Source: Gemmatimonadaceae bacterium
GTDB taxonomy: Bacteria; Gemmatimonadota; Gemmatimonadetes; Gemmatimonadales; Gemmatimonadaceae
Length of the DNA: 64,000 nt
Assembly (NCBI GenBank): GCA_019637355.1
Contig: JAHBVT010000001.1
Span: 1,271,192-1,335,191 of the forward strand
Direction: 5' to 3'
In this document: positions 1 through 64,000 of the stretch, piece by piece
How the letters are laid out: every line of letters begins with the position of its first letter
Position numbering within the stretch: position 1 is the first letter of the stretch
Notes under the pieces: generated by a model
What the model was told of the DNA's origin: nothing
The model's input: only the letters and a program-made list of their open reading frames with translations
The model's database searches: none
Made by a program: the position numbers and the translations under genes

Positions 1-416
1 AATCCAAGTGGTTCATTGTCGATGCCGATGGGATGGTCCTCGGTCGCCTCGCGACCGAAATCGCGCGGATCATCCGCGGCAAGCACAAGCCGATCTTCAC
101 GCCCCATATGGACACGGGCGACAACGTCATCGTCATCAACGCCAGCAAGATCAAGGTGACGGGACGCAAGGCGGAGCAGAAGAACTACTTCCGCCACACC
201 GGCTATATGGGTCACGAGCTCTACACCAAGTTCTCCACGATGCTTGCCAAGCATCCGGAGCGCGTGATCGAGAAGGCGGTGTACGGGATGCTCCCGAAGA
301 CGGCCCTCGGCCGCCAGAAGCTCCGCCTCAAGCTCCGCGTGTACGCGGATGCCAAGCACCCGCACGCTGCCCAGCAGCCCGAGACGCTCACCTTCCCGAA
401 GGCTGAGGCCAAGTAA
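1..416 (+). CDS. rplM: 50S ribosomal protein L13 (uL13), 5' end missing
   Basis: Large-subunit ribosomal protein that binds 23S rRNA early in assembly. The reading frame is already open at base 3 ([10 protein letters not shown]) and runs into V-L-G-R-L-A, so the gene enters from outside the window. About 15-20 N-terminal residues are missing compared with the usual ~142. Family segments are plain: [28 protein letters not shown]-like and the C-terminal HPHAAQQPE. The ATG at 33 is internal and is not the start. The stop ends 2 bases before rpsI, which is the classic rplM-rpsI pair. Confidence 0.97.
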
Positions 417-418
417 CA

Positions 419-811
419 ATGGCGACCAATACGACGCACACCATCGGCCGCCGTAAGGAAGCCGTCTGCCGCGTGTACCTGACCCCGGGCACCGGCAAGT
501 GGGACCTCAACGGCCGTACGCTCGGCGATTACTTCCCGCGCCCGGCCCTCGTGACGGCGATCCAGCAGCCGTTCACGGCCACGGATACGCTCGGCGCGTT
601 CGACGTGCAGGCCAACCTCACCGGCGGCGGCCAGACCGGCCAGGCCGGTGCGCTGCGCCTCGCCATCTCGCGCGCGCTGGTCAAGATCGACGAGGAGCAC
701 CGCAGCAAGCTCCGCAGCCTCGGCCTCCTCACGCGCGATGCGCGTGCGGTCGAGCGTAAGAAGCCGGGCCGTCCGAAGGCGCGCAAGAAGTTCCAGTTCA
801 GCAAGCGGTAA
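419..811 (+). CDS. rpsI: 30S ribosomal protein S9 (uS9)
   Basis: Small-subunit protein whose C-terminal tail reaches the P-site tRNA. The product is 130 residues, normal for the family. It shows the N-terminal IGRRKEAVCRVYL segment, the glycine-rich LTGGGQTGQAGALRLAISRAL core and the basic end RPKARKKFQFSKR, which finishes in K-R as in other S9 proteins. It starts 2 bases after the rplM stop, so the two are almost certainly cotranscribed. A strong inverted repeat follows at 816-882 and probably ends or processes this transcript. Confidence 0.98.
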   Translation: MATNTTHTIGRRKEAVCRVYLTPGTGKWDLNGRTLGDYFPRPALVTAIQQPFTATDTLGAFDVQANLTGGGQTGQAGALRLAISRALVKIDEEHRSKLRSLGLLTRDARAVERKKPGRPKARKKFQFSKR

Positions 812-815
812 ACGA

Positions 816-882
816 GACTTGAGACGTGAGACGGGGGACGTGAGAGTCCCCCTCTCAAGTCTCCCGTCTCACGTCTCAAGTC
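816..882. repeat. Long inverted repeat between rpsI and rpsB
   Basis: The arms 816-835 and 863-882 are exact reverse complements (20 bases each, built from GAGACGTGAGAC-like words). A second, nested hairpin lies inside: 833-839 pairs with 846-852 (GGGGGAC / GTCCCCC) around a 6-base loop. There is no T-run after it. It could act as a terminator or processing stem for rplM-rpsI. The word style is repetitive and resembles a dispersed intergenic repeat rather than an ordinary terminator; that last point is inference. Confidence 0.8.
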
Positions 883-994
883 CCACCTCGCAGTTCATCT
901 CTCAGCCAAGCAGAGACATCCCAAGGTGCCAAGCCATCCCGGCGAGGTCTGGTGATGTCGATGAAGCGCGGCGACGCCCTAACCACAGAGCACA

Positions 995-1909
995 ATGTCC
1001 AGCCCCAGCATTAACGATCTCCTCCAGGCCGGTGTCCACTTCGGCCACCAGACCCGCCGTTGGAACCCCAAGATGCGCCGCTTCATCTTCGCGGAGCGCA
1101 ACGGGATCCACATCATCGACCTCCAGAAGACGGTCACGCAGCTCGAGAAGGCCAAGGAGCTGGCGCGTGAAGTCGTGATGCGTGGCGAGCAGGTCCTCTT
1201 CGTCTGCACCAAGCAGCAGTTGGCTGCCCTCGTCGCCGAACAGGCCGAGAAGTCCGGCTCGATGCACGTCACCGAGCGTTGGCTCGGCGGCCTCCTGACC
1301 AACTTCGCGACGGTCAAGAAGCAGCTCCGCAAGCTCAAGGAGCTCGAGGCGGGTTCGGCCGAGGGTGGTTCCTTCGAGAACTACACGAAGAAGGAAGCGC
1401 TGATGATGACCCGTCAGCGCGACAAGCTGGCCAAGAACCTCTCCGGCATTAAGTCGCTGGGGCGCCTGCCCGGCCTGATGTTCGTCATCGATGCCAAGAA
1501 GGAGCGCATCGCGGTGGACGAGGCCAACAAGCTCGGCATCCCGATCATCGCCATCTGCGATACCAACTCCGATCCGGACCTCATCACCGTGCCGATCGCC
1601 GGCAACGACGATGCCATCCGCTCGGTGGAGCTCATCTCCGGCGCCATCGCCGAGGCCATCTCGGCAGCGCGCCGCGAGGCGCCGGTGCGTTCTGAGGCCG
1701 AGGAGCCGGGCGAGGCGACCACGTGGTCGTCCGAGCGCGGTACCGAGCGTGAGCGCGGCGGCGACCGTGGCGATCGCGGCGGCCGTGGCGGCGAGAAGGG
1801 CGGTCGTCCGCGCCGTCGCCGTGCCAAGCCGGAAGCCATCGCGGCCCGCCTCAAGGGCGGTGCCGAAGGCGGCGAGGCGACCGAGGCCGGGGACAGCCCC
1901 GCCGAGTAA
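995..1909 (+). CDS. rpsB: 30S ribosomal protein S2 (uS2) with Arg/Gly-rich tail
   Basis: Small-subunit protein needed for S1 binding and initiation. Residues 1 to about 230 match the family (LLQAGVHFGHQTRRWNPKM, RWLGGLLTNF, GRLPGLMFVIDAKKE, IPIIAICDTNSDPDL). Residues ~232-304 form an extension not found in the ~240-residue E. coli protein. It begins acidic (EAEEPGEA) and becomes rich in R, G and E (ERGGDRGDRGGRGGEKGG, then RPRRRR). The tail is probably disordered and RNA-binding; its role is unknown. tsf follows after 127 bases containing a strong hairpin. Confidence 0.97.
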   Translation: MSSPSINDLLQAGVHFGHQTRRWNPKMRRFIFAERNGIHIIDLQKTVTQLEKAKELAREVVMRGEQVLFVCTKQQLAALVAEQAEKSGSMHVTERWLGGLLTNFATVKKQLRKLKELEAGSAEGGSFENYTKKEALMMTRQRDKLAKNLSGIKSLGRLPGLMFVIDAKKERIAVDEANKLGIPIIAICDTNSDPDLITVPIAGNDDAIRSVELISGAIAEAISAARREAPVRSEAEEPGEATTWSSERGTERERGGDRGDRGGRGGEKGGRPRRRRAKPEAIAARLKGGAEGGEATEAGDSPAE

Positions 1910-1963
1910 GCGGTGAATCCGCGGCTCGGCTTGGTCCGACCCCGCGTCCAGCAGTACCTTTCG

Positions 1964-2003
1964 GTCGCCGCCGGTCGAGTAGCAGCTCGCTCCCGGCGGC
2001 GAC
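1964..2003 (+). promoter_or_regulatory. Strong hairpin in the rpsB-tsf spacer
   Basis: Exact 11-base arms GTCGCCGCCGG (1964-1974) and CCGGCGGCGAC (1993-2003) enclose an inner CGAG/CTCG stem (1976-1979 with 1986-1989). No T-run follows, so it is unlikely to be a simple intrinsic terminator. In E. coli the rpsB-tsf spacer also carries an attenuating structure. By analogy this may set the S2:EF-Ts ratio or be an RNase site. The structure is seen directly; its role is inferred. Confidence 0.6.
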
Positions 2004-2036
2004 GTCACGCCTGAGTATCCCTACCTGAGAATTCCG

Positions 2037-2936
2037 ATGTCTGCCACGCAGATCAGTGCCAAGGATGTTGCCGAGCTCCGCGCCCGTACCGGGGCGGGGA
2101 TGATGGATTGCAAGAAGGCCCTCGAGGAGGCCAACGGCGATATGAACGCCGCCGTGGACATCCTCCGCAAGAAGGGCATCGCCAAGGCCGACAAGCGCGC
2201 CGACCGCGCCGCGTCCGAGGGCCAGATCGTGATCTGGACCAACGCGGACGCGTCCGTCGCCGCGATGATCGAAGTCAATTGCGAGACCGACTTCGTGGGC
2301 CGCAACGACGAGTTCGTCGCACTGTCCAAGAAGCTCGCCGAGCACGTGGGCCAGGATGCCGCGGTGGACGGCCTCGTGGCCGTGGGCGCCGAGGGCGCCT
2401 ACCTCGCGACCCCCTGGTACGCCGACAAGGCGCAGACCGTGGGCGACATCGTCAAGGCCGCCTCGGCCAAGACGGGCGAGAAGGTCGAGCTGCGCCGCAT
2501 CGCGCGCTTCGCGACTAGCGGCGTCGCGGGCAGCTACCTGCACTTCAACGGCAAGGCCGGCGTGATCGTCGAAGTCGCCGGGGGCAATGGCGAGCAGGCC
2601 CTCGAGCTCGGCAAGCACGTGGCTGAGCACGTCGCGGCTGGCGTGCCGGTCGTCGCGATTGCCGTGGATAAGGACGGCGTCAGCCAGGAGTTCCTCGCCA
2701 AGGAGCGCGAGATCTTCGTGGCGCAGGCCGTCGAGAGCGGCAAGCCCGAGGCCATCGCGCAGAAGATGGTCGAGGGGCGCATCCAGAAGCTGCTGAGCGA
2801 GGTCACCCTCGTCGGCCAGCCCTGGGTCCGCGATGACAAGCAGACGGTGGGCGACCTCGTGGCCGCGACGGCCAAGGCCGCCGGTGCGCCGCTGGCCGTG
2901 AAGCGCTTCGTGCGCTTCAAGATGGGCGAGGCTTAA
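2037..2936 (+). CDS. tsf: Elongation factor Ts
   Basis: Guanine-nucleotide exchange factor that recycles EF-Tu-GDP to EF-Tu-GTP in the cytoplasm. The product is 299 residues, close to the usual 280-300. It opens with the UBA-like domain ([22 protein letters not shown]) and then the EF-Tu-contacting [12 protein letters not shown] segment. Two repeated core halves follow, the second containing VAAGVPVVA and the [16 protein letters not shown] segment. It sits between rpsB and pyrH in the conserved order rpsB-tsf-pyrH-frr. The start ATG matches the family N-terminus. Confidence 0.98.
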
Positions 2937-2950
2937 TCCCAGGATCCCGA

Positions 2951-3661
2951 ATGGCGCTCAAGTATCCCCGAGTCCTGCTCAAGCTCTCCGGCGAGGCCCT
3001 CGCCGGAGACAAGGGCTTCGGCTTCGATTTTGACACCATTCGGGAGTTCGCCCGGCAGGTGAAGGCCATCACCGAAATGGGCGCGCAGGTGGGGATGGTG
3101 ATCGGCGGCGGCAACATCGTCCGTGGGTCGCAGATCTCCAAGATGGGGATGGACCGCGTCTCGGCGGACTATATGGGGATGCTGGGCACGGTCATCAACG
3201 CGCTGGCCTTCCAGGACGTGCTCGAGCGCGAAGGCCTCGACACGCGCGTGATGACGGCGATCCGGATGGAAGAGATCGCCGAGCCGTACATCCGGCGCCG
3301 CGCCATCCGCCACCTCGAGAAGGGCCGGGCCGTAATCTTCGCGGCCGGCACGGGCAATCCGTACTTCTCCACGGACACGGCAGCGGTGCTCCGCGCCATC
3401 CAGATGAAGGCCGACGTCATCATCAAGGCCACCAGCGTGGACGGCGTGTATAACGCTGACCCCAAGAAGGATCCCAAGGCAGAGAAGTTCGATGCGATTT
3501 CCTATATGGACGTTGTGAGCAAGGAGCTCAAGGTGATGGACCACACGGCCATCACGCTCAGCAAGGAGAACAACCTCCCGCTCATCGTCCTCAACATCCA
3601 CACGAAGGGTGTCGTCGCCGCCGCGTTGCGGGGCGAGCCCGTGGGGACCCTCGTCTCATGA
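2951..3661 (+). CDS. pyrH: Uridylate kinase (UMP kinase)
   Basis: Converts UMP to UDP with ATP; a bacterial-type amino-acid-kinase-fold enzyme unrelated to eukaryotic UMP/CMP kinase. The product is 236 residues. Visible motifs are the N-terminal [23 protein letters not shown], the [13 protein letters not shown] nucleotide-binding stretch, and [14 protein letters not shown]. An AGGA element lies five to six bases before the ATG. The stop TGA overlaps the frr start (ATGA), implying coupled translation. Confidence 0.98.
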
Positions 3662-4206
3662 TCCAGAACATCCTGAAGGACTGCCGCGCGGCGATGGACA
3701 AGGGCGTCGATGCCGCCAAGCGCGAGTTCGCCTCGGTGCGCTCGGGCAAGGCCTCGCCGGCGATGCTCGACACGGTGAAGGTCGAGATGTACGGCCAGCT
3801 GATGGCGATGAACCAGTGCGCCAACGTCTCGGCGCCGGAGCCCCGCCTGCTGCTGGTGACGCCCTTCGACAAAGGCCAGGTGAAGGCGGTGGAGAAGGCG
3901 ATCCGCGAGTCGAATCTCGGTCTCGACCCGGCGGTGCAGGGCCATCAGATCCGCGTGCCGCTGCCGGCGATGAACGAGCAGCGTCGCAAGGAACTGGCCA
4001 AGCAACTGCACAAGTACGCCGAGGACGGCCGCATCGCGGTGCGTCACGCGCGCACGGCGGCCCGCGACGCGCTCAAGAAGCTCAGCGGCGTGTCCGAGGA
4101 CGACGTGAAGCACGCCGAGAAGGACCTGCAGAAGTTGCACGACGAGGAGATCGTGAAGATCGACGCGGCCCTGAAGGCGAAGGAAGCCGAGATTATGGAG
4201 GTCTGA
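3658..4206 (+). CDS. frr: Ribosome-recycling factor
   Basis: Splits post-termination ribosomes together with EF-G. The product is 182 residues, near the standard 185. The three-helix-bundle signatures are visible: [17 protein letters not shown] near the N-terminus, the [15 protein letters not shown] hinge region, and the C-terminal helix ending AKEAEIMEV. It overlaps the pyrH stop by four bases. Its start codon sits in one of only two CATG tetranucleotides found by eye in the whole window. Confidence 0.97.
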
Positions 4207-4231
4207 GCCACCGGCTCAGGCCCTCTGCGCT

Positions 4232-4975
4232 ATGACCGCTCCCGAGCTGCTCGCGAAGATCCGCCTGCACGGCGTGGTGCCGCGGCACGTGGCCATCATT
4301 ATGGATGGCAACGGACGCTGGGCACGGGAGCGTATGCTGCCGCGCCCCGTCGGCCACCGCAACGGGATGAAGGCCGTGCGCGAAGTGGTCGAGGGCGCGA
4401 TCGAAGTCGGCCTCGAGGCGCTGTCGCTGTTCGCCTTCTCGCAGGAGAACTGGCAGCGGCCGGAAGGCGAAGTCACGGCGCTGATGTCGCTGCTCGAGGA
4501 GTACATCCAGAAGGAAGCGGACGAACTGCACGCCCAGGGCGTGAAGGTGCAGATGCTCGGCGACCTCACGCGCCTCGCGCCGGCGGCCAAGGCCGCGGTG
4601 GACCGCGTCGTCGCGCAGACGGCGCACAACGGCAAGTTGACGCTCAACCTGTTCATCTCGTACGGCTCGCGGGCGGAGCTCGTGCGCGCCACCCAGATGA
4701 TCGCCGAGGACGTCGCGGCCGGGCGGCTGGCGCCGTCGCAGGTGGACGAAGCCGCGATCGCCGAGCGGCTCTACACCAATGGCTGCCCCGATCCCGACCT
4801 GCTGATCCGGACCTCGGGCGAACGGCGCATCAGCAACTTCCTGCTCTGGCAGGTGGCGTACGCGGAGCTGTTCATCTCGCCCGTGCTCTGGCCGGACTGG
4901 TCACGCACCAACCTGTACGAAGCCATCCTCGACTTCCAGCAACGCGACCGCCGGTTCGGAAAGGTCGCCGTCTGA
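4232..4975 (+). CDS. uppS: Isoprenyl transferase (undecaprenyl-diphosphate synthase type)
   Basis: Cis-prenyltransferase that condenses IPP onto farnesyl diphosphate to make the C55 carrier for peptidoglycan and other surface polymers. The product is 247 residues. The catalytic Asp motif IIMDGNGRWA lies near residue 25. The substrate-binding FSQENWQRP segment and the C-terminal DLLIRTSGERRISNFLLWQ, YAELFISPVLWPD signatures are intact. It is followed by cdsA after 7 bases, then dxr and rseP. This envelope/isoprenoid cluster is common downstream of frr. Confidence 0.97.
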   Translation: MTAPELLAKIRLHGVVPRHVAIIMDGNGRWARERMLPRPVGHRNGMKAVREVVEGAIEVGLEALSLFAFSQENWQRPEGEVTALMSLLEEYIQKEADELHAQGVKVQMLGDLTRLAPAAKAAVDRVVAQTAHNGKLTLNLFISYGSRAELVRATQMIAEDVAAGRLAPSQVDEAAIAERLYTNGCPDPDLLIRTSGERRISNFLLWQVAYAELFISPVLWPDWSRTNLYEAILDFQQRDRRFGKVAV

Positions 4976-4982
4976 GGCCCGC

Positions 4983-5837
4983 GTGAGCGAGCTCGCCAAG
5001 CGCATTGCGTTCGCGGTGGTCGCCATCCCGGTGGTGGCCGCCAGCGTGTACTTCGGGGACGCGCCGCTGGCCGTCCTGCTGTCAATCGCCTCCGCCTTGG
5101 CCGCCTGGGAGTATGCGCGGCTCGCCGAGGCGGCTGGCGCGCGGCCGATGGGCAAGTGGACCATCGTCCTCGCGGCGCTGATCCCGCTGGCGCTGCACGC
5201 GCTGCGGCTTGGGTATCGGATCCCGGGCATCGCCTGGATCGCGATGCTGATTCCGCTGCTGCTGTCCATCGCGCTGTTCACGCGCGGCAGCGCCGGCAAG
5301 CCGATCGAGAGCGTCGCGACCACGCTCTTCGGCGTGTGGTACACCGGCGGGATGCTCGCCTTCGTATATGCGCTGCGCTACCACCGCTTTGCCATCACGG
5401 CCGTCGCGGGCTCGCTCCTGGTCGCGCTGCCGGTGCTGCTCACCTGGCTCAATGACAGCGGCGCGTTCTTCTTCGGCAAGAAGTTCGGCAAGGCGAAGCT
5501 GATGCCGAGCGTGAGCCCGGGGAAGACCTGGGCTGGTGCCTGGGGAGCCTTGGGCACGACGATCGTCTGCACATACCTGATCTCGCAGTTCGTGCTGCGG
5601 CCCTATGCGGGCCTGGCGTTGACGTTGCCGGGCGTGGTGCTCTTCGGCGCCGCGATCAGCGTGGCGGCGCAGGTGGGAGACCTCGTGGAGTCGATGCTCA
5701 AGCGCGAGGCCGGCGTGAAGGACAGCTCGACGCTGATTCCCGGCCACGGCGGTGTGCTCGACCGCACGGATTCGCTGCTGTTCACGGTGCCGATCGCCTA
5801 CGTCTTGCTCGAGCAATTGCTCGTGGTGGCGCGATGA
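4983..5837 (+). CDS. cdsA: Phosphatidate cytidylyltransferase
   Basis: Makes CDP-diacylglycerol from phosphatidate and CTP, the branch point for phospholipid synthesis; an inner-membrane enzyme. The product is 284 residues with about eight hydrophobic segments. The CDS signature is at the C-terminus (SMLKREAGVKDSS, then LIPGHGGVLDRTDSL), and the FGKKFGKAKLMPSVSPGKTW segment precedes it. The start is GTG, seven bases after uppS; the stop overlaps the dxr ATG. The product feeds PssA, encoded at 47698-48504. Confidence 0.96.
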   Translation: MSELAKRIAFAVVAIPVVAASVYFGDAPLAVLLSIASALAAWEYARLAEAAGARPMGKWTIVLAALIPLALHALRLGYRIPGIAWIAMLIPLLLSIALFTRGSAGKPIESVATTLFGVWYTGGMLAFVYALRYHRFAITAVAGSLLVALPVLLTWLNDSGAFFFGKKFGKAKLMPSVSPGKTWAGAWGALGTTIVCTYLISQFVLRPYAGLALTLPGVVLFGAAISVAAQVGDLVESMLKREAGVKDSSTLIPGHGGVLDRTDSLLFTVPIAYVLLEQLLVVAR

Positions 5838-7000
5838 CTCCCACGGCGCCCGTCGGCATCGCGCTGCTCGGGGCCACGGGCAGCATCGGCGAGACGACGC
5901 AGCGAGTGGTGGCGCGGCATCCGGAGCGGTTTCGCTTCGCGGCGATGACGGCCAATGGCAACGTCGACGCGCTGCAGCAGGCCGTCGCGCAGTGGTCGCC
6001 CGCCTATGCCGGCGTCGTGGACGCGAAGGCGCGCGAAGTGCCAGCCGGCTGGGGCCGCGGGCCCGAGTGCCTCGTCGAGGCGGCGCAACATCCCGAGGCC
6101 GCAATCGTGCTCAATGCCGTGGTCGGCGCCGCCGGGCTCGACGCCACGCTGGCGGCGCTAGGCGCGGGAAAGCGCGTCGCCCTGGCCAACAAGGAAACGC
6201 TGGTGATCGGCGGCGCGCTGGTGCAGAGTGCCGCCAAGGCGCACGGCGGCAGCGTCATCCCCGTGGACTCCGAGCACTCGGCGTTGTTGCAGTGCCTCGC
6301 GGGGCGCGTGGGAACCAGCGGTGACGGCTTGCTGCCGGTGCAGGGCATCCGGCGCTTCGTCATCACGGCCAGCGGCGGCCCCTTCCGCACCTGGGACGCC
6401 GCGCGCATCCGCGAGGCCAGCATCAGCGAGGCGCTGAACCATCCGACCTGGGCGATGGGCAAGAAGATCACGATCGACTCGGCGTCCCTGGCCAACAAGG
6501 CGCTCGAGGTCATCGAGGCGCACGTGCTCTTCGGTGTACCCTACGAGAAGATCGAAGTGGTCGTGCACCCGCAGAGCATCGTCCATTCGATGGTCGAGTT
6601 CGAGGACGGGAGCGTGCTGGCGCAGATGGGGGTTCCTTCGATGGAGCTGCCGGTGCTCTATGCGCTGAGCTACCCCGAACGGCTGGAGGATGCGGGGGTA
6701 CCACGCTTCGACCCGGTGGCGCAGTCGCCGCTGACCTTCGAGCCCGTGCGGCACGAGGTGTTCCCGACGCTCGGGCTGGGCGTCGCGGCGGGCAAGCAGG
6801 GTGGGGCAGCACCGGCGGTGTTCAACGCGGCCAACGAGGCTGCGGTGGCGCGGGTGCTGGAAGGGTCGCTCAAGTTCGCACGTATTCCCGTGGCCATCGA
6901 GCGTGCCTTGGCGCAGCTCGCGGGTGCCGCGGGTGTCGATCGGGATTCCTTGCTGGCCGCGGATGCCGCGGCCCGGCGCATCGTGCAGGAGATGGCGTAA
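5834..7000 (+). CDS. dxr: 1-deoxy-D-xylulose 5-phosphate reductoisomerase
   Basis: NADPH-dependent second step of the MEP isoprenoid pathway, giving 2-C-methyl-D-erythritol 4-phosphate. The product is 388 residues, full length. The N-terminal Rossmann loop LLGATGSIGETT is clear, followed by ALANKETLVIGG, the metal/substrate site VDSEHSA, the TASGGPFR flexible loop region, and the NHPTWAMGKKITIDSASLANK block. It overlaps cdsA by four bases and its TAA shares a base with the rseP ATG. It supplies isoprenoid units for UppS in the same operon. Confidence 0.98.
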   Translation: MTPTAPVGIALLGATGSIGETTQRVVARHPERFRFAAMTANGNVDALQQAVAQWSPAYAGVVDAKAREVPAGWGRGPECLVEAAQHPEAAIVLNAVVGAAGLDATLAALGAGKRVALANKETLVIGGALVQSAAKAHGGSVIPVDSEHSALLQCLAGRVGTSGDGLLPVQGIRRFVITASGGPFRTWDAARIREASISEALNHPTWAMGKKITIDSASLANKALEVIEAHVLFGVPYEKIEVVVHPQSIVHSMVEFEDGSVLAQMGVPSMELPVLYALSYPERLEDAGVPRFDPVAQSPLTFEPVRHEVFPTLGLGVAAGKQGGAAPAVFNAANEAAVARVLEGSLKFARIPVAIERALAQLAGAAGVDRDSLLAADAAARRIVQEMA

Positions 7001-8169
7001 TGCTCAGCTGGCTCGCACCGCTGTTGGTCCTTGGGCTCGTGATCTTCGTGCACGAGCTGGGGCACTTCCTCGCCGCCAAGTGGGCGGGCGTCTACGCGCC
7101 GCGCTTCTCGCTGGGCTGGGGGTCGCCCATCTGGAGCTTCCGTCGCGGCGAGACGGAGTACGCCATCAGCGCGCTGCCGATCGGCGGTTACGTGCGGATG
7201 GCCTCGCAGGAGGACGAGCACGCGTCGGCGCTCGAAGGTGGTGGCGAGCTCAACAAGGACGGCAGCGCCGTCGAGCGCAGCAAGCATTGGGATGAGCACT
7301 CGATGATCCCGCACGGGCCGCTGCCGATCCCCAAGGATCGTTGGTTCGAGTCAAAGCCCCTCTACAAGCGTCTGGTGATTCTCTTCGCTGGCGTGGCGAT
7401 GAACGTCCTGCTCGCGATCGTCGTGAGCACCGGCGTGTTCGCCTACTACGGCCAGGGCTACCTGCCGGCCGTGGTGGATAGCGTGGTCGCCGAGCGACCG
7501 GCCGCGTTGGCGGGGATGCAGCGCGGCGACAGCATCAGCGCCATCGATGGCGTGGCGATCCAGCGTTGGGACGAGGTGCTGGCGAAGGTGAGCGCGTCGC
7601 CGGACCGTGCGCTGGCCTTCGAGGTCTGGCGCGACGGGGCCGCACGGACGCTGGTCATCACGCCGGAAGCCACCGAGGTCGCCGGTGCGGCACAGCCGGT
7701 GGGGCGGGTGGGCGTGGGGCCGCGTGGTGAGCCGGCCCGCGAGCGCGTCGGCCTGGCGACGGCGGTGGTGGCCGGGACCAACGCGACCTGGAGTATGGGC
7801 GGCGCCGTGCTCGACGTGCTCGGCGGCCTGTTCAAGGGTCGCGTGTCGGTCAGTCAGCTCGGCGGGCCGGTGGAGATCGCCCGGGCAAGCGTAAGTGCGG
7901 CACAGACCGGCACTGGGCTGGAGAACCTCTGGGCGCTGGTCGCCTTCCTGAGCGTGAACCTGGCCATCCTGAACCTGTTGCCGATCCCGCTGCTTGACGG
8001 CGGGCAGATCGTCCTGAACGTGGTCGAGGGCGCGGTGCGGCGGCCGCTGCCGGTGATGGTCAAGGAGTGGTACGCGCGGATTGGGCTGGCGGCGATTCTG
8101 CTGCTCTTCGTGACCGTGACGTTCAACGACCTCAAGCGGCTGGTTCTGGGGTGGTTCGGGGGGAGTTGA
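7000..8169 (+). CDS. rseP: RIP metalloprotease RseP (site-2 protease family)
   Basis: Membrane-embedded zinc protease that cuts transmembrane anti-sigma factors and signal-peptide remnants. The product is 389 residues. HELGH at residues 18-22 supplies the zinc ligands and catalytic Glu, and the C-terminal LPIPLLDGGQ supplies the third ligand region. One PDZ-like domain lies around residues 155-225. The stretch between GGYVRM and the next transmembrane segment carries an insertion of roughly 40-50 mostly polar residues (about 66-115) compared with E. coli RseP. It also has AGVAMN where AGPxxN is usual. It is the last gene of the uppS-cdsA-dxr group. Confidence 0.95.
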   Translation: MLSWLAPLLVLGLVIFVHELGHFLAAKWAGVYAPRFSLGWGSPIWSFRRGETEYAISALPIGGYVRMASQEDEHASALEGGGELNKDGSAVERSKHWDEHSMIPHGPLPIPKDRWFESKPLYKRLVILFAGVAMNVLLAIVVSTGVFAYYGQGYLPAVVDSVVAERPAALAGMQRGDSISAIDGVAIQRWDEVLAKVSASPDRALAFEVWRDGAARTLVITPEATEVAGAAQPVGRVGVGPRGEPARERVGLATAVVAGTNATWSMGGAVLDVLGGLFKGRVSVSQLGGPVEIARASVSAAQTGTGLENLWALVAFLSVNLAILNLLPIPLLDGGQIVLNVVEGAVRRPLPVMVKEWYARIGLAAILLLFVTVTFNDLKRLVLGWFGGS

Positions 8170-8175
8170 GGCCCC

Positions 8176-8204
8176 TTTACAGGCCGTGGGGAACGGCCTA
8201 AGTT
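8176..8204 (+). promoter_or_regulatory. Probable promoter for rpsO-pnp, overlapping a small hairpin
   Basis: TTTACA (8176-8181) and TAAGTT (8199-8204) are separated by 17 bases, giving a sigma70-like promoter about 58 bases before rpsO. The spacer also holds a perfect 7-base stem (AGGCCGT 8181-8187 with ACGGCCT 8193-8199), which could end the rseP transcript. Both readings fit a boundary between operons. The sequence is clear; the activity is inferred. Confidence 0.5.
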
Positions 8205-8262
8205 TCTGTGCTACCACGGATTAGGCATTCACAGCACTGCGCAGCGCAGGCAAGGAATTCTG

Positions 8263-8523
8263 ATGGCGTTCGTCAAGACGGCGGTAATCGAGAAGAACCG
8301 TCAGCACGAGTCCGACACGGGCTCAACCCAGGTGCAGGTCGCGGTCCTCACTGAGCGTATCAACTACCTCACGGAGCACTTCCGCGCCCACCACAAGGAC
8401 CACCACGGCCGCCGTGGGCTCCTCAAGATGGTCGGCCAGCGCAAGCGCCTGCTCAAGTACCTGCAGCGCTCCAACATCGACGCGTACCGCAAGATCATCG
8501 CGGACCTCGGCCTGCGCTACTAG
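8263..8523 (+). CDS. rpsO: 30S ribosomal protein S15 (uS15)
   Basis: Small-subunit protein that binds the 16S three-way junction and bridges to the large subunit. The product is 86 residues, about the standard size. Typical segments are [19 protein letters not shown], the [19 protein letters not shown] loop and the C-terminal [20 protein letters not shown]. An AAGGA Shine-Dalgarno lies six bases before the ATG. As in many bacteria it precedes pnp, with a tight stem-loop between the two. Confidence 0.98.
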
Positions 8524-8539
8524 GCGCTTCACCCTCACG

Positions 8540-8572
8540 AGCGCGCGACCGCACTGATGCGGATCGCGCGCT
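8540..8572 (+). promoter_or_regulatory. Stem-loop between rpsO and pnp
   Basis: AGCGCGCGA (8540-8548) pairs with TCGCGCGCT (8564-8572). The inner CCGCA (8549-8553) pairs with TGCGG (8558-8562), leaving a 4-base loop and one bulged A. No T-run follows. In E. coli the rpsO-pnp spacer holds an RNase III target that underlies PNPase autoregulation. This hairpin sits in the same place and may serve the same purpose, but no cleavage evidence is visible from sequence. Confidence 0.6.
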
Positions 8573-8615
8573 TCGTGTGTCATCGCCCATCCCGGGCACG
8601 CAGAGAACACAAAAT

Positions 8616-10829
8616 ATGATGCAACGCATTGAGCGGACCTTCGCTGGCCGCCCCCTCATCATCGAGACCGGGCGTATGGCCAAGCAGGCCGCCGGGTCCG
8701 CACTCATCACCTACGGCGAGACCGTCCTCCTGGCGGCCGTCACCGTGAGCGACAAGAAGAGCCCGCTGCCCTTCTTCCCGCTCACCGTCGAGTACAAGGA
8801 AAAGATGTACGCCTCGGGCAAGATCCCGGGCGGCTTCATCAAGCGCGAAGGGCGGCCCCGCGACGAGGAGATCCTCTCCTGCCGCATCATCGACCGCTCC
8901 ATCCGTCCGCTGTTCCCGGAAGGCTTCCAGAACGAAGTCCAGGTCGTGATCTACGTCCTCTCCGCGGACCAGGAGAACGACCACGACGTGCTCGGCCTCG
9001 TCGCCACGTCCTATGCGCTCGCCTCGAGCAAGATCCCGTGGGCCGGCCCGATCGCCGGCGTCCGCGTCGGCCGCATCGAGGGCAAGTGGGTGCTCAACCC
9101 GACCTTCCAGGCCCTGGAGTTCTCGGACATCGATATGATCGTCGCCGGCTCGGCCGACTCGATTATGATGGTCGAGGGCGGCGCGCTCGAGGTCTCTGAA
9201 GAGGAGATCGTCGAGGCGCTCAAGGTGGCCCAGAAGGGCATCGGCGAGCTCGTCGGGATGCAGGACGAGCTGCTCAAGAAGTCCGGCAAGGTCGAGAAGA
9301 TGGAGTGGAAGGGGACCGAGATCCCCGACGACGTGCGCAAGACGGTCACGAAGGCCGCCGAGAAGCGAATCGAGGCCGCGATCAACCAGAAGGACAAGGC
9401 CACGCGCATCCAGGCGGTCGAGAAGGTGAAGGAAGAGGTGAAGGCGGAGATGGCCGAGGTCCTCGACCCGGCACACCACGGCCTCGTCGGGATGATCGTC
9501 GGCGACATCGAGTACAACGCGCTGCGCGACCAGGTGCTCAGCACCGGCCTGCGCGTCGACGGCCGCAAGCCGAACGTCGTGCGCGACATCTCGATCGATA
9601 CTTCGCTGCTCCCGCGCGCCCACGGCTCGGCGCTGTTCACGCGCGGCCAGACGCAGGCGCTGGTCGTCGCGACGCTGGGCACGGCCAATGACGTGCAGCG
9701 GATGGACAACATCGACGACGCGAAGGAAACGACGAAGTCGTTTATGCTGCACTACAACTTCCCGCCGTTCTCCACGGGCGAGGCCAAGCCGATGCGCGGC
9801 ACCGGCCGCCGTGAGATCGGGCACGGCGCGCTCGCCGAACGCGCCATCCAGGCGGTGCTGCCGGCCTTCGAGGAGTTCCCGTACACGATCCGCATCGTCT
9901 CCGAGATCCTGGAGTCGAACGGCAGCTCGTCGATGGCCTCCATCTGCGGCGGCTCGCTGGCCTGCTTCGACGCGGGCATCCCGCTCAAGGCGCCGGTGGC
10001 CGGCGTGGCGATGGGCCTGATCAAGGAAGGCAAGAAGTACGCCATCCTCACGGACATCCTCGGCACCGAGGACCACCTCGGCGATATGGACTTCAAGGTG
10101 GCGGGCACGGAAGCCGGCATCACGTCCATCCAGATGGACATCAAGATCCAGGGCCTGGACCTCAAGATCATGACCGAGGCGTTGGCGCAGGCCAAGGAAG
10201 GCCGCCTGCACATCCTCGGCGAGATGAACAAGGCACTGCCGTCGGCGCGTGCGGACCTGTCGCCGTGGGCCCCGCGCATCGTGACGGTGAACATCAACCC
10301 CGAGAAGATCGGCGACCTGATCGGTCCGAAGGGGAAGACGATCCGCGGCATCCAGGACGAGACGGGTGCGGAAGTCACCGTGGACGACTCGGGGCTGGTC
10401 ACGATCGCCGCCGTCGGCGGCGAGGCGATGGAGCGCGCGCGGCAGATGGTCGCCGCGATCACCGCCGAGCCGGTGGTGGGCGAGACCTACGAGGGCACGG
10501 TGAAGTCGGTGACGGCCTTTGGCGCCTTCATCGAGATTATGCCGGGCACCGAGGCGTTGCTGCACGTGTCCGAGATGCGGCACCACCGCGTCGAGAAGCC
10601 GGAAGACATCGTCAAGAAGGGCGAGACGGTGACGGTGAAGCTGGTTGAGCGCGACGAGCGCGGCCGCCTGCGCCTCTCGATGAAGGCGCTGCTGCCGAAG
10701 CCGGAGGGTGCCGAGGAGGCGCCGGCGGGCGAGAGCTCGAACGGCAGCGGCGAGTCCGGTGGCGAGCGGCGTGAGCGCCGTCCGCGCAGCGGCGACCGTG
10801 GCGGGCGCGGAGGCCGCGGCCGCGAGTGA
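8616..10829 (+). CDS. pnp: Polyribonucleotide nucleotidyltransferase (PNPase)
   Basis: Phosphorolytic 3'-to-5' exoribonuclease of the RNA degradosome. Two RNase PH domains are visible (FAGRPLIIETGRMAKQA at the start, GLRVDGRKPNVVRDI near residue 310). A KH domain (IGPKGKTIRGIQDETGA) and an S1 domain (ETYEGTVKSVTAFGAFIEI) follow. The last ~40 residues are a low-complexity tail rich in G, S, E and R (RSGDRGGRGGRGRE), resembling the S2 tail. The ATG at 8616 was chosen because it begins just before the conserved N-terminus; an upstream in-frame GTG at 8577 would add 13 unlikely residues. The length is 737 residues. Confidence 0.97.
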   Translation: MMQRIERTFAGRPLIIETGRMAKQAAGSALITYGETVLLAAVTVSDKKSPLPFFPLTVEYKEKMYASGKIPGGFIKREGRPRDEEILSCRIIDRSIRPLFPEGFQNEVQVVIYVLSADQENDHDVLGLVATSYALASSKIPWAGPIAGVRVGRIEGKWVLNPTFQALEFSDIDMIVAGSADSIMMVEGGALEVSEEEIVEALKVAQKGIGELVGMQDELLKKSGKVEKMEWKGTEIPDDVRKTVTKAAEKRIEAAINQKDKATRIQAVEKVKEEVKAEMAEVLDPAHHGLVGMIVGDIEYNALRDQVLSTGLRVDGRKPNVVRDISIDTSLLPRAHGSALFTRGQTQALVVATLGTANDVQRMDNIDDAKETTKSFMLHYNFPPFSTGEAKPMRGTGRREIGHGALAERAIQAVLPAFEEFPYTIRIVSEILESNGSSSMASICGGSLACFDAGIPLKAPVAGVAMGLIKEGKKYAILTDILGTEDHLGDMDFKVAGTEAGITSIQMDIKIQGLDLKIMTEALAQAKEGRLHILGEMNKALPSARADLSPWAPRIVTVNINPEKIGDLIGPKGKTIRGIQDETGAEVTVDDSGLVTIAAVGGEAMERARQMVAAITAEPVVGETYEGTVKSVTAFGAFIEIMPGTEALLHVSEMRHHRVEKPEDIVKKGETVTVKLVERDERGRLRLSMKALLPKPEGAEEAPAGESSNGSGESGGERRERRPRSGDRGGRGGRGRE

Positions 10830-12094
10830 GTGAGCCGTCCGTCGTGACCGCCCCCCAGCGGGGCGTCCAGCGGACCGTCCTCCCGAATGGACTGACCGTA
10901 CTCTCGGAGCATATGCCGGGAGTGCGGTCGGTTGCTTTGGGGGCCTGGGTGCGCGCGGCCGCGCTGCACGAGTCGCGCGAGCAGATGGGCATCTCGCATT
11001 TCCTCGAGCATATGGTGTTCAAGGGCAGCGAGCGGCGCAGCGCGAAGGACATCGCCCTGGCCCTCGAGTCTCTCGGCGGCTCGCTCGATGCCTACACGGC
11101 TCGCGAGCACACGTCCTTCCAGGCGCGCGTGCTCGACGAGCACCTGCCGCAGGCAGCGGACGTGCTCTTCGACCTGATGTTCCGGCCGGCGCTGCGGGAG
11201 AGCGACCTCGAGCTCGAGCGCGGCGTGATCCTTGAGGAACTGGCGATGGTCGAGGACACGCCGGACGACATCGTCTTCGAGGTGCACGGGGAGACGCTGT
11301 GGGGCGACCACCCGCACGGCTACTCGATCCTCGGGACCAACGAGACGGTCGAGGCGCTGACGATCGCGGACCTGCGCGCACTGCACCGCCGGGCCTACCG
11401 CCCCGAGCGGGTGGTGGTGGCGGCGGCCGGCAACGTGTCGCACGAGCAGCTGCTGGCGACGCTGACGGCGGCCGGCTGGGCTGACTTCAGGGGCGAGGGC
11501 CCGCTGGAGCCGATGCCCGTGGCCGAGGCCGTGCCCGCGCCGCCGACCGAGAAGCACGTGGCGCGCGACATCCAGCAGACGCATCTGGTGATGGGCAACG
11601 CGACGGTGCCGCACGGCGACAAGCGACGGCACCCGCTGCTCCTGGTCAACGCGCTCTTCGGTGGCGGGATGAGCTCACGCCTCTTCCAGCGCGTGCGCGA
11701 GGAGCTCGGGCTCGCCTACAGCGTGCACAGCTTCCAGAGCTTCCACGCCACGGCGGGGAGCCAGGGCATTTATCTTGGATGCGCGCCGGAGCGCGTGGAC
11801 GAAGCCGTGTCCGTGGTCCGCAGCGAGCTGGCGCTGCTGCAGATGACCGGCCTCACCGCCGACGAGCTCGCGATGGGCAAGCAGCAGCTGAAGGGCCAGA
11901 TCACGCTGTCGATGGAGAGCGTGCCGGCGCGGATGTACCGTGCGGCGGCGGTGGAGCTGTTCGACGAACCCTACCGGCCGTTGGATGAGGTGCTTGCGCG
12001 GGTGGATGCGATCAGCACTGGTGACGTCGCCGATGTTTGCGGTGCGTTCTATGGGGTGGAGCAGCAGACGGTAGTGCGGCTGGGTCCGACATAG
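10826..12094 (+). CDS. M16 family zinc peptidase (processing-protease-like)
   Basis: Single-domain-pair insulinase-family peptidase of 422 residues, similar to the YmxG/PqqL-type proteins often found after pnp. The inverted zinc motif HFLEH is at residues 58-62 (His58, catalytic Glu61, His62), and the downstream glutamate region LELERGVILEELAMVED is present. The C-terminal half has the usual RVREELGLAYSV segment. The GTG start overlaps the pnp stop by four bases. No signal peptide is seen, so a cytoplasmic location is likely. The substrate is unknown. Confidence 0.92.
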   Translation: MSEPSVVTAPQRGVQRTVLPNGLTVLSEHMPGVRSVALGAWVRAAALHESREQMGISHFLEHMVFKGSERRSAKDIALALESLGGSLDAYTAREHTSFQARVLDEHLPQAADVLFDLMFRPALRESDLELERGVILEELAMVEDTPDDIVFEVHGETLWGDHPHGYSILGTNETVEALTIADLRALHRRAYRPERVVVAAAGNVSHEQLLATLTAAGWADFRGEGPLEPMPVAEAVPAPPTEKHVARDIQQTHLVMGNATVPHGDKRRHPLLLVNALFGGGMSSRLFQRVREELGLAYSVHSFQSFHATAGSQGIYLGCAPERVDEAVSVVRSELALLQMTGLTADELAMGKQQLKGQITLSMESVPARMYRAAAVELFDEPYRPLDEVLARVDAISTGDVADVCGAFYGVEQQTVVRLGPT

Positions 12095-12156
12095 GACGGA
12101 TGACGAATGACGGATGCGCATAGATGGGCGCAGCATCCGTCATCCGTCATCCGTCC
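12094..12156. repeat. Palindromic GGATGACG-family intergenic repeat, terminator-like
   Basis: The left arm (12094-12116) is made of tandem GGATGACG-type units starting GGACGGATGACG. The right arm (12134-12156) is its reverse complement with one mismatch. Together they form a stem of about 23 base pairs directly after the M16 peptidase stop. The same unit recurs at 13309, 33338 and 46715. It probably terminates transcription here, although no clear T-run follows. Confidence 0.75.
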
Positions 12157-12187
12157 CCAATCCAACAATCAGAGTGAGTAGCTGACA

Positions 12188-13303
12188 ATGAAGATCGGCG
12201 TCCCGAAGGAAATCAAAACCAACGAAAACCGCATCGCCCTCGTCCCGGCCGGCGCCGAGGCGCTGGTGGCGGCGGGGCACACGGTGTACATCGAGCAGGG
12301 CGCTGGCCTGGGCTCGGGCTTCGACGACGCGCAGTACACGGCGGTCGGCGCCAAGATCCTGCCGACGGCGGACGAGGTCTGGGCGACGGCGGAGATGATC
12401 ATCAAGGTGAAGGAGCCGATCAAGGTCGAGTGGCCGCGGATGCGCAAGGGCCAGACGATCTTCACGTACTTCCACTTCGCCGCGGACGAAGAGCTGACCA
12501 AGGCGCATCTGGAGTCCGGCGCGACCTGCATCGCGTACGAGACGGTGGAGCTGCCGAGCCGCGAGCTGCCGCTGCTGACGCCGATGTCGGAGGTCGCGGG
12601 GCGGATGGCGGTGCAGGAAGGCGCCAAGTACCTCGAGAAGCTCTATGGCGGCCGCGGCGTGCTGCTGGGCGGCGTGCCGGGCGTGGCGCCGGCGAAGGTC
12701 GTGATCCTCGGTGGCGGCGTGGTGGGCGTCAACTCGGCCAAGATGGCGGCGGGAATGGGCGCCAAGGTGATCATCCTCGACACCTCGTTGCCGCGCCTGC
12801 GCTACCTGAACGACGTGATGCCGGCCAACGTCCAGACCATCTTCTCCAACCGGCAGAACATCCTCGAGGCCATCTCGACGGCTGACCTGGTGGTCGGCGG
12901 CGTGCTCCTGCCGGGGGCCAAGGCCCCGAAGCTGATCCGCCGCGAGGACCTCAAGCTGATGCAGCCGGGCGCGGTGATCGTGGACGTGGCGATCGACCAG
13001 GGCGGCTGCGTGGAGACGATCAAGGCGACCACGCACGAGAACCCGGTCTACACCGTGGACGGCATCATTCACTACGGTGTCGCGAATATGCCGGGCGGGG
13101 TGCCGCGCACCTCGACGCTGGCCCTGACCAACGCGACCCTCCCGTACGCCCTCAAGTTGGCCAACAAGGGCTGGAAGCAGGCGCTGGCCGAGGATCCGGC
13201 GCTCCTGAAGGGCCTCAACGCCGTGGACGGGAAGGTGACGTACCAGGGGGTGGCTGAGGCGTTTGGGATGGAGTACCACGAGGCGTCGAAGTTCATCAAG
13301 TGA
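12188..13303 (+). CDS. ald: Alanine dehydrogenase
   Basis: NAD-dependent oxidative deamination of L-alanine to pyruvate and ammonia. The product is 371 residues, the standard length. The N-terminal [18 protein letters not shown], the substrate region around MIIKVKEP with [11 protein letters not shown], and the NAD fold [22 protein letters not shown] are all conserved. The C-terminal [20 protein letters not shown] block is typical. It stands alone between two copies of the GGATGACG intergenic repeat. Confidence 0.97.
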
Positions 13304-13308
13304 ACTTC

Positions 13309-13336
13309 GGACGGATGACGCATCCGCCTTCCGTCC
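13309..13336. repeat. Short GGATGACG-family hairpin after ald
   Basis: GGACGGATG (13309-13317) is followed after three bases by CATCCG (13321-13326) and then CCGTCC (13331-13336). Either CGGATG/CATCCG or GGACGG/CCGTCC can pair. It is a shorter version of the repeat at 12094 and a likely transcript end for ald. It partly overlaps the proposed mreB promoter. Confidence 0.6.
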
Positions 13337-13357
13337 AGTAGTGCTCTCGCCTAACTT
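13329..13357 (+). promoter_or_regulatory. Possible mreB promoter
   Basis: TTCCGT (13329-13334) and TAACTT (13352-13357) are 17 bases apart, which would start a transcript about 35 bases before the mreB ATG. The -35 match is weak, and no Shine-Dalgarno is evident before mreB. Confidence 0.35.
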
Positions 13358-13399
13358 CAAGCACGCCAAGCTGTTCCGCCCTCGCCCCGCTCCCCCGCA

Positions 13400-14440
13400 A
13401 TGTTCAAGCTCCCGTTCTTCCAAAACGGTGGATTCCTGCCCGCAAATGCCATTGCGGTGGATCTCGGAACGGCGAACACGCTGATCTACGTGAAGGGCGA
13501 AGGCATCGTGCTCAACGAGCCGAGCGTCGTCGCGATCGATCGCGAGACGAAGAAGATCAAGGGCGTTGGCCTCGAAGCGAAGCGGATGCTCGGCCGCACG
13601 CCTGATGGCGTGGTTGCGGTGCGTCCGATGAAGGACGGCGTGATCGCCGACTTCGAAGTCACCGAGAAGATGCTGCGCTTCTTCCTCGAGCTGATCATCA
13701 AGAATCACGTCTTCAAGGTGAAGCCGCGCGTGATCGTCTGCGTGCCGAGCGGCATCACGGAAGTCGAGAAGCGTGCAGTGCGCGACTCCGCGCTCGGCGC
13801 CGGCGCCAAGGAAGTGTTTATGGTCGCCGAGCCGATGGCGGCGGCGATCGGCGTGGGGCTGCCGGTGGAGACGCCGACGGGCAATATGGTGATCGACATC
13901 GGCGGTGGGACGACCGAGATCGCGGTCATCGCGCTCTCGGGCATCGTCAGCGATACGTCGATCCGCACCGGCGGCGACGAGCTCGACGCGAGCATCGTGC
14001 AGTTTATGCGGAAGAGCTACAACCTGCTGATCGGTGAGCCGACGGCGGAGCAGATCAAGATCCAGATCGGCAGCGCCGCGCCGCTGGGCGAGGAGCGCGA
14101 GATGGAAGTGAAGGGGCGCGACCTCGTCTCCGGCATCCCGAAGACGGTGCGCGTGCACTCGCAGGAGATCCGCGAGGCGGTGCAGGAGCCGATCCAGCAG
14201 ATCGTCAACGCGGTGCGCCGCGCGCTGGAGATCACGCCGCCCGAGCTCGCCAGCGACATCGTGGATCGCGGCATCGTGATGACCGGCGGCGGTGCGCTGA
14301 TCCGCGGCCTCGACGTGCTGCTGACGCAGGAGACGGGACTGCCGATCCACGTGGACGAGGATCCCCTGACCTGCGTGGTGCGCGGGACGGGACGGATCCT
14401 CGACGACGAGGCGAAGTACTGGTCGGTGCTGAGCACCTGA
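13400..14440 (+). CDS. mreB: Rod shape-determining protein MreB
   Basis: Bacterial actin that forms membrane-associated filaments guiding lateral cell-wall synthesis. The product is 346 residues. The phosphate loops are visible ([23 protein letters not shown] near residue 20 and the second loop [13 protein letters not shown]). [17 protein letters not shown], the [10 protein letters not shown] segment and the [15 protein letters not shown] adenosine motif follow. It heads the set mreC-mreD-mrdA-rodA, which together encode the elongasome. The organism is therefore expected to be rod-shaped at some stage. Confidence 0.98.
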
Positions 14441-14453
14441 GGCGAGGGCCCAC

Positions 14454-15416
14454 GTGCCGCGCGCCGCACGGGGAGATTCGCGTGTCGATACCGCGGTTGC
14501 CATCGTCTGCGCGATGGTCGCGCTGGTGCTGTTGGTGCTGCCGGACGCGCCACGCGACCGCGTCGCCGCGGTCATCCGCGGGAACCTGACGGGCCCGCTT
14601 GCCGTGTTGCAGACCCGTGCGCTGGAGACCGGGCGCGCGCTGGCCGCGCAGGACTCGCTGCGGGTGCTCCACGACAGCGTCGCGATGCGCAGCCAGCGCC
14701 TGACGGCGGTGGAGGCGGAGAATGCGCGTCTGCGCGAGCTGCTCGGCCTTGGACGTGCCTTGCGCTGGGGCTTTGTGCCGGCCGAGGCCTTGGTTACCCG
14801 CGGCGGCGTGGACGAGCACACGCTGCTGCTGTCGGCCGGTGCCACGCAGGGCGTACAGCGCTTGAGCGCGGTGGTGAGCGCCGAGGGACTGGTGGGAATG
14901 GTGCAGGACGTGGACGCTCGCACAAGCGTGGCGATCGTGTGGCCGCACCCGGACTTCCGCGTCAGCGCCACGACCCCCGACGGTGGCGCGTTCGGCATCG
15001 TCACGACGCACGAAGGGCAGGGCGCGGACCGCTGGATGCTTGAGTTGCACGGCGTGCCGTATCGCGCGGTGCTGCGCTCGGGGACGCCGGTCGTGAGTTC
15101 TGGGCTGGGCGGCGTGTTTCCGCGCGGCATCTTGATTGGCACCGTGGTGCGCGCGATGGGCGGCGCGGGCAGCGGCTGGGCACGCAGCTATCTGGTGCGG
15201 CCGGCGGTGCGGCCGAGCGAGCTGCTCTCGGTGATGGTCCTCGCGCCGGAGCGCAGCGCCGAGGGTGTGGAGAGCGTGTGGCGACCGCGGGTCGAGGTGC
15301 TGGAGCGCCGAGTGCGGGCCGCCGCTGACAGCCTCGCCGCCGACTCGCTGCGCCGCGCGGCAGCGGCGTCCGGTAGCGCGGCGGTGACGGGCACGGCGGG
15401 GGACAGCCTGCGATGA
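14454..15416 (+). CDS. mreC: Rod shape-determining protein MreC
   Basis: Bitopic scaffold of the elongasome that contacts PBP2. The product is 320 residues. An N-terminal transmembrane helix (AIVCAMVALVLLVLPDA) is followed by a coiled coil (about residues 50-95, ending AENARLRELLGL) and the two beta domains (VNQ-like AGATQGVQRLSAVVSAEGLVGMV). The C-terminal ~60 residues are a charged, Ala-rich extension (RRVRAAADSLAADSLRRAA). The start is GTG, 13 bases after mreB; the stop overlaps mreD by four bases. Confidence 0.93.
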   Translation: MPRAARGDSRVDTAVAIVCAMVALVLLVLPDAPRDRVAAVIRGNLTGPLAVLQTRALETGRALAAQDSLRVLHDSVAMRSQRLTAVEAENARLRELLGLGRALRWGFVPAEALVTRGGVDEHTLLLSAGATQGVQRLSAVVSAEGLVGMVQDVDARTSVAIVWPHPDFRVSATTPDGGAFGIVTTHEGQGADRWMLELHGVPYRAVLRSGTPVVSSGLGGVFPRGILIGTVVRAMGGAGSGWARSYLVRPAVRPSELLSVMVLAPERSAEGVESVWRPRVEVLERRVRAAADSLAADSLRRAAAASGSAAVTGTAGDSLR

Positions 15417-15904
15417 ACCTTTCGCGCGCGATCCTCATCACGCTGGTGCTGGCGGCACTGGTGGCGCTGCACTTCACGCTGCGGCCGCTGCTGGACTGGC
15501 GCGCCGGCGTGGACTTTCTCGTCATCGGCATACTGATGGTGGCGGTGCGGGTGCGTCCCGGCACCGCCGCGGTGGTCGGCTTGCTGCTGGGCGCGGTGGT
15601 GGACGCAATGACACCCGAGGCCTTGGGATCCGGTGCGCTGGCGATGACGCTGATGGCCTTCGGCGCATCGCGCTTGAAGGCGGCGTTCTTCGCTGACGAC
15701 CTCGGTATCAACGCGGTGTTCGTGTTTCTTGGGAAGTTGAGCTTCGATGTCGTGGCGACGCTGGCCGAGGGCCGACTGCGCGGGATGACCCTGGTCTGGC
15801 AGTTGCTCGCGTGGACACCGCTCTCGGCATTGGCGACGGCGGCGGCGGGCGTGCTGGTGCTGGCCGTGGTACGCCCGGCGCTTGAGGCGCGGAGGACGCG
15901 ATGA
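15413..15904 (+). CDS. mreD: Rod shape-determining protein MreD
   Basis: Small polytopic membrane protein (163 residues, about five hydrophobic segments such as FLVIGILMVAVRVRPG and VVGLLLGAVVDAMTP). The family is poorly conserved in sequence. The call rests on position between mreC and mrdA, size, and the G-A-V-V-D-A-M-T-P-E-A-L-G pattern typical of MreD. Four-base overlaps on both sides show tight coupling. Confidence 0.88.
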   Translation: MNLSRAILITLVLAALVALHFTLRPLLDWRAGVDFLVIGILMVAVRVRPGTAAVVGLLLGAVVDAMTPEALGSGALAMTLMAFGASRLKAAFFADDLGINAVFVFLGKLSFDVVATLAEGRLRGMTLVWQLLAWTPLSALATAAAGVLVLAVVRPALEARRTR

Positions 15905-17676
15905 GCTTTCAGCCGAATGCCGTGCAGGAGCGCGGGCGTATCGCGTCGGCGCTGCTCTTCCTGACGTTCCTGTTCTTGGCGGGATCGTTCTTCCGGATGC
16001 AGGTGTTGCTCGGCGCGCGCTTCGTGCTGCAGGCGGAGACGAACCGCCTGCGCGAGGTGCCGCTGCCGGCGCCGCGCGGGATGATCCTCGACCGCACGGG
16101 GCAGGTGATTGCCGAAGACCTTCCGGGCTACTCGATCTCGTTGCTGGCGCGCACCGAGGATTCGCTGCGCGTGATGATGCGGCACATCGGCGAGGTGGTG
16201 CCGGTGTCGCCGGAGCAGATCGGCGCGGCGGTGCGGCGCTTCCGGCGCGTGCCGTCGCGCCCGACGGTCCTGTTTCCCGACGCGAGCTTCGAACTGGTGT
16301 CGATCCTCGAGGAACGCCGCGTCGAGTTCCCGGGCTTGATCATCCAGTCGGCCCCGCGCCGGCACTATCCCGACGGACCGGCGGTGTCGGCGATCGTCGG
16401 CTACACGGGTGAGATCAGCGAGCAGGAGCTCGAGCAGGAGGGCTTTCGCGACTACAAGCCGGGCCAGCAGGTGGGCAAGGACGGGCTGGAGCGGCAGTAC
16501 GAAGACCGGCTGCGCGGCCGGGAAGGCGCGCGGTTCATCGAGGTGGATGCCCGCGGCCGAGTGGTGCGCGAGCAGGCGCGTCCGGACCTCGCGCCGGAGC
16601 GTCCGGCGGCGCTATACACGAACATCGACCTCGACCTGCAGCGCTTCGTGCACCGGTTGTTCGCCGACACGCTGATGGGCGGCGTGGTGGCGATGGAGCC
16701 GCGCTCGGGCGAGGTGCTGGCGCTGCATTCGGCGCCGACCTTCGATCCCAACCGGTTCATCGGTGGCATTCCACGTGACTACTGGGAGCAGTTGCAGGAA
16801 GACGAGCGCCGTCCGCTGTACAACAAGGCAATCAAGGGCGCATATCCGCCGGGCTCGATCTGGAAGCTGCACACGGCCATCATCGCGATGGAGGCCGGCC
16901 AGGTCCGCATCGACGAGAAGATGCAGGTGCCCTGCACGGGCAGCTTCCAGTTCGGCAATCGGGCGTTCCGCTGCTGGAAGCGAGACGGACACGGCGACGT
17001 GACGCTGGCGGAGGCGATCGAACATTCCTGCGACACGTACTTCTATCAGCTCGGGTTGCGGATCGGGCTGCAGAATCTCGTGGCCGGCGGTCTGCGGCTT
17101 GGATCTCGCGACCGTTCCGGCATCGACCTGCCGGCCGAGACGCGCTCGGTGTTCCCGACCGATCCGGCGCGCGAGTACTACGATCGGCTCTTCGGGCCGC
17201 GCGGCTGGACGACGGCGGTGACGCTGAACCTGTCCATCGGGCAGGGGGAGAACTCGCAGACGGTGGCGAATATGGCGCGCTTCTACACGGCGCTGGCCAC
17301 GGACGGTGAGGCGGCCCGTCCGGAAGTGGTGCGCGGACAATCGGAGCGCACGCGGATGTTCAACATCACGCCGCAGCAGTTGCGTCAGCTCCAGGACGCG
17401 ATGACGGCGGTGGTGGGGCGGGGCACTGCAATCGGCTCTCGTCTCGAGGGCATCGCGGTGGCCGGCAAGACGGGCACCGCGCAGAATGCGCAGGACCAGA
17501 GCCGCGACCACGCCTGGTTCGTCGGGTACGCGCCGGCCGAGGATCCGAAGATCGTCGTCGCGGTCCTGCTGGAGTTCGGCGGCAGCGGCGGGCGCGCGGC
17601 GCGCGTGGCGACGCGCATCATCGAGCACTACCTGAAGCAGGCCGTGGCGGCGCTGCCGGCCACCGAGGGGCCCTGA
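15901..17676 (+). CDS. mrdA: Penicillin-binding protein 2 (elongasome transpeptidase)
   Basis: Class B PBP that cross-links lateral-wall peptidoglycan with RodA. The product is 591 residues. An N-terminal anchor (ASALLFLTFLFLAGSFF) precedes the pedestal domain (APRGMILDRTGQVIAEDLPGYS). The transpeptidase domain has the active-site S-x-x-K in PPGSIWKLHTA, the SxN motif as HSCDTYFYQLG, and KTG in AGKTGTAQNAQDQSRDHAWF. It overlaps mreD by four bases and rodA by one base. Confidence 0.97.
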   Translation: MSFQPNAVQERGRIASALLFLTFLFLAGSFFRMQVLLGARFVLQAETNRLREVPLPAPRGMILDRTGQVIAEDLPGYSISLLARTEDSLRVMMRHIGEVVPVSPEQIGAAVRRFRRVPSRPTVLFPDASFELVSILEERRVEFPGLIIQSAPRRHYPDGPAVSAIVGYTGEISEQELEQEGFRDYKPGQQVGKDGLERQYEDRLRGREGARFIEVDARGRVVREQARPDLAPERPAALYTNIDLDLQRFVHRLFADTLMGGVVAMEPRSGEVLALHSAPTFDPNRFIGGIPRDYWEQLQEDERRPLYNKAIKGAYPPGSIWKLHTAIIAMEAGQVRIDEKMQVPCTGSFQFGNRAFRCWKRDGHGDVTLAEAIEHSCDTYFYQLGLRIGLQNLVAGGLRLGSRDRSGIDLPAETRSVFPTDPAREYYDRLFGPRGWTTAVTLNLSIGQGENSQTVANMARFYTALATDGEAARPEVVRGQSERTRMFNITPQQLRQLQDAMTAVVGRGTAIGSRLEGIAVAGKTGTAQNAQDQSRDHAWFVGYAPAEDPKIVVAVLLEFGGSGGRAARVATRIIEHYLKQAVAALPATEGP

Positions 17677-18926
17677 TGCCCGCACGCCTTGTGCCGACGG
17701 AGTGGCCGCTTGTGGCGCTGGCGCTGCTGCTCACGGCGCTCGGCGTGGCGATGGTGTACTCCGCGGGGCAGACGGACGTGCCGAACTTCGTGCTGACACT
17801 CTGGCGCACGCAGGTCGTCTGGGCCGTGCTCGGTCTCCTTGGCGCGTACGCGGTCACCCGGCTCTCGGTGCGCGTGCTGGAGTGGGGCGCGGTGCCGGCA
17901 TACGCCATCGCGGTGTTCCTGCTCCTGCTGCTGGTGTTCATCGGACAGGGCGCGGGGACCGCGGCGAGCACCAAGAGCTGGCTGGCCATCGGCGGCGTAC
18001 GCCTCGGCCAGCCTTCCGAACTCGCCAAGATCGCCGTGGTGCTGATGCTCGCGCGCGTGCTGAGCAGCCAGCGCGAAGCCGCGACGTCGCTGTTCGGCCT
18101 GGCGAGGCCGGCGCTGATCGTCGGCGTCCCCTGGCTGTTGATTATGGCCCAGCCCGACCTCGGCACGGGCTTGGTGTTCATCGGCATCTTCTTCGCGATG
18201 CTCTTCTGGAGTGGCGTCTCGTGGCCGCTGCTGCTGATGGCGGCCAGTCCGGGTATCTCCCTAGTGCTGGCATTCGGCCCGGGAGTTTGGGGCGCGTGGT
18301 TCCTGCTCCTGCTCGCGCTCGTGGCCTGGAAGCGCCCCACGTGGCTGGAGAGTACGGCCCTGGTGCTGGCCAATGTGGCGATGGGCGTCGTCGCCCCGAT
18401 CCTCTGGGACAAGCTGAATCCGTACCAACAACGGCGCCTGTTGGTCTTTCTCGATCCCTCCAGCGACCCGCGTGCCTCGGGCTATCACCTGATCCAGTCG
18501 CAGGTGGCGATCGGCTCCGGCGGCTTTCTCGGCAAAGGCTTTACCGACGGATCCCAGAAGCGCCTCGCCTTCCTCCCGGAGCAGCAAACCGACTTCATCT
18601 TCTCCGTGCTTGGCGAGGAGTTCGGGTTCGTCGGCGTCGCCGTGGTGCTGGCGCTGTTCTGCGTGCTGCTGCTGCGCACGACCCGCATCGCGGCGCGCTC
18701 GGGCAACCAGTTCGCCTCGCTGGCGGCCTTCGGGCTCACGGCGGCCCTCTTCACGCACATCCTCATCAACGTAGGGATGACCATCGGCTTGATGCCGATT
18801 ACGGGCATCCCCCTGCCATTCTTCTCCTACGGCGGCTCCTTTATGCTGGCCTGTTGGCTCAGCGTGGGGATCCTGGCGCTGATTTCGGCGGAAGGCCGAG
18901 GAAAGGCCGACGGGCTAGTGATTTAG
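17676..18926 (+). CDS. rodA: Rod shape-determining protein RodA (SEDS glycosyltransferase)
   Basis: Polymerises lipid II into glycan strands with PBP2. The product is 416 residues with about ten transmembrane segments. SEDS landmarks are GGVRLGQPSELAKIA, the AQPDLGTGLVF region holding the catalytic Asp, the extracellular loop DPRASGYHLIQSQVAIGSGG, and the C-terminal MPITGIPLPFFSYGGSFML. Its ATG shares the A of the mrdA TGA. accD follows after 24 bases. Confidence 0.97.
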   Translation: MPARLVPTEWPLVALALLLTALGVAMVYSAGQTDVPNFVLTLWRTQVVWAVLGLLGAYAVTRLSVRVLEWGAVPAYAIAVFLLLLLVFIGQGAGTAASTKSWLAIGGVRLGQPSELAKIAVVLMLARVLSSQREAATSLFGLARPALIVGVPWLLIMAQPDLGTGLVFIGIFFAMLFWSGVSWPLLLMAASPGISLVLAFGPGVWGAWFLLLLALVAWKRPTWLESTALVLANVAMGVVAPILWDKLNPYQQRRLLVFLDPSSDPRASGYHLIQSQVAIGSGGFLGKGFTDGSQKRLAFLPEQQTDFIFSVLGEEFGFVGVAVVLALFCVLLLRTTRIAARSGNQFASLAAFGLTAALFTHILINVGMTIGLMPITGIPLPFFSYGGSFMLACWLSVGILALISAEGRGKADGLVI

Positions 18927-18950
18927 GTCACGGGGCCCCATTTTCCGCCT

Positions 18951-19810
<860 letters not shown>

Positions 19811-19814
<4 letters not shown>

Positions 19815-21094
19815 GCGACGCCGCCTACCGGGCGGCGCTGGACGCGCTGTTCGCGCGCACGACCGGACAATGGAAGCTGGGGCTCGAGCGGGTGACGGGG
19901 TTCCTCGCTGAGCTCGGCGACCCGCATCGCGCCCTGCGTGTGCTCCACGTGGCCGGGACGAACGGCAAGGGGAGCGTCTGCGCGATGCTCGAGGCGGCGC
20001 TGCGGGCCCGCGGCCTCCGCGTGGGCAAGTACACCTCGCCGCACCTCGTGGACTTCCGCGAGCGCTTCGTCGTGGACGGCCAGCCGCTTGACGACGCCGA
20101 CATCGCGGCCTGGCTCGAGCGCTGGACGCCGGCGGTGGAGCGCCACGGGGCGACGTTCTTCGAAGCCACCACGGCGATGGGCTTCCAGCTCTTTCTCGAC
20201 GCCGGCGTCGATGTGGCGGTGATCGAGACGGGGCTGGGCGGTCGCCTGGATGCCACCAACGTCGTGCAGCCCCTCGTGGCGGGCGTGACCGGCATCGGCA
20301 TCGACCACACGGAGTGGCTCGGCACGACGCGCGAGAGCATCGCGCCGGAGAAGGCTGGCATCTACAAGGCCGGCGTGCCGGCGGTGGTCGGGGAGCCGGA
20401 CGAGGACGTGCGGCAGTTGCTTGCGGCCGAGGCGCACCGCCGCGGCGCCGTGCCGGTGCGGGTGGTGGCGGAAGAGGGCCGTGCCGACGACATCCGCGTG
20501 AGCGCGGCGGGTACGGCGTTCACCTGGCTGCGCGGTGGGGATCGGCTGGAGGTCTCGACGGCGCTGGCCGGTCGCCACCAAGCCCAGAACGCCCTCACGG
20601 CGCTGACGATGTTGGACTCCCTGCCGCCTGACCTGCGGCGGCCGGCGGAGGACGACCTGCCCGCATTGCGGAGCGTCCGACTGCCGGGGCGGTTCTCGCG
20701 GCACGGGAACTGGATCTTCGATGTGGCCCACAATCCGGACGGATCGGCCGTGACGGCCCTGACGCTGGAGGGCAGCGCCCCGGCGCGGCCGGTGGTGGCG
20801 CTGGTGAGCATCTTGGGGGACAAGGACTGGCGGGGGATGCTCTCGGCCCTGAGCGGGGTGGTGGACCACTTCGTGCTCACCGATACGCCCTCGGCCCCGG
20901 CCAGCCGCGCTTGGCAGAGCGGCGAGGTGCTCGACTACGCCAGGTCCCGGGGCTGGAGTGCCGAACGGGAGGTGGATTTCGAGCGTGCGCTGGCCCTCGC
21001 CACGCAGCGCGGCGCGACCGTGCTGGTGACCGGGAGTTTCCACACCGTGGGCGATGCGATGGCGCGGTTGCAGGTGTCTCCGACGGGCGGCTAA
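19811..21094 (+). CDS. folC: Bifunctional folylpolyglutamate / dihydrofolate synthase
   Basis: Adds glutamates to folates and usually also joins dihydropteroate to glutamate. The P-loop HVAGTNGKGSVCAMLE and the TSPHLVDFRERFVVDG omega-loop region are conserved. FFEATTAMGFQLF and the ETGLGGRLDATNVV metal/ATP site follow. The first ATG/GTG (GTG 19892) cuts off family-conserved sequence. Upstream in frame the reading L-S-D-A-A-Y-R-A-A-L-D-A-L-F then W-K-L-G-L-E-R matches the FolC N-terminus. The only plausible start is CTG at 19811, overlapping the accD TGA. If CTG is not used, the gene is 19892-21094. Confidence 0.85.
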
Positions 21095-21102
21095 ATTGCG
21101 GA

Positions 21103-22476
21103 ATGGCAAGCAGTTCGACTGCACTTCCCGGTTTCCGCGACTTCTATCCTGACGAGCTGGCCCGCCGCACGCACATCTTCCGTGCCTGGCGGGCCGTCGC
21201 GCGCAAGTATGCGTTCGTGGAGTACGACGGTCCGCCGCTGGAGCCGCTGGACCTGTACACGAAGAAGTCGGGCGACGAGATCGTCGGCCAGCTCTACAAC
21301 TTCACCGACAAGGGCGGGCGCGAGGTGTCGCTGCGCCCCGAGATGACGCCGACCTTCGCGCGGATGGTCGGGGCCAAGGCAAGCGCGCTGCGCAAGCCGC
21401 TGCGTTGGTTCTCGATCCCGCAGCTCTTCCGCTACGAGCGGGCACAGCGCGGGCGCCTGCGCGAGCACTTCCAGCTCAACGTGGACATCGTCGGCGAGGC
21501 CAGCGAGGTCGCGGACGCCGAGCTGCTCTGCGTGGCGGTGGACATTATGCGCGAGCTCGGGCTCACGCACGAGGACGTGCGGGCGCGGGTCAGCGACCGG
21601 CGGCTGCTGACCGGGGTGCTCGATGCGCTGGGCGTGTCAGCCGAGCAGCGGCCGACGGTGTTCGGGGTGTTCGACAAGGTCGCGCGGCAGCCGCGTGAGG
21701 TGAGCGCGGAGAAGCTGGCGGCGGCGGGACTGGCGTCCGCGCTCGTGGACCGCGTGCTGGCGCTGGCCAGCGGGACGACGTTTGAAGAGCTGTGGCGGGA
21801 GCTTGGCGAGACGGTCGCGCCGACGCCCGCGACCGAGCCGCTGGTGCGGTTCAAGCGATATCTCGAGCACTGCAGTGCACTGGGCATCGGCGACTGGGTC
21901 ACGCTGGACCTCTCGATCGTCCGCGGACTTGCCTACTACACCGGCGTGGTCTTCGAACTCTTCGACGCCAAAGGCGAGCTGCGCGCCATCTGCGGCGGCG
22001 GACGTTATGACGATTTGCTCAAGGCCATCGGCGGCGCGGACCTGCCGGCGCTGGGCTTCGGGATGGGCGACGTGGTGCTCGGCGAGCTGCTCACGGAGCG
22101 CGGCCTCTGGCCCGAGCCGCAGCAGGATGCGGTGGACTTCGTGATCGTCGCCGGCAACGGCGCCATCGACACGCCGTACGCGCACGTGCTCAAGCTGGCC
22201 CGCGCGCTGCGCGACGCCGGGTTCAGCGCCGCGCACGGGATGAACGAGGAACGATACAAGAGCCAGGCGACGCGTAACCAGGTGGACGGCGCGCGCAAGG
22301 CGGGAGCGAGCGCGGTGGTGTACTTCCGCGAAGACGGGGCCGTGGAGGCAATGAGCCTGCTCGGCAAGCTGACGGGGGCCGCGACGCACGCGGTGGATGC
22401 GGGCGCGGCGCTCAGCGGCGACGCGCAGGCGATGCACGGGCTGCGTCATTGGCTGCAGACGCAGCGTGGACGCTAG
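21103..22476 (+). CDS. hisS: Histidyl-tRNA synthetase
   Basis: Class II synthetase charging tRNA-His. The product is 457 residues. Motif 1 is near [11 protein letters not shown]. Motif 2 spans [12 protein letters not shown] and [25 protein letters not shown], and histidine-specific signatures include [10 protein letters not shown]-like [13 protein letters not shown] and the CGGGRYDDL segment. The anticodon-binding domain is at the C-terminus. The ATG at 21103 gives the family N-terminus; an earlier open frame from 20911 lies over folC and is spurious. proS starts 8 bases after the stop. Confidence 0.96.
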
Positions 22477-22484
22477 GACTGACG

Positions 22485-23957
22485 ATGGCTGACGACAAGA
22501 AGCTGACGACGCGGGCGGAGAACTTCTCCGACTGGTACAACGAACTGGTGCTGCGCTCCGAGCTGGCGGACTACTCGCCGGTGAAGGGTTCGATGGTGAT
22601 CCGTCCCAATGGCTACGGCATCTGGGAGCGGATGCAGCGCGCCCTCGACGATATGTTCAAGGCCACCGGCCACGAGAACGCCTACTTCCCGCTGTTCATC
22701 CCGCAGAGCTTCCTGAGCAAGGAAGCCGAGCACGTGGAGGGCTTCGCGCCGGAGACGGCGGTGGTCACGCACGGCGGCGGCAAGCTGCTCGAGGAGCCGC
22801 TGGTGGTCCGGCCGACGTCGGAGACCATCATCTACCATATGTTCGCGAAGTGGACGCAGAGCTATCGCGACCTGCCCATCCTCATCAACCAGTGGGCCAA
22901 CGTGGTGCGCTGGGAGTTGCGCACGCGGCTGTTCCTGCGCACGCTGGAGTTCCTGTGGCAGGAAGGGCACACGGCGCACGCCACGCACGACGAGGCCGAG
23001 GAAGAAGCGCGCCGGATGCTCGGCATCTACCGCGAGTTTATGGAAGGCTGGATCGCGATGCCGGTGGTGACCGGCCTCAAGACCGAGAGCGAGAAGTTCG
23101 CCGGCGCACTGCGCACCTACTCCTGCGAAGCGATGATGCAGGACAACAAGGCGCTGCAGGCCGGCACCTCGCACAACCTGGGGCAGAACTTCGCCAAGGC
23201 CTTCGAGCTGCAGTTCCAGGACCAGAATGGCGAGATGGCCTTCGCGTGGAATACCTCCTGGGGCGTGAGCACGCGGATGGTCGGCGGGCTGGTGATGACG
23301 CACTCCGATGACAACGGCCTCGTGACGCCGCCCAAGCTGGCGCCCGTCGAGGTGGTGATCGTGCCCGTGTACAAGAGCGACGAGGAGCGCGCGCGGATCG
23401 TCGAGGCGGCGCATCGCGTGAAGCAGGAGCTCGGCGCGTGGACTGGCCGTGGCGCCACCGATCGGCTGCGCGTGAAGGTGGACGATCGCGACGGCATCAA
23501 GCCCGGCGCCAAGTACTACGAGTGGGAGATGCGGGGCGTCCCGCTGCGGCTGGAGATCGGCCCCAAGGACCTCGAGAAGCAGTCCGTGTTCTCGGCGCGC
23601 CGCGACACGCGGGCCAAGGCGGCCATCCCGATGGCCGGGTTGCCGGAGTCCGTGGCCAAGTTGCTCGATCAGATCCAGACGGACCTGCTGGCGGCCGCCA
23701 GGGCGCGGCGCGAGGCCAATTCGCAGCGCGCGGTGAAGAGCTACGACGAGTTCAAGCAGATTATGGAAGGCTCCGGGGGCTTCGTGTATGCCGGCTGGAA
23801 CGGCGACCCGGCCATCGAGGCGAAGGTGAAGGAAGAGACCAAGGCGACCATCCGCGTCATTCCTGACGAGGAGTTCCGCACGCCGGGCGGGCAGGCGACC
23901 TGCCTCGTCACCGGTGAACCCGCCAAGCACGAGGTGTTGTGGGCCAAGGCGTACTGA
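22485..23957 (+). CDS. proS: Prolyl-tRNA synthetase, short eukaryote/archaeal-like type
   Basis: Charges tRNA-Pro. The product is 490 residues and lacks the editing insertion of the ~570-residue E. coli type. The order is the N-terminal [25 protein letters not shown], motif 2 ([17 protein letters not shown] with [25 protein letters not shown]), the [22 protein letters not shown] loop, an anticodon domain, and a C-terminal domain ending in tyrosine (KAY), typical of this class. The ATG at 22485 matches the family start. The stop shares a base with the lysA ATG. Confidence 0.96.
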
Positions 23958-25228
23958 TGGCCCAAGGTTTCACCCGGCGCGAGGGTGCGCTTCACGCGGA
24001 CGGCGTGCCGCTGGCGACGATTGCCAAGCACGTCGGCACGCCGGCATACGTCTATTCGGCATCGGTGATCCGCGACCGCGCGGCGCGGCTGACGCAGGCG
24101 CTGGCTGGCATCCCGCACCGCGTGCACTTCGCCGTGAAGTCCAACGGCAGCGGCGCCGTGCTGCGCCTGCTGCGCGAGGCCGGCATTGGCGCCGACGTGG
24201 TGAGCGGCGGAGAGCTGTTCCGCGCGCTGCGCGCCGGTTTCCGCCCCGAAGACATCGTCTTCGACGGGGTGGGCAAGACGGCGCGCGATATGGCGGAGGC
24301 GGTCGGGGTGGGCGTGAAGCTGCTCAACGTCGAAAGCGAAGCCGAGCTCCGGCAGCTCTCGGCGTTGGCGGTGGAACTCGGCAAGCGCGTCACCGTCGGG
24401 CTGCGCGTGAACCCAGACGTGGAGATCGAGAACGCGCACGAGTACATCGCCACCGGCGACAAGGAGCACAAGTTCGGCGTGCCGCTGGATGACGCCCTGC
24501 GTGTGGCGCGCATCGGGATGACGCTGCCAGGTTTGGATTTCAGCGGCCTGCATATGCACGTCGGCTCGCAGTTGTTCTCGTACGGCGCCTACGAGCACGG
24601 GGCACGCAAGCTGATCCAACTGGCGCACACGCTGCGCGCCGAGGGCGCACCAATCCGATACCTCGATCTGGGCGGCGGATTGCCCGTGCCCTACCGCCCG
24701 GAGGAGCCCGAGCCCGACCTCGAGGCCTACGCGGCGTTGATGCGCCGTGCCGTCGAGTCGCTGGGTGACGTGGAGCTGGTGATGGAGCACGGGCGCTACC
24801 TGGTGGCGGCGTCGGCGGTGCTGCTCACCGAGGTGCTCTATCGCAAGCATAATGGCGGAGTGGAGTTCTTGGTCTGCGACGCCGGGATGACGGAGCTCAT
24901 CCGTGTGTCGCACTACGACGCCTACCATCACATTGAGCCGGTGGCGACGCACGGCGGTGAGATCATCGCGGATGTGGTCGGGCCGGTCTGTGAGAGCGGC
25001 GACTTTCTCGGCGTGGACCGCACCTTGCCGGACGTGCCGCCGGGCGCCCTGATGGTAGTGCACACGGTCGGTGCCTACGGCTCGGCGATGGCCACGCGCT
25101 ACAACGGCCGGCCCTTCGCCGCGGAGGTGCTGGTGGACGGCACGCGCTGGGCGGTGGTGACGGAACGCGAGGAGTACACGGACCTGGTCCGGATGGAAGT
25201 GCAGTCCCCCCAATGGCAGGAGGCTTGA
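23957..25228 (+). CDS. lysA: Diaminopimelate decarboxylase
   Basis: PLP enzyme making L-lysine from meso-diaminopimelate. The product is 423 residues. The PLP lysine lies in HFAVKSNGSGAVLRLL. HVGSQ, the glycine-rich phosphate site YLDLGGGLPVPY, EHGRYLVA and the CESGDFLG motif (catalytic Cys) complete the barrel and C-terminal domain. The TGATG overlap with proS favours the start at 23957 over the upstream GTG at 23939. Confidence 0.96.
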   Translation: MAQGFTRREGALHADGVPLATIAKHVGTPAYVYSASVIRDRAARLTQALAGIPHRVHFAVKSNGSGAVLRLLREAGIGADVVSGGELFRALRAGFRPEDIVFDGVGKTARDMAEAVGVGVKLLNVESEAELRQLSALAVELGKRVTVGLRVNPDVEIENAHEYIATGDKEHKFGVPLDDALRVARIGMTLPGLDFSGLHMHVGSQLFSYGAYEHGARKLIQLAHTLRAEGAPIRYLDLGGGLPVPYRPEEPEPDLEAYAALMRRAVESLGDVELVMEHGRYLVAASAVLLTEVLYRKHNGGVEFLVCDAGMTELIRVSHYDAYHHIEPVATHGGEIIADVVGPVCESGDFLGVDRTLPDVPPGALMVVHTVGAYGSAMATRYNGRPFAAEVLVDGTRWAVVTEREEYTDLVRMEVQSPQWQEA

Positions 25229-25737
25229 TGCGGATCGGCTTGATGTCGGACACGCACGACCGAGTACCGGCGATTGACGCGCTGCTGCGCGAGATGCTCA
25301 AGCGCGAGGTGACGTTCGTGCTGCACGCGGGAGACTTCTGCTCGCCGTTCTCGCTGAAGCCGTTTCAGGACCACGGCATCGCGATGGCGGGCGTGTTCGG
25401 GCGCAACGACGGCGATATGGAAGGCCTGCGCGCCACGGCGGCGCAGGCGATGGGGCAGGAGCTGTTCGAGTCGCCGCACGGAATGAAGGTCGGCGACCAC
25501 AAGGTGCTGGTGGTGCACGATATCGGCGAGGTGGTGGAGCGCTCGGTGCTCGCCCACGCGGTCGTGGTGCACGGGCACACGCACCTACAGGAGATGAAGA
25601 CGCGCAACGATACGCTGATCGTGAACCCCGGCGAGGCCTGCGGCTGGCTCTACGGGGCGCCGTCGGCGGCCATCCTCGACCTACAGACCAAGCACGTCGA
25701 GTTCATCAAGCTCGACGGGGCGGAGTGGAAGACGTGA
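25228..25737 (+). CDS. YfcE/MJ0936-family metallophosphoesterase
   Basis: Small calcineurin-like phosphodiesterase of 169 residues. Metal-binding motifs run in family order: MSDTHDR (D and H ligands), HAGDFCS (GD), GVFGRNDGD (GN[D] motif, here R-N-D), VVHD and HGHTHL. The exact substrate is not known; relatives hydrolyse model phosphodiesters. It is coupled to lysA by TGATG and to guaA by a GTGA overlap. The pairing with lysA looks positional rather than functional. Confidence 0.88.
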
Positions 25738-27287
25738 CGCATCCCGGTTCCCGGATCCTGATCCTCGACTGCGGTTCGCAGTTCACCCAGCTCATCGCGC
25801 GACGGGTGCGCGAAGCGCGCGTGTACTCGGAGATCCATCCGCCCACGCGCAGCCTGGAGTGGATCCGGGACTGGAAGCCCAGCGGCATCATCCTCTCCGG
25901 TGGGCCGAGCTCGGTGAGCGATGACGGTGCGCCGGACTTCGATCCGGGCATTCTCGACGTCGCGCCGGTGCTCGGCGTGTGCTACGGGATGCAGTGGATC
26001 GCCAAGCAGGCCGGCGCCGAGGTGAAGGGCGGGGGACGCCGCGAGTACGGGCGCGCCGAGCTGGAAGTCGTCGAGAACGACGGGATCTTCGCGGGCTTCG
26101 ATGCGGGCGAGCGCAGCGTGGTGTGGATGTCGCACGGCGACCACGTGGAGACGGTGCCCAAGGGCTACGTCCTCACGGCCCGCAGCGACGGCAACCCCGT
26201 GGTGGGCTTCCGCCACGCGACCAAGCCGATCCACACGATGCAGTTCCACGCCGAGGTGGCGCACTCGGTGCGTGGCGCCGAGATGATCCAGAACTTCCTC
26301 TTCCGCATCGCCAAGTGCACGCCCGACTGGACGCCGGGGCACTTCATCGACCAGGAAGTCGCCAAGATCCGCCAGCGGGTGGGCAATGCGCAGGTAATCT
26401 GCGGCCTGTCGGGCGGCGTGGACTCCTCGGTGGCGGCGGCGCTGGTGCATAAGGCCATCGGCGACCAGCTCACCTGCATCTTCGTGGACACGGGCCTGCT
26501 GCGTCTGCACGAGCGCGAGCAGGTGGAGCGCACGATGGGCCAGCACCTGGGCATCAAGCTGGTGACGGTGCGGGCGGAGCAGCGCTTCCTCGATGCACTC
26601 AGCGGACTGGACGATCCCGAGAAGAAGCGCAAGGCGATCGGGCACACCTTCATCGATGTCTTCGAGGACGCGTCCGCGGCGGAAGGCAAGGACGCCAAGT
26701 TCCTCGTGCAGGGGACGCTGTACCCCGACGTGATCGAGTCGGTGAGCGCCAAGGGCGGCCCCAGCGCGACGATCAAGACGCACCACAACGTGGGCGGGCT
26801 CAAGCCGGATATGAAGTTCGAGCTGATCGAGCCGCTGCGCGAGTTGTTCAAGGACGAGGTGCGCAACGTGGGCCGCGAGCTCGGGCTGCCCGAGGAGATG
26901 GTCGGACGGCATCCGTTCCCGGGGCCTGGCCTCGCGATTCGCGTGCTGGGCGCAGTGGACCCGGTGAACGTCGAGACGCTGCGGCGTGCCGATGCGATCT
27001 ACCTCGAGGAGATCCGCGCGGCCGGGCTATATCAGGAAATCTGGCAGGCCTTCGCGGTGTTCCTGCCCGTGCGCTCGGTGGGTGTGATGGGCGACGGCCG
27101 CACCTACGAGCACGTCATCGCGCTGCGCGCCGTGACCAGCACCGACGGGATGACCGCTGACTGGTACGCGTTCCCGCACGAGGTGCTCGGGCGGATCTCG
27201 AACCGCATCATCCGCGAGGTGAAGGGCGTGAACCGGGTCGTGTACGATATCAGTTCCAAGCCGCCGGCGACGATCGAGTGGGAGTGA
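25734..27287 (+). CDS. guaA: GMP synthase (glutamine-hydrolysing)
   Basis: Converts XMP to GMP using glutamine and ATP. The class I amidotransferase domain comes first ([17 protein letters not shown], nucleophile Cys in [10 protein letters not shown], His/Glu in QFHAEVAHS). The ATP-pyrophosphatase P-loop follows ([15 protein letters not shown] near residue 225). The C-terminal dimerisation domain shows [16 protein letters not shown] and ends with [18 protein letters not shown]. The GTG at 25734 overlaps the previous stop; a second GTG at 25725 would add three residues. Confidence 0.97.
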
Positions 27288-27619
27288 GCTGAGGACTGCG
27301 GTTCACCACAGAGGGCACAGAGGGCACAGAGAACTGCAGACTGCCAACTCCCTACTTCCAACTCCCTACTGCTGTTAACGCAGAGACGCAGAGATCGCAG
27401 AGCACCACAACGGAAACTGCTTGGGGGGTCCGCACCGACGATTCGGCGCGGACCCCCAAAGCCTTTGTTGTGGCAGTTCTCTGCGCCCTCTGCGTTGAAC
27501 GCCGTTGCTGTTGCCGTTCCAATTGCTGTCGCCGTTGTTCTCGCCGTTCCCCTCGCCGTTGTAGTTCTCTGTGCCCTCTGTGCCCTCTGTGGTGAACGCA
27601 GTTAGCTTCCCTCTCCCCT
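27288..27619. repeat. Gene-free nested inverted-repeat region
   Basis: This 332-base gap between guaA and the MATE gene holds no convincing gene. The outer arms 27301-27334 and 27564-27597 are exact 34-base reverse complements built from CACAGAGGG-type units. Inside, a second set of CGCAGAG-rich arms pairs with CTCTGCG-rich sequence around 27374-27394 and 27479-27499. A central stem forms from GGGGGTCCGC with GCGGACCCCC (27427-27462 area). There is also a 14-base tandem duplication at 27344-27371 and a run of GCCGTT-like words at 27500-27562. The whole can fold into one long stem. Composition is less GC-rich than the neighbours. Confidence 0.8.
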
Positions 27620-28984
27620 ATGCGACTCGCCGCCCTCCGCCCAACCAAGTCCGAGCTGACCGAGATGGCGCGCCTGGCGGCGCCCATCGTGCTCGTGAAC
27701 GTCGGGATGCAGGGAATGGGCCTCGTGGACGCGATAATGCTCGGGCGCGTCTCGTCGGTGGACCTCGCCGCCGGCGGCCTCGGCAACTTCTACTTCTTCG
27801 GCGTTTCCATCATCGGGATCGGCATCCTGATGGCGTTGGACCCCGTCATCGCGCAGGGCATCGGCGCGGGCGACGAGCGGCAGATCGCGCGCGGGATCCA
27901 GCGCGGCATCTTGATGACCGTGATCGTCGCGGTGGTGGTGTCGAGCACCTTCCTGTTCGCCACGCCGGTGCTGGCCTTGCTGCGGCAGCCACCCGAAGTC
28001 GTGCCGCTCGCGGCTGCCTACGTGCACTGGAGCATCCCGGGGATGTTGCCGTTCTTCGCGTTCAATATGCTGCGGCAGGTGCTGCAGGCCTTCCACCGGG
28101 TGTGGCCGGTGGTGCTCGGAGTGGTCGTCGGCAACGTGCTGAACGGCTTCCTGAATTGGGTGCTCATCTACGGCAATCTCGGCTTTGCCCCAGGCGGCGT
28201 GATCGGCTCGTCCAAGGCCACCGCCATTTCGCGCTGGGTGATGGCGCTGGTGGTCTTGGCCGGGGCCTGGCCGAGCATTCGCGAATACCTGCGCCGCTGG
28301 GACCCGCAGAGCTCGACGTTGGCACCGTTGCTCCGGATGTTCCGCTTGGGGCTGCCAGTGGGATTGCAGTTCCTCGCCGAGGCAGGTGCCTTCGGGCTGA
28401 CCACCGTGATGACCGGCTGGATGGGGACGACCGTGCTGGCCGGGCACGAGATCGCGCTGAGCCTCGCGTCGATGACGTTTATGGTGCCGATGGGCGTGGC
28501 CGGCGCCGCCGCGGTGATGGTGGGCCGCGCCATCGGCCGCGGCGACGTGGCGGCGTCGCGGCGCGATGCGGTGGCGGCGCTGGCGGTGGGGGTCGGGTTT
28601 ATGGCGCTCTGCGCGGTACTGTTCGCGCTGGTGCCGGAGACGCTCGCGGGCGTCTATACGCGCGATGCCGCGACGTTCACGCTGGCGGCGTCACTCATTC
28701 CCATCGCCGCGGTGTTCCAGGTGTTCGACGGCACGCAGGTCATCAGCGCGAGCATCCTGCGCGGGGCGGGGGACACGCGCATCCCGGCGCTGCTGCACGC
28801 GCTGTCGTTCTGGGCGGTGGGCATCCCGCTCGGCGCGTGGCTGGCCTTCGGCTTCGATCTAGGCGCGGCGGGACTCTGGTGGGGCCTGACGGCCGGGCTC
28901 GCGGCTGCGGCCGTGTTGCAGGTGCTGCGCGTGAAGGACAAGCTGGGGCGGGACGTTCGGCGCGTGACGATCGACCGCCACTGA
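27620..28984 (+). CDS. MATE family efflux transporter
   Basis: Inner-membrane cation-coupled drug/sodium antiporter of the NorM/DinF type. The product is 454 residues with about twelve hydrophobic segments. The N-terminal half includes MARLAAPIVLVNVGMQGMGLVDAIMLGR and the LDPVIAQGIGAGDERQIARG loop. The C-terminal half repeats the pattern (RLGLPVGLQFLAEAGAFGLTTVM, GVAGAAAVMVGRAIGRGD). The substrate cannot be told. It stands alone between the inverted-repeat region and the oppositely oriented PTS gene. Confidence 0.93.
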   Translation: MRLAALRPTKSELTEMARLAAPIVLVNVGMQGMGLVDAIMLGRVSSVDLAAGGLGNFYFFGVSIIGIGILMALDPVIAQGIGAGDERQIARGIQRGILMTVIVAVVVSSTFLFATPVLALLRQPPEVVPLAAAYVHWSIPGMLPFFAFNMLRQVLQAFHRVWPVVLGVVVGNVLNGFLNWVLIYGNLGFAPGGVIGSSKATAISRWVMALVVLAGAWPSIREYLRRWDPQSSTLAPLLRMFRLGLPVGLQFLAEAGAFGLTTVMTGWMGTTVLAGHEIALSLASMTFMVPMGVAGAAAVMVGRAIGRGDVAASRRDAVAALAVGVGFMALCAVLFALVPETLAGVYTRDAATFTLAASLIPIAAVFQVFDGTQVISASILRGAGDTRIPALLHALSFWAVGIPLGAWLAFGFDLGAAGLWWGLTAGLAAAAVLQVLRVKDKLGRDVRRVTIDRH

Positions 28985-28993
28985 GCAGCCGCC

Positions 28994-29446
28994 CTAGACG
29001 CCCTTCGCCGCCAGCAACTCCATAAACTGCTTGGGCTCCGTCAAGCCCATCAGCTTCTCCGGCACCTCGGCGTCCTTGGAGAACTGGGCAATCTTGCCCA
29101 GCACCGGGAGGTACTGGTTGGAGACCTCCAGCGGCGGCGCGACGATGAGGAAGAAGAAGTGCACTGGCTTGTCGTCGAGGGCCTTGAAGTCGACGCCGGC
29201 CTTCTTGCGGCCGAAGGCCACGCGCAGGTTGCTCACGACCATCGAGCGGCAGTGGGGGATGGCGATGCCGCGCCCCATCCCGGTGGAGCCAAGCTGCTCG
29301 CGCCGCTTGAGCATCTTGAAGAGCGTCGCCTCGTCCTTCTCGTTGAGGCGCAGGAGCCCGATGAGCTCCTTGAGGATGTCGTCCTTGCTGCTGCTTGCGA
29401 GATCCAGTTGGATCGCGTCTTCGGCGAAGAATTCCCTGAGTTCCAT
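28994..29446 (-). CDS. PTS EIIA domain protein, fructose/nitrogen (PtsN) type
   Basis: Single-domain EIIA of 150 residues. The phosphorylatable histidine is His65 in GRGIAIPHCRS, following GSTGMGRG. The FGRKKAGVDFKALDDKPVHFFFLIVAPP stretch is typical of EIIA-Fru/Ntr. No EIIB/EIIC, HPr or EI lies nearby, so a regulatory role like PtsN is more likely than sugar uptake. It is divergent from dusB, and its own promoter ends six bases before the ATG. Confidence 0.9.
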   Translation of the reverse strand: MELREFFAEDAIQLDLASSSKDDILKELIGLLRLNEKDEATLFKMLKRREQLGSTGMGRGIAIPHCRSMVVSNLRVAFGRKKAGVDFKALDDKPVHFFFLIVAPPLEVSNQYLPVLGKIAQFSKDAEVPEKLMGLTEPKQFMELLAAKGV

Positions 29447-29452
29447 CCCGCT

Positions 29453-29481
29453 ATTCTAACGGGGGGCCGGAAGGGCGTCAA
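29453..29481 (-). promoter_or_regulatory. Promoter of the PTS EIIA gene, leaderless arrangement
   Basis: On the minus strand TTGACG (29476-29481) and TAGAAT (29453-29458) are separated by exactly 17 bases, near-consensus sigma70 elements. Only six bases lie between the -10 box and the ATG at 29446, so transcription should begin at or within the start codon. There is no room for a Shine-Dalgarno sequence. Confidence 0.7.
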
Positions 29482-29490
29482 ATCGTGATA

Positions 29491-29519
29491 TTGCAAGCGT
29501 TTGGGGCGCCTCCTACCTT
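29491..29519 (+). promoter_or_regulatory. Promoter of dusB, leaderless arrangement
   Basis: TTGCAA (29491-29496), a 17-base spacer, then TACCTT (29514-29519). The dusB ATG is at 29527, seven bases after the -10 box, which predicts a leaderless transcript. It is divergent from the PTS gene promoter, with the two -35 boxes ten bases apart. Confidence 0.6.
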
Positions 29520-29526
29520 TCCCTAG

Positions 29527-30525
29527 ATGCGCTTCCCGTACCCCACAGGCCCCTCGGCCGTCCCCGTCTTCCTGGCCCCGATGGCAGGCGTCTCGGAATC
29601 TCCGTTCCGACGCCTCTGCCGGGCCTGGGGCGCGGACGTGGTGGTGACGGAGTTCCTCTCGGCCGAAGGCATCCGCCGGGAGAACGAGGCGACCCTCTCC
29701 AAGCTGCGCTTCACGCCCGACGAGCATCCCATCGGCGTGCAGATCTTCGGCGCCGAGCCGGACGCGATGCGCGAGGCGGCCGCGCTGGTCACGGACGTCT
29801 TCCAGCCGGACTACATCGACATCAACTTCGGCTGCCCGGTGAAGAAGGTCGTCAAGCGCAACGGCGGCTCGGGTTGCCTTCGCGACCTCGACCTCGTGCA
29901 GCGGGTGATCCGTGCGGTGATCTCCGGGACCACGCTCCCGGTGACGGTGAAGATCCGCAGCGGCTGGAACGAAGAGATGCGGGACCCGGTGCGTATCGCC
30001 CTCAAGTGCCAAGAGGCCGGCGCCCGGGCGATCGCCTTGCACCCGCGTACGCGCACGCAGATGTACACGGGGCAGGCCCGCTGGGAAGAGATCGCGCGGG
30101 TGAAGGAGGCGGTGGACGTGCCGGTCATCGGCAACGGCGACATCAAGACCGCCGCCGACGCGTACCGGATGCATCGCGAGACGGGCTGCGACGCGGTGAT
30201 GATCGCGCGCGGTTCGTTCGGGCAGCCGTGGATCTTCCGTCAGGCGCGCGCGCTGCTGGACGGCCGGCCGATGCCGGCGGCGCCGGGCGTGGAGGAGCGA
30301 TTCAAGATTGCGCTCGACCACGCGCGGATGGTCCAGTCCTACGAGGCAGACCCGATCGGCGCGGCGCTGGAGTTCCGCAAGCACCTCGGCTGGTACGTGA
30401 AGGGTCTGCCCAACTCGGCCGACCTCCGCAAGAAGCTGCACGCGGTGAACTCCTTCGACGAAGTCGAGGGCATCTTCGCCGAGTATCTCGCCAGCGACTG
30501 GATGCGTTCGGCGGAGGCGGCGTGA
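29527..30525 (+). CDS. dusB: tRNA-dihydrouridine synthase (DusB type)
   Basis: FMN enzyme that reduces uridines in the tRNA D-loop. The product is 332 residues. The barrel start APMAGVSESPFRRLC and VQIFGAEPDAM are followed by DINFGCPVKKVVKRNGGSGCL (catalytic Cys in GSGCL), TVKIRSGW, ALHPRTRTQMYTG and GNGDIKTAADA. A C-terminal helical tRNA-binding domain completes it. It is coupled to larB by a GTGA overlap. Confidence 0.95.
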   Translation: MRFPYPTGPSAVPVFLAPMAGVSESPFRRLCRAWGADVVVTEFLSAEGIRRENEATLSKLRFTPDEHPIGVQIFGAEPDAMREAAALVTDVFQPDYIDINFGCPVKKVVKRNGGSGCLRDLDLVQRVIRAVISGTTLPVTVKIRSGWNEEMRDPVRIALKCQEAGARAIALHPRTRTQMYTGQARWEEIARVKEAVDVPVIGNGDIKTAADAYRMHRETGCDAVMIARGSFGQPWIFRQARALLDGRPMPAAPGVEERFKIALDHARMVQSYEADPIGAALEFRKHLGWYVKGLPNSADLRKKLHAVNSFDEVEGIFAEYLASDWMRSAEAA

Positions 30526-31271
30526 GGCGCGACCGCGTGCGGGAGATGCTGGCGGCGGTGGCGGACGGGCGGCTTCCAGTGGAGGCCGCCCTCTCGCAAC
30601 TGGACGATGCGCCGGTGGACGAACTCGGGTTCGCGACGCTCGATCGGCACCGCGCGCTGCGGCAGGGCTTTCCCGAGGTGGTGTTCGGGCAGGGTAAGCT
30701 CGCGGAGCAGATCGTGGCGATCTGCGAGCGGCTCGCAGCACACGGCGACGGCTTCCTCGTGACGCGCACGGAGGCTGCCGCCCGCGCGGCGCTGCAGCGG
30801 CGCTGGCCGGGCGTCGAGGTGAACGAGGCCGGACGCACCGTGCTGCTGCGCGGTGGCACGCCGCCGGCAAAGGGGACGCGGCCGGTGGTCATCGTGACGG
30901 CGGGGACCAGCGATCTCCCGGTGGCGGAGGAGGCAGCGGCGACGCTGGATGCGTTCGGGCATCCGGTGCTGCGCGTGACCGATGTTGGCGTGGCCGGCAT
31001 CCATCGCATTCTCTCGCAGCGGGACACGTTGCACGGCGCAGCGGTGGTGATTGTCGTCGCGGGAATGGACGGCGCGCTTCCGTCGGTGGTCGGCGGGCTG
31101 GTGCGCGTGCCGGTGATCGCGGTGCCGACGAGTGTCGGCTATGGCGCGGCCTTCGACGGGCTGGCGCCGTTGCTCACGATGCTCAACTCCTGCGCCGCTG
31201 GCGTCACCGTGTGCAACATCGACAATGGCTTCGGCGCGGCGGTGGCGGCGTCGCGGATTCTCGCGGGCTGA
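30522..31271 (+). CDS. larB: LarB-type nickel-pincer cofactor biosynthesis protein
   Basis: LarB carboxylates and hydrolyses nicotinic acid adenine dinucleotide in the pathway to the nickel-pincer cofactor of lactate racemase. The product is 249 residues. An N-terminal helical part (DRVREMLAAVADGRLPVEAALSQL) precedes FATLDRHRALRQGFPEVVFGQGK. The C-terminal AIR-carboxylase-like fold shows VIVTAGTSDLPVAEEA, AGMDGALPSVVGGLV and AVPTSVGYGAAFDGL. The GTG start overlaps dusB. LarC, LarE and LarA are absent from the window. Confidence 0.9.
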   Translation: MRRDRVREMLAAVADGRLPVEAALSQLDDAPVDELGFATLDRHRALRQGFPEVVFGQGKLAEQIVAICERLAAHGDGFLVTRTEAAARAALQRRWPGVEVNEAGRTVLLRGGTPPAKGTRPVVIVTAGTSDLPVAEEAAATLDAFGHPVLRVTDVGVAGIHRILSQRDTLHGAAVVIVVAGMDGALPSVVGGLVRVPVIAVPTSVGYGAAFDGLAPLLTMLNSCAAGVTVCNIDNGFGAAVAASRILAG

Positions 31272-31274
31272 GTG

Positions 31275-32915
31275 ATGGCCTGGGTCTTCGTCCTGGCGGC
31301 GGCGGCGGCGGCCGGCGTGGCGTGGTGGTGGCTGCGCCAGCGCCGAGCGCTGCGGGCCCCGGTTGCGCCACCGCACGTGAGCGGCGGGGCGCGCCCGCTG
31401 GCACGCAGCAGCGGCGGGCACGGCGTGGACACCCGTCTGCTGCTCGACGCGTTCCGGTCGGACGAACAGCCCGTCCCGGCGGACGCTGAGCGCGAAGACC
31501 GCACGATGCTGATTCGCCTGTTGCAGCTGGTGGCGCATCAGGCGGGCGCGGATGAGGCCGTCCTGTGGGAGCCGCACGAGGAAGACGGGGGTCACCTGCT
31601 GGCCTCGGCGTGGTCGCGGGGCGTTGAGCCACCGGCGCTCGACTCCTCGGCGCGTCTGCTGATGGAGCTCGCGGCCTCGGAGCAGCGGACGACGTTCAAT
31701 CCCGACGGTGCAGCCCTGCGCATCGCCGCGGTGGGCGTGACGGTGAATCAGGGCCGAGGGGCGGTGACGCTGCACTTCCGCGAGGCACCGGCCTTGCCGC
31801 GCACGACGATTCTCGACGCGCTCGAGCGCTGCGCCCTGGAAGTCGCGTCGCGGCACGAACTCCTGCGGACGCGCGCCTCGCTCGCCAGATCCAACAAGCG
31901 ACTGCGCTCGATGATTCGCGCCGCGACGACGTTCCAAGCCAGCCGTGACAGCCTCGGCTTGGAGGCGATGCTCGTAGACCACGCCGGGGCGGTCACGGGC
32001 GCCACGTGGTGCGCGCTCGTGCGGGGGAACCGTGAACGCGAGGTCCCGACGGTGGTCCGCACCAGCTCAACGGTCGATGGGGAGTTTCATCCCTTCCCCC
32101 AGCACAGCACCGCCCGGCGCGGCACGGTGGTGGGGGACGTCTTCGCGACCGGTGACGCAAAGATCATCGGTGACACGCGCCCCCTCATCAGCGCGAAGGA
32201 TTCCGTCTTCGACGACACGACGCTGTCGAATCGGGTCCGTGCGTTTGCGGCGGTGCCGATTCGCCGCTCGGCGAACGACCAGGTCATCGGCGTGCTTGTC
32301 TTGGGTCACGAGGAGCGCAACGGCATTGGACAGGCCGATGCCTACGCGGCCAACGACCTGAGCACCATCGCCGCGGGTGCGCTGGACACCGCCTGGGCCT
32401 ACGCCGACGCGAACGAGCGGGCCAAGACCGACCAGCTCACGGGCCTGCCGAACCGCCGCGCCTTCGATGAGGAGTTCGCGCGAATGATCAGCGAGACCGA
32501 CCGCTACGGCGGGTCGGCGGCGCTCGTGATCGTGGACGTCGATCACTTCAAGAAGGTGAACGACACTTACGGCCACGACGCGGGTGACCACGTGTTGAAG
32601 CGGGTGGGCGCGGCACTCAGCGCTGAGCGTCGCGGCACTGACCGCTTGTCGCGGCTCGGGGGCGAGGAGCTGGCGCTCCTGCTGTTCCAGACCGACCGCG
32701 AGGGCGCGATCGGGGTGGCGGAGCGCTGCCGCCAAGCGATTGCGGATATGGCCGTGCGCACGTCGATCGGTGTGATCCAAGTGACCGCGAGCTTCGGCGT
32801 CGCGATGTACACCGCGCGCTCCGGTGGGGCGGGGGCGCTCTTCGACCGCGCGGACCAGGCGCTGTACCAGGCCAAGCACGGGGGAAGGAACCTCGTCGTG
32901 GTCGCCGAGCCGTAG
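31275..32915 (+). CDS. GGDEF diguanylate cyclase with membrane anchor and GAF-like sensor
   Basis: Predicted to make cyclic di-GMP from two GTP. The product is 546 residues. One N-terminal transmembrane helix (WVFVLAAAAAAGVAWWWL) comes first, then a linker, two GAF-like regions (roughly 75-190 and 215-365), and a GGDEF domain from about 385. The active site reads GGEEL at 462-466, with Leu where Phe is usual. The product-inhibition site RxxD is present as RGTD, five residues upstream. Catalytic residues D/NxxGH-like (GHDAGD) are also present. The GTG at 31272 is an alternative start one codon earlier. It follows larB directly. Confidence 0.92.
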   Translation: MAWVFVLAAAAAAGVAWWWLRQRRALRAPVAPPHVSGGARPLARSSGGHGVDTRLLLDAFRSDEQPVPADAEREDRTMLIRLLQLVAHQAGADEAVLWEPHEEDGGHLLASAWSRGVEPPALDSSARLLMELAASEQRTTFNPDGAALRIAAVGVTVNQGRGAVTLHFREAPALPRTTILDALERCALEVASRHELLRTRASLARSNKRLRSMIRAATTFQASRDSLGLEAMLVDHAGAVTGATWCALVRGNREREVPTVVRTSSTVDGEFHPFPQHSTARRGTVVGDVFATGDAKIIGDTRPLISAKDSVFDDTTLSNRVRAFAAVPIRRSANDQVIGVLVLGHEERNGIGQADAYAANDLSTIAAGALDTAWAYADANERAKTDQLTGLPNRRAFDEEFARMISETDRYGGSAALVIVDVDHFKKVNDTYGHDAGDHVLKRVGAALSAERRGTDRLSRLGGEELALLLFQTDREGAIGVAERCRQAIADMAVRTSIGVIQVTASFGVAMYTARSGGAGALFDRADQALYQAKHGGRNLVVVAEP

Positions 32916-32923
32916 GGCGGGCG

Positions 32924-32953
32924 GGGACAAATCGGGGCCGCTAGGTGTATATT
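32924..32953 (+). promoter_or_regulatory. Probable ssrA promoter
   Basis: TATATT at 32948-32953 is a strong -10 box about 15 bases before the mature tmRNA 5' end. GGGACA at 32924-32929, 18 bases upstream, is a modest -35 match. Confidence 0.5.
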
Positions 32954-32967
32954 CCCCGTGTAGCACA

Positions 32968-33324
32968 GGGGGCGACTGGTTTCGATTGTGTAGGTGGCTC
33001 TATGGCTGCGCGCCGAGGTCCTCGGGTCCCTCGCAAAACCCTCGGGAAATTCCAACTGCGAACAACAACTTCGCTCTCGCTGCGTAAAGCCTAGCTTTAC
33101 CGTAGCAGTGCCTGAGAGGAAGCCCTGCCCGGGGCGTCACTCAGGTATCGCAATTCCGGGCTGGTCAAACGGCGTGCCCACCGCCGGCTGACGAGATTCA
33201 GATGGGATCATCCGTGCGACGGCGGCCACTCGGCCAGCGCCCGGAAACATCAATTGAGTGGCTACGCGCGTAGACGCTGTGGAAGATCTTATGCAAGACG
33301 AGGGTTCGAATCCCTCCGCCTCCA
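32968..33324 (+). ncRNA. ssrA: Transfer-messenger RNA (tmRNA)
   Basis: Rescues stalled ribosomes and tags incomplete proteins. The tRNA-like half is clear: the acceptor strand GGGGGCG (32968-32974) pairs with CGCCTCC (33317-33323), with discriminator A at 33324. The T-arm GGGTTCGAATCCC is at 33302-33314. The 5' GCGACTGGTTTCGA segment is diagnostic. The tag frame GCG AAC AAC AAC TTC GCT CTC GCT GCG TAA (33058-33087) encodes ANNNFALAA. CCA is not encoded and must be added. The molecule is about 357 bases, with space for the usual pseudoknots after the tag. Confidence 0.97.
33058..33087 (+). other. tmRNA proteolysis-tag reading frame
   Basis: The resume codon is probably GCG at 33058, and the frame ends at TAA 33085-33087. 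The peptide A-N-N-N-F-A-L-A-A has the A-L-A-A end recognised by ClpXP/ClpAP-type proteases in known systems. The first residues differ from the E. coli A-N-D-E-N-Y tag. Confidence 0.85.
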
Positions 33325-33337
33325 CTGTGGTGAGTTA

Positions 33338-33364
33338 GGACGGATGACGGATGACGGATGATGG
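33338..33364. repeat. GGATGACG-family repeat after ssrA
   Basis: Three tandem GGATGACG-like units beginning GGACGGATGACG. It is the same family as 12094, 13309 and 46715, but here there is no inverted partner. It lies between ssrA and the following terminator hairpin. Confidence 0.7.
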
Positions 33365-33395
33365 AAGGGGTGCTGAGCAATGCTCGGTACCCCTT
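33365..33395. terminator. Terminator-like hairpin between ssrA and the ars operon
   Basis: AAGGGGTGCTGAGCA (33365-33379) pairs, with small mismatches, with TGCTCGGTACCCCTT (33381-33395). A T-containing sequence follows on the plus strand. It sits between convergent ssrA and arsO and could serve both directions. Confidence 0.65.
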
Positions 33396-33422
33396 TCGTC
33401 TTAAGTGCTCCGCTTTCTTTCT

Positions 33423-34472
33423 CTAGCTCAGCGTCTTGGTCACGGCATCCACCACGGCCTTTGCCGCGCGGCCGGCACCGACGAGGGTCGCGCTGGCGAA
33501 GCCGGTCCAGTTACCGTAGCCGAGCGGAAAGAGTCTGGGATGCGCCGCCGCGTGCAGGCCGTCCATCTCCAGCCGGCCGCGCTCGTTTGGCGTCGCGAGC
33601 GGGGCGAGGTGGTCCAATGCCGGACGGAAGCCGGTCGCGAGGATGATTGCGTCCACGGCGCTCGACGAGCCGTCCGGCCACTGCACGCCGTTCGCCGTGA
33701 GCTGCGTGAAGAGCGGACGTGCCTCCAGCAGGCCGCGCTCGCGGATCGCACGGACGCTTTCGACCATCACGATGTCGCCGAGGGAACGGGGCGGCGGCGG
33801 GGTGCGTCCTTCCTTGATGGCTTGGTATCGCACGGTCGCCTGATCAAAGAGTACCTGCCCATCAACGTCATCCGGCAGGAAGACCGGGGGCTCCTGCGTC
33901 ACCCACTGCACGTCGGCGTGGTCCACGAGGTCCGCGAAGATCTGCGCCCCGGAATTGCCAGCGCCCACCACGAGGACGCGCTGGCCGGAGAAGGATGCGG
34001 GACCCGCGTGCTCCGCCGAGTGCACGATGCGGCCGGCGAACTGCTCCTGGCCGGTGAACTGCGGGCGATGCGGTCTCGACCAGGTGCCAGTGGCCGAGAT
34101 GACGGCACGCGCGACAAGCTCGCCGCCGTCCGCAAGCAACAGCCGCAGGTCCTCACCAGCGCGCTCGACGCTCCGCACCCGAACGGGCCGCCGCACCGGG
34201 AGTTCATATCGCTGCTCGTATGCGGCCAGATACGCCAAGGCTTCGTCGCGCGTGGGGTAGGTGGCGGACGTCGGCGGCATCAGCCAACCCGGCAACGAGC
34301 TCCAGCGCGCCGGCGAGAAGAGTCGCAGCGAGGGCCAGGTGTGCCGCCACGCGCCGCCTGGCTCCGGTTCAGCATCGAGCAGCTGGAAGCTGAGACCGCT
34401 GCGCCGCAGGAAGTAGCCGGCGGCGAGTGCCGCTTGCCCTCCGCCGATGACGGCGACGTCCAGGTCGCTCAC
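33423..34472 (-). CDS. arsO: ArsO-type flavin-dependent monooxygenase
   Basis: FAD/NAD(P)H two-dinucleotide-fold monooxygenase of 349 residues, of the type found in arsenic operons. The FAD motif GGGQAALAAGYFLRR is at the N-terminus. The FMO-like ATGTWSRPHRP follows, then the NAD(P)H motif VVGAGNSGAQIF near residue 170 and the C-terminal ATGFRPAL. Its function in arsenic operons is not firmly established; oxidation of (organo)arsenicals has been proposed. The GTG start overlaps arsN2, and it is the last gene of the operon. Confidence 0.8.
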   Translation of the reverse strand: MSDLDVAVIGGGQAALAAGYFLRRSGLSFQLLDAEPEPGGAWRHTWPSLRLFSPARWSSLPGWLMPPTSATYPTRDEALAYLAAYEQRYELPVRRPVRVRSVERAGEDLRLLLADGGELVARAVISATGTWSRPHRPQFTGQEQFAGRIVHSAEHAGPASFSGQRVLVVGAGNSGAQIFADLVDHADVQWVTQEPPVFLPDDVDGQVLFDQATVRYQAIKEGRTPPPPRSLGDIVMVESVRAIRERGLLEARPLFTQLTANGVQWPDGSSSAVDAIILATGFRPALDHLAPLATPNERGRLEMDGLHAAAHPRLFPLGYGNWTGFASATLVGAGRAAKAVVDAVTKTLS

Positions 34473-34924
34473 AGGGCGCGCAACATCACCGTGGCCGAGG
34501 CAGGGCAGGCACCCTGGAACTCGGCGGATGCGTGTACCGCCGAGGGCACCTCGTCACGCGTGACGGTGGCGAAGCCGAAGCGCGGGAACCACGCCGCGGC
34601 CGTGGTCGTGAGCAAGGTCAGGTCCACGAGTCCGCTGCGCCGTGCGTGCGCGAGCAACTCCGTCACCAACGCGTCGCCGATGCCGCTGCCGCGTAGCGAC
34701 GGGTGCACGACGGCACTGCGCAGCAGGCCGTGCCTGCCGTAGCGCTCAAGGCCGATCGCGGCGACGACCGCGCCATCGCGCTCCGCGACGAGGAAGTCGG
34801 CAAGGTCGTTCGGCACGCCATCAAGCGGCAGCGCCGCCTCGCGCAGCAAGGCTTGCACCGCGACGACGTCGTGCGCGGTGGCGGGGCGAACCTGGTCGGT
34901 GGCCTTCGGGAGTGGAGCGCTCAC
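34469..34924 (-). CDS. arsN2: ArsN2-type GNAT acetyltransferase
   Basis: GNAT-fold protein of 151 residues. The N-terminal RPATAHDVVAVQALLREAALPLDGVPNDLADFLVAE pattern is characteristic of the ArsN2 group. The acetyl-CoA loop is LRGSGIGDAL (R/Q-x-x-G-x-G/A type). Related ArsN1 proteins acetylate arsenic-containing phosphinothricin analogues; the ArsN2 substrate is less certain. The GTG at 34924 overlaps the arsM stop by four bases and gives [15 protein letters not shown], preferred over the earlier start at 34966. Confidence 0.82.
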   Translation of the reverse strand: MSAPLPKATDQVRPATAHDVVAVQALLREAALPLDGVPNDLADFLVAERDGAVVAAIGLERYGRHGLLRSAVVHPSLRGSGIGDALVTELLAHARRSGLVDLTLLTTTAAAWFPRFGFATVTRDEVPSAVHASAEFQGACPASATVMLRAL

Positions 34925-35763
34925 GCAGCGGTTCCCGGCTTGATGGCCCGCACGAACGCGCTGCAAAACGTGCCGTCGATGTCATCGGCGACGCGGTCGG
35001 CGTCCAAGCCAGACGCCTGCAGGAAGGCGCGGGCATCCTCAGCGCGATAGATGCGCGTGGGCTCCACGCTCGGCGAGACGAATCCCGCGGCATCGAGCAG
35101 CGAGACGAACTCGCGCTCTTCGAGCGCACCGGCGATGCAGCCGACCCATAGTTCCATCGAGCGACGCACGTCCGCCGGCACGTCGCCGCGCACGACGACG
35201 TCGGAGACCGCGAAGCGACCGCCGGGCCGGAGCACGCGGAAGGCCTCGCGGATCACCTGCGGCTTGTCCACGGCGAGGTTGATGACGCAGTTGGAGATGA
35301 TCACGTCGACCGAGTTGTCCGGCAGGGGAATCTGCTCGATCTGGCCCTTGAGGAAGGTCACGTTGCCGACGCCAGCAGCCTCGGCGTTCCGGCGCGCGAG
35401 GTCGAGCATTTCGTCGGTCATATCCAAGCCATAGACGTGGCCCGTGGGGCCGACGCGCTGGGCCGAGAGGAGGACGTCGATGCCGCCGCCCGAGCCGAGA
35501 TCGAGTACGGTCTCGCCGGCCCGCAGTTCGGCGAGCGCCGTCGGGTTGCCGCAACCGAGGGAGGCGAGCACGGCCGTGGCCGGGATGCCCTGGACTTCGG
35601 CGGCCTCGTAGAGGTCCGAGGTGATGGGGTCCTTGGTGTCGGAGCTGCAGCAGCTACCGCCGCCGCAGCAGGAGGAGGTCTGACCGGCGGCGACCGCTTT
35701 GGCGGTGGCGCCGTAGCGGCTGCGGACGAGGGTGTGGATGTCGGAATCAGGAGTCGTGGACAT
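34921..35763 (-). CDS. arsM: Arsenite S-adenosylmethionine methyltransferase
   Basis: Methylates As(III) to mono-, di- and trimethyl species, the last volatile. The product is 280 residues. The SAM motif is [16 protein letters not shown]. Conserved cysteines fall at Cys71 (SLGCGNP), in SNCVINLA, and in [11 protein letters not shown], matching the As(III)-binding set. An N-terminal Cys cluster at residues 32-39 (CCGGGSCC) is also present. The ATG at 35763 was chosen because the open frame upstream overlaps arsR and is not conserved. It lies 40 bases after arsR. Confidence 0.94.
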
Positions 35764-35803
35764 TGTGCGAGGTGTGCAGGAGTGAAGTGCAAGAATGTCA
35801 GGA

Positions 35804-36142
35804 CTAGGCGCAGCAGCTGATCTCGAGTCGTCGGCTGCTGGCGACCGGCGCACGGTACGCGGCGACCGCGTGCTCCGCGTGGACGAAGGCGTCCGGCGCG
35901 AGCGTGTAATGGGACCAGCGGCCTTCCTTGCGCATCGTGACGAGCCCGGCATCGCGGAGCGTCTTGAGATGGAAGGAGAGCAGGGATTGCCCGCAGTCGA
36001 GTGCGGTCTGGAGGTCACAGACACACTGCTCACCGAGCCGGAGCAGCTCGAGGATGCGGAGGCGGCGCGGGTCTGAGAGGGCGCGGAAGAGCGTGGCGTG
36101 ACGCTCGAGGGCGCTGTCAGCTGCCGTGAAGGTCTTGGTCAT
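35804..36142 (-). CDS. arsR: ArsR-family metalloregulator
   Basis: Winged-helix repressor of 112 residues that should release DNA when As(III) binds. The family core LFRALSDPRRLRILELL comes first, with the metal-binding ELLRLGEQCVCDLQ (CxC in the alpha-3 helix). The recognition helix region is QSLLSFHLKTLRDAGLV. A C-terminal Cys pair near the end (EISCCA) may add a ligand. Its operator lies immediately upstream (36145-36168). It heads arsR-arsM-arsN2-arsO. No arsB, acr3 or arsC is present. Confidence 0.93.
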   Translation of the reverse strand: MTKTFTAADSALERHATLFRALSDPRRLRILELLRLGEQCVCDLQTALDCGQSLLSFHLKTLRDAGLVTMRKEGRWSHYTLAPDAFVHAEHAVAAYRAPVASSRRLEISCCA

Positions 36143-36144
36143 AT

Positions 36145-36168
36145 ATCAACGTATCAAGATACGTTGAT
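36145..36168 (-). promoter_or_regulatory. ars operator palindrome
   Basis: Perfect palindrome ATCAACGTATC (36145-36155), AA, GATACGTTGAT (36158-36168). It ends two bases before the arsR start codon and covers the predicted -10 region, so a bound ArsR dimer would block RNA polymerase. The ATCAA...TTGAT form is common for ArsR/SmtB sites. Confidence 0.8.
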
Positions 36169-36177
36169 GAATGTCAA
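36148..36177 (-). promoter_or_regulatory. ars operon promoter, leaderless arrangement
   Basis: On the minus strand TTGACA (36172-36177) is a perfect -35 box. TACGTT (36148-36153, 18-base spacer) or ATACGT (36149-36154, 17-base spacer) is the -10. The arsR ATG ends at 36142, so the transcript should start at the start codon. The operator spans the -10 and spacer. Confidence 0.65.
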
Positions 36178-36206
36178 GGGCGGCTGCTTCGCGGTGGATC
36201 TGGAGC

Positions 36207-37373
36207 TCAGGCCGCAAGCGCGGCAGCCACGACGCACCAGGCCACGACGACCAGCGTCGGCCGCTTGAGACTCGCGTGGAGCAGCAGTCCGATGCCCGCG
36301 ATGGCGGCATCGGTCCACGAGACCACTCCGCTGCGTAGGACGGGGTCGTACAGTGCCGCGGCAAGCAATCCGACGACCGCCGCATTCGTGCCGGCGATGG
36401 CGTTGAGGGCTCCCGGGCGGGCGGCGAGTCGGCCCCAGACAGGAAGGATTCCGTAGTAGAGCAAGAACCCCGGCGCGAAGACCGCCAGCGTGGCGACCAG
36501 TGCGCCCAGCAGTGGTCCGGCGGCCCCGGTAAGCCCGGAAGGAACAAGGGCGCCGAGATACGCCGCCAGCGAGAACATTGGTCCCGGGACCGCCTGTGCG
36601 GCGCCGTAGCCCGCCAGGAACGCCTCGTTGGTCACCCAGCCGGGGGCGACCACGGACGACTCGAGCAGGGGGAGCACGACGTGTCCCCCACCAAAGACCA
36701 GCGATCCCGCCCGCCAGAATGCCGACGGAATGGCGAGAAGGCTTGGGACGTCGGGGGTCCACGCCAGCGCGGCCGCGAGCATCGCGGCGAAGATCGCAAT
36801 CGCGACGCTGCCGTCGCGCACGCTATGCCGCACGGGCAGCGCAGCGGGCTGCGCGCTCGTGGGCAGTCGCACAATGAGAGCGCCAAGCACCATCCCCAGT
36901 GCAATCACAACGAGTTGCATCCAGGCGACGGGCAGTAGGAGCATCCCGGCGAGGGCGAGTGCCGCAATGGCCAAACGCTGTGCGTCGGGAGTCAGTTGGC
37001 GCGCCATACGCCACACGCCGTCCGTCACGACGATAGCCGCGACGAGCTTGAGCCCGTGCAGGATGCTGCCGCTTCCGCCGACGATGCCGAAGACGGCGAT
37101 GGCCACCATCATCAGGGCCGAGGGCAGCGTGAACGCCACGAAGGCCGCGATGCCGCCGGGCAGGCCCCCTCGGAGCATCCCGATGCCGAATCCGAGCTGG
37201 CTCGACGCCGGGCCCGGCAGGAACTGCGCGATGGTCAGCAGTTGCCCGAAGCTGGCTTCGTCGAGCCACCGCCGGCGCTCCACGAATTCCTTGCGAAAGT
37301 AGCCGAGGTGCGCGACCGGACCGCCGAACGACGTCAGCCCGAGGCGCAGGAAGGCTCCGAAGATCTCGCGCAT
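36207..37373 (-). CDS. chrA: Chromate transporter ChrA
   Basis: Inner-membrane chromate efflux protein of the long (two-domain) CHR family. The product is 388 residues. The N-terminal half has FLRLGLTSFGGPVAHLGYFRKEFVERRRWLDE and LPGPASSQLGFGIGMLRGGLPG. The C-terminal half repeats the pattern with FGGGHVVLPLLESSVV and YGAAQAVPGPMFSLAAYLGAL. The ATG at 37373 matches the family; the open frame extends 36 residues further upstream but would run into the divergent gene's start. It stands next to the ars operon on the same strand. Confidence 0.94.
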   Translation of the reverse strand: MREIFGAFLRLGLTSFGGPVAHLGYFRKEFVERRRWLDEASFGQLLTIAQFLPGPASSQLGFGIGMLRGGLPGGIAAFVAFTLPSALMMVAIAVFGIVGGSGSILHGLKLVAAIVVTDGVWRMARQLTPDAQRLAIAALALAGMLLLPVAWMQLVVIALGMVLGALIVRLPTSAQPAALPVRHSVRDGSVAIAIFAAMLAAALAWTPDVPSLLAIPSAFWRAGSLVFGGGHVVLPLLESSVVAPGWVTNEAFLAGYGAAQAVPGPMFSLAAYLGALVPSGLTGAAGPLLGALVATLAVFAPGFLLYYGILPVWGRLAARPGALNAIAGTNAAVVGLLAAALYDPVLRSGVVSWTDAAIAGIGLLLHASLKRPTLVVVAWCVVAAALAA

Positions 37374-37379
37374 CGGCGG

Positions 37380-37408
37380 AAGGTGGGCGCCGAACCGCGA
37401 CGGGTCAA
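37380..37408 (-). promoter_or_regulatory. Possible chrA promoter, leaderless arrangement
   Basis: On the minus strand TTGACC (37403-37408) is 17 bases from CACCTT (37380-37385), and six bases separate that from the chrA ATG. The spacing mirrors the PTS, dusB and truA promoters. The -10 match is weak. Confidence 0.45.
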
Positions 37409-37467
37409 TCGCCGCCGTCGGTCCGTTACCCCTCGCCGTGCGCTCGCCCGAGCGCAATATTCCCGCA

Positions 37468-39612
37468 ATGACCCCGACCAAGCATTCGTGGCGCTTCTTC
37501 CGCGCCGGCGGCTCCGATCAAGTCTCGTTCGAGACCGCCGAGGACCTTCGCCATCTCCGCACGTTGGATCCGACGCTCTGGGTGGCGCTGGCCTGCCCGG
37601 TGAAGGGACTGGAGATCGACGAGCGCACGTTGGCGCTGATGGACACGGACGGCGACAAGCGCATCCGCGTGCCGGAAGTCTTGGAAGCGGTCGAGTGGAC
37701 CTGTGCCCAACTCAAGGACCCCGCCGTGGTCTTGCAGGGCGGCGATCTCGCCATCGCGGCCATCAACGATGCGACGGAGGATGGCCGCCGCATCCTGGCC
37801 GCGGCCCGCGAGATCTTGGTCCACCTGGAGAAGCCGGAGCACGCGACAATCTCGGTGGACGATACGATGCAGCTCGCGCGTGTCTTCGCCCACACGACCT
37901 TCAATGGGGACGGCGTCGTCCCGATGGAGGTGGCTGCTGAAGGCGCGGACCGCGAGCTCGCCGAGGCCATCGTCGCGACGATGGGTGCCGTGAACGATCG
38001 CAGCGGCCGGCCTGGCTTCTCGCAGGAGACGCTGGACGGATTCGTCGCGGAGTGCGAGGCTTACGTGGGCTGGTGGGCGCAATCGGAAGCGGACGCGAAG
38101 ACGCTGCTGCCCTTCGGTGACGGGACGGTGGCCGCCGTCGGTGCGCTGCAGGGCATCCGCGCCAAAGTCGACGACTACTTCGCGCGCTGCCGCGTGGCGG
38201 CATTCGACGACCGTGCCACCGCGGCGCTGAATCGCGATGCGGCCGAGTTCGCGGCGCTCGGTGCGCAGGCGCTGGGGCCGAAGGTCGAGGCGGCGGCAGA
38301 GTTTCCGCTCGCGCGGATCGAAGCCGGACGTCCGCTTCCGCTGGCCGACGGCGTCAACCCGGCGTGGGCGACCGCGATGCGGGCGTTCCGCGAGCTGGTC
38401 GTCACGCCGCTGCTCGGTGCGCGCGAGGCGCTCAGCGAAGCCGAGTGGGATACGCTCACGGCAACCGTCGCGCCGCACGTGGCTTGGTCGGCGAACAAGG
38501 CCGGCACGCGCGTCGAGCCCCTAGGCATCGCGCGCGTGCGGGCGCTGCTCGCCTCGCCGAGCCGGGCGAAGCTCTCGGCGTTGATCGCCGAGGATTTGAA
38601 GCTCGCCCCGGCAATGGACGCGATGGACAAGGTCGAGCGCTTGGCGCGCTATCACCGTGACCTCGCGCAGTTGCTCAACAACTTCGTGTCCTTCCGCGAC
38701 TTCTACGGCCGCGAGCGCCCGGCCGTGTTCCAGGTGGGCACGCTGTACCTCGACGGCCGCCGCGCCGACCTCTGCGTGCGCGTGGACGACGCCGGCAAGC
38801 ACGCCGCGCTGGCGGGACTCGCCAAGAGCTATCTGGCGTACTGCGACTGCTCGCGCCCGAACGGCGAGAAGATGACGATTGCCGCCGCCTTCACCGGCGG
38901 TGACTCCGACAACCTGATGGTCGGCCGCAACGGCGTCTTCTACGACCGCAAGGGGCGCGACTGGGACGCGACGATCACCAAGATCGTCGAGAACCCGATC
39001 AGCATCCAACAGGCGTTCTGGGCGCCGTACAAGAAGCTCGTGCGGCTCATCGAGGAGCAGGTGGCCAAGCGCGCCGCCGCGGGCGCAGCGGCCTCAGACG
39101 AGAAGGTGACAGCGGCGGCCACGACCGTGGGCACGCTCGACAGCCAGCAGCCCACGCCAGAGCCCGCCAAGAAGGTGGACGTCGGCACCGTCGCAGCACT
39201 GGGCGTGGCGTTCGGCGCGTTGGCGACGGCCTTTGCGGCAATCGCCGGCTACGCGACCAGGACGCTCACGCTCCCGTTCTGGCAGGTGATCCTGGTGCTG
39301 GCGGGCTTGGTCTTCCTGATCTCGCTGCCGTCGATGGCCATCGCGTGGCTCAAGCTGCGACAGCGCAACTTGGGTCCGATCCTCGATGCGAACGGATGGG
39401 CGGTGAACGGCCGCGTCAAGATGAACGTGCCGTTCGGCGCGACGCTCACGCGCGTCGGACACGTGCCGCTGGATGCCCAGAGCTCCTTTGCTGTGAAGTA
39501 CCCGGAGCCGCCGACGGCGTTGCCCAAGTTGATCTTTGTGGTCATCGGGCTCGCTTTCCTCGTGAGCCTGCTGCGGCACTACGGCGTGTCTATCCCGCTC
39601 GGCGGGCCATAA
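37468..39612 (+). CDS. Large uncharacterised protein with EF-hand loop and three C-terminal membrane segments
   Basis: Function unknown; 714 residues. A canonical EF-hand loop is at residues 59-70 (DTDGDKRIRVPE), suggesting calcium binding. A second, looser loop (FNGDGVVPMEV) lies near residue 145. The middle (about 150-560) is soluble, with an aromatic/Cys-containing region (YLAYCDCSRPNGEKM). Hydrophobic segments are at about 574-594, 603-626 and 685-702, with a conserved-looking stretch between the last two (ILDANGWAVNGRVKMNVPFG). There is no signal peptide. The ATG at 37468 was chosen over the earlier frame start at 37438, which overlaps the divergent chrA promoter region. It ends 23 bases inside convergent ridA. 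Confidence 0.8.
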   Translation: MTPTKHSWRFFRAGGSDQVSFETAEDLRHLRTLDPTLWVALACPVKGLEIDERTLALMDTDGDKRIRVPEVLEAVEWTCAQLKDPAVVLQGGDLAIAAINDATEDGRRILAAAREILVHLEKPEHATISVDDTMQLARVFAHTTFNGDGVVPMEVAAEGADRELAEAIVATMGAVNDRSGRPGFSQETLDGFVAECEAYVGWWAQSEADAKTLLPFGDGTVAAVGALQGIRAKVDDYFARCRVAAFDDRATAALNRDAAEFAALGAQALGPKVEAAAEFPLARIEAGRPLPLADGVNPAWATAMRAFRELVVTPLLGAREALSEAEWDTLTATVAPHVAWSANKAGTRVEPLGIARVRALLASPSRAKLSALIAEDLKLAPAMDAMDKVERLARYHRDLAQLLNNFVSFRDFYGRERPAVFQVGTLYLDGRRADLCVRVDDAGKHAALAGLAKSYLAYCDCSRPNGEKMTIAAAFTGGDSDNLMVGRNGVFYDRKGRDWDATITKIVENPISIQQAFWAPYKKLVRLIEEQVAKRAAAGAAASDEKVTAAATTVGTLDSQQPTPEPAKKVDVGTVAALGVAFGALATAFAAIAGYATRTLTLPFWQVILVLAGLVFLISLPSMAIAWLKLRQRNLGPILDANGWAVNGRVKMNVPFGATLTRVGHVPLDAQSSFAVKYPEPPTALPKLIFVVIGLAFLVSLLRHYGVSIPLGGP

Positions 39613-39979
39613 GCTCGATCTCGACGCGGGCGCCGAGCGGCAGGCCGGCAGCGGCCACCGTCGTGCGAGCCGGATACGGGGCGGTGAAGCGCTGCTGGTA
39701 CGCGGCGTTCATCGCCCCGAAGTCGTTCATATCGGTGAGGTACACGTTGCACTTGATCGCATCGGCCAAGGAGAGGCCGGCGGCGGCGAGGACCGCGGCG
39801 AGGTTGTCGAAGACGCGATGCGTCTGCGCCGTCACGTCGCCGTCAATGAGCTTACCGGTGGCGGGGTCGATCGGCGTCTGGCCGGAGCAGAAGAGCTCGT
39901 GGCCGCTCCAGATGGCCTGCGAGTACGGGCCGATGGCCTTGGGGGCGTCGGCGGCGGAGATTGGCTGGCGCTGCGTCAC
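39590..39979 (-). CDS. ridA: RidA family reactive-intermediate deaminase
   Basis: Hydrolyses reactive enamines/imines released by PLP enzymes such as threonine dehydratase. The product is 129 residues. The trimer-site residues are visible: AIGPYSQAIWSG, FCSGQTPIDPATG, CNVYLTDMNDFGAMN, the catalytic Arg in YPARTTVAAAGLPLGARVEIEL. The GTG start is 38 bases after ppdK. Its 3' end overlaps the end of the convergent EF-hand gene by 23 bases. Confidence 0.92.
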   Translation of the reverse strand: MTQRQPISAADAPKAIGPYSQAIWSGHELFCSGQTPIDPATGKLIDGDVTAQTHRVFDNLAAVLAAAGLSLADAIKCNVYLTDMNDFGAMNAAYQQRFTAPYPARTTVAAAGLPLGARVEIELMARRAG

Positions 39980-40017
39980 GGGTACTCTCGGGGGAGGGGT
40001 GGGGAGGCGCGCAGGAA

Positions 40018-42678
40018 TCAGGCACCCACGGCTTGGGCCGCGGCCAGTCGCGCGATAGGCACGCGGTACGGCGAACAGCTTACGTAGTCGAGGCCCGCAT
40101 CGTGGCAGAAGGACACCGACTTGGGTTCGCCGCCGTGCTCGCCGCAGATGCCGACCTTGAGGCCGGCACGAGATGAGCGCCCCTGCGCGGTCGCGAGCGA
40201 AATCAGCTGGCCCACGCCATCTACGTCGAGCACCTGGAACGGATCCTCGGGGTAGATGCCCTTCTCCACATAGTACGGCAGGAAGCGGCCGGCATCGTCT
40301 CGGCTGAGTCCGAGCGTGGTCTGCGTGAGGTCGTTGGTGCCGAAGGAGAAGAACTCGGCCTCCTTCGCAATCGCGGCAGCGGTCAGCGCGGCGCGCGGGA
40401 GTTCGATCATCGTGCCCACGAGGTAGGCCACGGTGACGCCGGTCTCCTGCCGCACCAGTTCGGCCATCCGGTCCACGAGCTTGCGTTGGTGCCGGAATTC
40501 CTCGACGGTGCTCACGAGCGGGATCATCACCTCGGGGTGCACGGCGATGCCGCGACGCTGGCAGGCGCTGGCCGCCTCGAAGATCGCGCGGGCCTGCATC
40601 TCGGTGATCTCGGGGTAGGTGATGCCGAGGCGGCACCCGCGATGGCCAAGCATCGGATTCGTCTCGCGCAGTCCCTCCACCACGCGCATCAACTCGCGGC
40701 GTGTGACCCCGACGCGGCGCGCGAGCAGCTTGGCCTCTTCGCCGCCGTGTGGAAGAAACTCGTGTAGCGGCGGGTCGAGCAGGCGGATGGTGACGGGGAA
40801 GCCTGCCATCGCCGTGAAGATGCCCTCGAAGTCCCCGCGCTGCATCGGCAGCAGCTTGGCCAGCGCGCGGCGTCGTCCGCCCTCGTCGTTGGAGACGATC
40901 ATCTCGCGCATCGCGTGGATGCGGTCGCCGTCGAAGAACATATGCTCAGTGCGGCAGAGCCCGATGCCCTCGGCGCCGAACGCGCGCGCGACCTCGGCGT
41001 CCTTCGGTGTGTCGGCGTTGGTGCGCACACGCAAGCGGCGTCGCTCGTCGGCCCAGCCCAGCAACTCGGCGAAGCCCTGGTACACCGGCGAGTCCTCTGG
41101 GCGCATCGTACCGGCGTTCACCTGCATCACCTGCGAGGGCATCGTGGGCAGGTCGCCAAGGAACACCTCGCCGGTGGCGCCGTCGAGCGTAATCCAGTCG
41201 CCCTCGCTGACCTCGACTTCGCCGACGGTGAAGCGCCGCTGCGCCGCGTGCACGCGGATCGTGTCGCAGCCTACGACGGCGCACTTGCCCATCCCACGCG
41301 CGACGACTGCGGCGTGCGAGGTCATCCCGCCACGCGCCGTGAGCACGGCGCGGGCGGCGACGATGCCGTGGAAGTCCTCAGGCGTGGTCTCGTCGCGGAC
41401 CAAGATGACGCTCTCGCCACGGCTACCACGCTCCTCCGCCACATCGGCGTCGAAGACCGCGATGCCACTGGCCGCGCCTGGCGACGCCGGCAGTCCCTTG
41501 CAGAGCGTCGTGTGTATGACGGACGAGTCGATCACGGGATGCAGCAACTGGTCGAGCTGGCGCGCGGGGACACGTTGCAGGGCCTCGGCCTTGGTGATCA
41601 GCCCTTCGTGCACGAGGTCGCGGGCGATGCGCACAGCCGCCGCGGCCGTGCGCTTGCCGGTGCGAGTCTGCAGCAGGTACAGCTTGCCACGTTCGACGGT
41701 GAACTCGAGGTCCTGCATATCGCGGAAGTGCGCCTCGATCAGCGCCTGCGTCCGCAGCAGGTCCTCGTAGGCCTTGGGCAAGCGCGTGGCCATCTGGTCG
41801 ATGGGCTCTGGCGTGCGGATGCCGGCGACGACGTCTTCGCCCTGCGCGTTCACGAGGAACTCGCCGTAGAATCGCTTCTCGCCGGTGCTCGGGTCACGGG
41901 TGAAGGCCACGCCGGTGCCGGAGTCGTCGCCGAGATTGCCGAAGACCATCGCGACGATGTTGACGGCCGTGCCTGGCGCCTCGGCGATGTGGTTCACTCG
42001 CCGGTAGTCCACCGCCTTCTTGAGCGTCCACGAGCGCCACACGGCCTCGATGGCACCCCAGAGCTGCTCGCGCGGGTCTGCGGGAAACGCCTTGCCCGTG
42101 GCTGAGCGAATAAGCGCCTGATACTCCTGCACCAGCAGGACCAGCGCCTCGGCCGGCAGCTCGGCGTCGCTGCGCACGCCGCTGGTGAGCCGCTTGGCGG
42201 CCAGCAGGTGCTCGAAGTCGGCGAAGGGCACGCCGAGCACCACGTCGCCGTACATCTGGAGCAGTCTTCGGTAGGAGTCGTAGGCGAAGCGCGGCGAGCC
42301 GCTCTGGGCGGCCAGGCCACGCACCGTCTCGTCGTTCAGGCCGAGGTTGAGGATCGTCTCCATCATCCCAGGCATCGACACGCGCGCGCCTGAACGCACC
42401 GACACGAGCAAGGGGTTGGACGCATCGCCGAGGCGCCTGCCGGCCGCTTCCTCCAGCCGCGTGATTGCGCGCTCGACCTCGGCCGAGAGGCCGTCCGGCG
42501 CCTTGCCGTGCGCCAGGAAGTGGTCGCAGAGGTTGCAGGCGATGGTGAATCCGGGGGGCACCGGCACGCCCAGGTTCGTCATCTCGGCGAGATTCGCGCC
42601 CTTGCCGCCGAGCAGGTCGCGGTCCTCGCGCCCTGCCTCTGCCTTGCCGCTACCGAAGAAGAAGACTGCTTTGTCCAC
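40018..42678 (-). CDS. ppdK: Pyruvate, phosphate dikinase
   Basis: Interconverts pyruvate, ATP and phosphate with PEP, AMP and pyrophosphate. The product is 886 residues. An N-terminal ATP-grasp region (KGANLAEMTNLGVPVPPGFTI) leads to the phosphohistidine domain GGMTSHAAVVARGMGKCAVVG. The PEP/pyruvate barrel follows (GIGLCRTEHMFF, EMQARAIFEAA, catalytic Cys in GICGEHGGEP). GTG at 42678 was chosen because GGGGAG (42687-42692 on the minus strand) sits eight bases upstream; the frame's first GTG (42687) would overlap that element. Confidence 0.97.
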   Translation of the reverse strand: MDKAVFFFGSGKAEAGREDRDLLGGKGANLAEMTNLGVPVPPGFTIACNLCDHFLAHGKAPDGLSAEVERAITRLEEAAGRRLGDASNPLLVSVRSGARVSMPGMMETILNLGLNDETVRGLAAQSGSPRFAYDSYRRLLQMYGDVVLGVPFADFEHLLAAKRLTSGVRSDAELPAEALVLLVQEYQALIRSATGKAFPADPREQLWGAIEAVWRSWTLKKAVDYRRVNHIAEAPGTAVNIVAMVFGNLGDDSGTGVAFTRDPSTGEKRFYGEFLVNAQGEDVVAGIRTPEPIDQMATRLPKAYEDLLRTQALIEAHFRDMQDLEFTVERGKLYLLQTRTGKRTAAAAVRIARDLVHEGLITKAEALQRVPARQLDQLLHPVIDSSVIHTTLCKGLPASPGAASGIAVFDADVAEERGSRGESVILVRDETTPEDFHGIVAARAVLTARGGMTSHAAVVARGMGKCAVVGCDTIRVHAAQRRFTVGEVEVSEGDWITLDGATGEVFLGDLPTMPSQVMQVNAGTMRPEDSPVYQGFAELLGWADERRRLRVRTNADTPKDAEVARAFGAEGIGLCRTEHMFFDGDRIHAMREMIVSNDEGGRRRALAKLLPMQRGDFEGIFTAMAGFPVTIRLLDPPLHEFLPHGGEEAKLLARRVGVTRRELMRVVEGLRETNPMLGHRGCRLGITYPEITEMQARAIFEAASACQRRGIAVHPEVMIPLVSTVEEFRHQRKLVDRMAELVRQETGVTVAYLVGTMIELPRAALTAAAIAKEAEFFSFGTNDLTQTTLGLSRDDAGRFLPYYVEKGIYPEDPFQVLDVDGVGQLISLATAQGRSSRAGLKVGICGEHGGEPKSVSFCHDAGLDYVSCSPYRVPIARLAAAQAVGA

Positions 42679-42712
42679 TACGAGCACTCCCCGCCGTGAG
42701 GCGGTGACGCCG

Positions 42713-44089
42713 CTACGCGCGCCGGAGCCTCACGGGTCCGACGCTGGGCGGCTGGGTGGGATACTGGCCCGAGAAGCACGCGTGGCAGAAGCCGTCGGGC
42801 CCTCCCGGAACCGCCCCGAGCATCCCCTCCAAGGAGAGGTAGCCTAGCGAGTCCACCCCGATCTGCCGCGCGATCTCTTCGGTACTGTGCTGGGCCGCGA
42901 TGAGCTGGTCGCGGTCCGGTGTGTCGATGCCGTACCAGCAGGGTCCCGTGATCGGGGGAGACGAGACCCGCATATGCACTTCTGTGGCGCCCGCGCCGCG
43001 AATCAGCGCCACGAGCCCGCGTGTGGTGGTGCCACGGACGATCGAGTCGTCCACCATCACGACCTTCTTGCCCGCGAGGATCTCGCGGACCGGGTTGTAC
43101 TTCACCTTCACCTTCGCATCGCGACCGGACTGCGTCGGTTGGATGAACGTGCGGCCCACGTAGTGGTTCCGGATCAGCGCCAATTCCAGCGGTAGCCCGC
43201 TGACCTCGGCGAAGCCCAGGGCCGCCGAGTTGGAGGAGTCCGGCACGCTGAAGACGAGGTCCGCGCCCGGGGCCGGATGCTCCGTAGCGAGCTGGCGACC
43301 CAGTGCGCGCCGCGCCCGGTCCACCGAGCCACCGAAGACGCTGGAGTCCGGCCGCGCGAAGTACACGTACTCGAACACGCAGCGGTGCAGCTTGGTGGCC
43401 GCGCCGCGCTCCAGCGAGCGCATCGTGCCGTCGGGCGCGATGGCGATGATCTCGCCGGGCTTCACCTCGCGCTCCACCGTGGCGCCGACGATGTCGAGTG
43501 CGCAGGTCTCGGAGGCGAACACGTACGCGCCATTGAGGCGTCCCATCACCAGCGGCCGCCAGCCGAGCGGGTCACGTGCGGCCACCAGCGTGTCGCCGAT
43601 GATGATGAGCAGCGAGTACGCCCCTTCGACACCGCGCAGGGCTTCGGCCAGCTTCTCCTCCGGGCGCTCGGCCTTGGCCTTGGCCAAGCGATGCACGATG
43701 ACCTCGGAGTCGGCCGAGGAGGAGAAGATGGAACCTTCGTCCTCGAGCTCGCCGCGGATGTCGAGCGCGTTGGTCAGGTTGCCATTGTGCGCGAGGGCGA
43801 TGTGGCCGCCCTTGAAGCGCACGAGCGCCGGCTGCGCGTTCTCGATGCTGGACGAGCCCGCCGTGGAGTAGCGCGTATGGCCCATTGCGACCGGCCCCGC
43901 GAGCGTCGCCATCCGCTCGGACGAGAACTGGTCGGAGACCAGGCCCATCGCGCGGATCGCGCTGACCTCACCGTCGTGGACGGCGACGATGCCGGCGGAC
44001 TCTTGGCCACGGTGCTGCAGGGAGTAGAGCCCGAGGTGCGTGAGTGCCGCGGCCTCGTGGTGCCCGCTGATGCCGAAGATGCCACACAT
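42713..44089 (-). CDS. purF: Amidophosphoribosyltransferase
   Basis: First committed step of purine synthesis: PRPP plus glutamine to phosphoribosylamine. The product is 458 residues. It begins M-C-G-I-F-G, so Cys2 is the N-terminal nucleophile after Met removal; no propeptide is present. The NTN glutaminase (LYSLQHRGQESAGI, HTRYSTAGSS, HNGNLTN) is followed by the PRTase domain with the PRPP loop VVMVDDSIVRGTTTRGLV. The start lies one base after the purL stop. Five residues encoded upstream in frame are not part of the protein. Confidence 0.97.
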   Translation of the reverse strand: MCGIFGISGHHEAAALTHLGLYSLQHRGQESAGIVAVHDGEVSAIRAMGLVSDQFSSERMATLAGPVAMGHTRYSTAGSSSIENAQPALVRFKGGHIALAHNGNLTNALDIRGELEDEGSIFSSSADSEVIVHRLAKAKAERPEEKLAEALRGVEGAYSLLIIIGDTLVAARDPLGWRPLVMGRLNGAYVFASETCALDIVGATVEREVKPGEIIAIAPDGTMRSLERGAATKLHRCVFEYVYFARPDSSVFGGSVDRARRALGRQLATEHPAPGADLVFSVPDSSNSAALGFAEVSGLPLELALIRNHYVGRTFIQPTQSGRDAKVKVKYNPVREILAGKKVVMVDDSIVRGTTTRGLVALIRGAGATEVHMRVSSPPITGPCWYGIDTPDRDQLIAAQHSTEEIARQIGVDSLGYLSLEGMLGAVPGGPDGFCHACFSGQYPTQPPSVGPVRLRRA

Positions 44090-44090
44090 C

Positions 44091-46400
44091 CTAGTGTCCC
44101 CCACCGGCCAACGCGGGGTCGGCAGTGACGGCTTCGGCGGCGGCGCGCTGCATCGCGCGCGGCAGGGCTTCGTGGTAGGCGTCGATCATCTTGGCGGTCG
44201 AGAGTGCAAGCGCTGCGCCGGCGTGCGCGATGCGCAGGCCGTCACCTGGGTCCGTCACCGTGCCGATGATGCGCGCGGGAACGCCGTGCCGTGCGGCCAC
44301 GGCGAGGACGGCCTCCGCGCTGGCGGTGGAAACGACGATGCGTCCCTGGGCCTCGCCGAAGAGCAAGGCACGGGCAGGAATTGTCGGCCAGGCCGTGAGG
44401 TCCACCTTCGCTCCCATCGGGCGGTCGCGGTCGGCGACGCAGCATTCGGCGAGTGCGACGGCGAGGCCTCCTTCCGAGCAGTCGTGCGCGGAGTGCAGCA
44501 GCCCGCTGCGAATGCTCTCGAGGATGGCGTCGATCAGCTTCTTCTCGCCTTCAAGGTTCACCGCGGGTGGTGCACCGGCGACGACGCCGTGGATCCAGGC
44601 GAGATACTCCGAGCCGCCGAGCTCAGCGGTGTTCTCGCCCAGCAGGACGATGGCATCGCCAGCCTGCCGGAAGCGCATCGCGGTGGCGTGCGAGGCGTCG
44701 TCGAGCACGCCGACCATCCCGATCGTCGGGGTGGGGTACACCGCCCCCTGCGGGTTCTCGTTGTACAGCGAGACGTTGCCGCCGGTCACGGGCGTCTCGA
44801 GAGCGCGGCAGGCATCACCCATCCCGTACACGGCCTCGCGGAACTGGAAGAACACCTCGGGCTTCTTGGGATTGCCGAAGTTGAGGCAGTTGGTGATGGC
44901 GCGCGGCGTGGCGCCGACGCAGGCCACGTTGCGCGCGGCCTCGGCCACGGCGATGCGGCCGCCGACACGCGGATCGAGGAACACATAGCGGCCGTTGCAA
45001 TCCGTCTTCACCGCCAGCGCCTTCTTGCTGCCGCGGATGCGCAGGACGGCGGCGTCGCCGTGGCCCGGGCCCATCACGGTGCTGGTGCGTACGGTGGAGT
45101 CGTACTGCCGGTGGATCCAGTGCTTGCTGGCGACCGTCGGCGCCTGCAGCAGGCGCTCCAGCGTCCAGGCGGGATCCTTCTCGCTGGGGAGTTCGGCGAT
45201 GGCGTGCACGTCGCGGGTGCGGCGCGCGACGGCTTCGTCGCTCTCCTTCGCCTCGGGATGGTACTGCGGGCAGTCGGTGACGAGGCGCGTGCCAGGGAAC
45301 TCCGCGACGACGCGGTCGCCCTCGGTGACGCGATACACCGGCTCGGCGATGACTTCGCCGATCACCTCGGCGGCGAGGTCCCACTTGGCGAGGATCTGCT
45401 TGACCTGTGCCTCGTGCCCCTTCTTGGCGACGACGAGCATCCGCTCCTGCGATTCCGAGAGCAGGGTCTCGTAGGGCGTCATCCCTTCTTCGCGCACCGG
45501 CACCTTGGTGGTGTCGATGGTCACGCCGACGTCGCCACGCTCGGCCATCTCGGCGCTGGAGCTGGTGAGGCCCGCGGCCCCCATATCCTGGATCGCGACG
45601 ATGTGGCCGCTGCGGATGAGTTCGAGCGAGGCCTCGAGCAGCAGCTTCTCGGTGAACGGATCGCCGACCTGCACGCGCGGCCGCTTGGCTTCGTTCTCCT
45701 CGGAGAGATCCTCGGAGGCGAAGGACGCGCCGTGGATGCCGTCGCGACCGGTGCGGGCGCCGACGGCGATGATCGGGTTGCCGATGCCCTGCGCCTTGGC
45801 GGTGATGAGCTCCTCGACCTTCATCAGGCCGACGCACATCGCGTTGACCAGCGGGTTGCCCTCGTAGGCCGCGTCGAACATCACGTCGCCGGCCACCGTC
45901 GGGATGCCGACACAGTTGCCGTAGTCGCCGATGCCCTTGACCACGCCGCCGACGAGGTAGCGGACGCGGGGCGTCTCGAGCGAGCCGAAGCGCAGCGAGT
46001 TCAGCATCGCGATCGGCCGGGCGCCCATCGTGAACACGTCACGCAGGATGCCGCCCACGCCGGTGGCCGCTCCCTGGTAGGGCTCGACGGCCGAGGGGTG
46101 GTTGTGCGATTCGATTTTGAAGGCCACGGCGAGTCCGTCGCCGATGCCGATGACGCCGGCGTTCTCGCCGGGCCCCTGCAGGACCCACGGAGCCTGGGTG
46201 GGGAGCGTCTTGAGCACGGGGCGTGAGTGCTTGTAGGAGCAGTGCTCGCTCCACAGCGCGGAGATCACGCCAAGCTCGGTGAAGGTCGGCGTGCGGCCGA
46301 GCATCGCCTCGAGCTTCTCGTACTCGTAGGGCGTCAGCCCGTGCTCGGCGACGAGCGCGGGCGTGATGGCGGGATCGCCGGGGCGGGGAGTGGCGCTCAC
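44091..46400 (-). CDS. purL: Phosphoribosylformylglycinamidine synthase, small-type PurL
   Basis: ATP-dependent FGAM synthase subunit that works with PurS and PurQ, both encoded upstream. The product is 769 residues, typical of the small PurL. Visible features are LWSEHCSYKHSRPVLKTL, the GDGLAVAFKIESHNHPSAVEPYQGAATGVGG region (in two parts), DMGAAGLTSSS, and the C-terminal HDCSEGGLAVALAECC. The GTG start overlaps the zinc-ribbon gene by four bases. Confidence 0.97.
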   Translation of the reverse strand: MSATPRPGDPAITPALVAEHGLTPYEYEKLEAMLGRTPTFTELGVISALWSEHCSYKHSRPVLKTLPTQAPWVLQGPGENAGVIGIGDGLAVAFKIESHNHPSAVEPYQGAATGVGGILRDVFTMGARPIAMLNSLRFGSLETPRVRYLVGGVVKGIGDYGNCVGIPTVAGDVMFDAAYEGNPLVNAMCVGLMKVEELITAKAQGIGNPIIAVGARTGRDGIHGASFASEDLSEENEAKRPRVQVGDPFTEKLLLEASLELIRSGHIVAIQDMGAAGLTSSSAEMAERGDVGVTIDTTKVPVREEGMTPYETLLSESQERMLVVAKKGHEAQVKQILAKWDLAAEVIGEVIAEPVYRVTEGDRVVAEFPGTRLVTDCPQYHPEAKESDEAVARRTRDVHAIAELPSEKDPAWTLERLLQAPTVASKHWIHRQYDSTVRTSTVMGPGHGDAAVLRIRGSKKALAVKTDCNGRYVFLDPRVGGRIAVAEAARNVACVGATPRAITNCLNFGNPKKPEVFFQFREAVYGMGDACRALETPVTGGNVSLYNENPQGAVYPTPTIGMVGVLDDASHATAMRFRQAGDAIVLLGENTAELGGSEYLAWIHGVVAGAPPAVNLEGEKKLIDAILESIRSGLLHSAHDCSEGGLAVALAECCVADRDRPMGAKVDLTAWPTIPARALLFGEAQGRIVVSTASAEAVLAVAARHGVPARIIGTVTDPGDGLRIAHAGAALALSTAKMIDAYHEALPRAMQRAAAEAVTADPALAGGGH

Positions 46401-46708
46401 GAGCCGGGCAGTCCCTTGAGAAGGTCGCGGAGAAAACCGCCCATCGACGACTCCTTCACCTTGCCGATGAGTTCCAGCTCGCCGGCGTCGAGCCAGAGGC
46501 CCTTGCAGTCGGGGCAGACGTCCACGTGGACCTGCTTGAGCTCAGTCTCCTTGAGGTCGGCGCCGCACTTGGGGCACTTCATATAGTGCTTGCTGCGCTC
46601 GGCCGCCTTGCGCTCGGCGTCGAGCTTGGCGCGGTGGGCGGCGATGAGTTCCTGGTCCTTGAGGAGGAAGTACTCGTCCTCGTTGCGGCTGGGATTGAAG
46701 TCAGACAT
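46397..46708 (-). CDS. Small zinc-ribbon protein, zf-TFIIB type
   Basis: A 103-residue protein with one zinc ribbon in its middle: CPKCGADL (about residue 45) and CPDCKGLWLDAGELE (about 69). The N-terminus is a charged helix (DQELIAAHRAKLDAERKAAERS). Family members are widespread and uncharacterised. It is inserted between purQ and purL and coupled to purL by a GTGA overlap, so it may be coexpressed with purine enzymes; a direct role is not shown. Confidence 0.85.
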   Translation of the reverse strand: MSDFNPSRNEDEYFLLKDQELIAAHRAKLDAERKAAERSKHYMKCPKCGADLKETELKQVHVDVCPDCKGLWLDAGELELIGKVKESSMGGFLRDLLKGLPGS

Positions 46709-46714
46709 TTGTAG

Positions 46715-46743
46715 GGACGGATGACGGAAGACGGATGACGGAA
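46715..46743. repeat. GGATGACG-family repeat between purQ and the zinc-ribbon gene
   Basis: Tandem units GGACGGATGACGG then AAGACGGATGACGG. It fills most of the 46-base gap and interrupts an otherwise overlapping gene string. It belongs to the same family as 12094, 13309 and 33338. Confidence 0.7.
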
Positions 46744-46754
46744 GGAGCGCGAGG

Positions 46755-47447
46755 TTAGGCGTTCACGGCGGCGAGGAGGCTCTCGAAGAGCACCAGGCCG
46801 TCGGTGGAGCCGAGCAGGGGTTCGAGGGCGCGTTCGGGGTGAGGCATCATCCCGACGACGCTGCCGGAGGCGTTGCTGACGCCGGCGATGTTGTTCGTGG
46901 CGCCGTTGGGATTGGCGTCGGCGGTGGGCTCGCCCGCCGCGTTCACGTAGCGGAACACCACCTGCCCGTCGCCTTCGAGGCGAGCGATCGTCTCCGCATC
47001 GGCGGTGTAGCGGCCGTCGCCGTGGGCGATGGGCATCGTCAGGAGCTGGCCCTTGCGGGCCTTGCCCGTGAAGACCGTCTCGGTGTTCTCGACGCGCAGC
47101 GTCACCGGCATCGAACGGAACTGCAGCGAGGTGTTGCGCATCAGGCCGCCCGGCAGCAGACCCGCCTCGCAGGCGATCTGAAAGCCGTTGCAAATGCCGA
47201 CCACCGGGCCGCCGCGCTTCGCGTGCGCCACGACTTCCTGCATTATCGGCGAGAAGCGCGCGATCGCGCCCGAGCGCAGGTAGTCGCCGTACGAGAAGCC
47301 GCCCGGCAGGATGATGACGTCGGCGCCCTGCAGGTCGTGGTCCTTGTGCCAGAGCATCACCGCCTGCTCGTGCAGGCGCTCGACAATGGCGAGCAGCGCG
47401 TCTTCGTCGCAGTTGGAGCCGGGGAAGGAGACGACGCCGACCTTCAT
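46755..47447 (-). CDS. purQ: Phosphoribosylformylglycinamidine synthase, glutaminase subunit
   Basis: Class I glutamine amidotransferase that supplies ammonia to PurL. The product is 230 residues. The oxyanion region VIILPGGFSYGDYLRSGAIA, the nucleophile Cys in VVGICNGFQIACEAGLLPGGL, and the C-terminal GMMPHPERA (His, Glu) complete the triad. The ATG at 47447 overlaps the purS stop by four bases. An open frame continues upstream to 47804 but is out of family. Confidence 0.97.
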   Translation of the reverse strand: MKVGVVSFPGSNCDEDALLAIVERLHEQAVMLWHKDHDLQGADVIILPGGFSYGDYLRSGAIARFSPIMQEVVAHAKRGGPVVGICNGFQIACEAGLLPGGLMRNTSLQFRSMPVTLRVENTETVFTGKARKGQLLTMPIAHGDGRYTADAETIARLEGDGQVVFRYVNAAGEPTADANPNGATNNIAGVSNASGSVVGMMPHPERALEPLLGSTDGLVLFESLLAAVNA

Positions 47448-47701
47448 CGGGCCGTCACCGCGGCGATCTCGTAATCTTCGGTCACCGGGTTGGCGAGCAG
47501 GCGGGTGCACATCTCGCGCACGGCCTGCTCCGCGGCGGCGGCGTCCTTCGCGGACGTCTCGATGACCAGGTGCCGGCCGACGTGCACGTCGCTCACCGCG
47601 GCGAAGCCGAGGGTGTGCAGTGCGTCGGTGACGGCCTTGCCCTGCGGATCGAGCAGGCCCTTGCGCGGGACGATATGGACGGTGACTCGGAACGACTTCA
47701 C
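47444..47701 (-). CDS. purS: Phosphoribosylformylglycinamidine synthase subunit PurS
   Basis: Small subunit bridging PurQ and PurL. The product is 85 residues. The family pattern is clear: VTVHIVPRKGLLDPQGKAVTDALHTLGF, then VHVGRHLVIE and the C-terminal MCTRLLANPVTEDYEI. It overlaps pssA upstream and purQ downstream by four bases each. Confidence 0.96.
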   Translation of the reverse strand: MKSFRVTVHIVPRKGLLDPQGKAVTDALHTLGFAAVSDVHVGRHLVIETSAKDAAAAEQAVREMCTRLLANPVTEDYEIAAVTAR

Positions 47702-48504
47702 TTCGGGGATTCCTCTGCGAATGGCACGCCGTCCGCATCGAGCTCATCCGGCTCGTCGAAGGGCGAGGGGAGTTCGAGCACACCGCGCACGATCGCGAGG
47801 ACAAGGCCGGTGAGCACGTAGAGCACGCCGAGGGGGAAGAAGAACTCCTTCGGCAGGAAGAACAGCGCGAAGATGCTGGAGACGAAGACGAGGATCGCGG
47901 CCGTGCCGTGGATGGTCCGGAAGGTGAAGCGCGGCCAGCCCGGGTAGGGCACGTTGGAGATCATCAGGAACGCGAGCCCGGCCATCAGGAAGCGCAGGAT
48001 CGTCTCCCAGGGCCAGTTGCCGATGAAGGTCTCGTTGTAGAGCGAGGTCTGGCTGAACCAGTAGTAGGTGGCCAGCGTACCGCCGGCGGCGGGTGTCGGG
48101 AGGCCCTTGAAGTACGACTTGGCCTTGCCCGCCGACTCGACGTTGAACCGCGCCAGGCGCATCACCGCGCAGGCAGCGTAGAGAAAGACGAGGATCCAGT
48201 CCCAGCCGCCGTGGCGCAGCACGGCGAAGTACATCATCAGGGCCGGCGCGAGCCCGAACGAGATGGCGTCGACCAGCGAGTCGAGCTCCTCGCCGAAGGC
48301 CGAGCCGGTGTTGGTCGCGCGGGCGATGCGGCCGTCGAGCATATCGCAGAAGCCGCCGAAGACGATGTACCAGCCGGCCTGCACGTGCTGGCCGCGCGAG
48401 GCCGCGACGATCGCGAAGATACCGAAGAAGAGGTTCGCCAGCGTGAAGCCGTTCGGCAGCATCACCAACGACGGGCGTGGGAACCGGCGACGGGGGGCGG
48501 TCAT
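47698..48504 (-). CDS. pssA: CDP-diacylglycerol-serine O-phosphatidyltransferase
   Basis: Makes phosphatidylserine from CDP-diacylglycerol and serine; membrane enzyme of 268 residues. The CDP-alcohol transferase signature is complete (DGRIAR, then G-E-E-L-D-S-L-V-D: D-G-x2-A-R-x8-G-x3-D-x3-D). Hydrophobic segments follow to the C-terminus. The ATG at 48504 has AGGAG seven bases upstream. Lying inside a purine operon is unusual; coupling to purS and to the small membrane ORF is by four-base overlaps. No psd gene is in view. Confidence 0.94.
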   Translation of the reverse strand: MTAPRRRFPRPSLVMLPNGFTLANLFFGIFAIVAASRGQHVQAGWYIVFGGFCDMLDGRIARATNTGSAFGEELDSLVDAISFGLAPALMMYFAVLRHGGWDWILVFLYAACAVMRLARFNVESAGKAKSYFKGLPTPAAGGTLATYYWFSQTSLYNETFIGNWPWETILRFLMAGLAFLMISNVPYPGWPRFTFRTIHGTAAILVFVSSIFALFFLPKEFFFPLGVLYVLTGLVLAIVRGVLELPSPFDEPDELDADGVPFAEESPK

Positions 48505-48698
48505 CGGGACACTCCTGTGGCGGCGGCGACACTGCCACGCGGTTGGTTGACGTAGGCGACGCCGAGCGCGCCCAGCGTGACGGCGAAGGCAAGCAGCCAC
48601 AGCGTCCACGAGCGGCGCAGCAGCGCCGTCGCGAAGCCCGCCCCGGCGACGGCCAGCAGCACCAGGACCAGCATCAAGGCGTCGCGAGAGAGTTGCAC
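48501..48698 (-). CDS. Small two-helix membrane protein between purC and pssA
   Basis: A 65-residue product, unknown. Two hydrophobic helices (ALMLVLVLLAVAGAGFATALL and WTLWLLAFAVTLGALGVAYV) are joined by a short basic turn (RRS). The tail is Q-P-R-G-S. The GTG start lies four bases after the purC stop, and the TGA overlaps the pssA ATG, so the frame fills the gap exactly. That tight fit is the main reason to call it a gene. No named family is recognised. Confidence 0.65.
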   Translation of the reverse strand: MQLSRDALMLVLVLLAVAGAGFATALLRRSWTLWLLAFAVTLGALGVAYVNQPRGSVAAATGVSR

Positions 48699-48702
48699 GC
48701 AG

Positions 48703-49635
48703 TCAGGGCAGCTGGGTGAGGTCGAGCGGCGCGCCGGTGAGGCGCTCGAAGGCTTCGAGGTAGCGACGGCTGGTCGCCGAGACGACCTCGTCCGGCAACG
48801 TCGGCGGCGGAGCCTCGCCGTTCCAGCGGCGGGCCGAGCGTTCCGCGGCGAGCCAGTCACGCAGCGGCTGCTTGTCGAAGCTCGGCGGCGCGCTGCCTTC
48901 CGCCCACTGCTCGGCCGGCCAGAAGCGCGAACTGTCGGGCGTGAGCACTTCGTCAATCAGCAGGATACGGCCGTCGGCAGCTCGCCCGAACTCGAACTTG
49001 GTATCAGCGATGATGATGCCGCGCGTGGCGGCAAGCTCGCGGCCCCGCGTGTATACGAGGCGCGCCAGCCGCTCGAGTTCGCTGGCGACGTCGGCGCCGA
49101 GTTGCTTGGCCATCCGAGTGACCGTGATGTTCTCGTCGTGGCCAGACTCGGCCTTCGTCGCCGGCGAGAAGATCGGTGGCTCGAAGCGCGCGCTCTCCTT
49201 GAGGTCGCTCGGCAGACGCTCGCCTGCCAGCGTGCCCGACTCGCGATACTCCTTGTAGGCCGACCCAGCGAGATAACCGCGCACCACGCACTCCACCGGA
49301 AACACATCGGTGCGCTCGCAGAGCATCGCGCGGCCGGCCAGCTCGTCGCGGTGCAGGGCGATGCCCGGGGCGCGCCGGACAATCTCCTCCACGTCGCAGG
49401 TGACGAGGTGGTTTTCCACCTCGCCGGCGAACTGCTGCAGCCACCAGGCCGTGAGCTGCGTCAGCACCGCGCCCTTGTACGGGACGAGTTCGCGCATCAC
49501 GACGTCGAAGGCGCTGACCCGGTCGCTCGCGACGAGCAGCACGTGCTCGTCGCCCAGCGCATACACGTCGCGGACCTTGCCGCGCCGCACCAGCGGCAGA
49601 GGCAGGGAGGTCTGGCCGACGAGCAGTGACGTCAT
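48703..49635 (-). CDS. purC: SAICAR synthetase
   Basis: Phosphoribosylaminoimidazole-succinocarboxamide synthase, joining aspartate to CAIR. The product is 310 residues, the longer ADE1-like form rather than the ~240-residue E. coli form. Motifs are RRGKVRDVYALGDEHVLLVASDRVSAFD (in two parts), VECVVRGYLAGSAYKEY and ADTKFEFG. The C-terminal LIDEVLTPDSSRFWPAEQW is also present. It overlaps purB by four bases. Confidence 0.96.
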   Translation of the reverse strand: MTSLLVGQTSLPLPLVRRGKVRDVYALGDEHVLLVASDRVSAFDVVMRELVPYKGAVLTQLTAWWLQQFAGEVENHLVTCDVEEIVRRAPGIALHRDELAGRAMLCERTDVFPVECVVRGYLAGSAYKEYRESGTLAGERLPSDLKESARFEPPIFSPATKAESGHDENITVTRMAKQLGADVASELERLARLVYTRGRELAATRGIIIADTKFEFGRAADGRILLIDEVLTPDSSRFWPAEQWAEGSAPPSFDKQPLRDWLAAERSARRWNGEAPPPTLPDEVVSATSRRYLEAFERLTGAPLDLTQLP

Positions 49636-51065
49636 ACGCGGATCTCGGCCTTCGCCGGCGCGGCTTCACCCGCGGCGACGAGGATCGGCTGCACCACTTC
49701 GGCGAGGAACTCCTCGACTTGCTGCGGCGCACGCCCGACGAAGCGTGTCGCGTCCGTGACGGCGGCCAGGTCCTCGCTCGGCACGGGGAAGGCGGGGTCC
49801 TTGGCCAGGCGCTCGAGCATATCGTTGGGCTTGCCCTCGTCCTTCATCGCGCGGGCGGCGGCGATGCTGTGCACGCGGATGACCTCGTGGACCGCCTGCC
49901 GATCGCCGCCGGCGTTCACGGCGCGCACGATCAGCGCTTCGGTTGCCATAAATGGCAGCTCCTCGGCGATGCGCGCCCGGATGCGCGCCGGATGCACCTC
50001 GAGCCCGCTCACGATGTTCTCGAGCAGGATGACGATGGCGTCCGTCGCGAGGAAGGCTTCGGGAATCGTGATGCGGCGGATCGCCGAGTCGTCGAGCGTG
50101 CGCTCGAAGTACTGCACGCTGTGCGTGTCGTTGGCCGTGCCGGCGATGCTGAGCACGAAGCGCGCGAGCGAGTTGATGCGCTCGGAGCGCATCGGGTTGC
50201 GCTTGTAGGCCATCGCCGAGGACCCGATCTGGTCCTTGCCGAAGGGCTCTTCGATCTCGCCGAAGCTCTGCAGCATCCGCAGGTCGCTGGCGAACTTCGC
50301 CGCGCTGGCGGCGATGCCGGCGAGCACGTCGAGTACCTGCTGGTCGAGCTTGCGCGAATACGTCTGGCCGCTGACCGGAATCGAGCCCGGGAAGCCCATC
50401 GCCTTGCAGACACGGGCGTCGAGCTCGCGCACCTTGGCGTGGTCACCACCGAAAAGCTCGAGGAAGCTGGCCTGCGTGCCGGTGGTGCCCTTCACGCCGC
50501 GCATCGGGATGCTGGCGAGCCGGTGGTCGAGATCGGCGAGGTCGAGCACCAGGTCCTGCAGCCAGAGCGTGGCGCGCTTGCCGACGGTGGTGAGCTGCGC
50601 CGGCTGCAGGTGCGTGTAGCCGAGTGCCGGCTCGTCCTTCCATTGCGCGGCGAAGCCGGCCAGCGCGCGGATGACCGAGACCAGGCGTCCGCGCAGCAAC
50701 TCCAAGCCGCGCTTCATCTGGATGAGGTCGCCGTTGTCGGTGACGAAGCAGCTCGTGGCCCCGAGGTGGATGACGCCCTTCGCCGCGGGTGCCACGTCAC
50801 CGAAGGCGTGGATGTGCGCCATCACGTCGTGCCGGAAGCGGGCCTCGTACTCGGCGACCTTGTTGAAGTCGATGTCGTCGAGGTGCGCGCGCATCTGCGT
50901 GACGGCGTCGGCGGGGATGGCCACGCCGAGGTCGCGCTCGGCCTCGGCCAGCGCAAGCCAGAGGCGGCGCCACAGCCCGTGGCGGGTCTGCAGGCTCCAG
51001 AGTTCCAGCATCGCCGGCGAGGCGTAGCGGTCAGCGAGCGGGGAGCGGTAGGTCGCGTGGCTCAT
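49632..51065 (-). CDS. purB: Adenylosuccinate lyase
   Basis: Cleaves SAICAR and adenylosuccinate, releasing fumarate in both arms of AMP synthesis. The product is 477 residues. Conserved regions are GATSCFVTDNGDLIQM, the Thr/His region GYTHLQPAQLTTVGKR, and the signature loop GSSAMAYKRNPMRSERI carrying the catalytic Ser. The ATG overlaps the HtrA stop by four bases and the stop overlaps purC. Confidence 0.97.
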   Translation of the reverse strand: MSHATYRSPLADRYASPAMLELWSLQTRHGLWRRLWLALAEAERDLGVAIPADAVTQMRAHLDDIDFNKVAEYEARFRHDVMAHIHAFGDVAPAAKGVIHLGATSCFVTDNGDLIQMKRGLELLRGRLVSVIRALAGFAAQWKDEPALGYTHLQPAQLTTVGKRATLWLQDLVLDLADLDHRLASIPMRGVKGTTGTQASFLELFGGDHAKVRELDARVCKAMGFPGSIPVSGQTYSRKLDQQVLDVLAGIAASAAKFASDLRMLQSFGEIEEPFGKDQIGSSAMAYKRNPMRSERINSLARFVLSIAGTANDTHSVQYFERTLDDSAIRRITIPEAFLATDAIVILLENIVSGLEVHPARIRARIAEELPFMATEALIVRAVNAGGDRQAVHEVIRVHSIAAARAMKDEGKPNDMLERLAKDPAFPVPSEDLAAVTDATRFVGRAPQQVEEFLAEVVQPILVAAGEAAPAKAEIRV

Positions 51066-52492
51066 CGGATGCGGAAGTCGGTCGAATAGATGGTGCCGTT
51101 GCGCTCGAAGAACATCCGGATCGGCCCACGGCCGATGTAGTACTCGAGCACGCGCGCGGCCTGCTGGGCATCCGTCACCGGCGTGCGGTTGACCTGGATG
51201 ATCAAGTCCCCCGTGCGGATGCCGAGGTCCTGGGAGACGCGCTCCGTCACCTTCGCGACCATCGCGCCGCGTTCGGCGCGGAAGCCGCGTTCGGCGCGGA
51301 TTGCCGCGGTCAGCGAGATGAGCTCGAGTTCGCGCAGCACGGCCACGCGCTCGGCCCCCACCTCCGGGAGGTCGCGCACGCGCACCGTGACGCGCTGGTC
51401 ACGCGAACCTCGGCGCAGCGTCAGGTCCACGGTCTCGCCCACGCGCAGCTCGAGGAGCTCGGCTTCCCAGTCGTACGGATTGCGGATGGTGCGGTCGCGC
51501 GACTGGATGATGACGTCGCCGGCGCGCAGGTCGGCGTCAGCCGCGGGGCTTCCGGGGACGATGGTCTCGATGACCGCGCCCGAGTTGAGCGATCCGCGGG
51601 CGGCCGAGGCACCGGATTGCTGCACCTTCACGCCGATCCACGGGCGACGGACGCTCCCGTGGGCGAGGAGGTCCTCGGCCACGCGGCGTGCGCGGTCGAT
51701 CGGGATGGCGAAGCCGAGCCCGATGCTGCCGCCCGAGGGCGTGTAGATCGAACTGTTGACGCCGACGACCTCGCCCATCGCATTGATCAACGGACCGCCC
51801 GAGTTCCCCGGGTTGATCGACGCGTCGGTCTGGATCATATCCACGTAGACGCCGGGGCCGTCGCCGCGTCCGGTGAGATTGCGGCCCACGCCGCTCACCA
51901 CGCCGGCCGTCACCGACGGCTCCGAGTTACCGAGCAGGAAGCCATACGGGTTGCCGATGGCCACCACCCACTCGCCGATCAGCATCCCGCGGGAGCTGCC
52001 CAGCGGGGCCGTCGGGAGGCCCCTGGCATCGATGCGCAGGACGGCGAGGTCGTTGAGTTCGTCCTCGCCCACGACGGTGGCGGGGTGGGTGGTGCCGTCG
52101 CGCATCGCCACCTGCACACGCGAGGCGCCGCTGACGACGTGCGCGTTGGTGACGATGATGCCGTCTTCGCGCACGATGAAGCCGGAGCCGATGCCCGGGA
52201 CCACCTGGTTGCCGGAGCGCACGCCGAAGAAGGCGTCGAACGGCGTCACCGCGGTGCGCTCGACGCGCTCCGTCTGGACGGTCACCACCGCTGGTGCGAC
52301 GCGCGCGACGGCTTCGGTGATGGCCGTGCGCCGCGAAGTGTTGATGGCCTCCGGTGACGGATTCGGCGCCGGCAGCGCCGAAGAGCTCGGCGGGAGGCCC
52401 TGCGCGACCGAGGTCTCGGGCGAGGCGCCTTGGCAGGCGAGCGCGGCCGCGGCCAGGCCCGCCAGGGTAAGCAGTCGCATCGCGCGGCTCAC
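51062..52492 (-). CDS. DegP/HtrA-family periplasmic serine protease with two PDZ domains
   Basis: Quality-control protease. The product is 476 residues. An N-terminal export signal ends around LAAAALACQG; a Cys there could make it a lipoprotein, but the lipobox is imperfect. The trypsin-like domain holds the triad: His in IVTNAHVVSG, Asp in DELNDLAVLRI, Ser in NPGNSGGPL. Two PDZ domains follow (SGAVIETIVPGSPAADADLRAGDVI region, and RTGDLIIQVNRTPV). GTG at 52492 overlaps the previous stop; ATG at 52480 is an alternative. An open frame running upstream to 53830 is spurious. Confidence 0.93.
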   Translation of the reverse strand: MSRAMRLLTLAGLAAAALACQGASPETSVAQGLPPSSSALPAPNPSPEAINTSRRTAITEAVARVAPAVVTVQTERVERTAVTPFDAFFGVRSGNQVVPGIGSGFIVREDGIIVTNAHVVSGASRVQVAMRDGTTHPATVVGEDELNDLAVLRIDARGLPTAPLGSSRGMLIGEWVVAIGNPYGFLLGNSEPSVTAGVVSGVGRNLTGRGDGPGVYVDMIQTDASINPGNSGGPLINAMGEVVGVNSSIYTPSGGSIGLGFAIPIDRARRVAEDLLAHGSVRRPWIGVKVQQSGASAARGSLNSGAVIETIVPGSPAADADLRAGDVIIQSRDRTIRNPYDWEAELLELRVGETVDLTLRRGSRDQRVTVRVRDLPEVGAERVAVLRELELISLTAAIRAERGFRAERGAMVAKVTERVSQDLGIRTGDLIIQVNRTPVTDAQQAARVLEYYIGRGPIRMFFERNGTIYSTDFRIR

Positions 52493-53154
52493 TTGCTGCG
52501 GCGCGGTCGCGCGCGCCGGCTGACGTCCACCAAGAAGCGATCGATCCCGCGATCGGTGAGCGGATGCTGCAGGAAGGATCGCAGCGCGGCAGGGCTCACG
52601 ACGGCCGCGTCGGCGCCGGCGCCCGCCAACTCGGCGAAGCGTGCCGCGTTCGCCGGGCCGGCCACGACCACGTCGCAGTCCACCGCGGAGCGGGCGAAGG
52701 CATCGTGGAGGGCGGCGACCGTCGCGTCGGCGCGCTCGCCGACCGCCTCCATCGCGTCCACCGGCACGACGACCATCGCCGCGCCGGCCTTGGCCGCGAG
52801 CAGACCCTGTGCGACGGAGTGCACCAGCGTCGCCGCCACGCGCACGCCGTCGGTGGCGAGGCGGCGGATGGCGGGCAGCGCGTCTTCGACGAACGGGACA
52901 GCGACGATCACGTGCTCGTTGAGGCGGCGCAGGTCCTTGCCGCCGCGGACGATGGCGTCCGCCTCGAGCGAGCCCACGGAAGCGAAGACCGGCCGCGTCG
53001 TCTGCTCGGCCAGTTCGGCGAGGATCTCGCGCGGGTCCGCCTGCGGGAGTTCGGCCGACACCACGGCCGGCGTGGCGACGATGCCGTCGAGCAGTCCGGC
53101 CGCTTCGGCCCAACTGATCTCCGTGTGGTTCACGCTGGCGAGATAGAGACGCAT
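52489..53154 (-). CDS. TalC/FSA-family (transaldolase-like) protein lacking catalytic residues
   Basis: A 221-residue single-domain barrel of the fructose-6-phosphate aldolase / short transaldolase family. The fold signatures are ATLVHSVAQGLLAAKAGA and HPLTDRGIDRFLVD. Yet the active site is not conserved: where E. coli FSA has Asp6, Asn28 and Lys85 (Schiff base), this protein has Ala6 (YLASVN), Thr28 (IVATPA) and Ala85 (VIVAVPF). Numbering aligns without gaps. It should be unable to act as an aldolase. It may bind a sugar phosphate or have a structural role. It abuts truA (TAGATG) and overlaps htrA. Confidence 0.85.
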   Translation of the reverse strand: MRLYLASVNHTEISWAEAAGLLDGIVATPAVVSAELPQADPREILAELAEQTTRPVFASVGSLEADAIVRGGKDLRRLNEHVIVAVPFVEDALPAIRRLATDGVRVAATLVHSVAQGLLAAKAGAAMVVVPVDAMEAVGERADATVAALHDAFARSAVDCDVVVAGPANAARFAELAGAGADAAVVSPAALRSFLQHPLTDRGIDRFLVDVSRRARPRRSK

Positions 53155-53949
53155 CTACGCGGGCTGCGGGTCGAGGTAGAGGTGCGGCGGATACTCCACG
53201 TGCTCGAGGCAGAGCCCCGCCGGCGGCGCGGGCGGGGAGACCTCGTCGTTCACCGTGGCCTGCAGGAGCGCCGCAAACTCCTCGCGCGGGCGCGCCCCGC
53301 TGGCCACGGCCAGCATCGTCCCCACGAGAAACCGCACCATATGGTGCAGGAAGCGGTTGGCGGCGACGTCGAACACCAGCTGCCGGACGTCGTCGCGCGA
53401 AACCGCGCGCCAACGGGCCAGCCGGACCTCGCAGACGTGATCGTCGGTCTCCGGCGCCGTCCCGCGCACCGCGAAGCCGAAGAACGCGTACCGTCCCACG
53501 AGTCGCTCCGCACACCAGTCGAGTGCGGCACGGTCGAGGTCCCGATCCCAGGGAAGCTCCCAGCGCCGCCGAAACGGCGAGCCGGCTTCCGCATCGAGTC
53601 CCACCGTGTAGCTGTAGCGCCGACCGGTCGCATCGAAGCGGGCGTGGAATCCGGCGTGCATCTCGTGCGCCGCAGCGACCCAGACATCGCCGTCGAGCTG
53701 CTCGTTCAGCACCCGGCGCAACTTCGGGGCCGTCCAGTGCGCCGGGACCGTGATCCCCGCTGCCTGTCCCCGCGCGTGCACGCCTGCATCGGTCCGCCCC
53801 GCTCCGGTCACCCGCACCGGTCCCGCGCACAGCCGCTCCAACACTCGTTCCAGCTCTCCCTGCACGGTCCGCTGCCCGGGTTGCACCTGCCAGCCGGCGA
53901 AGGCCGCGCCGTCGTAGTGCAGGACCAACTGCAGGGTGCGTTCCGCCAT
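53155..53949 (-). CDS. truA: tRNA pseudouridine synthase A
   Basis: Modifies uridines 38-40 of tRNAs. The product is 264 residues. The N-terminal LHYDGAAFAGWQVQPGQRTVQGELE, catalytic Asp54 in GAGRTDAGVHARGQ, RRYSYTV-like region and FLHHMVRFLVGTML are all conserved. It is the first gene of a 14-gene minus-strand string running to ridA. A promoter at 53958-53986 ends eight bases before its ATG. Confidence 0.96.
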   Translation of the reverse strand: MAERTLQLVLHYDGAAFAGWQVQPGQRTVQGELERVLERLCAGPVRVTGAGRTDAGVHARGQAAGITVPAHWTAPKLRRVLNEQLDGDVWVAAAHEMHAGFHARFDATGRRYSYTVGLDAEAGSPFRRRWELPWDRDLDRAALDWCAERLVGRYAFFGFAVRGTAPETDDHVCEVRLARWRAVSRDDVRQLVFDVAANRFLHHMVRFLVGTMLAVASGARPREEFAALLQATVNDEVSPPAPPAGLCLEHVEYPPHLYLDPQPA

Positions 53950-53957
53950 CGGGAGAA

Positions 53958-53986
53958 AGCTAACCCGTAGCAGGTAGCTCCTTCAA
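53958..53986 (-). promoter_or_regulatory. Probable promoter of the truA-pur operon, leaderless arrangement
   Basis: On the minus strand TTGAAG (53981-53986), 17 bases, then TTAGCT (53958-53963). The truA ATG ends at 53949, eight bases beyond the -10 box, so little or no leader is expected. It is the only obvious promoter upstream of the whole overlapping gene string. Confidence 0.55.
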
Positions 53987-54045
53987 GGAACGCACGTGCG
54001 CGCGATTGACACGGTTTCGCCGTCCGGCGAAGCTTCGCCTCTCCG

Positions 54046-55338
54046 ATGCTCGCCCGCACACTCCCCGCACTCGCGCACGCCCTTGGCGCCGCCGCCAACG
54101 CCGACGACGCGCTGGTGCGGTTGGCCGAGGCCCTGGCCGAGTCCGACCGCGAGACGGCCCTGGCCGCGTTGCGTGTCGATGCCCGCAGCGGCCTGATCCG
54201 GGAGCGGCTGCGGGCCGTGGACGGGCGAGTCGAGCGCGTGCCGATGGAGACCAACGTCGAGCAACTGCCCGCGAGCGTGCTCCGCGCGGTCCAGGAGGGC
54301 GGTGCATTCGTCGAAGTGGCTGAAGACGAAGCCGCCTACGCTCGCCTGCTCAAACTGCCCGAGCCGGAAGCCGGCGGCTCGCTGTTGCTGCGAGGGGTGC
54401 GCCACGAGCGCCAACTGATCGGCATTCTGGCGGTGGTCGAGCCGAAGCGGGTGTTCGGCACGAAGGTCACGGAACGCCTGGGGCCCCTGGCGGCGCTCTA
54501 TGATCTCGCCGTGGCGCGTTTCGCCGAGCACGACGCCCGCGCCGAGGCCGTCCGGACGCTCGAGGCAGTGACGCAGCGCGTCCACCAGGACTATATGCAG
54601 CGCCTCGGCGAACTCGAGGAGCGTCTGGAGCGCCAGACCAGCGAGTTCGAGGCGGAGAGCGCCTCCGCGCGGCTCGCGCGGGAGCGCGAGGAGGCCAGAC
54701 GCGCCGAGGAGCAGCGACGCTCGGCCCGCCAGTTGACCGTGCTCGAGCAGCAACTGACGGCGAGCATCGGCCAGTTGGAGCAGGCGCACGTGGAACTGCA
54801 CCGGCGGTCGGAGGCGTTACGGCAACGGACGCGCACCCTGTTCCTGCTCGACAAGGTGCTGAGCCTGGCCAGCGCGACGGCTGCTCCCCGTCCGCTCGTC
54901 GACGGTCTCCTGACGCTGCTCGGTGACGATATGCAGGCGCTGCGTTGCTCGATCTTCCTTCGCGTGCCCGGCGCCGCGACGCTGTATCTGGCGGCGGCGC
55001 GCGGGCTCGCGCCCCACGTGCGGCTTGGCCACACCATCAAGGTCGGAGAGGGCATCGCCGGGCGCGTGGCGCAGTCGCGCGAGCCGATGCTGGTCGTGGA
55101 CGTGCAGGAGGCTGCCGGCCACCCGCTGCTCAAGGACGAATACCTGACGACCGGCTCGTTCATCTCCTTCCCGCTCGTGCGGCACGACGAACTGATCGGC
55201 GTGGTGAATCTCACGAATCGCGCCCAACGCGGGCTGTTCGTCGAAGAAGACGTCGAGCGCGTCCGCCTGCTCGGCCTCGTGATTTCGCTCGTGGCCACGG
55301 AGGCGCAGTTGTCGCAGCGCCTCGCGGGTGCCGCGTGA
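54046..55338 (+). CDS. Two-GAF-domain protein with central coiled coil
   Basis: Cytoplasmic signalling protein of 430 residues with no recognisable output domain. A degenerate N-terminal GAF-like region (about 15-165) is followed by a long charged coiled coil (about 165-265, with repeated E/R/Q/L such as LEERLERQTSEFEAE). A clear C-terminal GAF domain (about 275-425) contains RCSIFLRVPGAATLYLAAARG, VGEGIAGRVAQSREPMLVVDV and SFISFPLVRHDELIGVVNL. TTGACA at 54006-54011 may belong to its promoter. Its stop overlaps trpD by four bases. The ligand is unknown. Confidence 0.85.
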   Translation: MLARTLPALAHALGAAANADDALVRLAEALAESDRETALAALRVDARSGLIRERLRAVDGRVERVPMETNVEQLPASVLRAVQEGGAFVEVAEDEAAYARLLKLPEPEAGGSLLLRGVRHERQLIGILAVVEPKRVFGTKVTERLGPLAALYDLAVARFAEHDARAEAVRTLEAVTQRVHQDYMQRLGELEERLERQTSEFEAESASARLAREREEARRAEEQRRSARQLTVLEQQLTASIGQLEQAHVELHRRSEALRQRTRTLFLLDKVLSLASATAAPRPLVDGLLTLLGDDMQALRCSIFLRVPGAATLYLAAARGLAPHVRLGHTIKVGEGIAGRVAQSREPMLVVDVQEAAGHPLLKDEYLTTGSFISFPLVRHDELIGVVNLTNRAQRGLFVEEDVERVRLLGLVISLVATEAQLSQRLAGAA

Positions 55339-56369
55339 CCAGTCCTGTGCTGCAGCAGGTGCTCCGGCAGCTCGTCGCGGGGGAGACGCTCAGTGCCGCC
55401 GCCGCCGCAGCCGCCTTCGATGCCGTGATGAGCGGCGAGGGGTCGGCTGCCCAGATGGCTGCGCTGCTGATGGGCCTTCGGGTGCGTGGCGAGCGCGCGA
55501 GCGAGGTCGCCGGTGCGGCGCGTGCGCTGCGCACGGCGATGACGAAGCTCGTCGCGGATGCTCCGGACTCGCTCGTGGACACCTGCGGCACTGGCGGTGG
55601 CAGCGTGACGACGTTCAACATCTCGACGGCGGCGGCGATTCTCGCCGCCGGCGCCGGTGTGCGCGTGGCGAAGCACGGCAACCGCTCCTTCACGTCGAAG
55701 TCCGGCAGCGCCGACGTGCTAGAGGCGCTGGGCGTGCCGATCGACCTGCCCGTGAACCGGATGGGAGAGGTGCTCGAGGAAGCTGGCATCGTCTTTATGT
55801 TTGCGCCTACGATGCACCCCGCGATGCGCCACGTCGGTCCGGTGCGGCGCGAAATGGGCATCCAGACGGTGATGAACCTCGTCGGGCCGTTGGCGAACCC
55901 GGCGATGGCGGGCCGGCAGGTGATCGGCGTAGCAGATCCGGCGCGTCTCGAGCTCATCGCCGGTGCGCTGCTCGAACTGGGGACGGTCCACTCGTTGGTC
56001 GTGCACGGCGCGCCCGGAATCGATGAGGTCTCGCCGCTCGGGCCCACCACCATCCTTGAGATTCGTGACGGTGCGGTGCGACGCTCCGAGTTCTCGCTCG
56101 AGCAGGTCGGGCTCGCGCCGGCTGGCCAGGCGGACCTGGCAGGCGGCGAACCGGCACAGAACGCCGCGGTCGTCGAGCGAGTCCTGCTCGGCAAGGGTCC
56201 GCCGGGTGCAGAGGCGGCAGTGGTCCTCAACGCCGGCGCGGCCATCTACGTGGCCGGAAAGGCCGAGGGCCTCGCGGCCGGCGTGACGCTGGCGCGCGAA
56301 GCCCTCAAGGCTGGGGCGGGGTGGGACGCGCTCGGCCGCCTGCGTCGCGCGACAGCGTCCCGGCGCTGA
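55335..56369 (+). CDS. trpD: Anthranilate phosphoribosyltransferase
   Basis: Second step of tryptophan synthesis, PRPP plus anthranilate. The product is 344 residues. The PRPP loop DTCGTGGGSVTTFNIST, KHGNRSFTSKSGSADVLEALG, FMFAPTMHPAMRHVGPVRREMG, NLVGPLANPA and the metal site region are intact. The GTG overlaps the upstream GAF gene. Convergent lexA begins 9 bases after its stop, so transcription toward trpC would pass antisense through lexA. Confidence 0.97.
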   Translation: MTSPVLQQVLRQLVAGETLSAAAAAAAFDAVMSGEGSAAQMAALLMGLRVRGERASEVAGAARALRTAMTKLVADAPDSLVDTCGTGGGSVTTFNISTAAAILAAGAGVRVAKHGNRSFTSKSGSADVLEALGVPIDLPVNRMGEVLEEAGIVFMFAPTMHPAMRHVGPVRREMGIQTVMNLVGPLANPAMAGRQVIGVADPARLELIAGALLELGTVHSLVVHGAPGIDEVSPLGPTTILEIRDGAVRRSEFSLEQVGLAPAGQADLAGGEPAQNAAVVERVLLGKGPPGAEAAVVLNAGAAIYVAGKAEGLAAGVTLAREALKAGAGWDALGRLRRATASRR

Positions 56370-56377
56370 GGCGCCGC

Positions 56378-56986
56378 CTAGTAGCGCCGCATCACGCCGA
56401 CGACGATCCCCTTCACCTGGACGTCTTCCTGCCGCACGTAAATCGGCTCCATCGTGGCGTTTGCCGGCTGCAGTCGCACGCGGCCGTCCTTTTCCCGATA
56501 GAAGCGTTTCACGGTGGCGCCGGCATCCTCGAGCATCGCGATGACCATCTCGCCGTTGTCGGCGGTGGGGCGGTCGTGGACCACGACGTAGTCGCCGTCG
56601 CTGATCTGGTCCTCGATCATCGAGTCACCGCGGACCCGCAGCACATAGTGGTCGCCGGCGCGGCGGACGAAGGCGTCCGGCACCGCGATCGTCTCGCTGG
56701 ACTCGAACGCCTCGAGCGGCAACCCGGCGGCGACGCTACCGCGGATCGGCAGTTCGATGGCCTTGGGGAAGACCTCGCTCGGCAGGATCTCGATTGCCCG
56801 GGACTCGTTGAACGATTTTCGGATGTAGCCCTTGCGATCCAAGTTGGACAGGTGCTCGTGCACCGTGGCCAACGAGTTATAGTTGAACGCCTCGGCGATT
56901 TCCTCGAAGCTCGGCGCAAAACCGTGTTCCGAGGTGTAGCTCTGGAGATAGTCGAGAATCCGACGTTGGACCTTGGTGAGCGCCAT
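56378..56986 (-). CDS. lexA: SOS repressor LexA
   Basis: Represses DNA-damage genes and self-cleaves with RecA. The product is 202 residues. The N-terminal winged helix (VQRRILDYLQSYTSEHGFAPSFEEIAEAF) leads to the cleavage site Ala87-Gly88 (SVAAGLP). The catalytic dyad is Ser122 (RGDSMIED) and Lys160 (ATVKRFY). AGGGG lies seven bases before the ATG, so unlike several genes here it has an ordinary leader. It lies antisense between trpD and trpC. Confidence 0.97.
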   Translation of the reverse strand: MALTKVQRRILDYLQSYTSEHGFAPSFEEIAEAFNYNSLATVHEHLSNLDRKGYIRKSFNESRAIEILPSEVFPKAIELPIRGSVAAGLPLEAFESSETIAVPDAFVRRAGDHYVLRVRGDSMIEDQISDGDYVVVHDRPTADNGEMVIAMLEDAGATVKRFYREKDGRVRLQPANATMEPIYVRQEDVQVKGIVVGVMRRY

Positions 56987-57113
56987 CGCAATCGCCCCTG
57001 TGCGGGTGGGTGGGAAGTCGCGGGCCGGGAACCCGTCGTGGGAAAGACGCCCGAATACGACCCGAAGTAACGGTATCCGAACATTGCCCGAAGCACAAGC
57101 CGCCCGTCCGTGG

Positions 57114-57911
57114 GTGCCTCCTCGGGGGCCCCTGGGAGAACTCACGGCCCAGTCGCGCCTTCGCGCCCGGGAGAGTGCGCTGGCTCGCGCGGAGCTGGAG
57201 ATGCTGCTGCAGGGCACGCCGCCGGCCCCCGACTTCGCTGCTGCGCTCCGACGGCCGACGGTCACGGTCATCGCCGAGCTGAAGCGCAGTTCGCCATCGA
57301 AGGGAACGCTCGATGCCACCCTCGACGCGTCAGCCCGTGTGCGCGCGTACGCCGACGGCGGCGCGGCGGCGCTTTCCGTCCTCACGGAGCCGAGCCGCTT
57401 CGGCGGCAGCTTGAGCGACCTGCGCGATGCCCGCGCGGCAGTGTCGGTTCCGCTGCTGCGAAAGGACTTCATCACCGCGGTCGTCCAGTTGATGGAGGCG
57501 CGTGCGTACGGGGCGTCGGCGGCGCTGTTGATTGCGCGTGCCCTCGCGCCGGAGGAATTGGCCGAGCTGGCTGCGGCGGCCACGGCGTACGGCCTGACGC
57601 CGCTGATCGAGGTGCGTGATGAGGCCGAGCTGGCGCGCGCCGTCGCCGTCGAGGGTGCGGTCATCGGCGTCAACAACCGCGACCTCGAGACGCTGGTCAT
57701 CGAGCCCGAGGTCGGGGCGCGGCTCATTCCGCAGGTGCCGCCGGGCCGAATCGCCGTGTACGAGAGCGGCGTCACCGACCGTGCCGGCGTCGACCGTGCG
57801 GCGGCGCTCGGAGCGGACGCGGTGTTGGTCGGTTCGGTGCTGTCTGTGTCCACGGATGCGACGGCAGCGGTGGCGGCCCTGGCGTCGGTGCCGCGGCAGG
57901 CACGTGATTGA
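57114..57911 (+). CDS. trpC: Indole-3-glycerol phosphate synthase
   Basis: Ring-closing step of tryptophan synthesis. The product is 265 residues. The catalytic region VIAELKRSSPSKGTLD, LTEPSRFGGSLSDLRDAR, LLRKDFITAVVQLMEARAYGA, GVNNRDLETL and the phosphate site ESGVTDRAG / DAVLVGSVLS are present. GTG at 57114 gives a normal-length N-terminus. TTG at 57084 is an in-frame alternative, and no Shine-Dalgarno decides between them. The stop overlaps trpF by eight bases. Confidence 0.94.
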   Translation: MPPRGPLGELTAQSRLRARESALARAELEMLLQGTPPAPDFAAALRRPTVTVIAELKRSSPSKGTLDATLDASARVRAYADGGAAALSVLTEPSRFGGSLSDLRDARAAVSVPLLRKDFITAVVQLMEARAYGASAALLIARALAPEELAELAAAATAYGLTPLIEVRDEAELARAVAVEGAVIGVNNRDLETLVIEPEVGARLIPQVPPGRIAVYESGVTDRAGVDRAAALGADAVLVGSVLSVSTDATAAVAALASVPRQARD

Positions 57912-58563
57912 CATCAAGTTCTGCGGCCTCACGCGGCCCGAGGATACCGAACTGGCCGTGGCGTTGGGTGCGGCCTACGTCGGAGTAATCTTCGCCGGTG
58001 GTCCCCGCGAACTGACGCCCGCCCGCGCCGCCGAAGTCCTCGCACCGACATCCGGAGCGCCGACGAAACGCGTCGGCGTGGTGGCGGCGCAGCCGGTGGA
58101 TGAGTTGCTCGCGATTGCCGAGCGGGCGCAGTTGGACGTCCTGCAACTATCCTATGGCGCAGACACAGCACAGCGGATAGGATTGCGGAGTCGGTTCGGC
58201 GGGGCGCTGTGGGGCGTGACTCACGTGCGTCCTGATGCCGCGCGTCCGGACACCGATCCGGCGTTGTGGGTGGCCGACGGATTGACTGGAATCGTGCTGG
58301 ACACTGCGGTCGCTGGCAGGTTGGGCGGCACCGGTGTGGCACTCGACTGGGCGGCGGTGGCGCCCGAGGTGCAGCGGTTGCGGGGGCTGGGGCAGGTCGT
58401 GCTGGCCGGTGGACTGAAGCCGGAGAACGTCGAGCAGGCGGTGCGCGCGGCGGCACCGGATGTGGTGGATGTCTCGTCGGGCGTCGAACGTGCGCCCGGA
58501 ATCAAGGACCCTGACCGTATGCGCGCCTTCGTGGCGGCGGTGCGCAGAACCGAGGTGCGATGA
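57904..58563 (+). CDS. trpF: Phosphoribosylanthranilate isomerase
   Basis: Amadori rearrangement step of tryptophan synthesis. The product is 219 residues. Catalytic Cys7 lies in [11 protein letters not shown]; the catalytic Asp lies in [10 protein letters not shown]. Phosphate-binding segments are [11 protein letters not shown] and [18 protein letters not shown]. The GTG start overlaps the trpC end and the TGA overlaps the trpB ATG. Confidence 0.95.
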
Positions 58564-59756
58564 CGCCGGTGACGACGGATCGGTTTGGCGCTTTCGGGGG
58601 ACGGTATGTTCCCGAGACGCTCGTGCCGGCCCTCGACCAGCTCGAGCAGGCGCTGTCCGAGGCCTTGGCCGATCCGTCTTTCACGCGCGAACTCACGCAC
58701 CTGCTGGAGACCTACGTCGGGCGCCCGTCGATTCTTACCGAGGCGCCGCGCTTCAGTGAACGCATCGGGGTGCCGGTCTGGCTGAAGCGCGAAGACCTGA
58801 ACCACACCGGTGCGCACAAGATCAACAACGCGCTTGCCCAGGCCCTGCTCGCGCAACGGATGGGCAAGCGGCGCATCATCGCCGAGACCGGGGCGGGGCA
58901 ACACGGCGTCGCCACGGCCACCGTCTGCGCGCGCCTCGGCCTCGAGTGCGTCGTGTATATGGGCGAAGAGGATATGCGGCGCCAGCAGCTGAACGTGTTC
59001 CGGATGCGGCTGATGGGCGCGACGGTCGTGCCCGTCACGGCCGGCACGCGCACGCTGAAGGACGCGACCAGCGAGGCCATCCGCGACTGGGTCGCCACCT
59101 GCGAGGACTCGCACTACATCATCGGCTCCGTCGTAGGTCCGGCGCCGTACCCGCGGATGGTTCGGGACTTCCAGGCGATCATCGGTCGCGAGGCCCGCGC
59201 GCAGATGCTGCAGCGGGCCGGCCGGCTCCCGAGCCACGTCGTGGCCTGCGTCGGCGGCGGCTCCAACGCGATGGGCATCTTCCACACCTTTGTCGACGAC
59301 GCGTCCGTGCGCCTCATCGGCGTGGAGGCGGCCGGCGAGGGCCTTGGGACTGAGCGCCATTCGGCGTCGCTCACCAAGGGCGTGCCGGGCGTACTGCACG
59401 GCACCTTGAGCTACTTGCTGCAGGACGCGGACGGGCAGGTGCATCCGGCGCATTCGATTTCCGCCGGGCTCGATTACCCCGGCGTCGGTCCTGAGCATTC
59501 GTTCCTGCGCGACAGCGGGCGTGCCGAGTATGTCGCCGTCACCGATGACGCCGCGCTGCGGGGCTTCGAAATGCTCGGCCGGCTCGAAGGCATCATCCCC
59601 GCGCTGGAGACCTCGCACGCGGTGGCGTGGCTGGCCGAGCAGGCCGGACGCTTCGACGCGGACGACTGCGTGCTGCTTTGCGTGAGCGGGCGCGGGGATA
59701 AGGATGTCGCCCAGGTCGCGGAGTTGTTGGCCGGGCGCGACGGAGGGCAGGCGTGA
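58560..59756 (+). CDS. trpB: Tryptophan synthase beta chain
   Basis: PLP enzyme joining indole and serine. The product is 398 residues. It begins with [20 protein letters not shown] forms its Schiff base with Lys87 in [13 protein letters not shown], identical in number to Salmonella. [18 protein letters not shown], the [10 protein letters not shown] phosphate loop and [12 protein letters not shown] are conserved. trpA is not adjacent: two other genes (59753-63027) lie between, all overlapping. Confidence 0.98.
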
Positions 59757-61537
59757 CGCAAGCCAGCGCCCCCGAGGAAGCCCTCGAGGCCCCGCCCATC
59801 GCTCCGGCGGTTGTCGAGGACGCATTCCGAATCTTCGACAAAGCCATCAAGGCACACCAACTGTACCTGCCGAACAACCCGACCCACCAGAAGGCGATGG
59901 CGGCTGCGAAAGCAGCCATCGCGCCGCTCTGGCAGCATATGGGCGCGTTGGTGTTGCAGGTGACGGACACCGACCTCAAATGGTACGGTGTCGCGGTCAA
60001 CTCGCATCCGGAGAAGGGCGGCGACTCCCTCCCGTGGCTGCTCTTCAAGGATGGGTTGCGCGAACTGATGCTGCTCCCGGGCTTCGAGGACGAGGAGATG
60101 GAGCGCTTCCTCGCTATCATCCCGAAGGTGCGTCACGCACAGGCCCACCAGGATGACCTGCTCACGCTGCTGTGGGAGCAGGACTTCCAGTGCCTGAAGT
60201 ACCGCTACATCGAGCTTGCCGACCCGTCGGCGCCGCTGGATCCGGATGCCGCGCCGGGGCGCTGGCCGGCGCCTGCCGGCAGAGCTTTCGAACCCCCGAC
60301 GCGGGCCATCGCCGAGGTCAGGGCGGGGATTGACGAAGGGCAGGAGGAGGCAGGGCCCGGAGAAGCCGGCGACGGTGCCAAGCCACCGCGGCCCGCCGGC
60401 ATCGTGTCGATGGACGACTTCGACTCAACGCTGTACTTCCTCGACCCGAACGAAGTTGAGTACCTGCGACAGGAGACCGAACGCGAGTACGCGCTCGACC
60501 TGCGCAAGCTCGTGCTGCAGGCGCTTCTCGACATCTTCGAGTTGCAGGTGGATCCACTCGTGCGCGAAGAGGTCGCCGGCGACCTCGAAGCGCTGGTGAT
60601 CCATATGCTGGCCGCCGGCCAGTTCTCGAACGTGGCCTACCTGCTCAAGGAACTCGAAGGCGCGATGCAGCGCGCTCGTGAGGTGCGTCCGCAGGAACGT
60701 GAGCGCTTGGGCAAGTTGGCGGACCGACTCAGCCACCCCGATGCGCTGAATCAAATGATCCAGGCGCTGGAGGAGTCCAGCCGCTTGCCGGCCAAGGAAG
60801 ATCTCGCACAGCTCTTTGCGCAACTGAAGCCGACGGCGCTGGGCACCATCCTTGATCATATTGACCGTTCGCAGAACGTCGAGTTGCGTCCGCTACTCGA
60901 GTCCAGCGCCGAGCGACTCGCGCAGTCCAACACGACCGAACTCGTGCGCCTCGTGAAGGACGCCAAGACCTCGGTGGCCCGCGAAGCCATCCGGCGTGCC
61001 GGCGCGATGCGCACCGCCGCAGCGGTCCCGTCGCTTGGCGAGGTCCTGGAGAGCGGGGCGGAGCGTCCGATTCGTACCGCCTGCGTCACCGCGTTGATGG
61101 ATATCGGGACGCCCGGCGCACTCTCGGCGCTCGAGGCCGCGCTGACGGATCCCGAACGCGAGATCCGCCTCACCGTTATCCGCGCCCTGACGGCGCGCAC
61201 GCATCGGCCGGCGTTGCAGAAGGTGCAAGCCATCGTCACGTCGGGCGCGACCAAGGATATGGACCGCACCGAGCGCATCGCACTGTTTGAGTACTACGGG
61301 ACCATCGCCGGCGACGGCGCCATCCCGACGTTGGATCCGATCCTCAATCCGAAGACGGGCATCTTCGCCAAGAAAGAGGAGCCGGAGTTGCGCGCGTGTG
61401 CCGCCATCGCGCTGGGGCGCATTAACTCCGACGCCAGCCGCACCACGCTGCAGAAGGCCGCGAACGACAAGGATGTGGTGGTGCGCAACGCCGTCGCCCG
61501 CGCACTGCGCGGGCCCTCGCCCGGAGGTGCCGCGTGA
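59753..61537 (+). CDS. HEAT-repeat protein with N-terminal domain resembling that of the adjacent HD-GYP protein
   Basis: Function unknown; 594 residues. Residues about 20-130 form an alpha/beta domain ([52 protein letters not shown]) that resembles the start of the next gene's product. An acidic/proline linker covers about 155-215. From about 330 to the end, alpha-helical HEAT-like repeats recur ([76 protein letters not shown]). The GTG start overlaps the trpB stop, and the stop overlaps the HD-GYP start. A scaffold role is likely. Confidence 0.82.
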
Positions 61538-63027
61538 CCGAGACGCCATCCGGCGGACGGCAAGGCGTCGTCGCACGCAATACCCAGGCCCTGACGGCCA
61601 CCGGCCTCGGCGAGGGTACGGTCCGCCGCATCGGGCGCACCTGGGTGACCGCGTTCTATGTGGCGCTACGCAACCTCAAGATGTACCCGATCGAGAACGC
61701 GGTGGTGCAGAAGGGGCTCGAAGACCTCACCAAGCTCTCGGCCGAGCTCATCGACGGCGATGGCGAGTGCGAATTTCGGCTGGCCGGGGAATTCCTGTTC
61801 CTCAACGCCACGCGGATGAAGCTCGACCTCGACAACTACACGAGCTTCTCGTTCCTGCTCAATCGTTGCCGTGATGCCGGTGTCGGTGTGCTGCGCTTCT
61901 CGGATCGCCCGACCGTGCGCGACTGGACGGTGCTGCTGTCCTTCCTGATCAACCCGCAGGGCAAGGGCGCGGGTGAGCGCTTCGAGCTCCTCAACGCACG
62001 GCTCACCGAGACCAAGGTCACCGTCTTCGAGCTCGGCCCCCCGCCGGACAGCGACGACAACCCCGCCGACGAGGGCGAGTCGAAGGAGCGTGCCAAGCGC
62101 ACCTACCAGCAGTCAGTGACGACGACGAAGGAAGTGCTGAATTCGGTGCGGATGGGGCAGAGCCCCAACGTCAAGAAGATCAAGCGCGTGGTGCAGGGCA
62201 TCGTCGACCAGATTCTCAGTGACGAGTCCTCGCTGGTGGGCCTGACGACCATCCGCGACTACGACGACTATACGTTCACCCACTGCGTGAACGTGGCGAT
62301 CTTCTCGATTGCGCTCGGGCGTCGTCTCGGCCTCACGCGCCTGCAGCTCTACGACCTCGGCTTCACGGCGCTGTTCCACGACATCGGCAAGTCCCGTGTC
62401 CCGATCGACGTCATCCAGAAGCCCGACGCGCTCGACGAAGAAGAGTGGCGCCTCGTGATGGCCCATCCTTGGCTCGGCGTGTTGGCGCTGTTCCAGTTGC
62501 GCGAGCATTCGGAGTTCCCATACCGCTCGATGCTCGTCGCGTACCAGCACCATATGAAGCGCGATCTCACCGGGTATCCGCGGTCGCTGCGCATCGCTGA
62601 GATGAGTTTCTATAGCAAGATCGTCGCGGTAGCGGACGGCTTCGATGCCGCGACGTCGCGCCGCGTGTACACCACGCAGCCGTTGAGTCCGGCAGAGGTC
62701 CTGCGGGAGATGCGCGATAACCCGCGGCGCGGGATGGATCCCGTCGTCGTGAAGGCCTTCGTCGCCTTGCTCGGCATCTATCCGGTGGGCTCGCTCGTGG
62801 TGCTCGACTCCTTCGAACTCGCCATCGTGCACGCCGTCAACCCGATTCCCGAAATGGTCTCGCGGCCCATCGTGCGCGTCATCAGCGACGACCTCGGCAA
62901 CGTTGAGCATCCGGGGCGGCTGGTGGACCTCGCCGAGAAGAACGAGGCTGGCACGTTCGCGAAGTCCATCATCAAGACGGCGGATCCCGACCGGTACGGC
63001 ATCCGTGTCGGCGACTACTTCGTCTGA
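61534..63027 (+). CDS. HD-GYP-type domain protein with altered GYP signature
   Basis: A 497-residue protein. Residues ~35-170 form an N-terminal domain like that of the preceding protein (FYVALRNLKMYPIENAVVQ, FLFLNATRMKLDLDNY). The HD domain carries His282-Asp283 in FHDIGKSRVP and a His in MAHPWLG (His311). The signature usually read HHE..DG.GYP is here HHMKRDLTGYP (339-349), with Met for the metal-ligand Glu and Leu for Gly. It may hydrolyse c-di-GMP weakly, or act as a sensor or another phosphohydrolase. It is sandwiched between the HEAT gene and trpA. Confidence 0.88.
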   Translation: MTETPSGGRQGVVARNTQALTATGLGEGTVRRIGRTWVTAFYVALRNLKMYPIENAVVQKGLEDLTKLSAELIDGDGECEFRLAGEFLFLNATRMKLDLDNYTSFSFLLNRCRDAGVGVLRFSDRPTVRDWTVLLSFLINPQGKGAGERFELLNARLTETKVTVFELGPPPDSDDNPADEGESKERAKRTYQQSVTTTKEVLNSVRMGQSPNVKKIKRVVQGIVDQILSDESSLVGLTTIRDYDDYTFTHCVNVAIFSIALGRRLGLTRLQLYDLGFTALFHDIGKSRVPIDVIQKPDALDEEEWRLVMAHPWLGVLALFQLREHSEFPYRSMLVAYQHHMKRDLTGYPRSLRIAEMSFYSKIVAVADGFDAATSRRVYTTQPLSPAEVLREMRDNPRRGMDPVVVKAFVALLGIYPVGSLVVLDSFELAIVHAVNPIPEMVSRPIVRVISDDLGNVEHPGRLVDLAEKNEAGTFAKSIIKTADPDRYGIRVGDYFV

Positions 63028-63031
63028 GCCC

Positions 63032-63808
63032 GTGCTGACCGAACGCTTCCAGGCGCTGCGCGCCGATGGGCGCCGTGCGCTCGTCTGCTACGTGACGGCC
63101 GGCCATCCCAATCCGGACGAGTCGGTGCGGTTCATCCGTGAACTGCCGGCCGCTGGCGCCGACGTCATCGAAGTCGGCGTCCCGTTTTCCGACCCACTGG
63201 CGGATGGTCCCGTCATCCAGGGTAGCTCGCAGAAGGCGCTCGTCCAAGGCGTCACTTTTGAGGGGACATTGGCCATCATCGCCGAGGCCAAGCCCGCTGT
63301 GCCGGTGGTGCTCTTCAGCTATCTCAACCCGCTGATTGCAGCCGGGCCGGACGCGCTCACGCGCGCGGCGGCTGCGGGCGTCAGTGGCGTGCTCGTCACC
63401 GACCTGCCGGTCGGGGCCGATCCCGAGCGCGAGGCCTGGCTCGGGGGCGGGCCGCTCGAGTTCGTGCGCCTCGCCGCGCCCACGACGCCCCGCGAGCGGA
63501 TGGCCGAAGTCGCGACGCACGGCCGCGGCTTCGTGTATCTCATCAGCCGACTCGGCGTGACCGGGATGCACCAGGGGGTGGCCAGTTCGCTGCCGGAGAG
63601 CGTGGCTCGCCTACGTGCGGTGTGCGACCTGCCCATCTGCGTGGGCTTCGGTATCTCGACGCCGGCACAAGCACGCGCGGTGGCCGCGCTCGCTGACGGC
63701 GTCGTGGTAGGCTCCGCGTTGGTGAAGACCGCCGACGAACGCGGCGTCGAGGCCGCGCTCGCGTTGGTGCGCGCGATGCGCGCGGCGATGGACGGGGACG
63801 ACGGCTGA
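63032..63808 (+). CDS. trpA: Tryptophan synthase alpha chain
   Basis: Cleaves indole-3-glycerol phosphate to indole for TrpB. The product is 258 residues. The catalytic Glu and Asp lie in VIEVGVPFSDPLADGP. VLFSYLNPLIAAG, GVLVTDLPVGADPE, YLISRLGVTG and the phosphate site VGFGISTPAQA follow. The GTG at 63032 lies four bases after the HD-GYP stop. Its stop shares a base with the next ATG. Confidence 0.96.
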   Translation: MLTERFQALRADGRRALVCYVTAGHPNPDESVRFIRELPAAGADVIEVGVPFSDPLADGPVIQGSSQKALVQGVTFEGTLAIIAEAKPAVPVVLFSYLNPLIAAGPDALTRAAAAGVSGVLVTDLPVGADPEREAWLGGGPLEFVRLAAPTTPRERMAEVATHGRGFVYLISRLGVTGMHQGVASSLPESVARLRAVCDLPICVGFGISTPAQARAVAALADGVVVGSALVKTADERGVEAALALVRAMRAAMDGDDG

Positions 63809-64000
63809 TGCGGGCCATCGGCGTCTACCGCGCGATAACGCCGCCGCTCGGCACGGCAGCCGTCGTGCTCGCGTGCCTGCTCGACGACGGGTGGCTTCGC
63901 CACCCGTGGGTGACCGTGGGGTTGGTGCTCGCGGCTGCGGGGGCACGTCGCTTCCACTTGCCGATCACCAAGTTCACGTTCGTCGGCGTCCTCGGGATGG
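63808..64000 (+). CDS. Partial membrane protein, 3' end outside the window
   Basis: Only the first ~64 residues are visible: M-R-A-I-G-V-Y-R-A-I, then a hydrophobic helix (LGTAAVVLACLL), a short polar turn (DDGWLRHPW), a second helix (VTVGLVLAAAGA), and the segment RRFHLPITKFTFVGVLGM. This two-helix start resembles the membrane sensor part of some signalling proteins, but the output domain is not visible and no family is assigned. The TGATG overlap with trpA supports the start. Confidence 0.6.
   Translation, partial: MRAIGVYRAITPPLGTAAVVLACLLDDGWLRHPWVTVGLVLAAAGARRFHLPITKFTFVGVLGM

Follow-up and report, generated by a model that had tools for sequence, protein, structure and literature searches.

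The window (the 64,000-nucleotide stretch of Gemmatimonadaceae DNA analysed here) contains a layered palindrome between guaA and a MATE-type transporter gene. This feature probably belongs to a dispersed family of palindromic elements, as a copy that lacks the gene for the family's partner, GxxExxY, a predicted nuclease that would spread the element or rewrite its arms in a REPIN/RAYT-like manner.

A dispersed element with a fixed composite plan

The element spans positions 27294–27605 and lies in the 332 bp gap between guaA (GMP synthase; 25725–27287, + strand; stop codon ~8 bp ahead of the element) and the transporter gene (27620–28984, + strand). Its left end, GACTGCGGTTCACC (27294–27307), consists of the cap ACTGC and the start of the outer arm, while the outer left arm itself, GTTCACCACAGAGGGCACAGAGGGCACAGAGAACTGC (27301–27337), is composed of 9 bp CACAGAGGG units. 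The outer right arm occupies 27561–27597, of which 27563–27597 exactly complements 27301–27335. Between the outer arms lie (i) a 14 bp tandem duplication in the left spacer (CCAACTCCCTACTT/G; 27344–27371) that is peculiar to the window copy, (ii) two middle arms of the CGCAGAG type, AACGCAGAGACGCAGAGATCGCAGAG (27377–27402) and CTCTGCGCCCTCTGCGTT (27479–27496), (iii) the core hairpin GGGGGGTCCGCACCGA-CGAT-TCGGCGCGGACCCCC (27423–27457, no strand assigned), and (iv) a right spacer with a degenerate GCMGTT hexamer-like array (27501–27560). The right end, GGTGAACGCAGTTAG (27591–27605), carries the cap GCAGTT. All of these parts except the core are given on the + strand.

Much of this architecture had been recognised in a first-pass annotation of the same DNA: the distinct CGCAGAG unit of the inner arms, the 14-base duplication and the GCCGTT-rich interior were all noted. 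Two of its measurements required adjustment. Firstly, the outer arms are indeed exact reverse complements, but over 35 nt rather than 34 (38 nt at 97% identity when extended). Secondly, the central stem is GC-rich as described, but instead of 10 bases it extends over 15 bp, including a single mismatch or wobble (27424–27438 / 27443–27457). Within the window, there is no longer inverted repeat with arms at most 600 bp apart. Spurious open reading frames run through the arms on the − strand (27104–27361 and 27352–27786; CALCALCGE and HHRGHRGHRE peptides), and translations of such frames could be misannotated as proteins in carrier genomes.

The folding-energy comparison proposed in the first-pass annotation gave −192 kcal/mol and z = −12.7 for the RNA fold of the element, and z = −14.4 for the other strand (relative to shuffled sequence). 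These values, together with covariation in the core, are consistent with a long structured non-coding RNA that has a function of its own. Such an RNA is nevertheless the least credible account of the element: the two strands fold about equally well, the arms turn over completely between relatives, and a comparison with Rfam covariance models yielded none above its gathering score (the only matches, to miRNA precursors, were sub-threshold).

A single-copy structure with unrelated sequence at orthologous loci would have counted against the proposals of the first-pass annotation. Instead, the element is multi-copy, with ~26 dispersed copies in the 3.15-Mb genome. The copies are layered, measure 140–330 bp, and follow a common plan: a cap (AACKGC), an outer arm TTCACCACAGAG(GGCACAGAG)n, a spacer abundant in AACTGC-like hexamers, an optional middle arm AACGCAGAG..., a core CTTGGGGGTCCGCACCGA-NNNN-TCGGTGCGGACCCCCAAG, and then the mirror image. 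Most copies open with AACKGC-n-TTCACC. Throughout the genome the outer arms are of the CACAGAG type and the optional middle arms of the CGCAGAG type, the latter being missing from approximately six copies. Pairing of the core is kept by double-sided changes: 94.5% of cells are paired, and the covariation score exceeds that of all 500 shuffles.

In every layered copy of the genome the order of layers is outer > middle > core. This invariance indicates a stereotyped composite, one that has either been dispersed or been built identically each time. It also bears on the proposal that unrelated repeats inserted independently, layer by layer, at the guaA–MATE locus. The three layers do have different unit sequences, and nested CACGAAG and CACGGAG layers are also seen in two relatives (G002 and G011). 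However, given the fixed order and the dispersal of the element as a unit, independent insertion is very improbable; what stands of the layered-insertion idea in the first-pass annotation is that layers turn over, by arm replacement at shared loci.

Within a copy, the similarity between left and right arm does not exceed that between arms taken from different copies, which disfavours a simple model of whole-hairpin copying. A form of that model in which the arms coevolve inside a copy was rejected: identical arms are found in 4 of 24 copies, against 2.7 expected. As in MITEs, there are several copies, dispersed and with terminal inverted repeats; neither filled and empty sites nor copy ends, which overlap the AACKGC caps, showed a clean target-site duplication. 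At one locus (L046:3015–3415; G000:C1:2539514–2539914), direct copies ~376 bp apart contain the half core CTTTGGGGGTCCGCGCCGAATGGTTC and, separately, a GGGCGGCC-type palindrome. These direct copies resemble a tandem duplication in which part of a core was caught up.

Association of the arms with GxxExxY genes

One copy of the element elsewhere in the genome (G000:C1:2757032–2757530) carries the only GxxExxY gene of that genome (G000:C1:2757134–2757463; E = 1.2e-39) between its outer arms. The gene takes the place of the core hairpin, and is bracketed there by TTGGGGG and CCCCCAA. The idea of a non-autonomous mobile element, already raised in the first-pass annotation, gains support from this nuclease-family gene between the arms, from the multiple copies and from the emptiness of the guaA–MATE site in relatives.

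The GxxExxY protein matches TIGR04256 (136.5 bits; cut-off 35) and PF13366 (PDDEXK_3; 130 bits; cut-off 22; E = 5.6e-38). In alignments of 21 and 29 sequences, E18, D58, E68-x-K70 and QxxxY—residues of the PD-(D/E)XK catalytic type—are invariant. The best fold matches of an AlphaFold model (pLDDT 96.5) are Cas4 and lambda-type exonucleases (prob 0.97–1.0), at E-values of ~0.005–0.02 that place the likeness at the level of fold only. As modelled, GxxExxY is a small member of the PD-(D/E)XK nuclease family with the Cas4/lambda-exonuclease fold, and a predicted nuclease.

A protein-only scan of named genomes returned 80 GxxExxY loci from at least 15 phyla, methanogenic archaea included; the scan profile was built from a closer subset of the 21-sequence alignment, the full alignment being too divergent. 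A spanning inverted repeat was present at 44 of the 75 genes with enough flank, versus 7 of 2342 controls placed within those loci (Fisher p = 6e-66), and the A-type arm motif was found at 65/78 loci versus 44/660 background windows. Strong spanning inverted repeats are lacking at about 40% of loci, and the arms sit to one side of some genes instead of enclosing them. A common grammar governs the arms: C(A/G)CN(A/G)AG recurs every 8–9 bp, in many cases with TTCACC or AACC at the start, and the outer and middle layers of the window element both conform to it. In 18 of 20 GxxExxY genomes from the scan, the arm pattern greatly outnumbers its reversed control; few arm motifs occur in two of the 20 foreign genomes. 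The location of GxxExxY between or beside repeats of the same style in at least 15 phyla suggests a repeat-plus-nuclease system that had not been recognised before. Enrichment of AACKGC was also considered as a universal signature of GxxExxY and was rejected, as its density of 2.5/kb near the genes (1.3 distally) is matched by 2.6/kb beside MATE controls.

The association extends to the relatives of the window genome. In the first 29 relatives, repeats flank GxxExxY in 14/29 cases and MATE genes in 0/30. Among 61 relatives, GxxExxY is encoded by 11 of 12 repeat-rich genomes versus 10 of 49 others (p = 8e-6, with shared ancestry ignored). Across 200 genomes of the phylum the counts are 16 of 18 versus 45 of 182 (p = 1e-7, again ignoring shared ancestry), where repeat-rich means at least 16 hits, a threshold of our own choosing. 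Within one genus, six of the seven genomes with GxxExxY are repeat-rich, versus none of ten without it (shared ancestry likewise ignored). Two repeat-rich genomes, G058 and G196, both draft assemblies, gave no GxxExxY by profile search.

A second GxxExxY clade (B), sampled in this phylum, is often accompanied by repeats of GGAT units. In a tree of 132 proteins, built on few columns and with many weak forks, all 74 loci with CRCNRAG (A-type) arms and all 14 GGAT loci fall on opposite sides. One genome, G028, holds a GxxExxY of each clade (L057 and L070), each with the matching repeat. The window genome contains dispersed GGATGAC and GACGTGAGA repeats, yet no clade-B gene, indicating that GGAT-type repeats can exist without a GxxExxY partner. 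Both styles are visible in the window: the inverted repeat GGACGGATGACGAATGACGGATGC / GCATCCGTCATCCGTCATCCGTCC at 12094–12156 belongs to a second dispersed family, with 7 bp GACGGAT units in many stretches of the genome, and the inverted repeat GACTTGAGACGTGAGACGGGGGACGTGAGAG at 816–882 represents a third style, of GACGTGAGA units, with similar sequence in L023 near 5830.

Arm turnover at shared loci

The guaA–MATE gene order is conserved in 15 genomes of the same genus. A look for empty sites, suggested in the first-pass annotation, revealed that the gap is mostly 7–19 bp in these relatives (28 bp in G002), with no element. A remnant is present in G007, and elements with their own arm type occupy the site in G011 and G015.

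In the 1.6 Mb of G011 used for comparison, 9 of the 13 other comparable loci carry an element or part-element at the same position; counting guaA–MATE, the tally is 10 of 14. All G011 elements at these shared loci are made of that genome's own 8 bp units (CACGAAG or CACGGAG), and none has the 9 bp units of the window genome; whole-genome counts agree, each genome lacking the unit type of the other. The commonest G011 units match the arms that flank G011's own GxxExxY. At locus L028, a GGGGGTCCGCACCGA core is common to both genomes and the arms are different. Loci that are shared but carry lineage-specific arms indicate that sites persist while their arms are replaced. The comparison shows arms replaced at fixed loci and lineage-specific arms that match the local gene; separate insertions into hot-spots common to both genomes are a less probable account of the shared loci.

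Some G011 elements have other peculiarities. At the sites orthologous to L029 and L037, the shared elements are broken by 1–2 kb inserts, resembling insertion sequences, inside the palindrome. At L229:5575–5844 (G011:C1:225575–225844), two arm pairs are interleaved around the shared core, whereas arms in the window genome are strictly nested: the CACGGAG type of this G011 element is outermost on the left but innermost on the right, and CACGAAG the reverse.

Persistent sites are compatible with selection on the repeats as host regulatory hairpins (e.g., bidirectional terminators or protection of mRNA 3' ends), with GxxExxY as a hitch-hiker. A simple ORF call places the start or end of 17 of the 26 copies no more than 3 bp from a neighbouring stop codon; the fold is very stable, pairing of the core is conserved, and loci are common to different species. 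A purely regulatory account is improbable all the same: repeats flank GxxExxY far in excess of control positions in the same loci, repeat type tracks protein clade, and no regulatory function would explain complete replacement of the arms. A terminator role and mobility could be compatible.

In the main rival account, GxxExxY would be a selfish nuclease gene of the homing type, inserting itself into hairpins that were already there and that another process moves or maintains, such that the repeats are landing pads rather than products. Its best support comes from the GGATGAC repeats that persist without a clade-B gene and from the gene-less, repeat-rich G058 and G196; moreover, GxxExxY occupies the core-hairpin position in the window genome, and the shared loci are older than the present arm types. 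Homing alone leaves unexplained why arm units genome-wide correspond to those flanking the local gene, and why arms are nearly absent from gene-less genomes of the same genus (0/10). We regard it as unlikely, although a good deal more plausible than a purely regulatory origin.

Proposed mechanism and comparison with known systems

The reading that we favour, of an element partnered and acted upon by GxxExxY, can be set out in three steps: (i) inverted arms of 8–9 bp C(A/G)CN(A/G)AG units would form a long hairpin or cruciform, (ii) GxxExxY would recognise the arm units and then cut or resect at the element, and (iii) repair or insertion would copy arms from other copies, either into new sites (for the most part directly after stop codons) or into existing elements, whose arms would be rewritten to match the gene-bearing copy. 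The genomic patterns described above establish that the arms are associated with the gene, that the element is dispersed and that its arms turn over; from them we infer arm recognition, cutting by GxxExxY and spread by repair or insertion. The gene-bearing copy would be an autonomous-like form, and the window copy would be acted on in trans.

More broadly, and more tentatively, GxxExxY proteins may be the enzymes that founded a class of mobile or self-converting elements, distinct and very widespread in bacteria and archaea, in which one small nuclease of the Cas4/lambda-exonuclease fold spreads inverted repeats of tandem 8–9 bp units and keeps rewriting their arms across the genome. In the open-access full-text literature, the name GxxExxY turned up in only two papers, which address neither its function nor repeats; we found no report linking GxxExxY, PF13366 or TIGR04256 to repeats, and the exact repeat strings do not appear there in any bacterial repeat context. 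The repeat link gives a testable function to a common, uncharacterised protein family, and offers an origin for the CACAGAG-, CACGGAG- and CACGAAG-type intergenic repeats that are abundant and unexplained in many environmental genomes. If true, the rewriting of arms at fixed loci would mean that a single nuclease drives concerted evolution throughout a bacterial genome.

Several known systems resemble this one in part. Like MITEs (e.g., ERIC and NEMIS), the elements are short, non-coding, dispersed and intergenic, with terminal inverted repeats; in contrast to MITEs, neither a DDE transposase partner nor a clean target-site duplication was found for them, and their terminal arms are replaced at the same sites between related species. 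GxxExxY shares its fold and catalytic-type residues with Cas4/lambda-exonuclease-type nucleases, but has only ~114 residues, and in this genome its solitary gene is set between dispersed repeats instead of belonging to a cas or phage recombination operon. The multicopy nucleotide sequences of Geobacter bemidjiensis, which are intergenic families of palindromes or 6–42 nt direct repeats, often several together (PMC2996986), were described without an associated enzyme; likened by description only, they may include repeats of this kind.

The closest known system comprises the REP/REPIN elements and their REP-associated tyrosine transposases, or RAYTs (PMC2817692, PMC3116915). In both, inverted repeats are dispersed between genes, a nuclease gene (often single-copy) is flanked by inverted copies of those repeats, repeat type coevolves with enzyme clade, and gene-less copies are apparently acted on in trans. 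The present system is not a member. A profile search of the window genome for the Y1/HUH tyrosine transposase (PF01797) found no match, whereas five control genomes matched, and the repeats, with their AACKGC...TTCACC ends, have no GTAG or CGTC head. Where REPINs have a GTAG-headed palindrome, these layered 140–330 bp elements have arms of tandem 8–9 bp units. In the place of RAYT, between the element's own ends, stands GxxExxY, a member of the unrelated PD-(D/E)XK nuclease family and no known transposase. The link between GxxExxY and its repeats would constitute an independent, non-homologous parallel to REPIN/RAYT.
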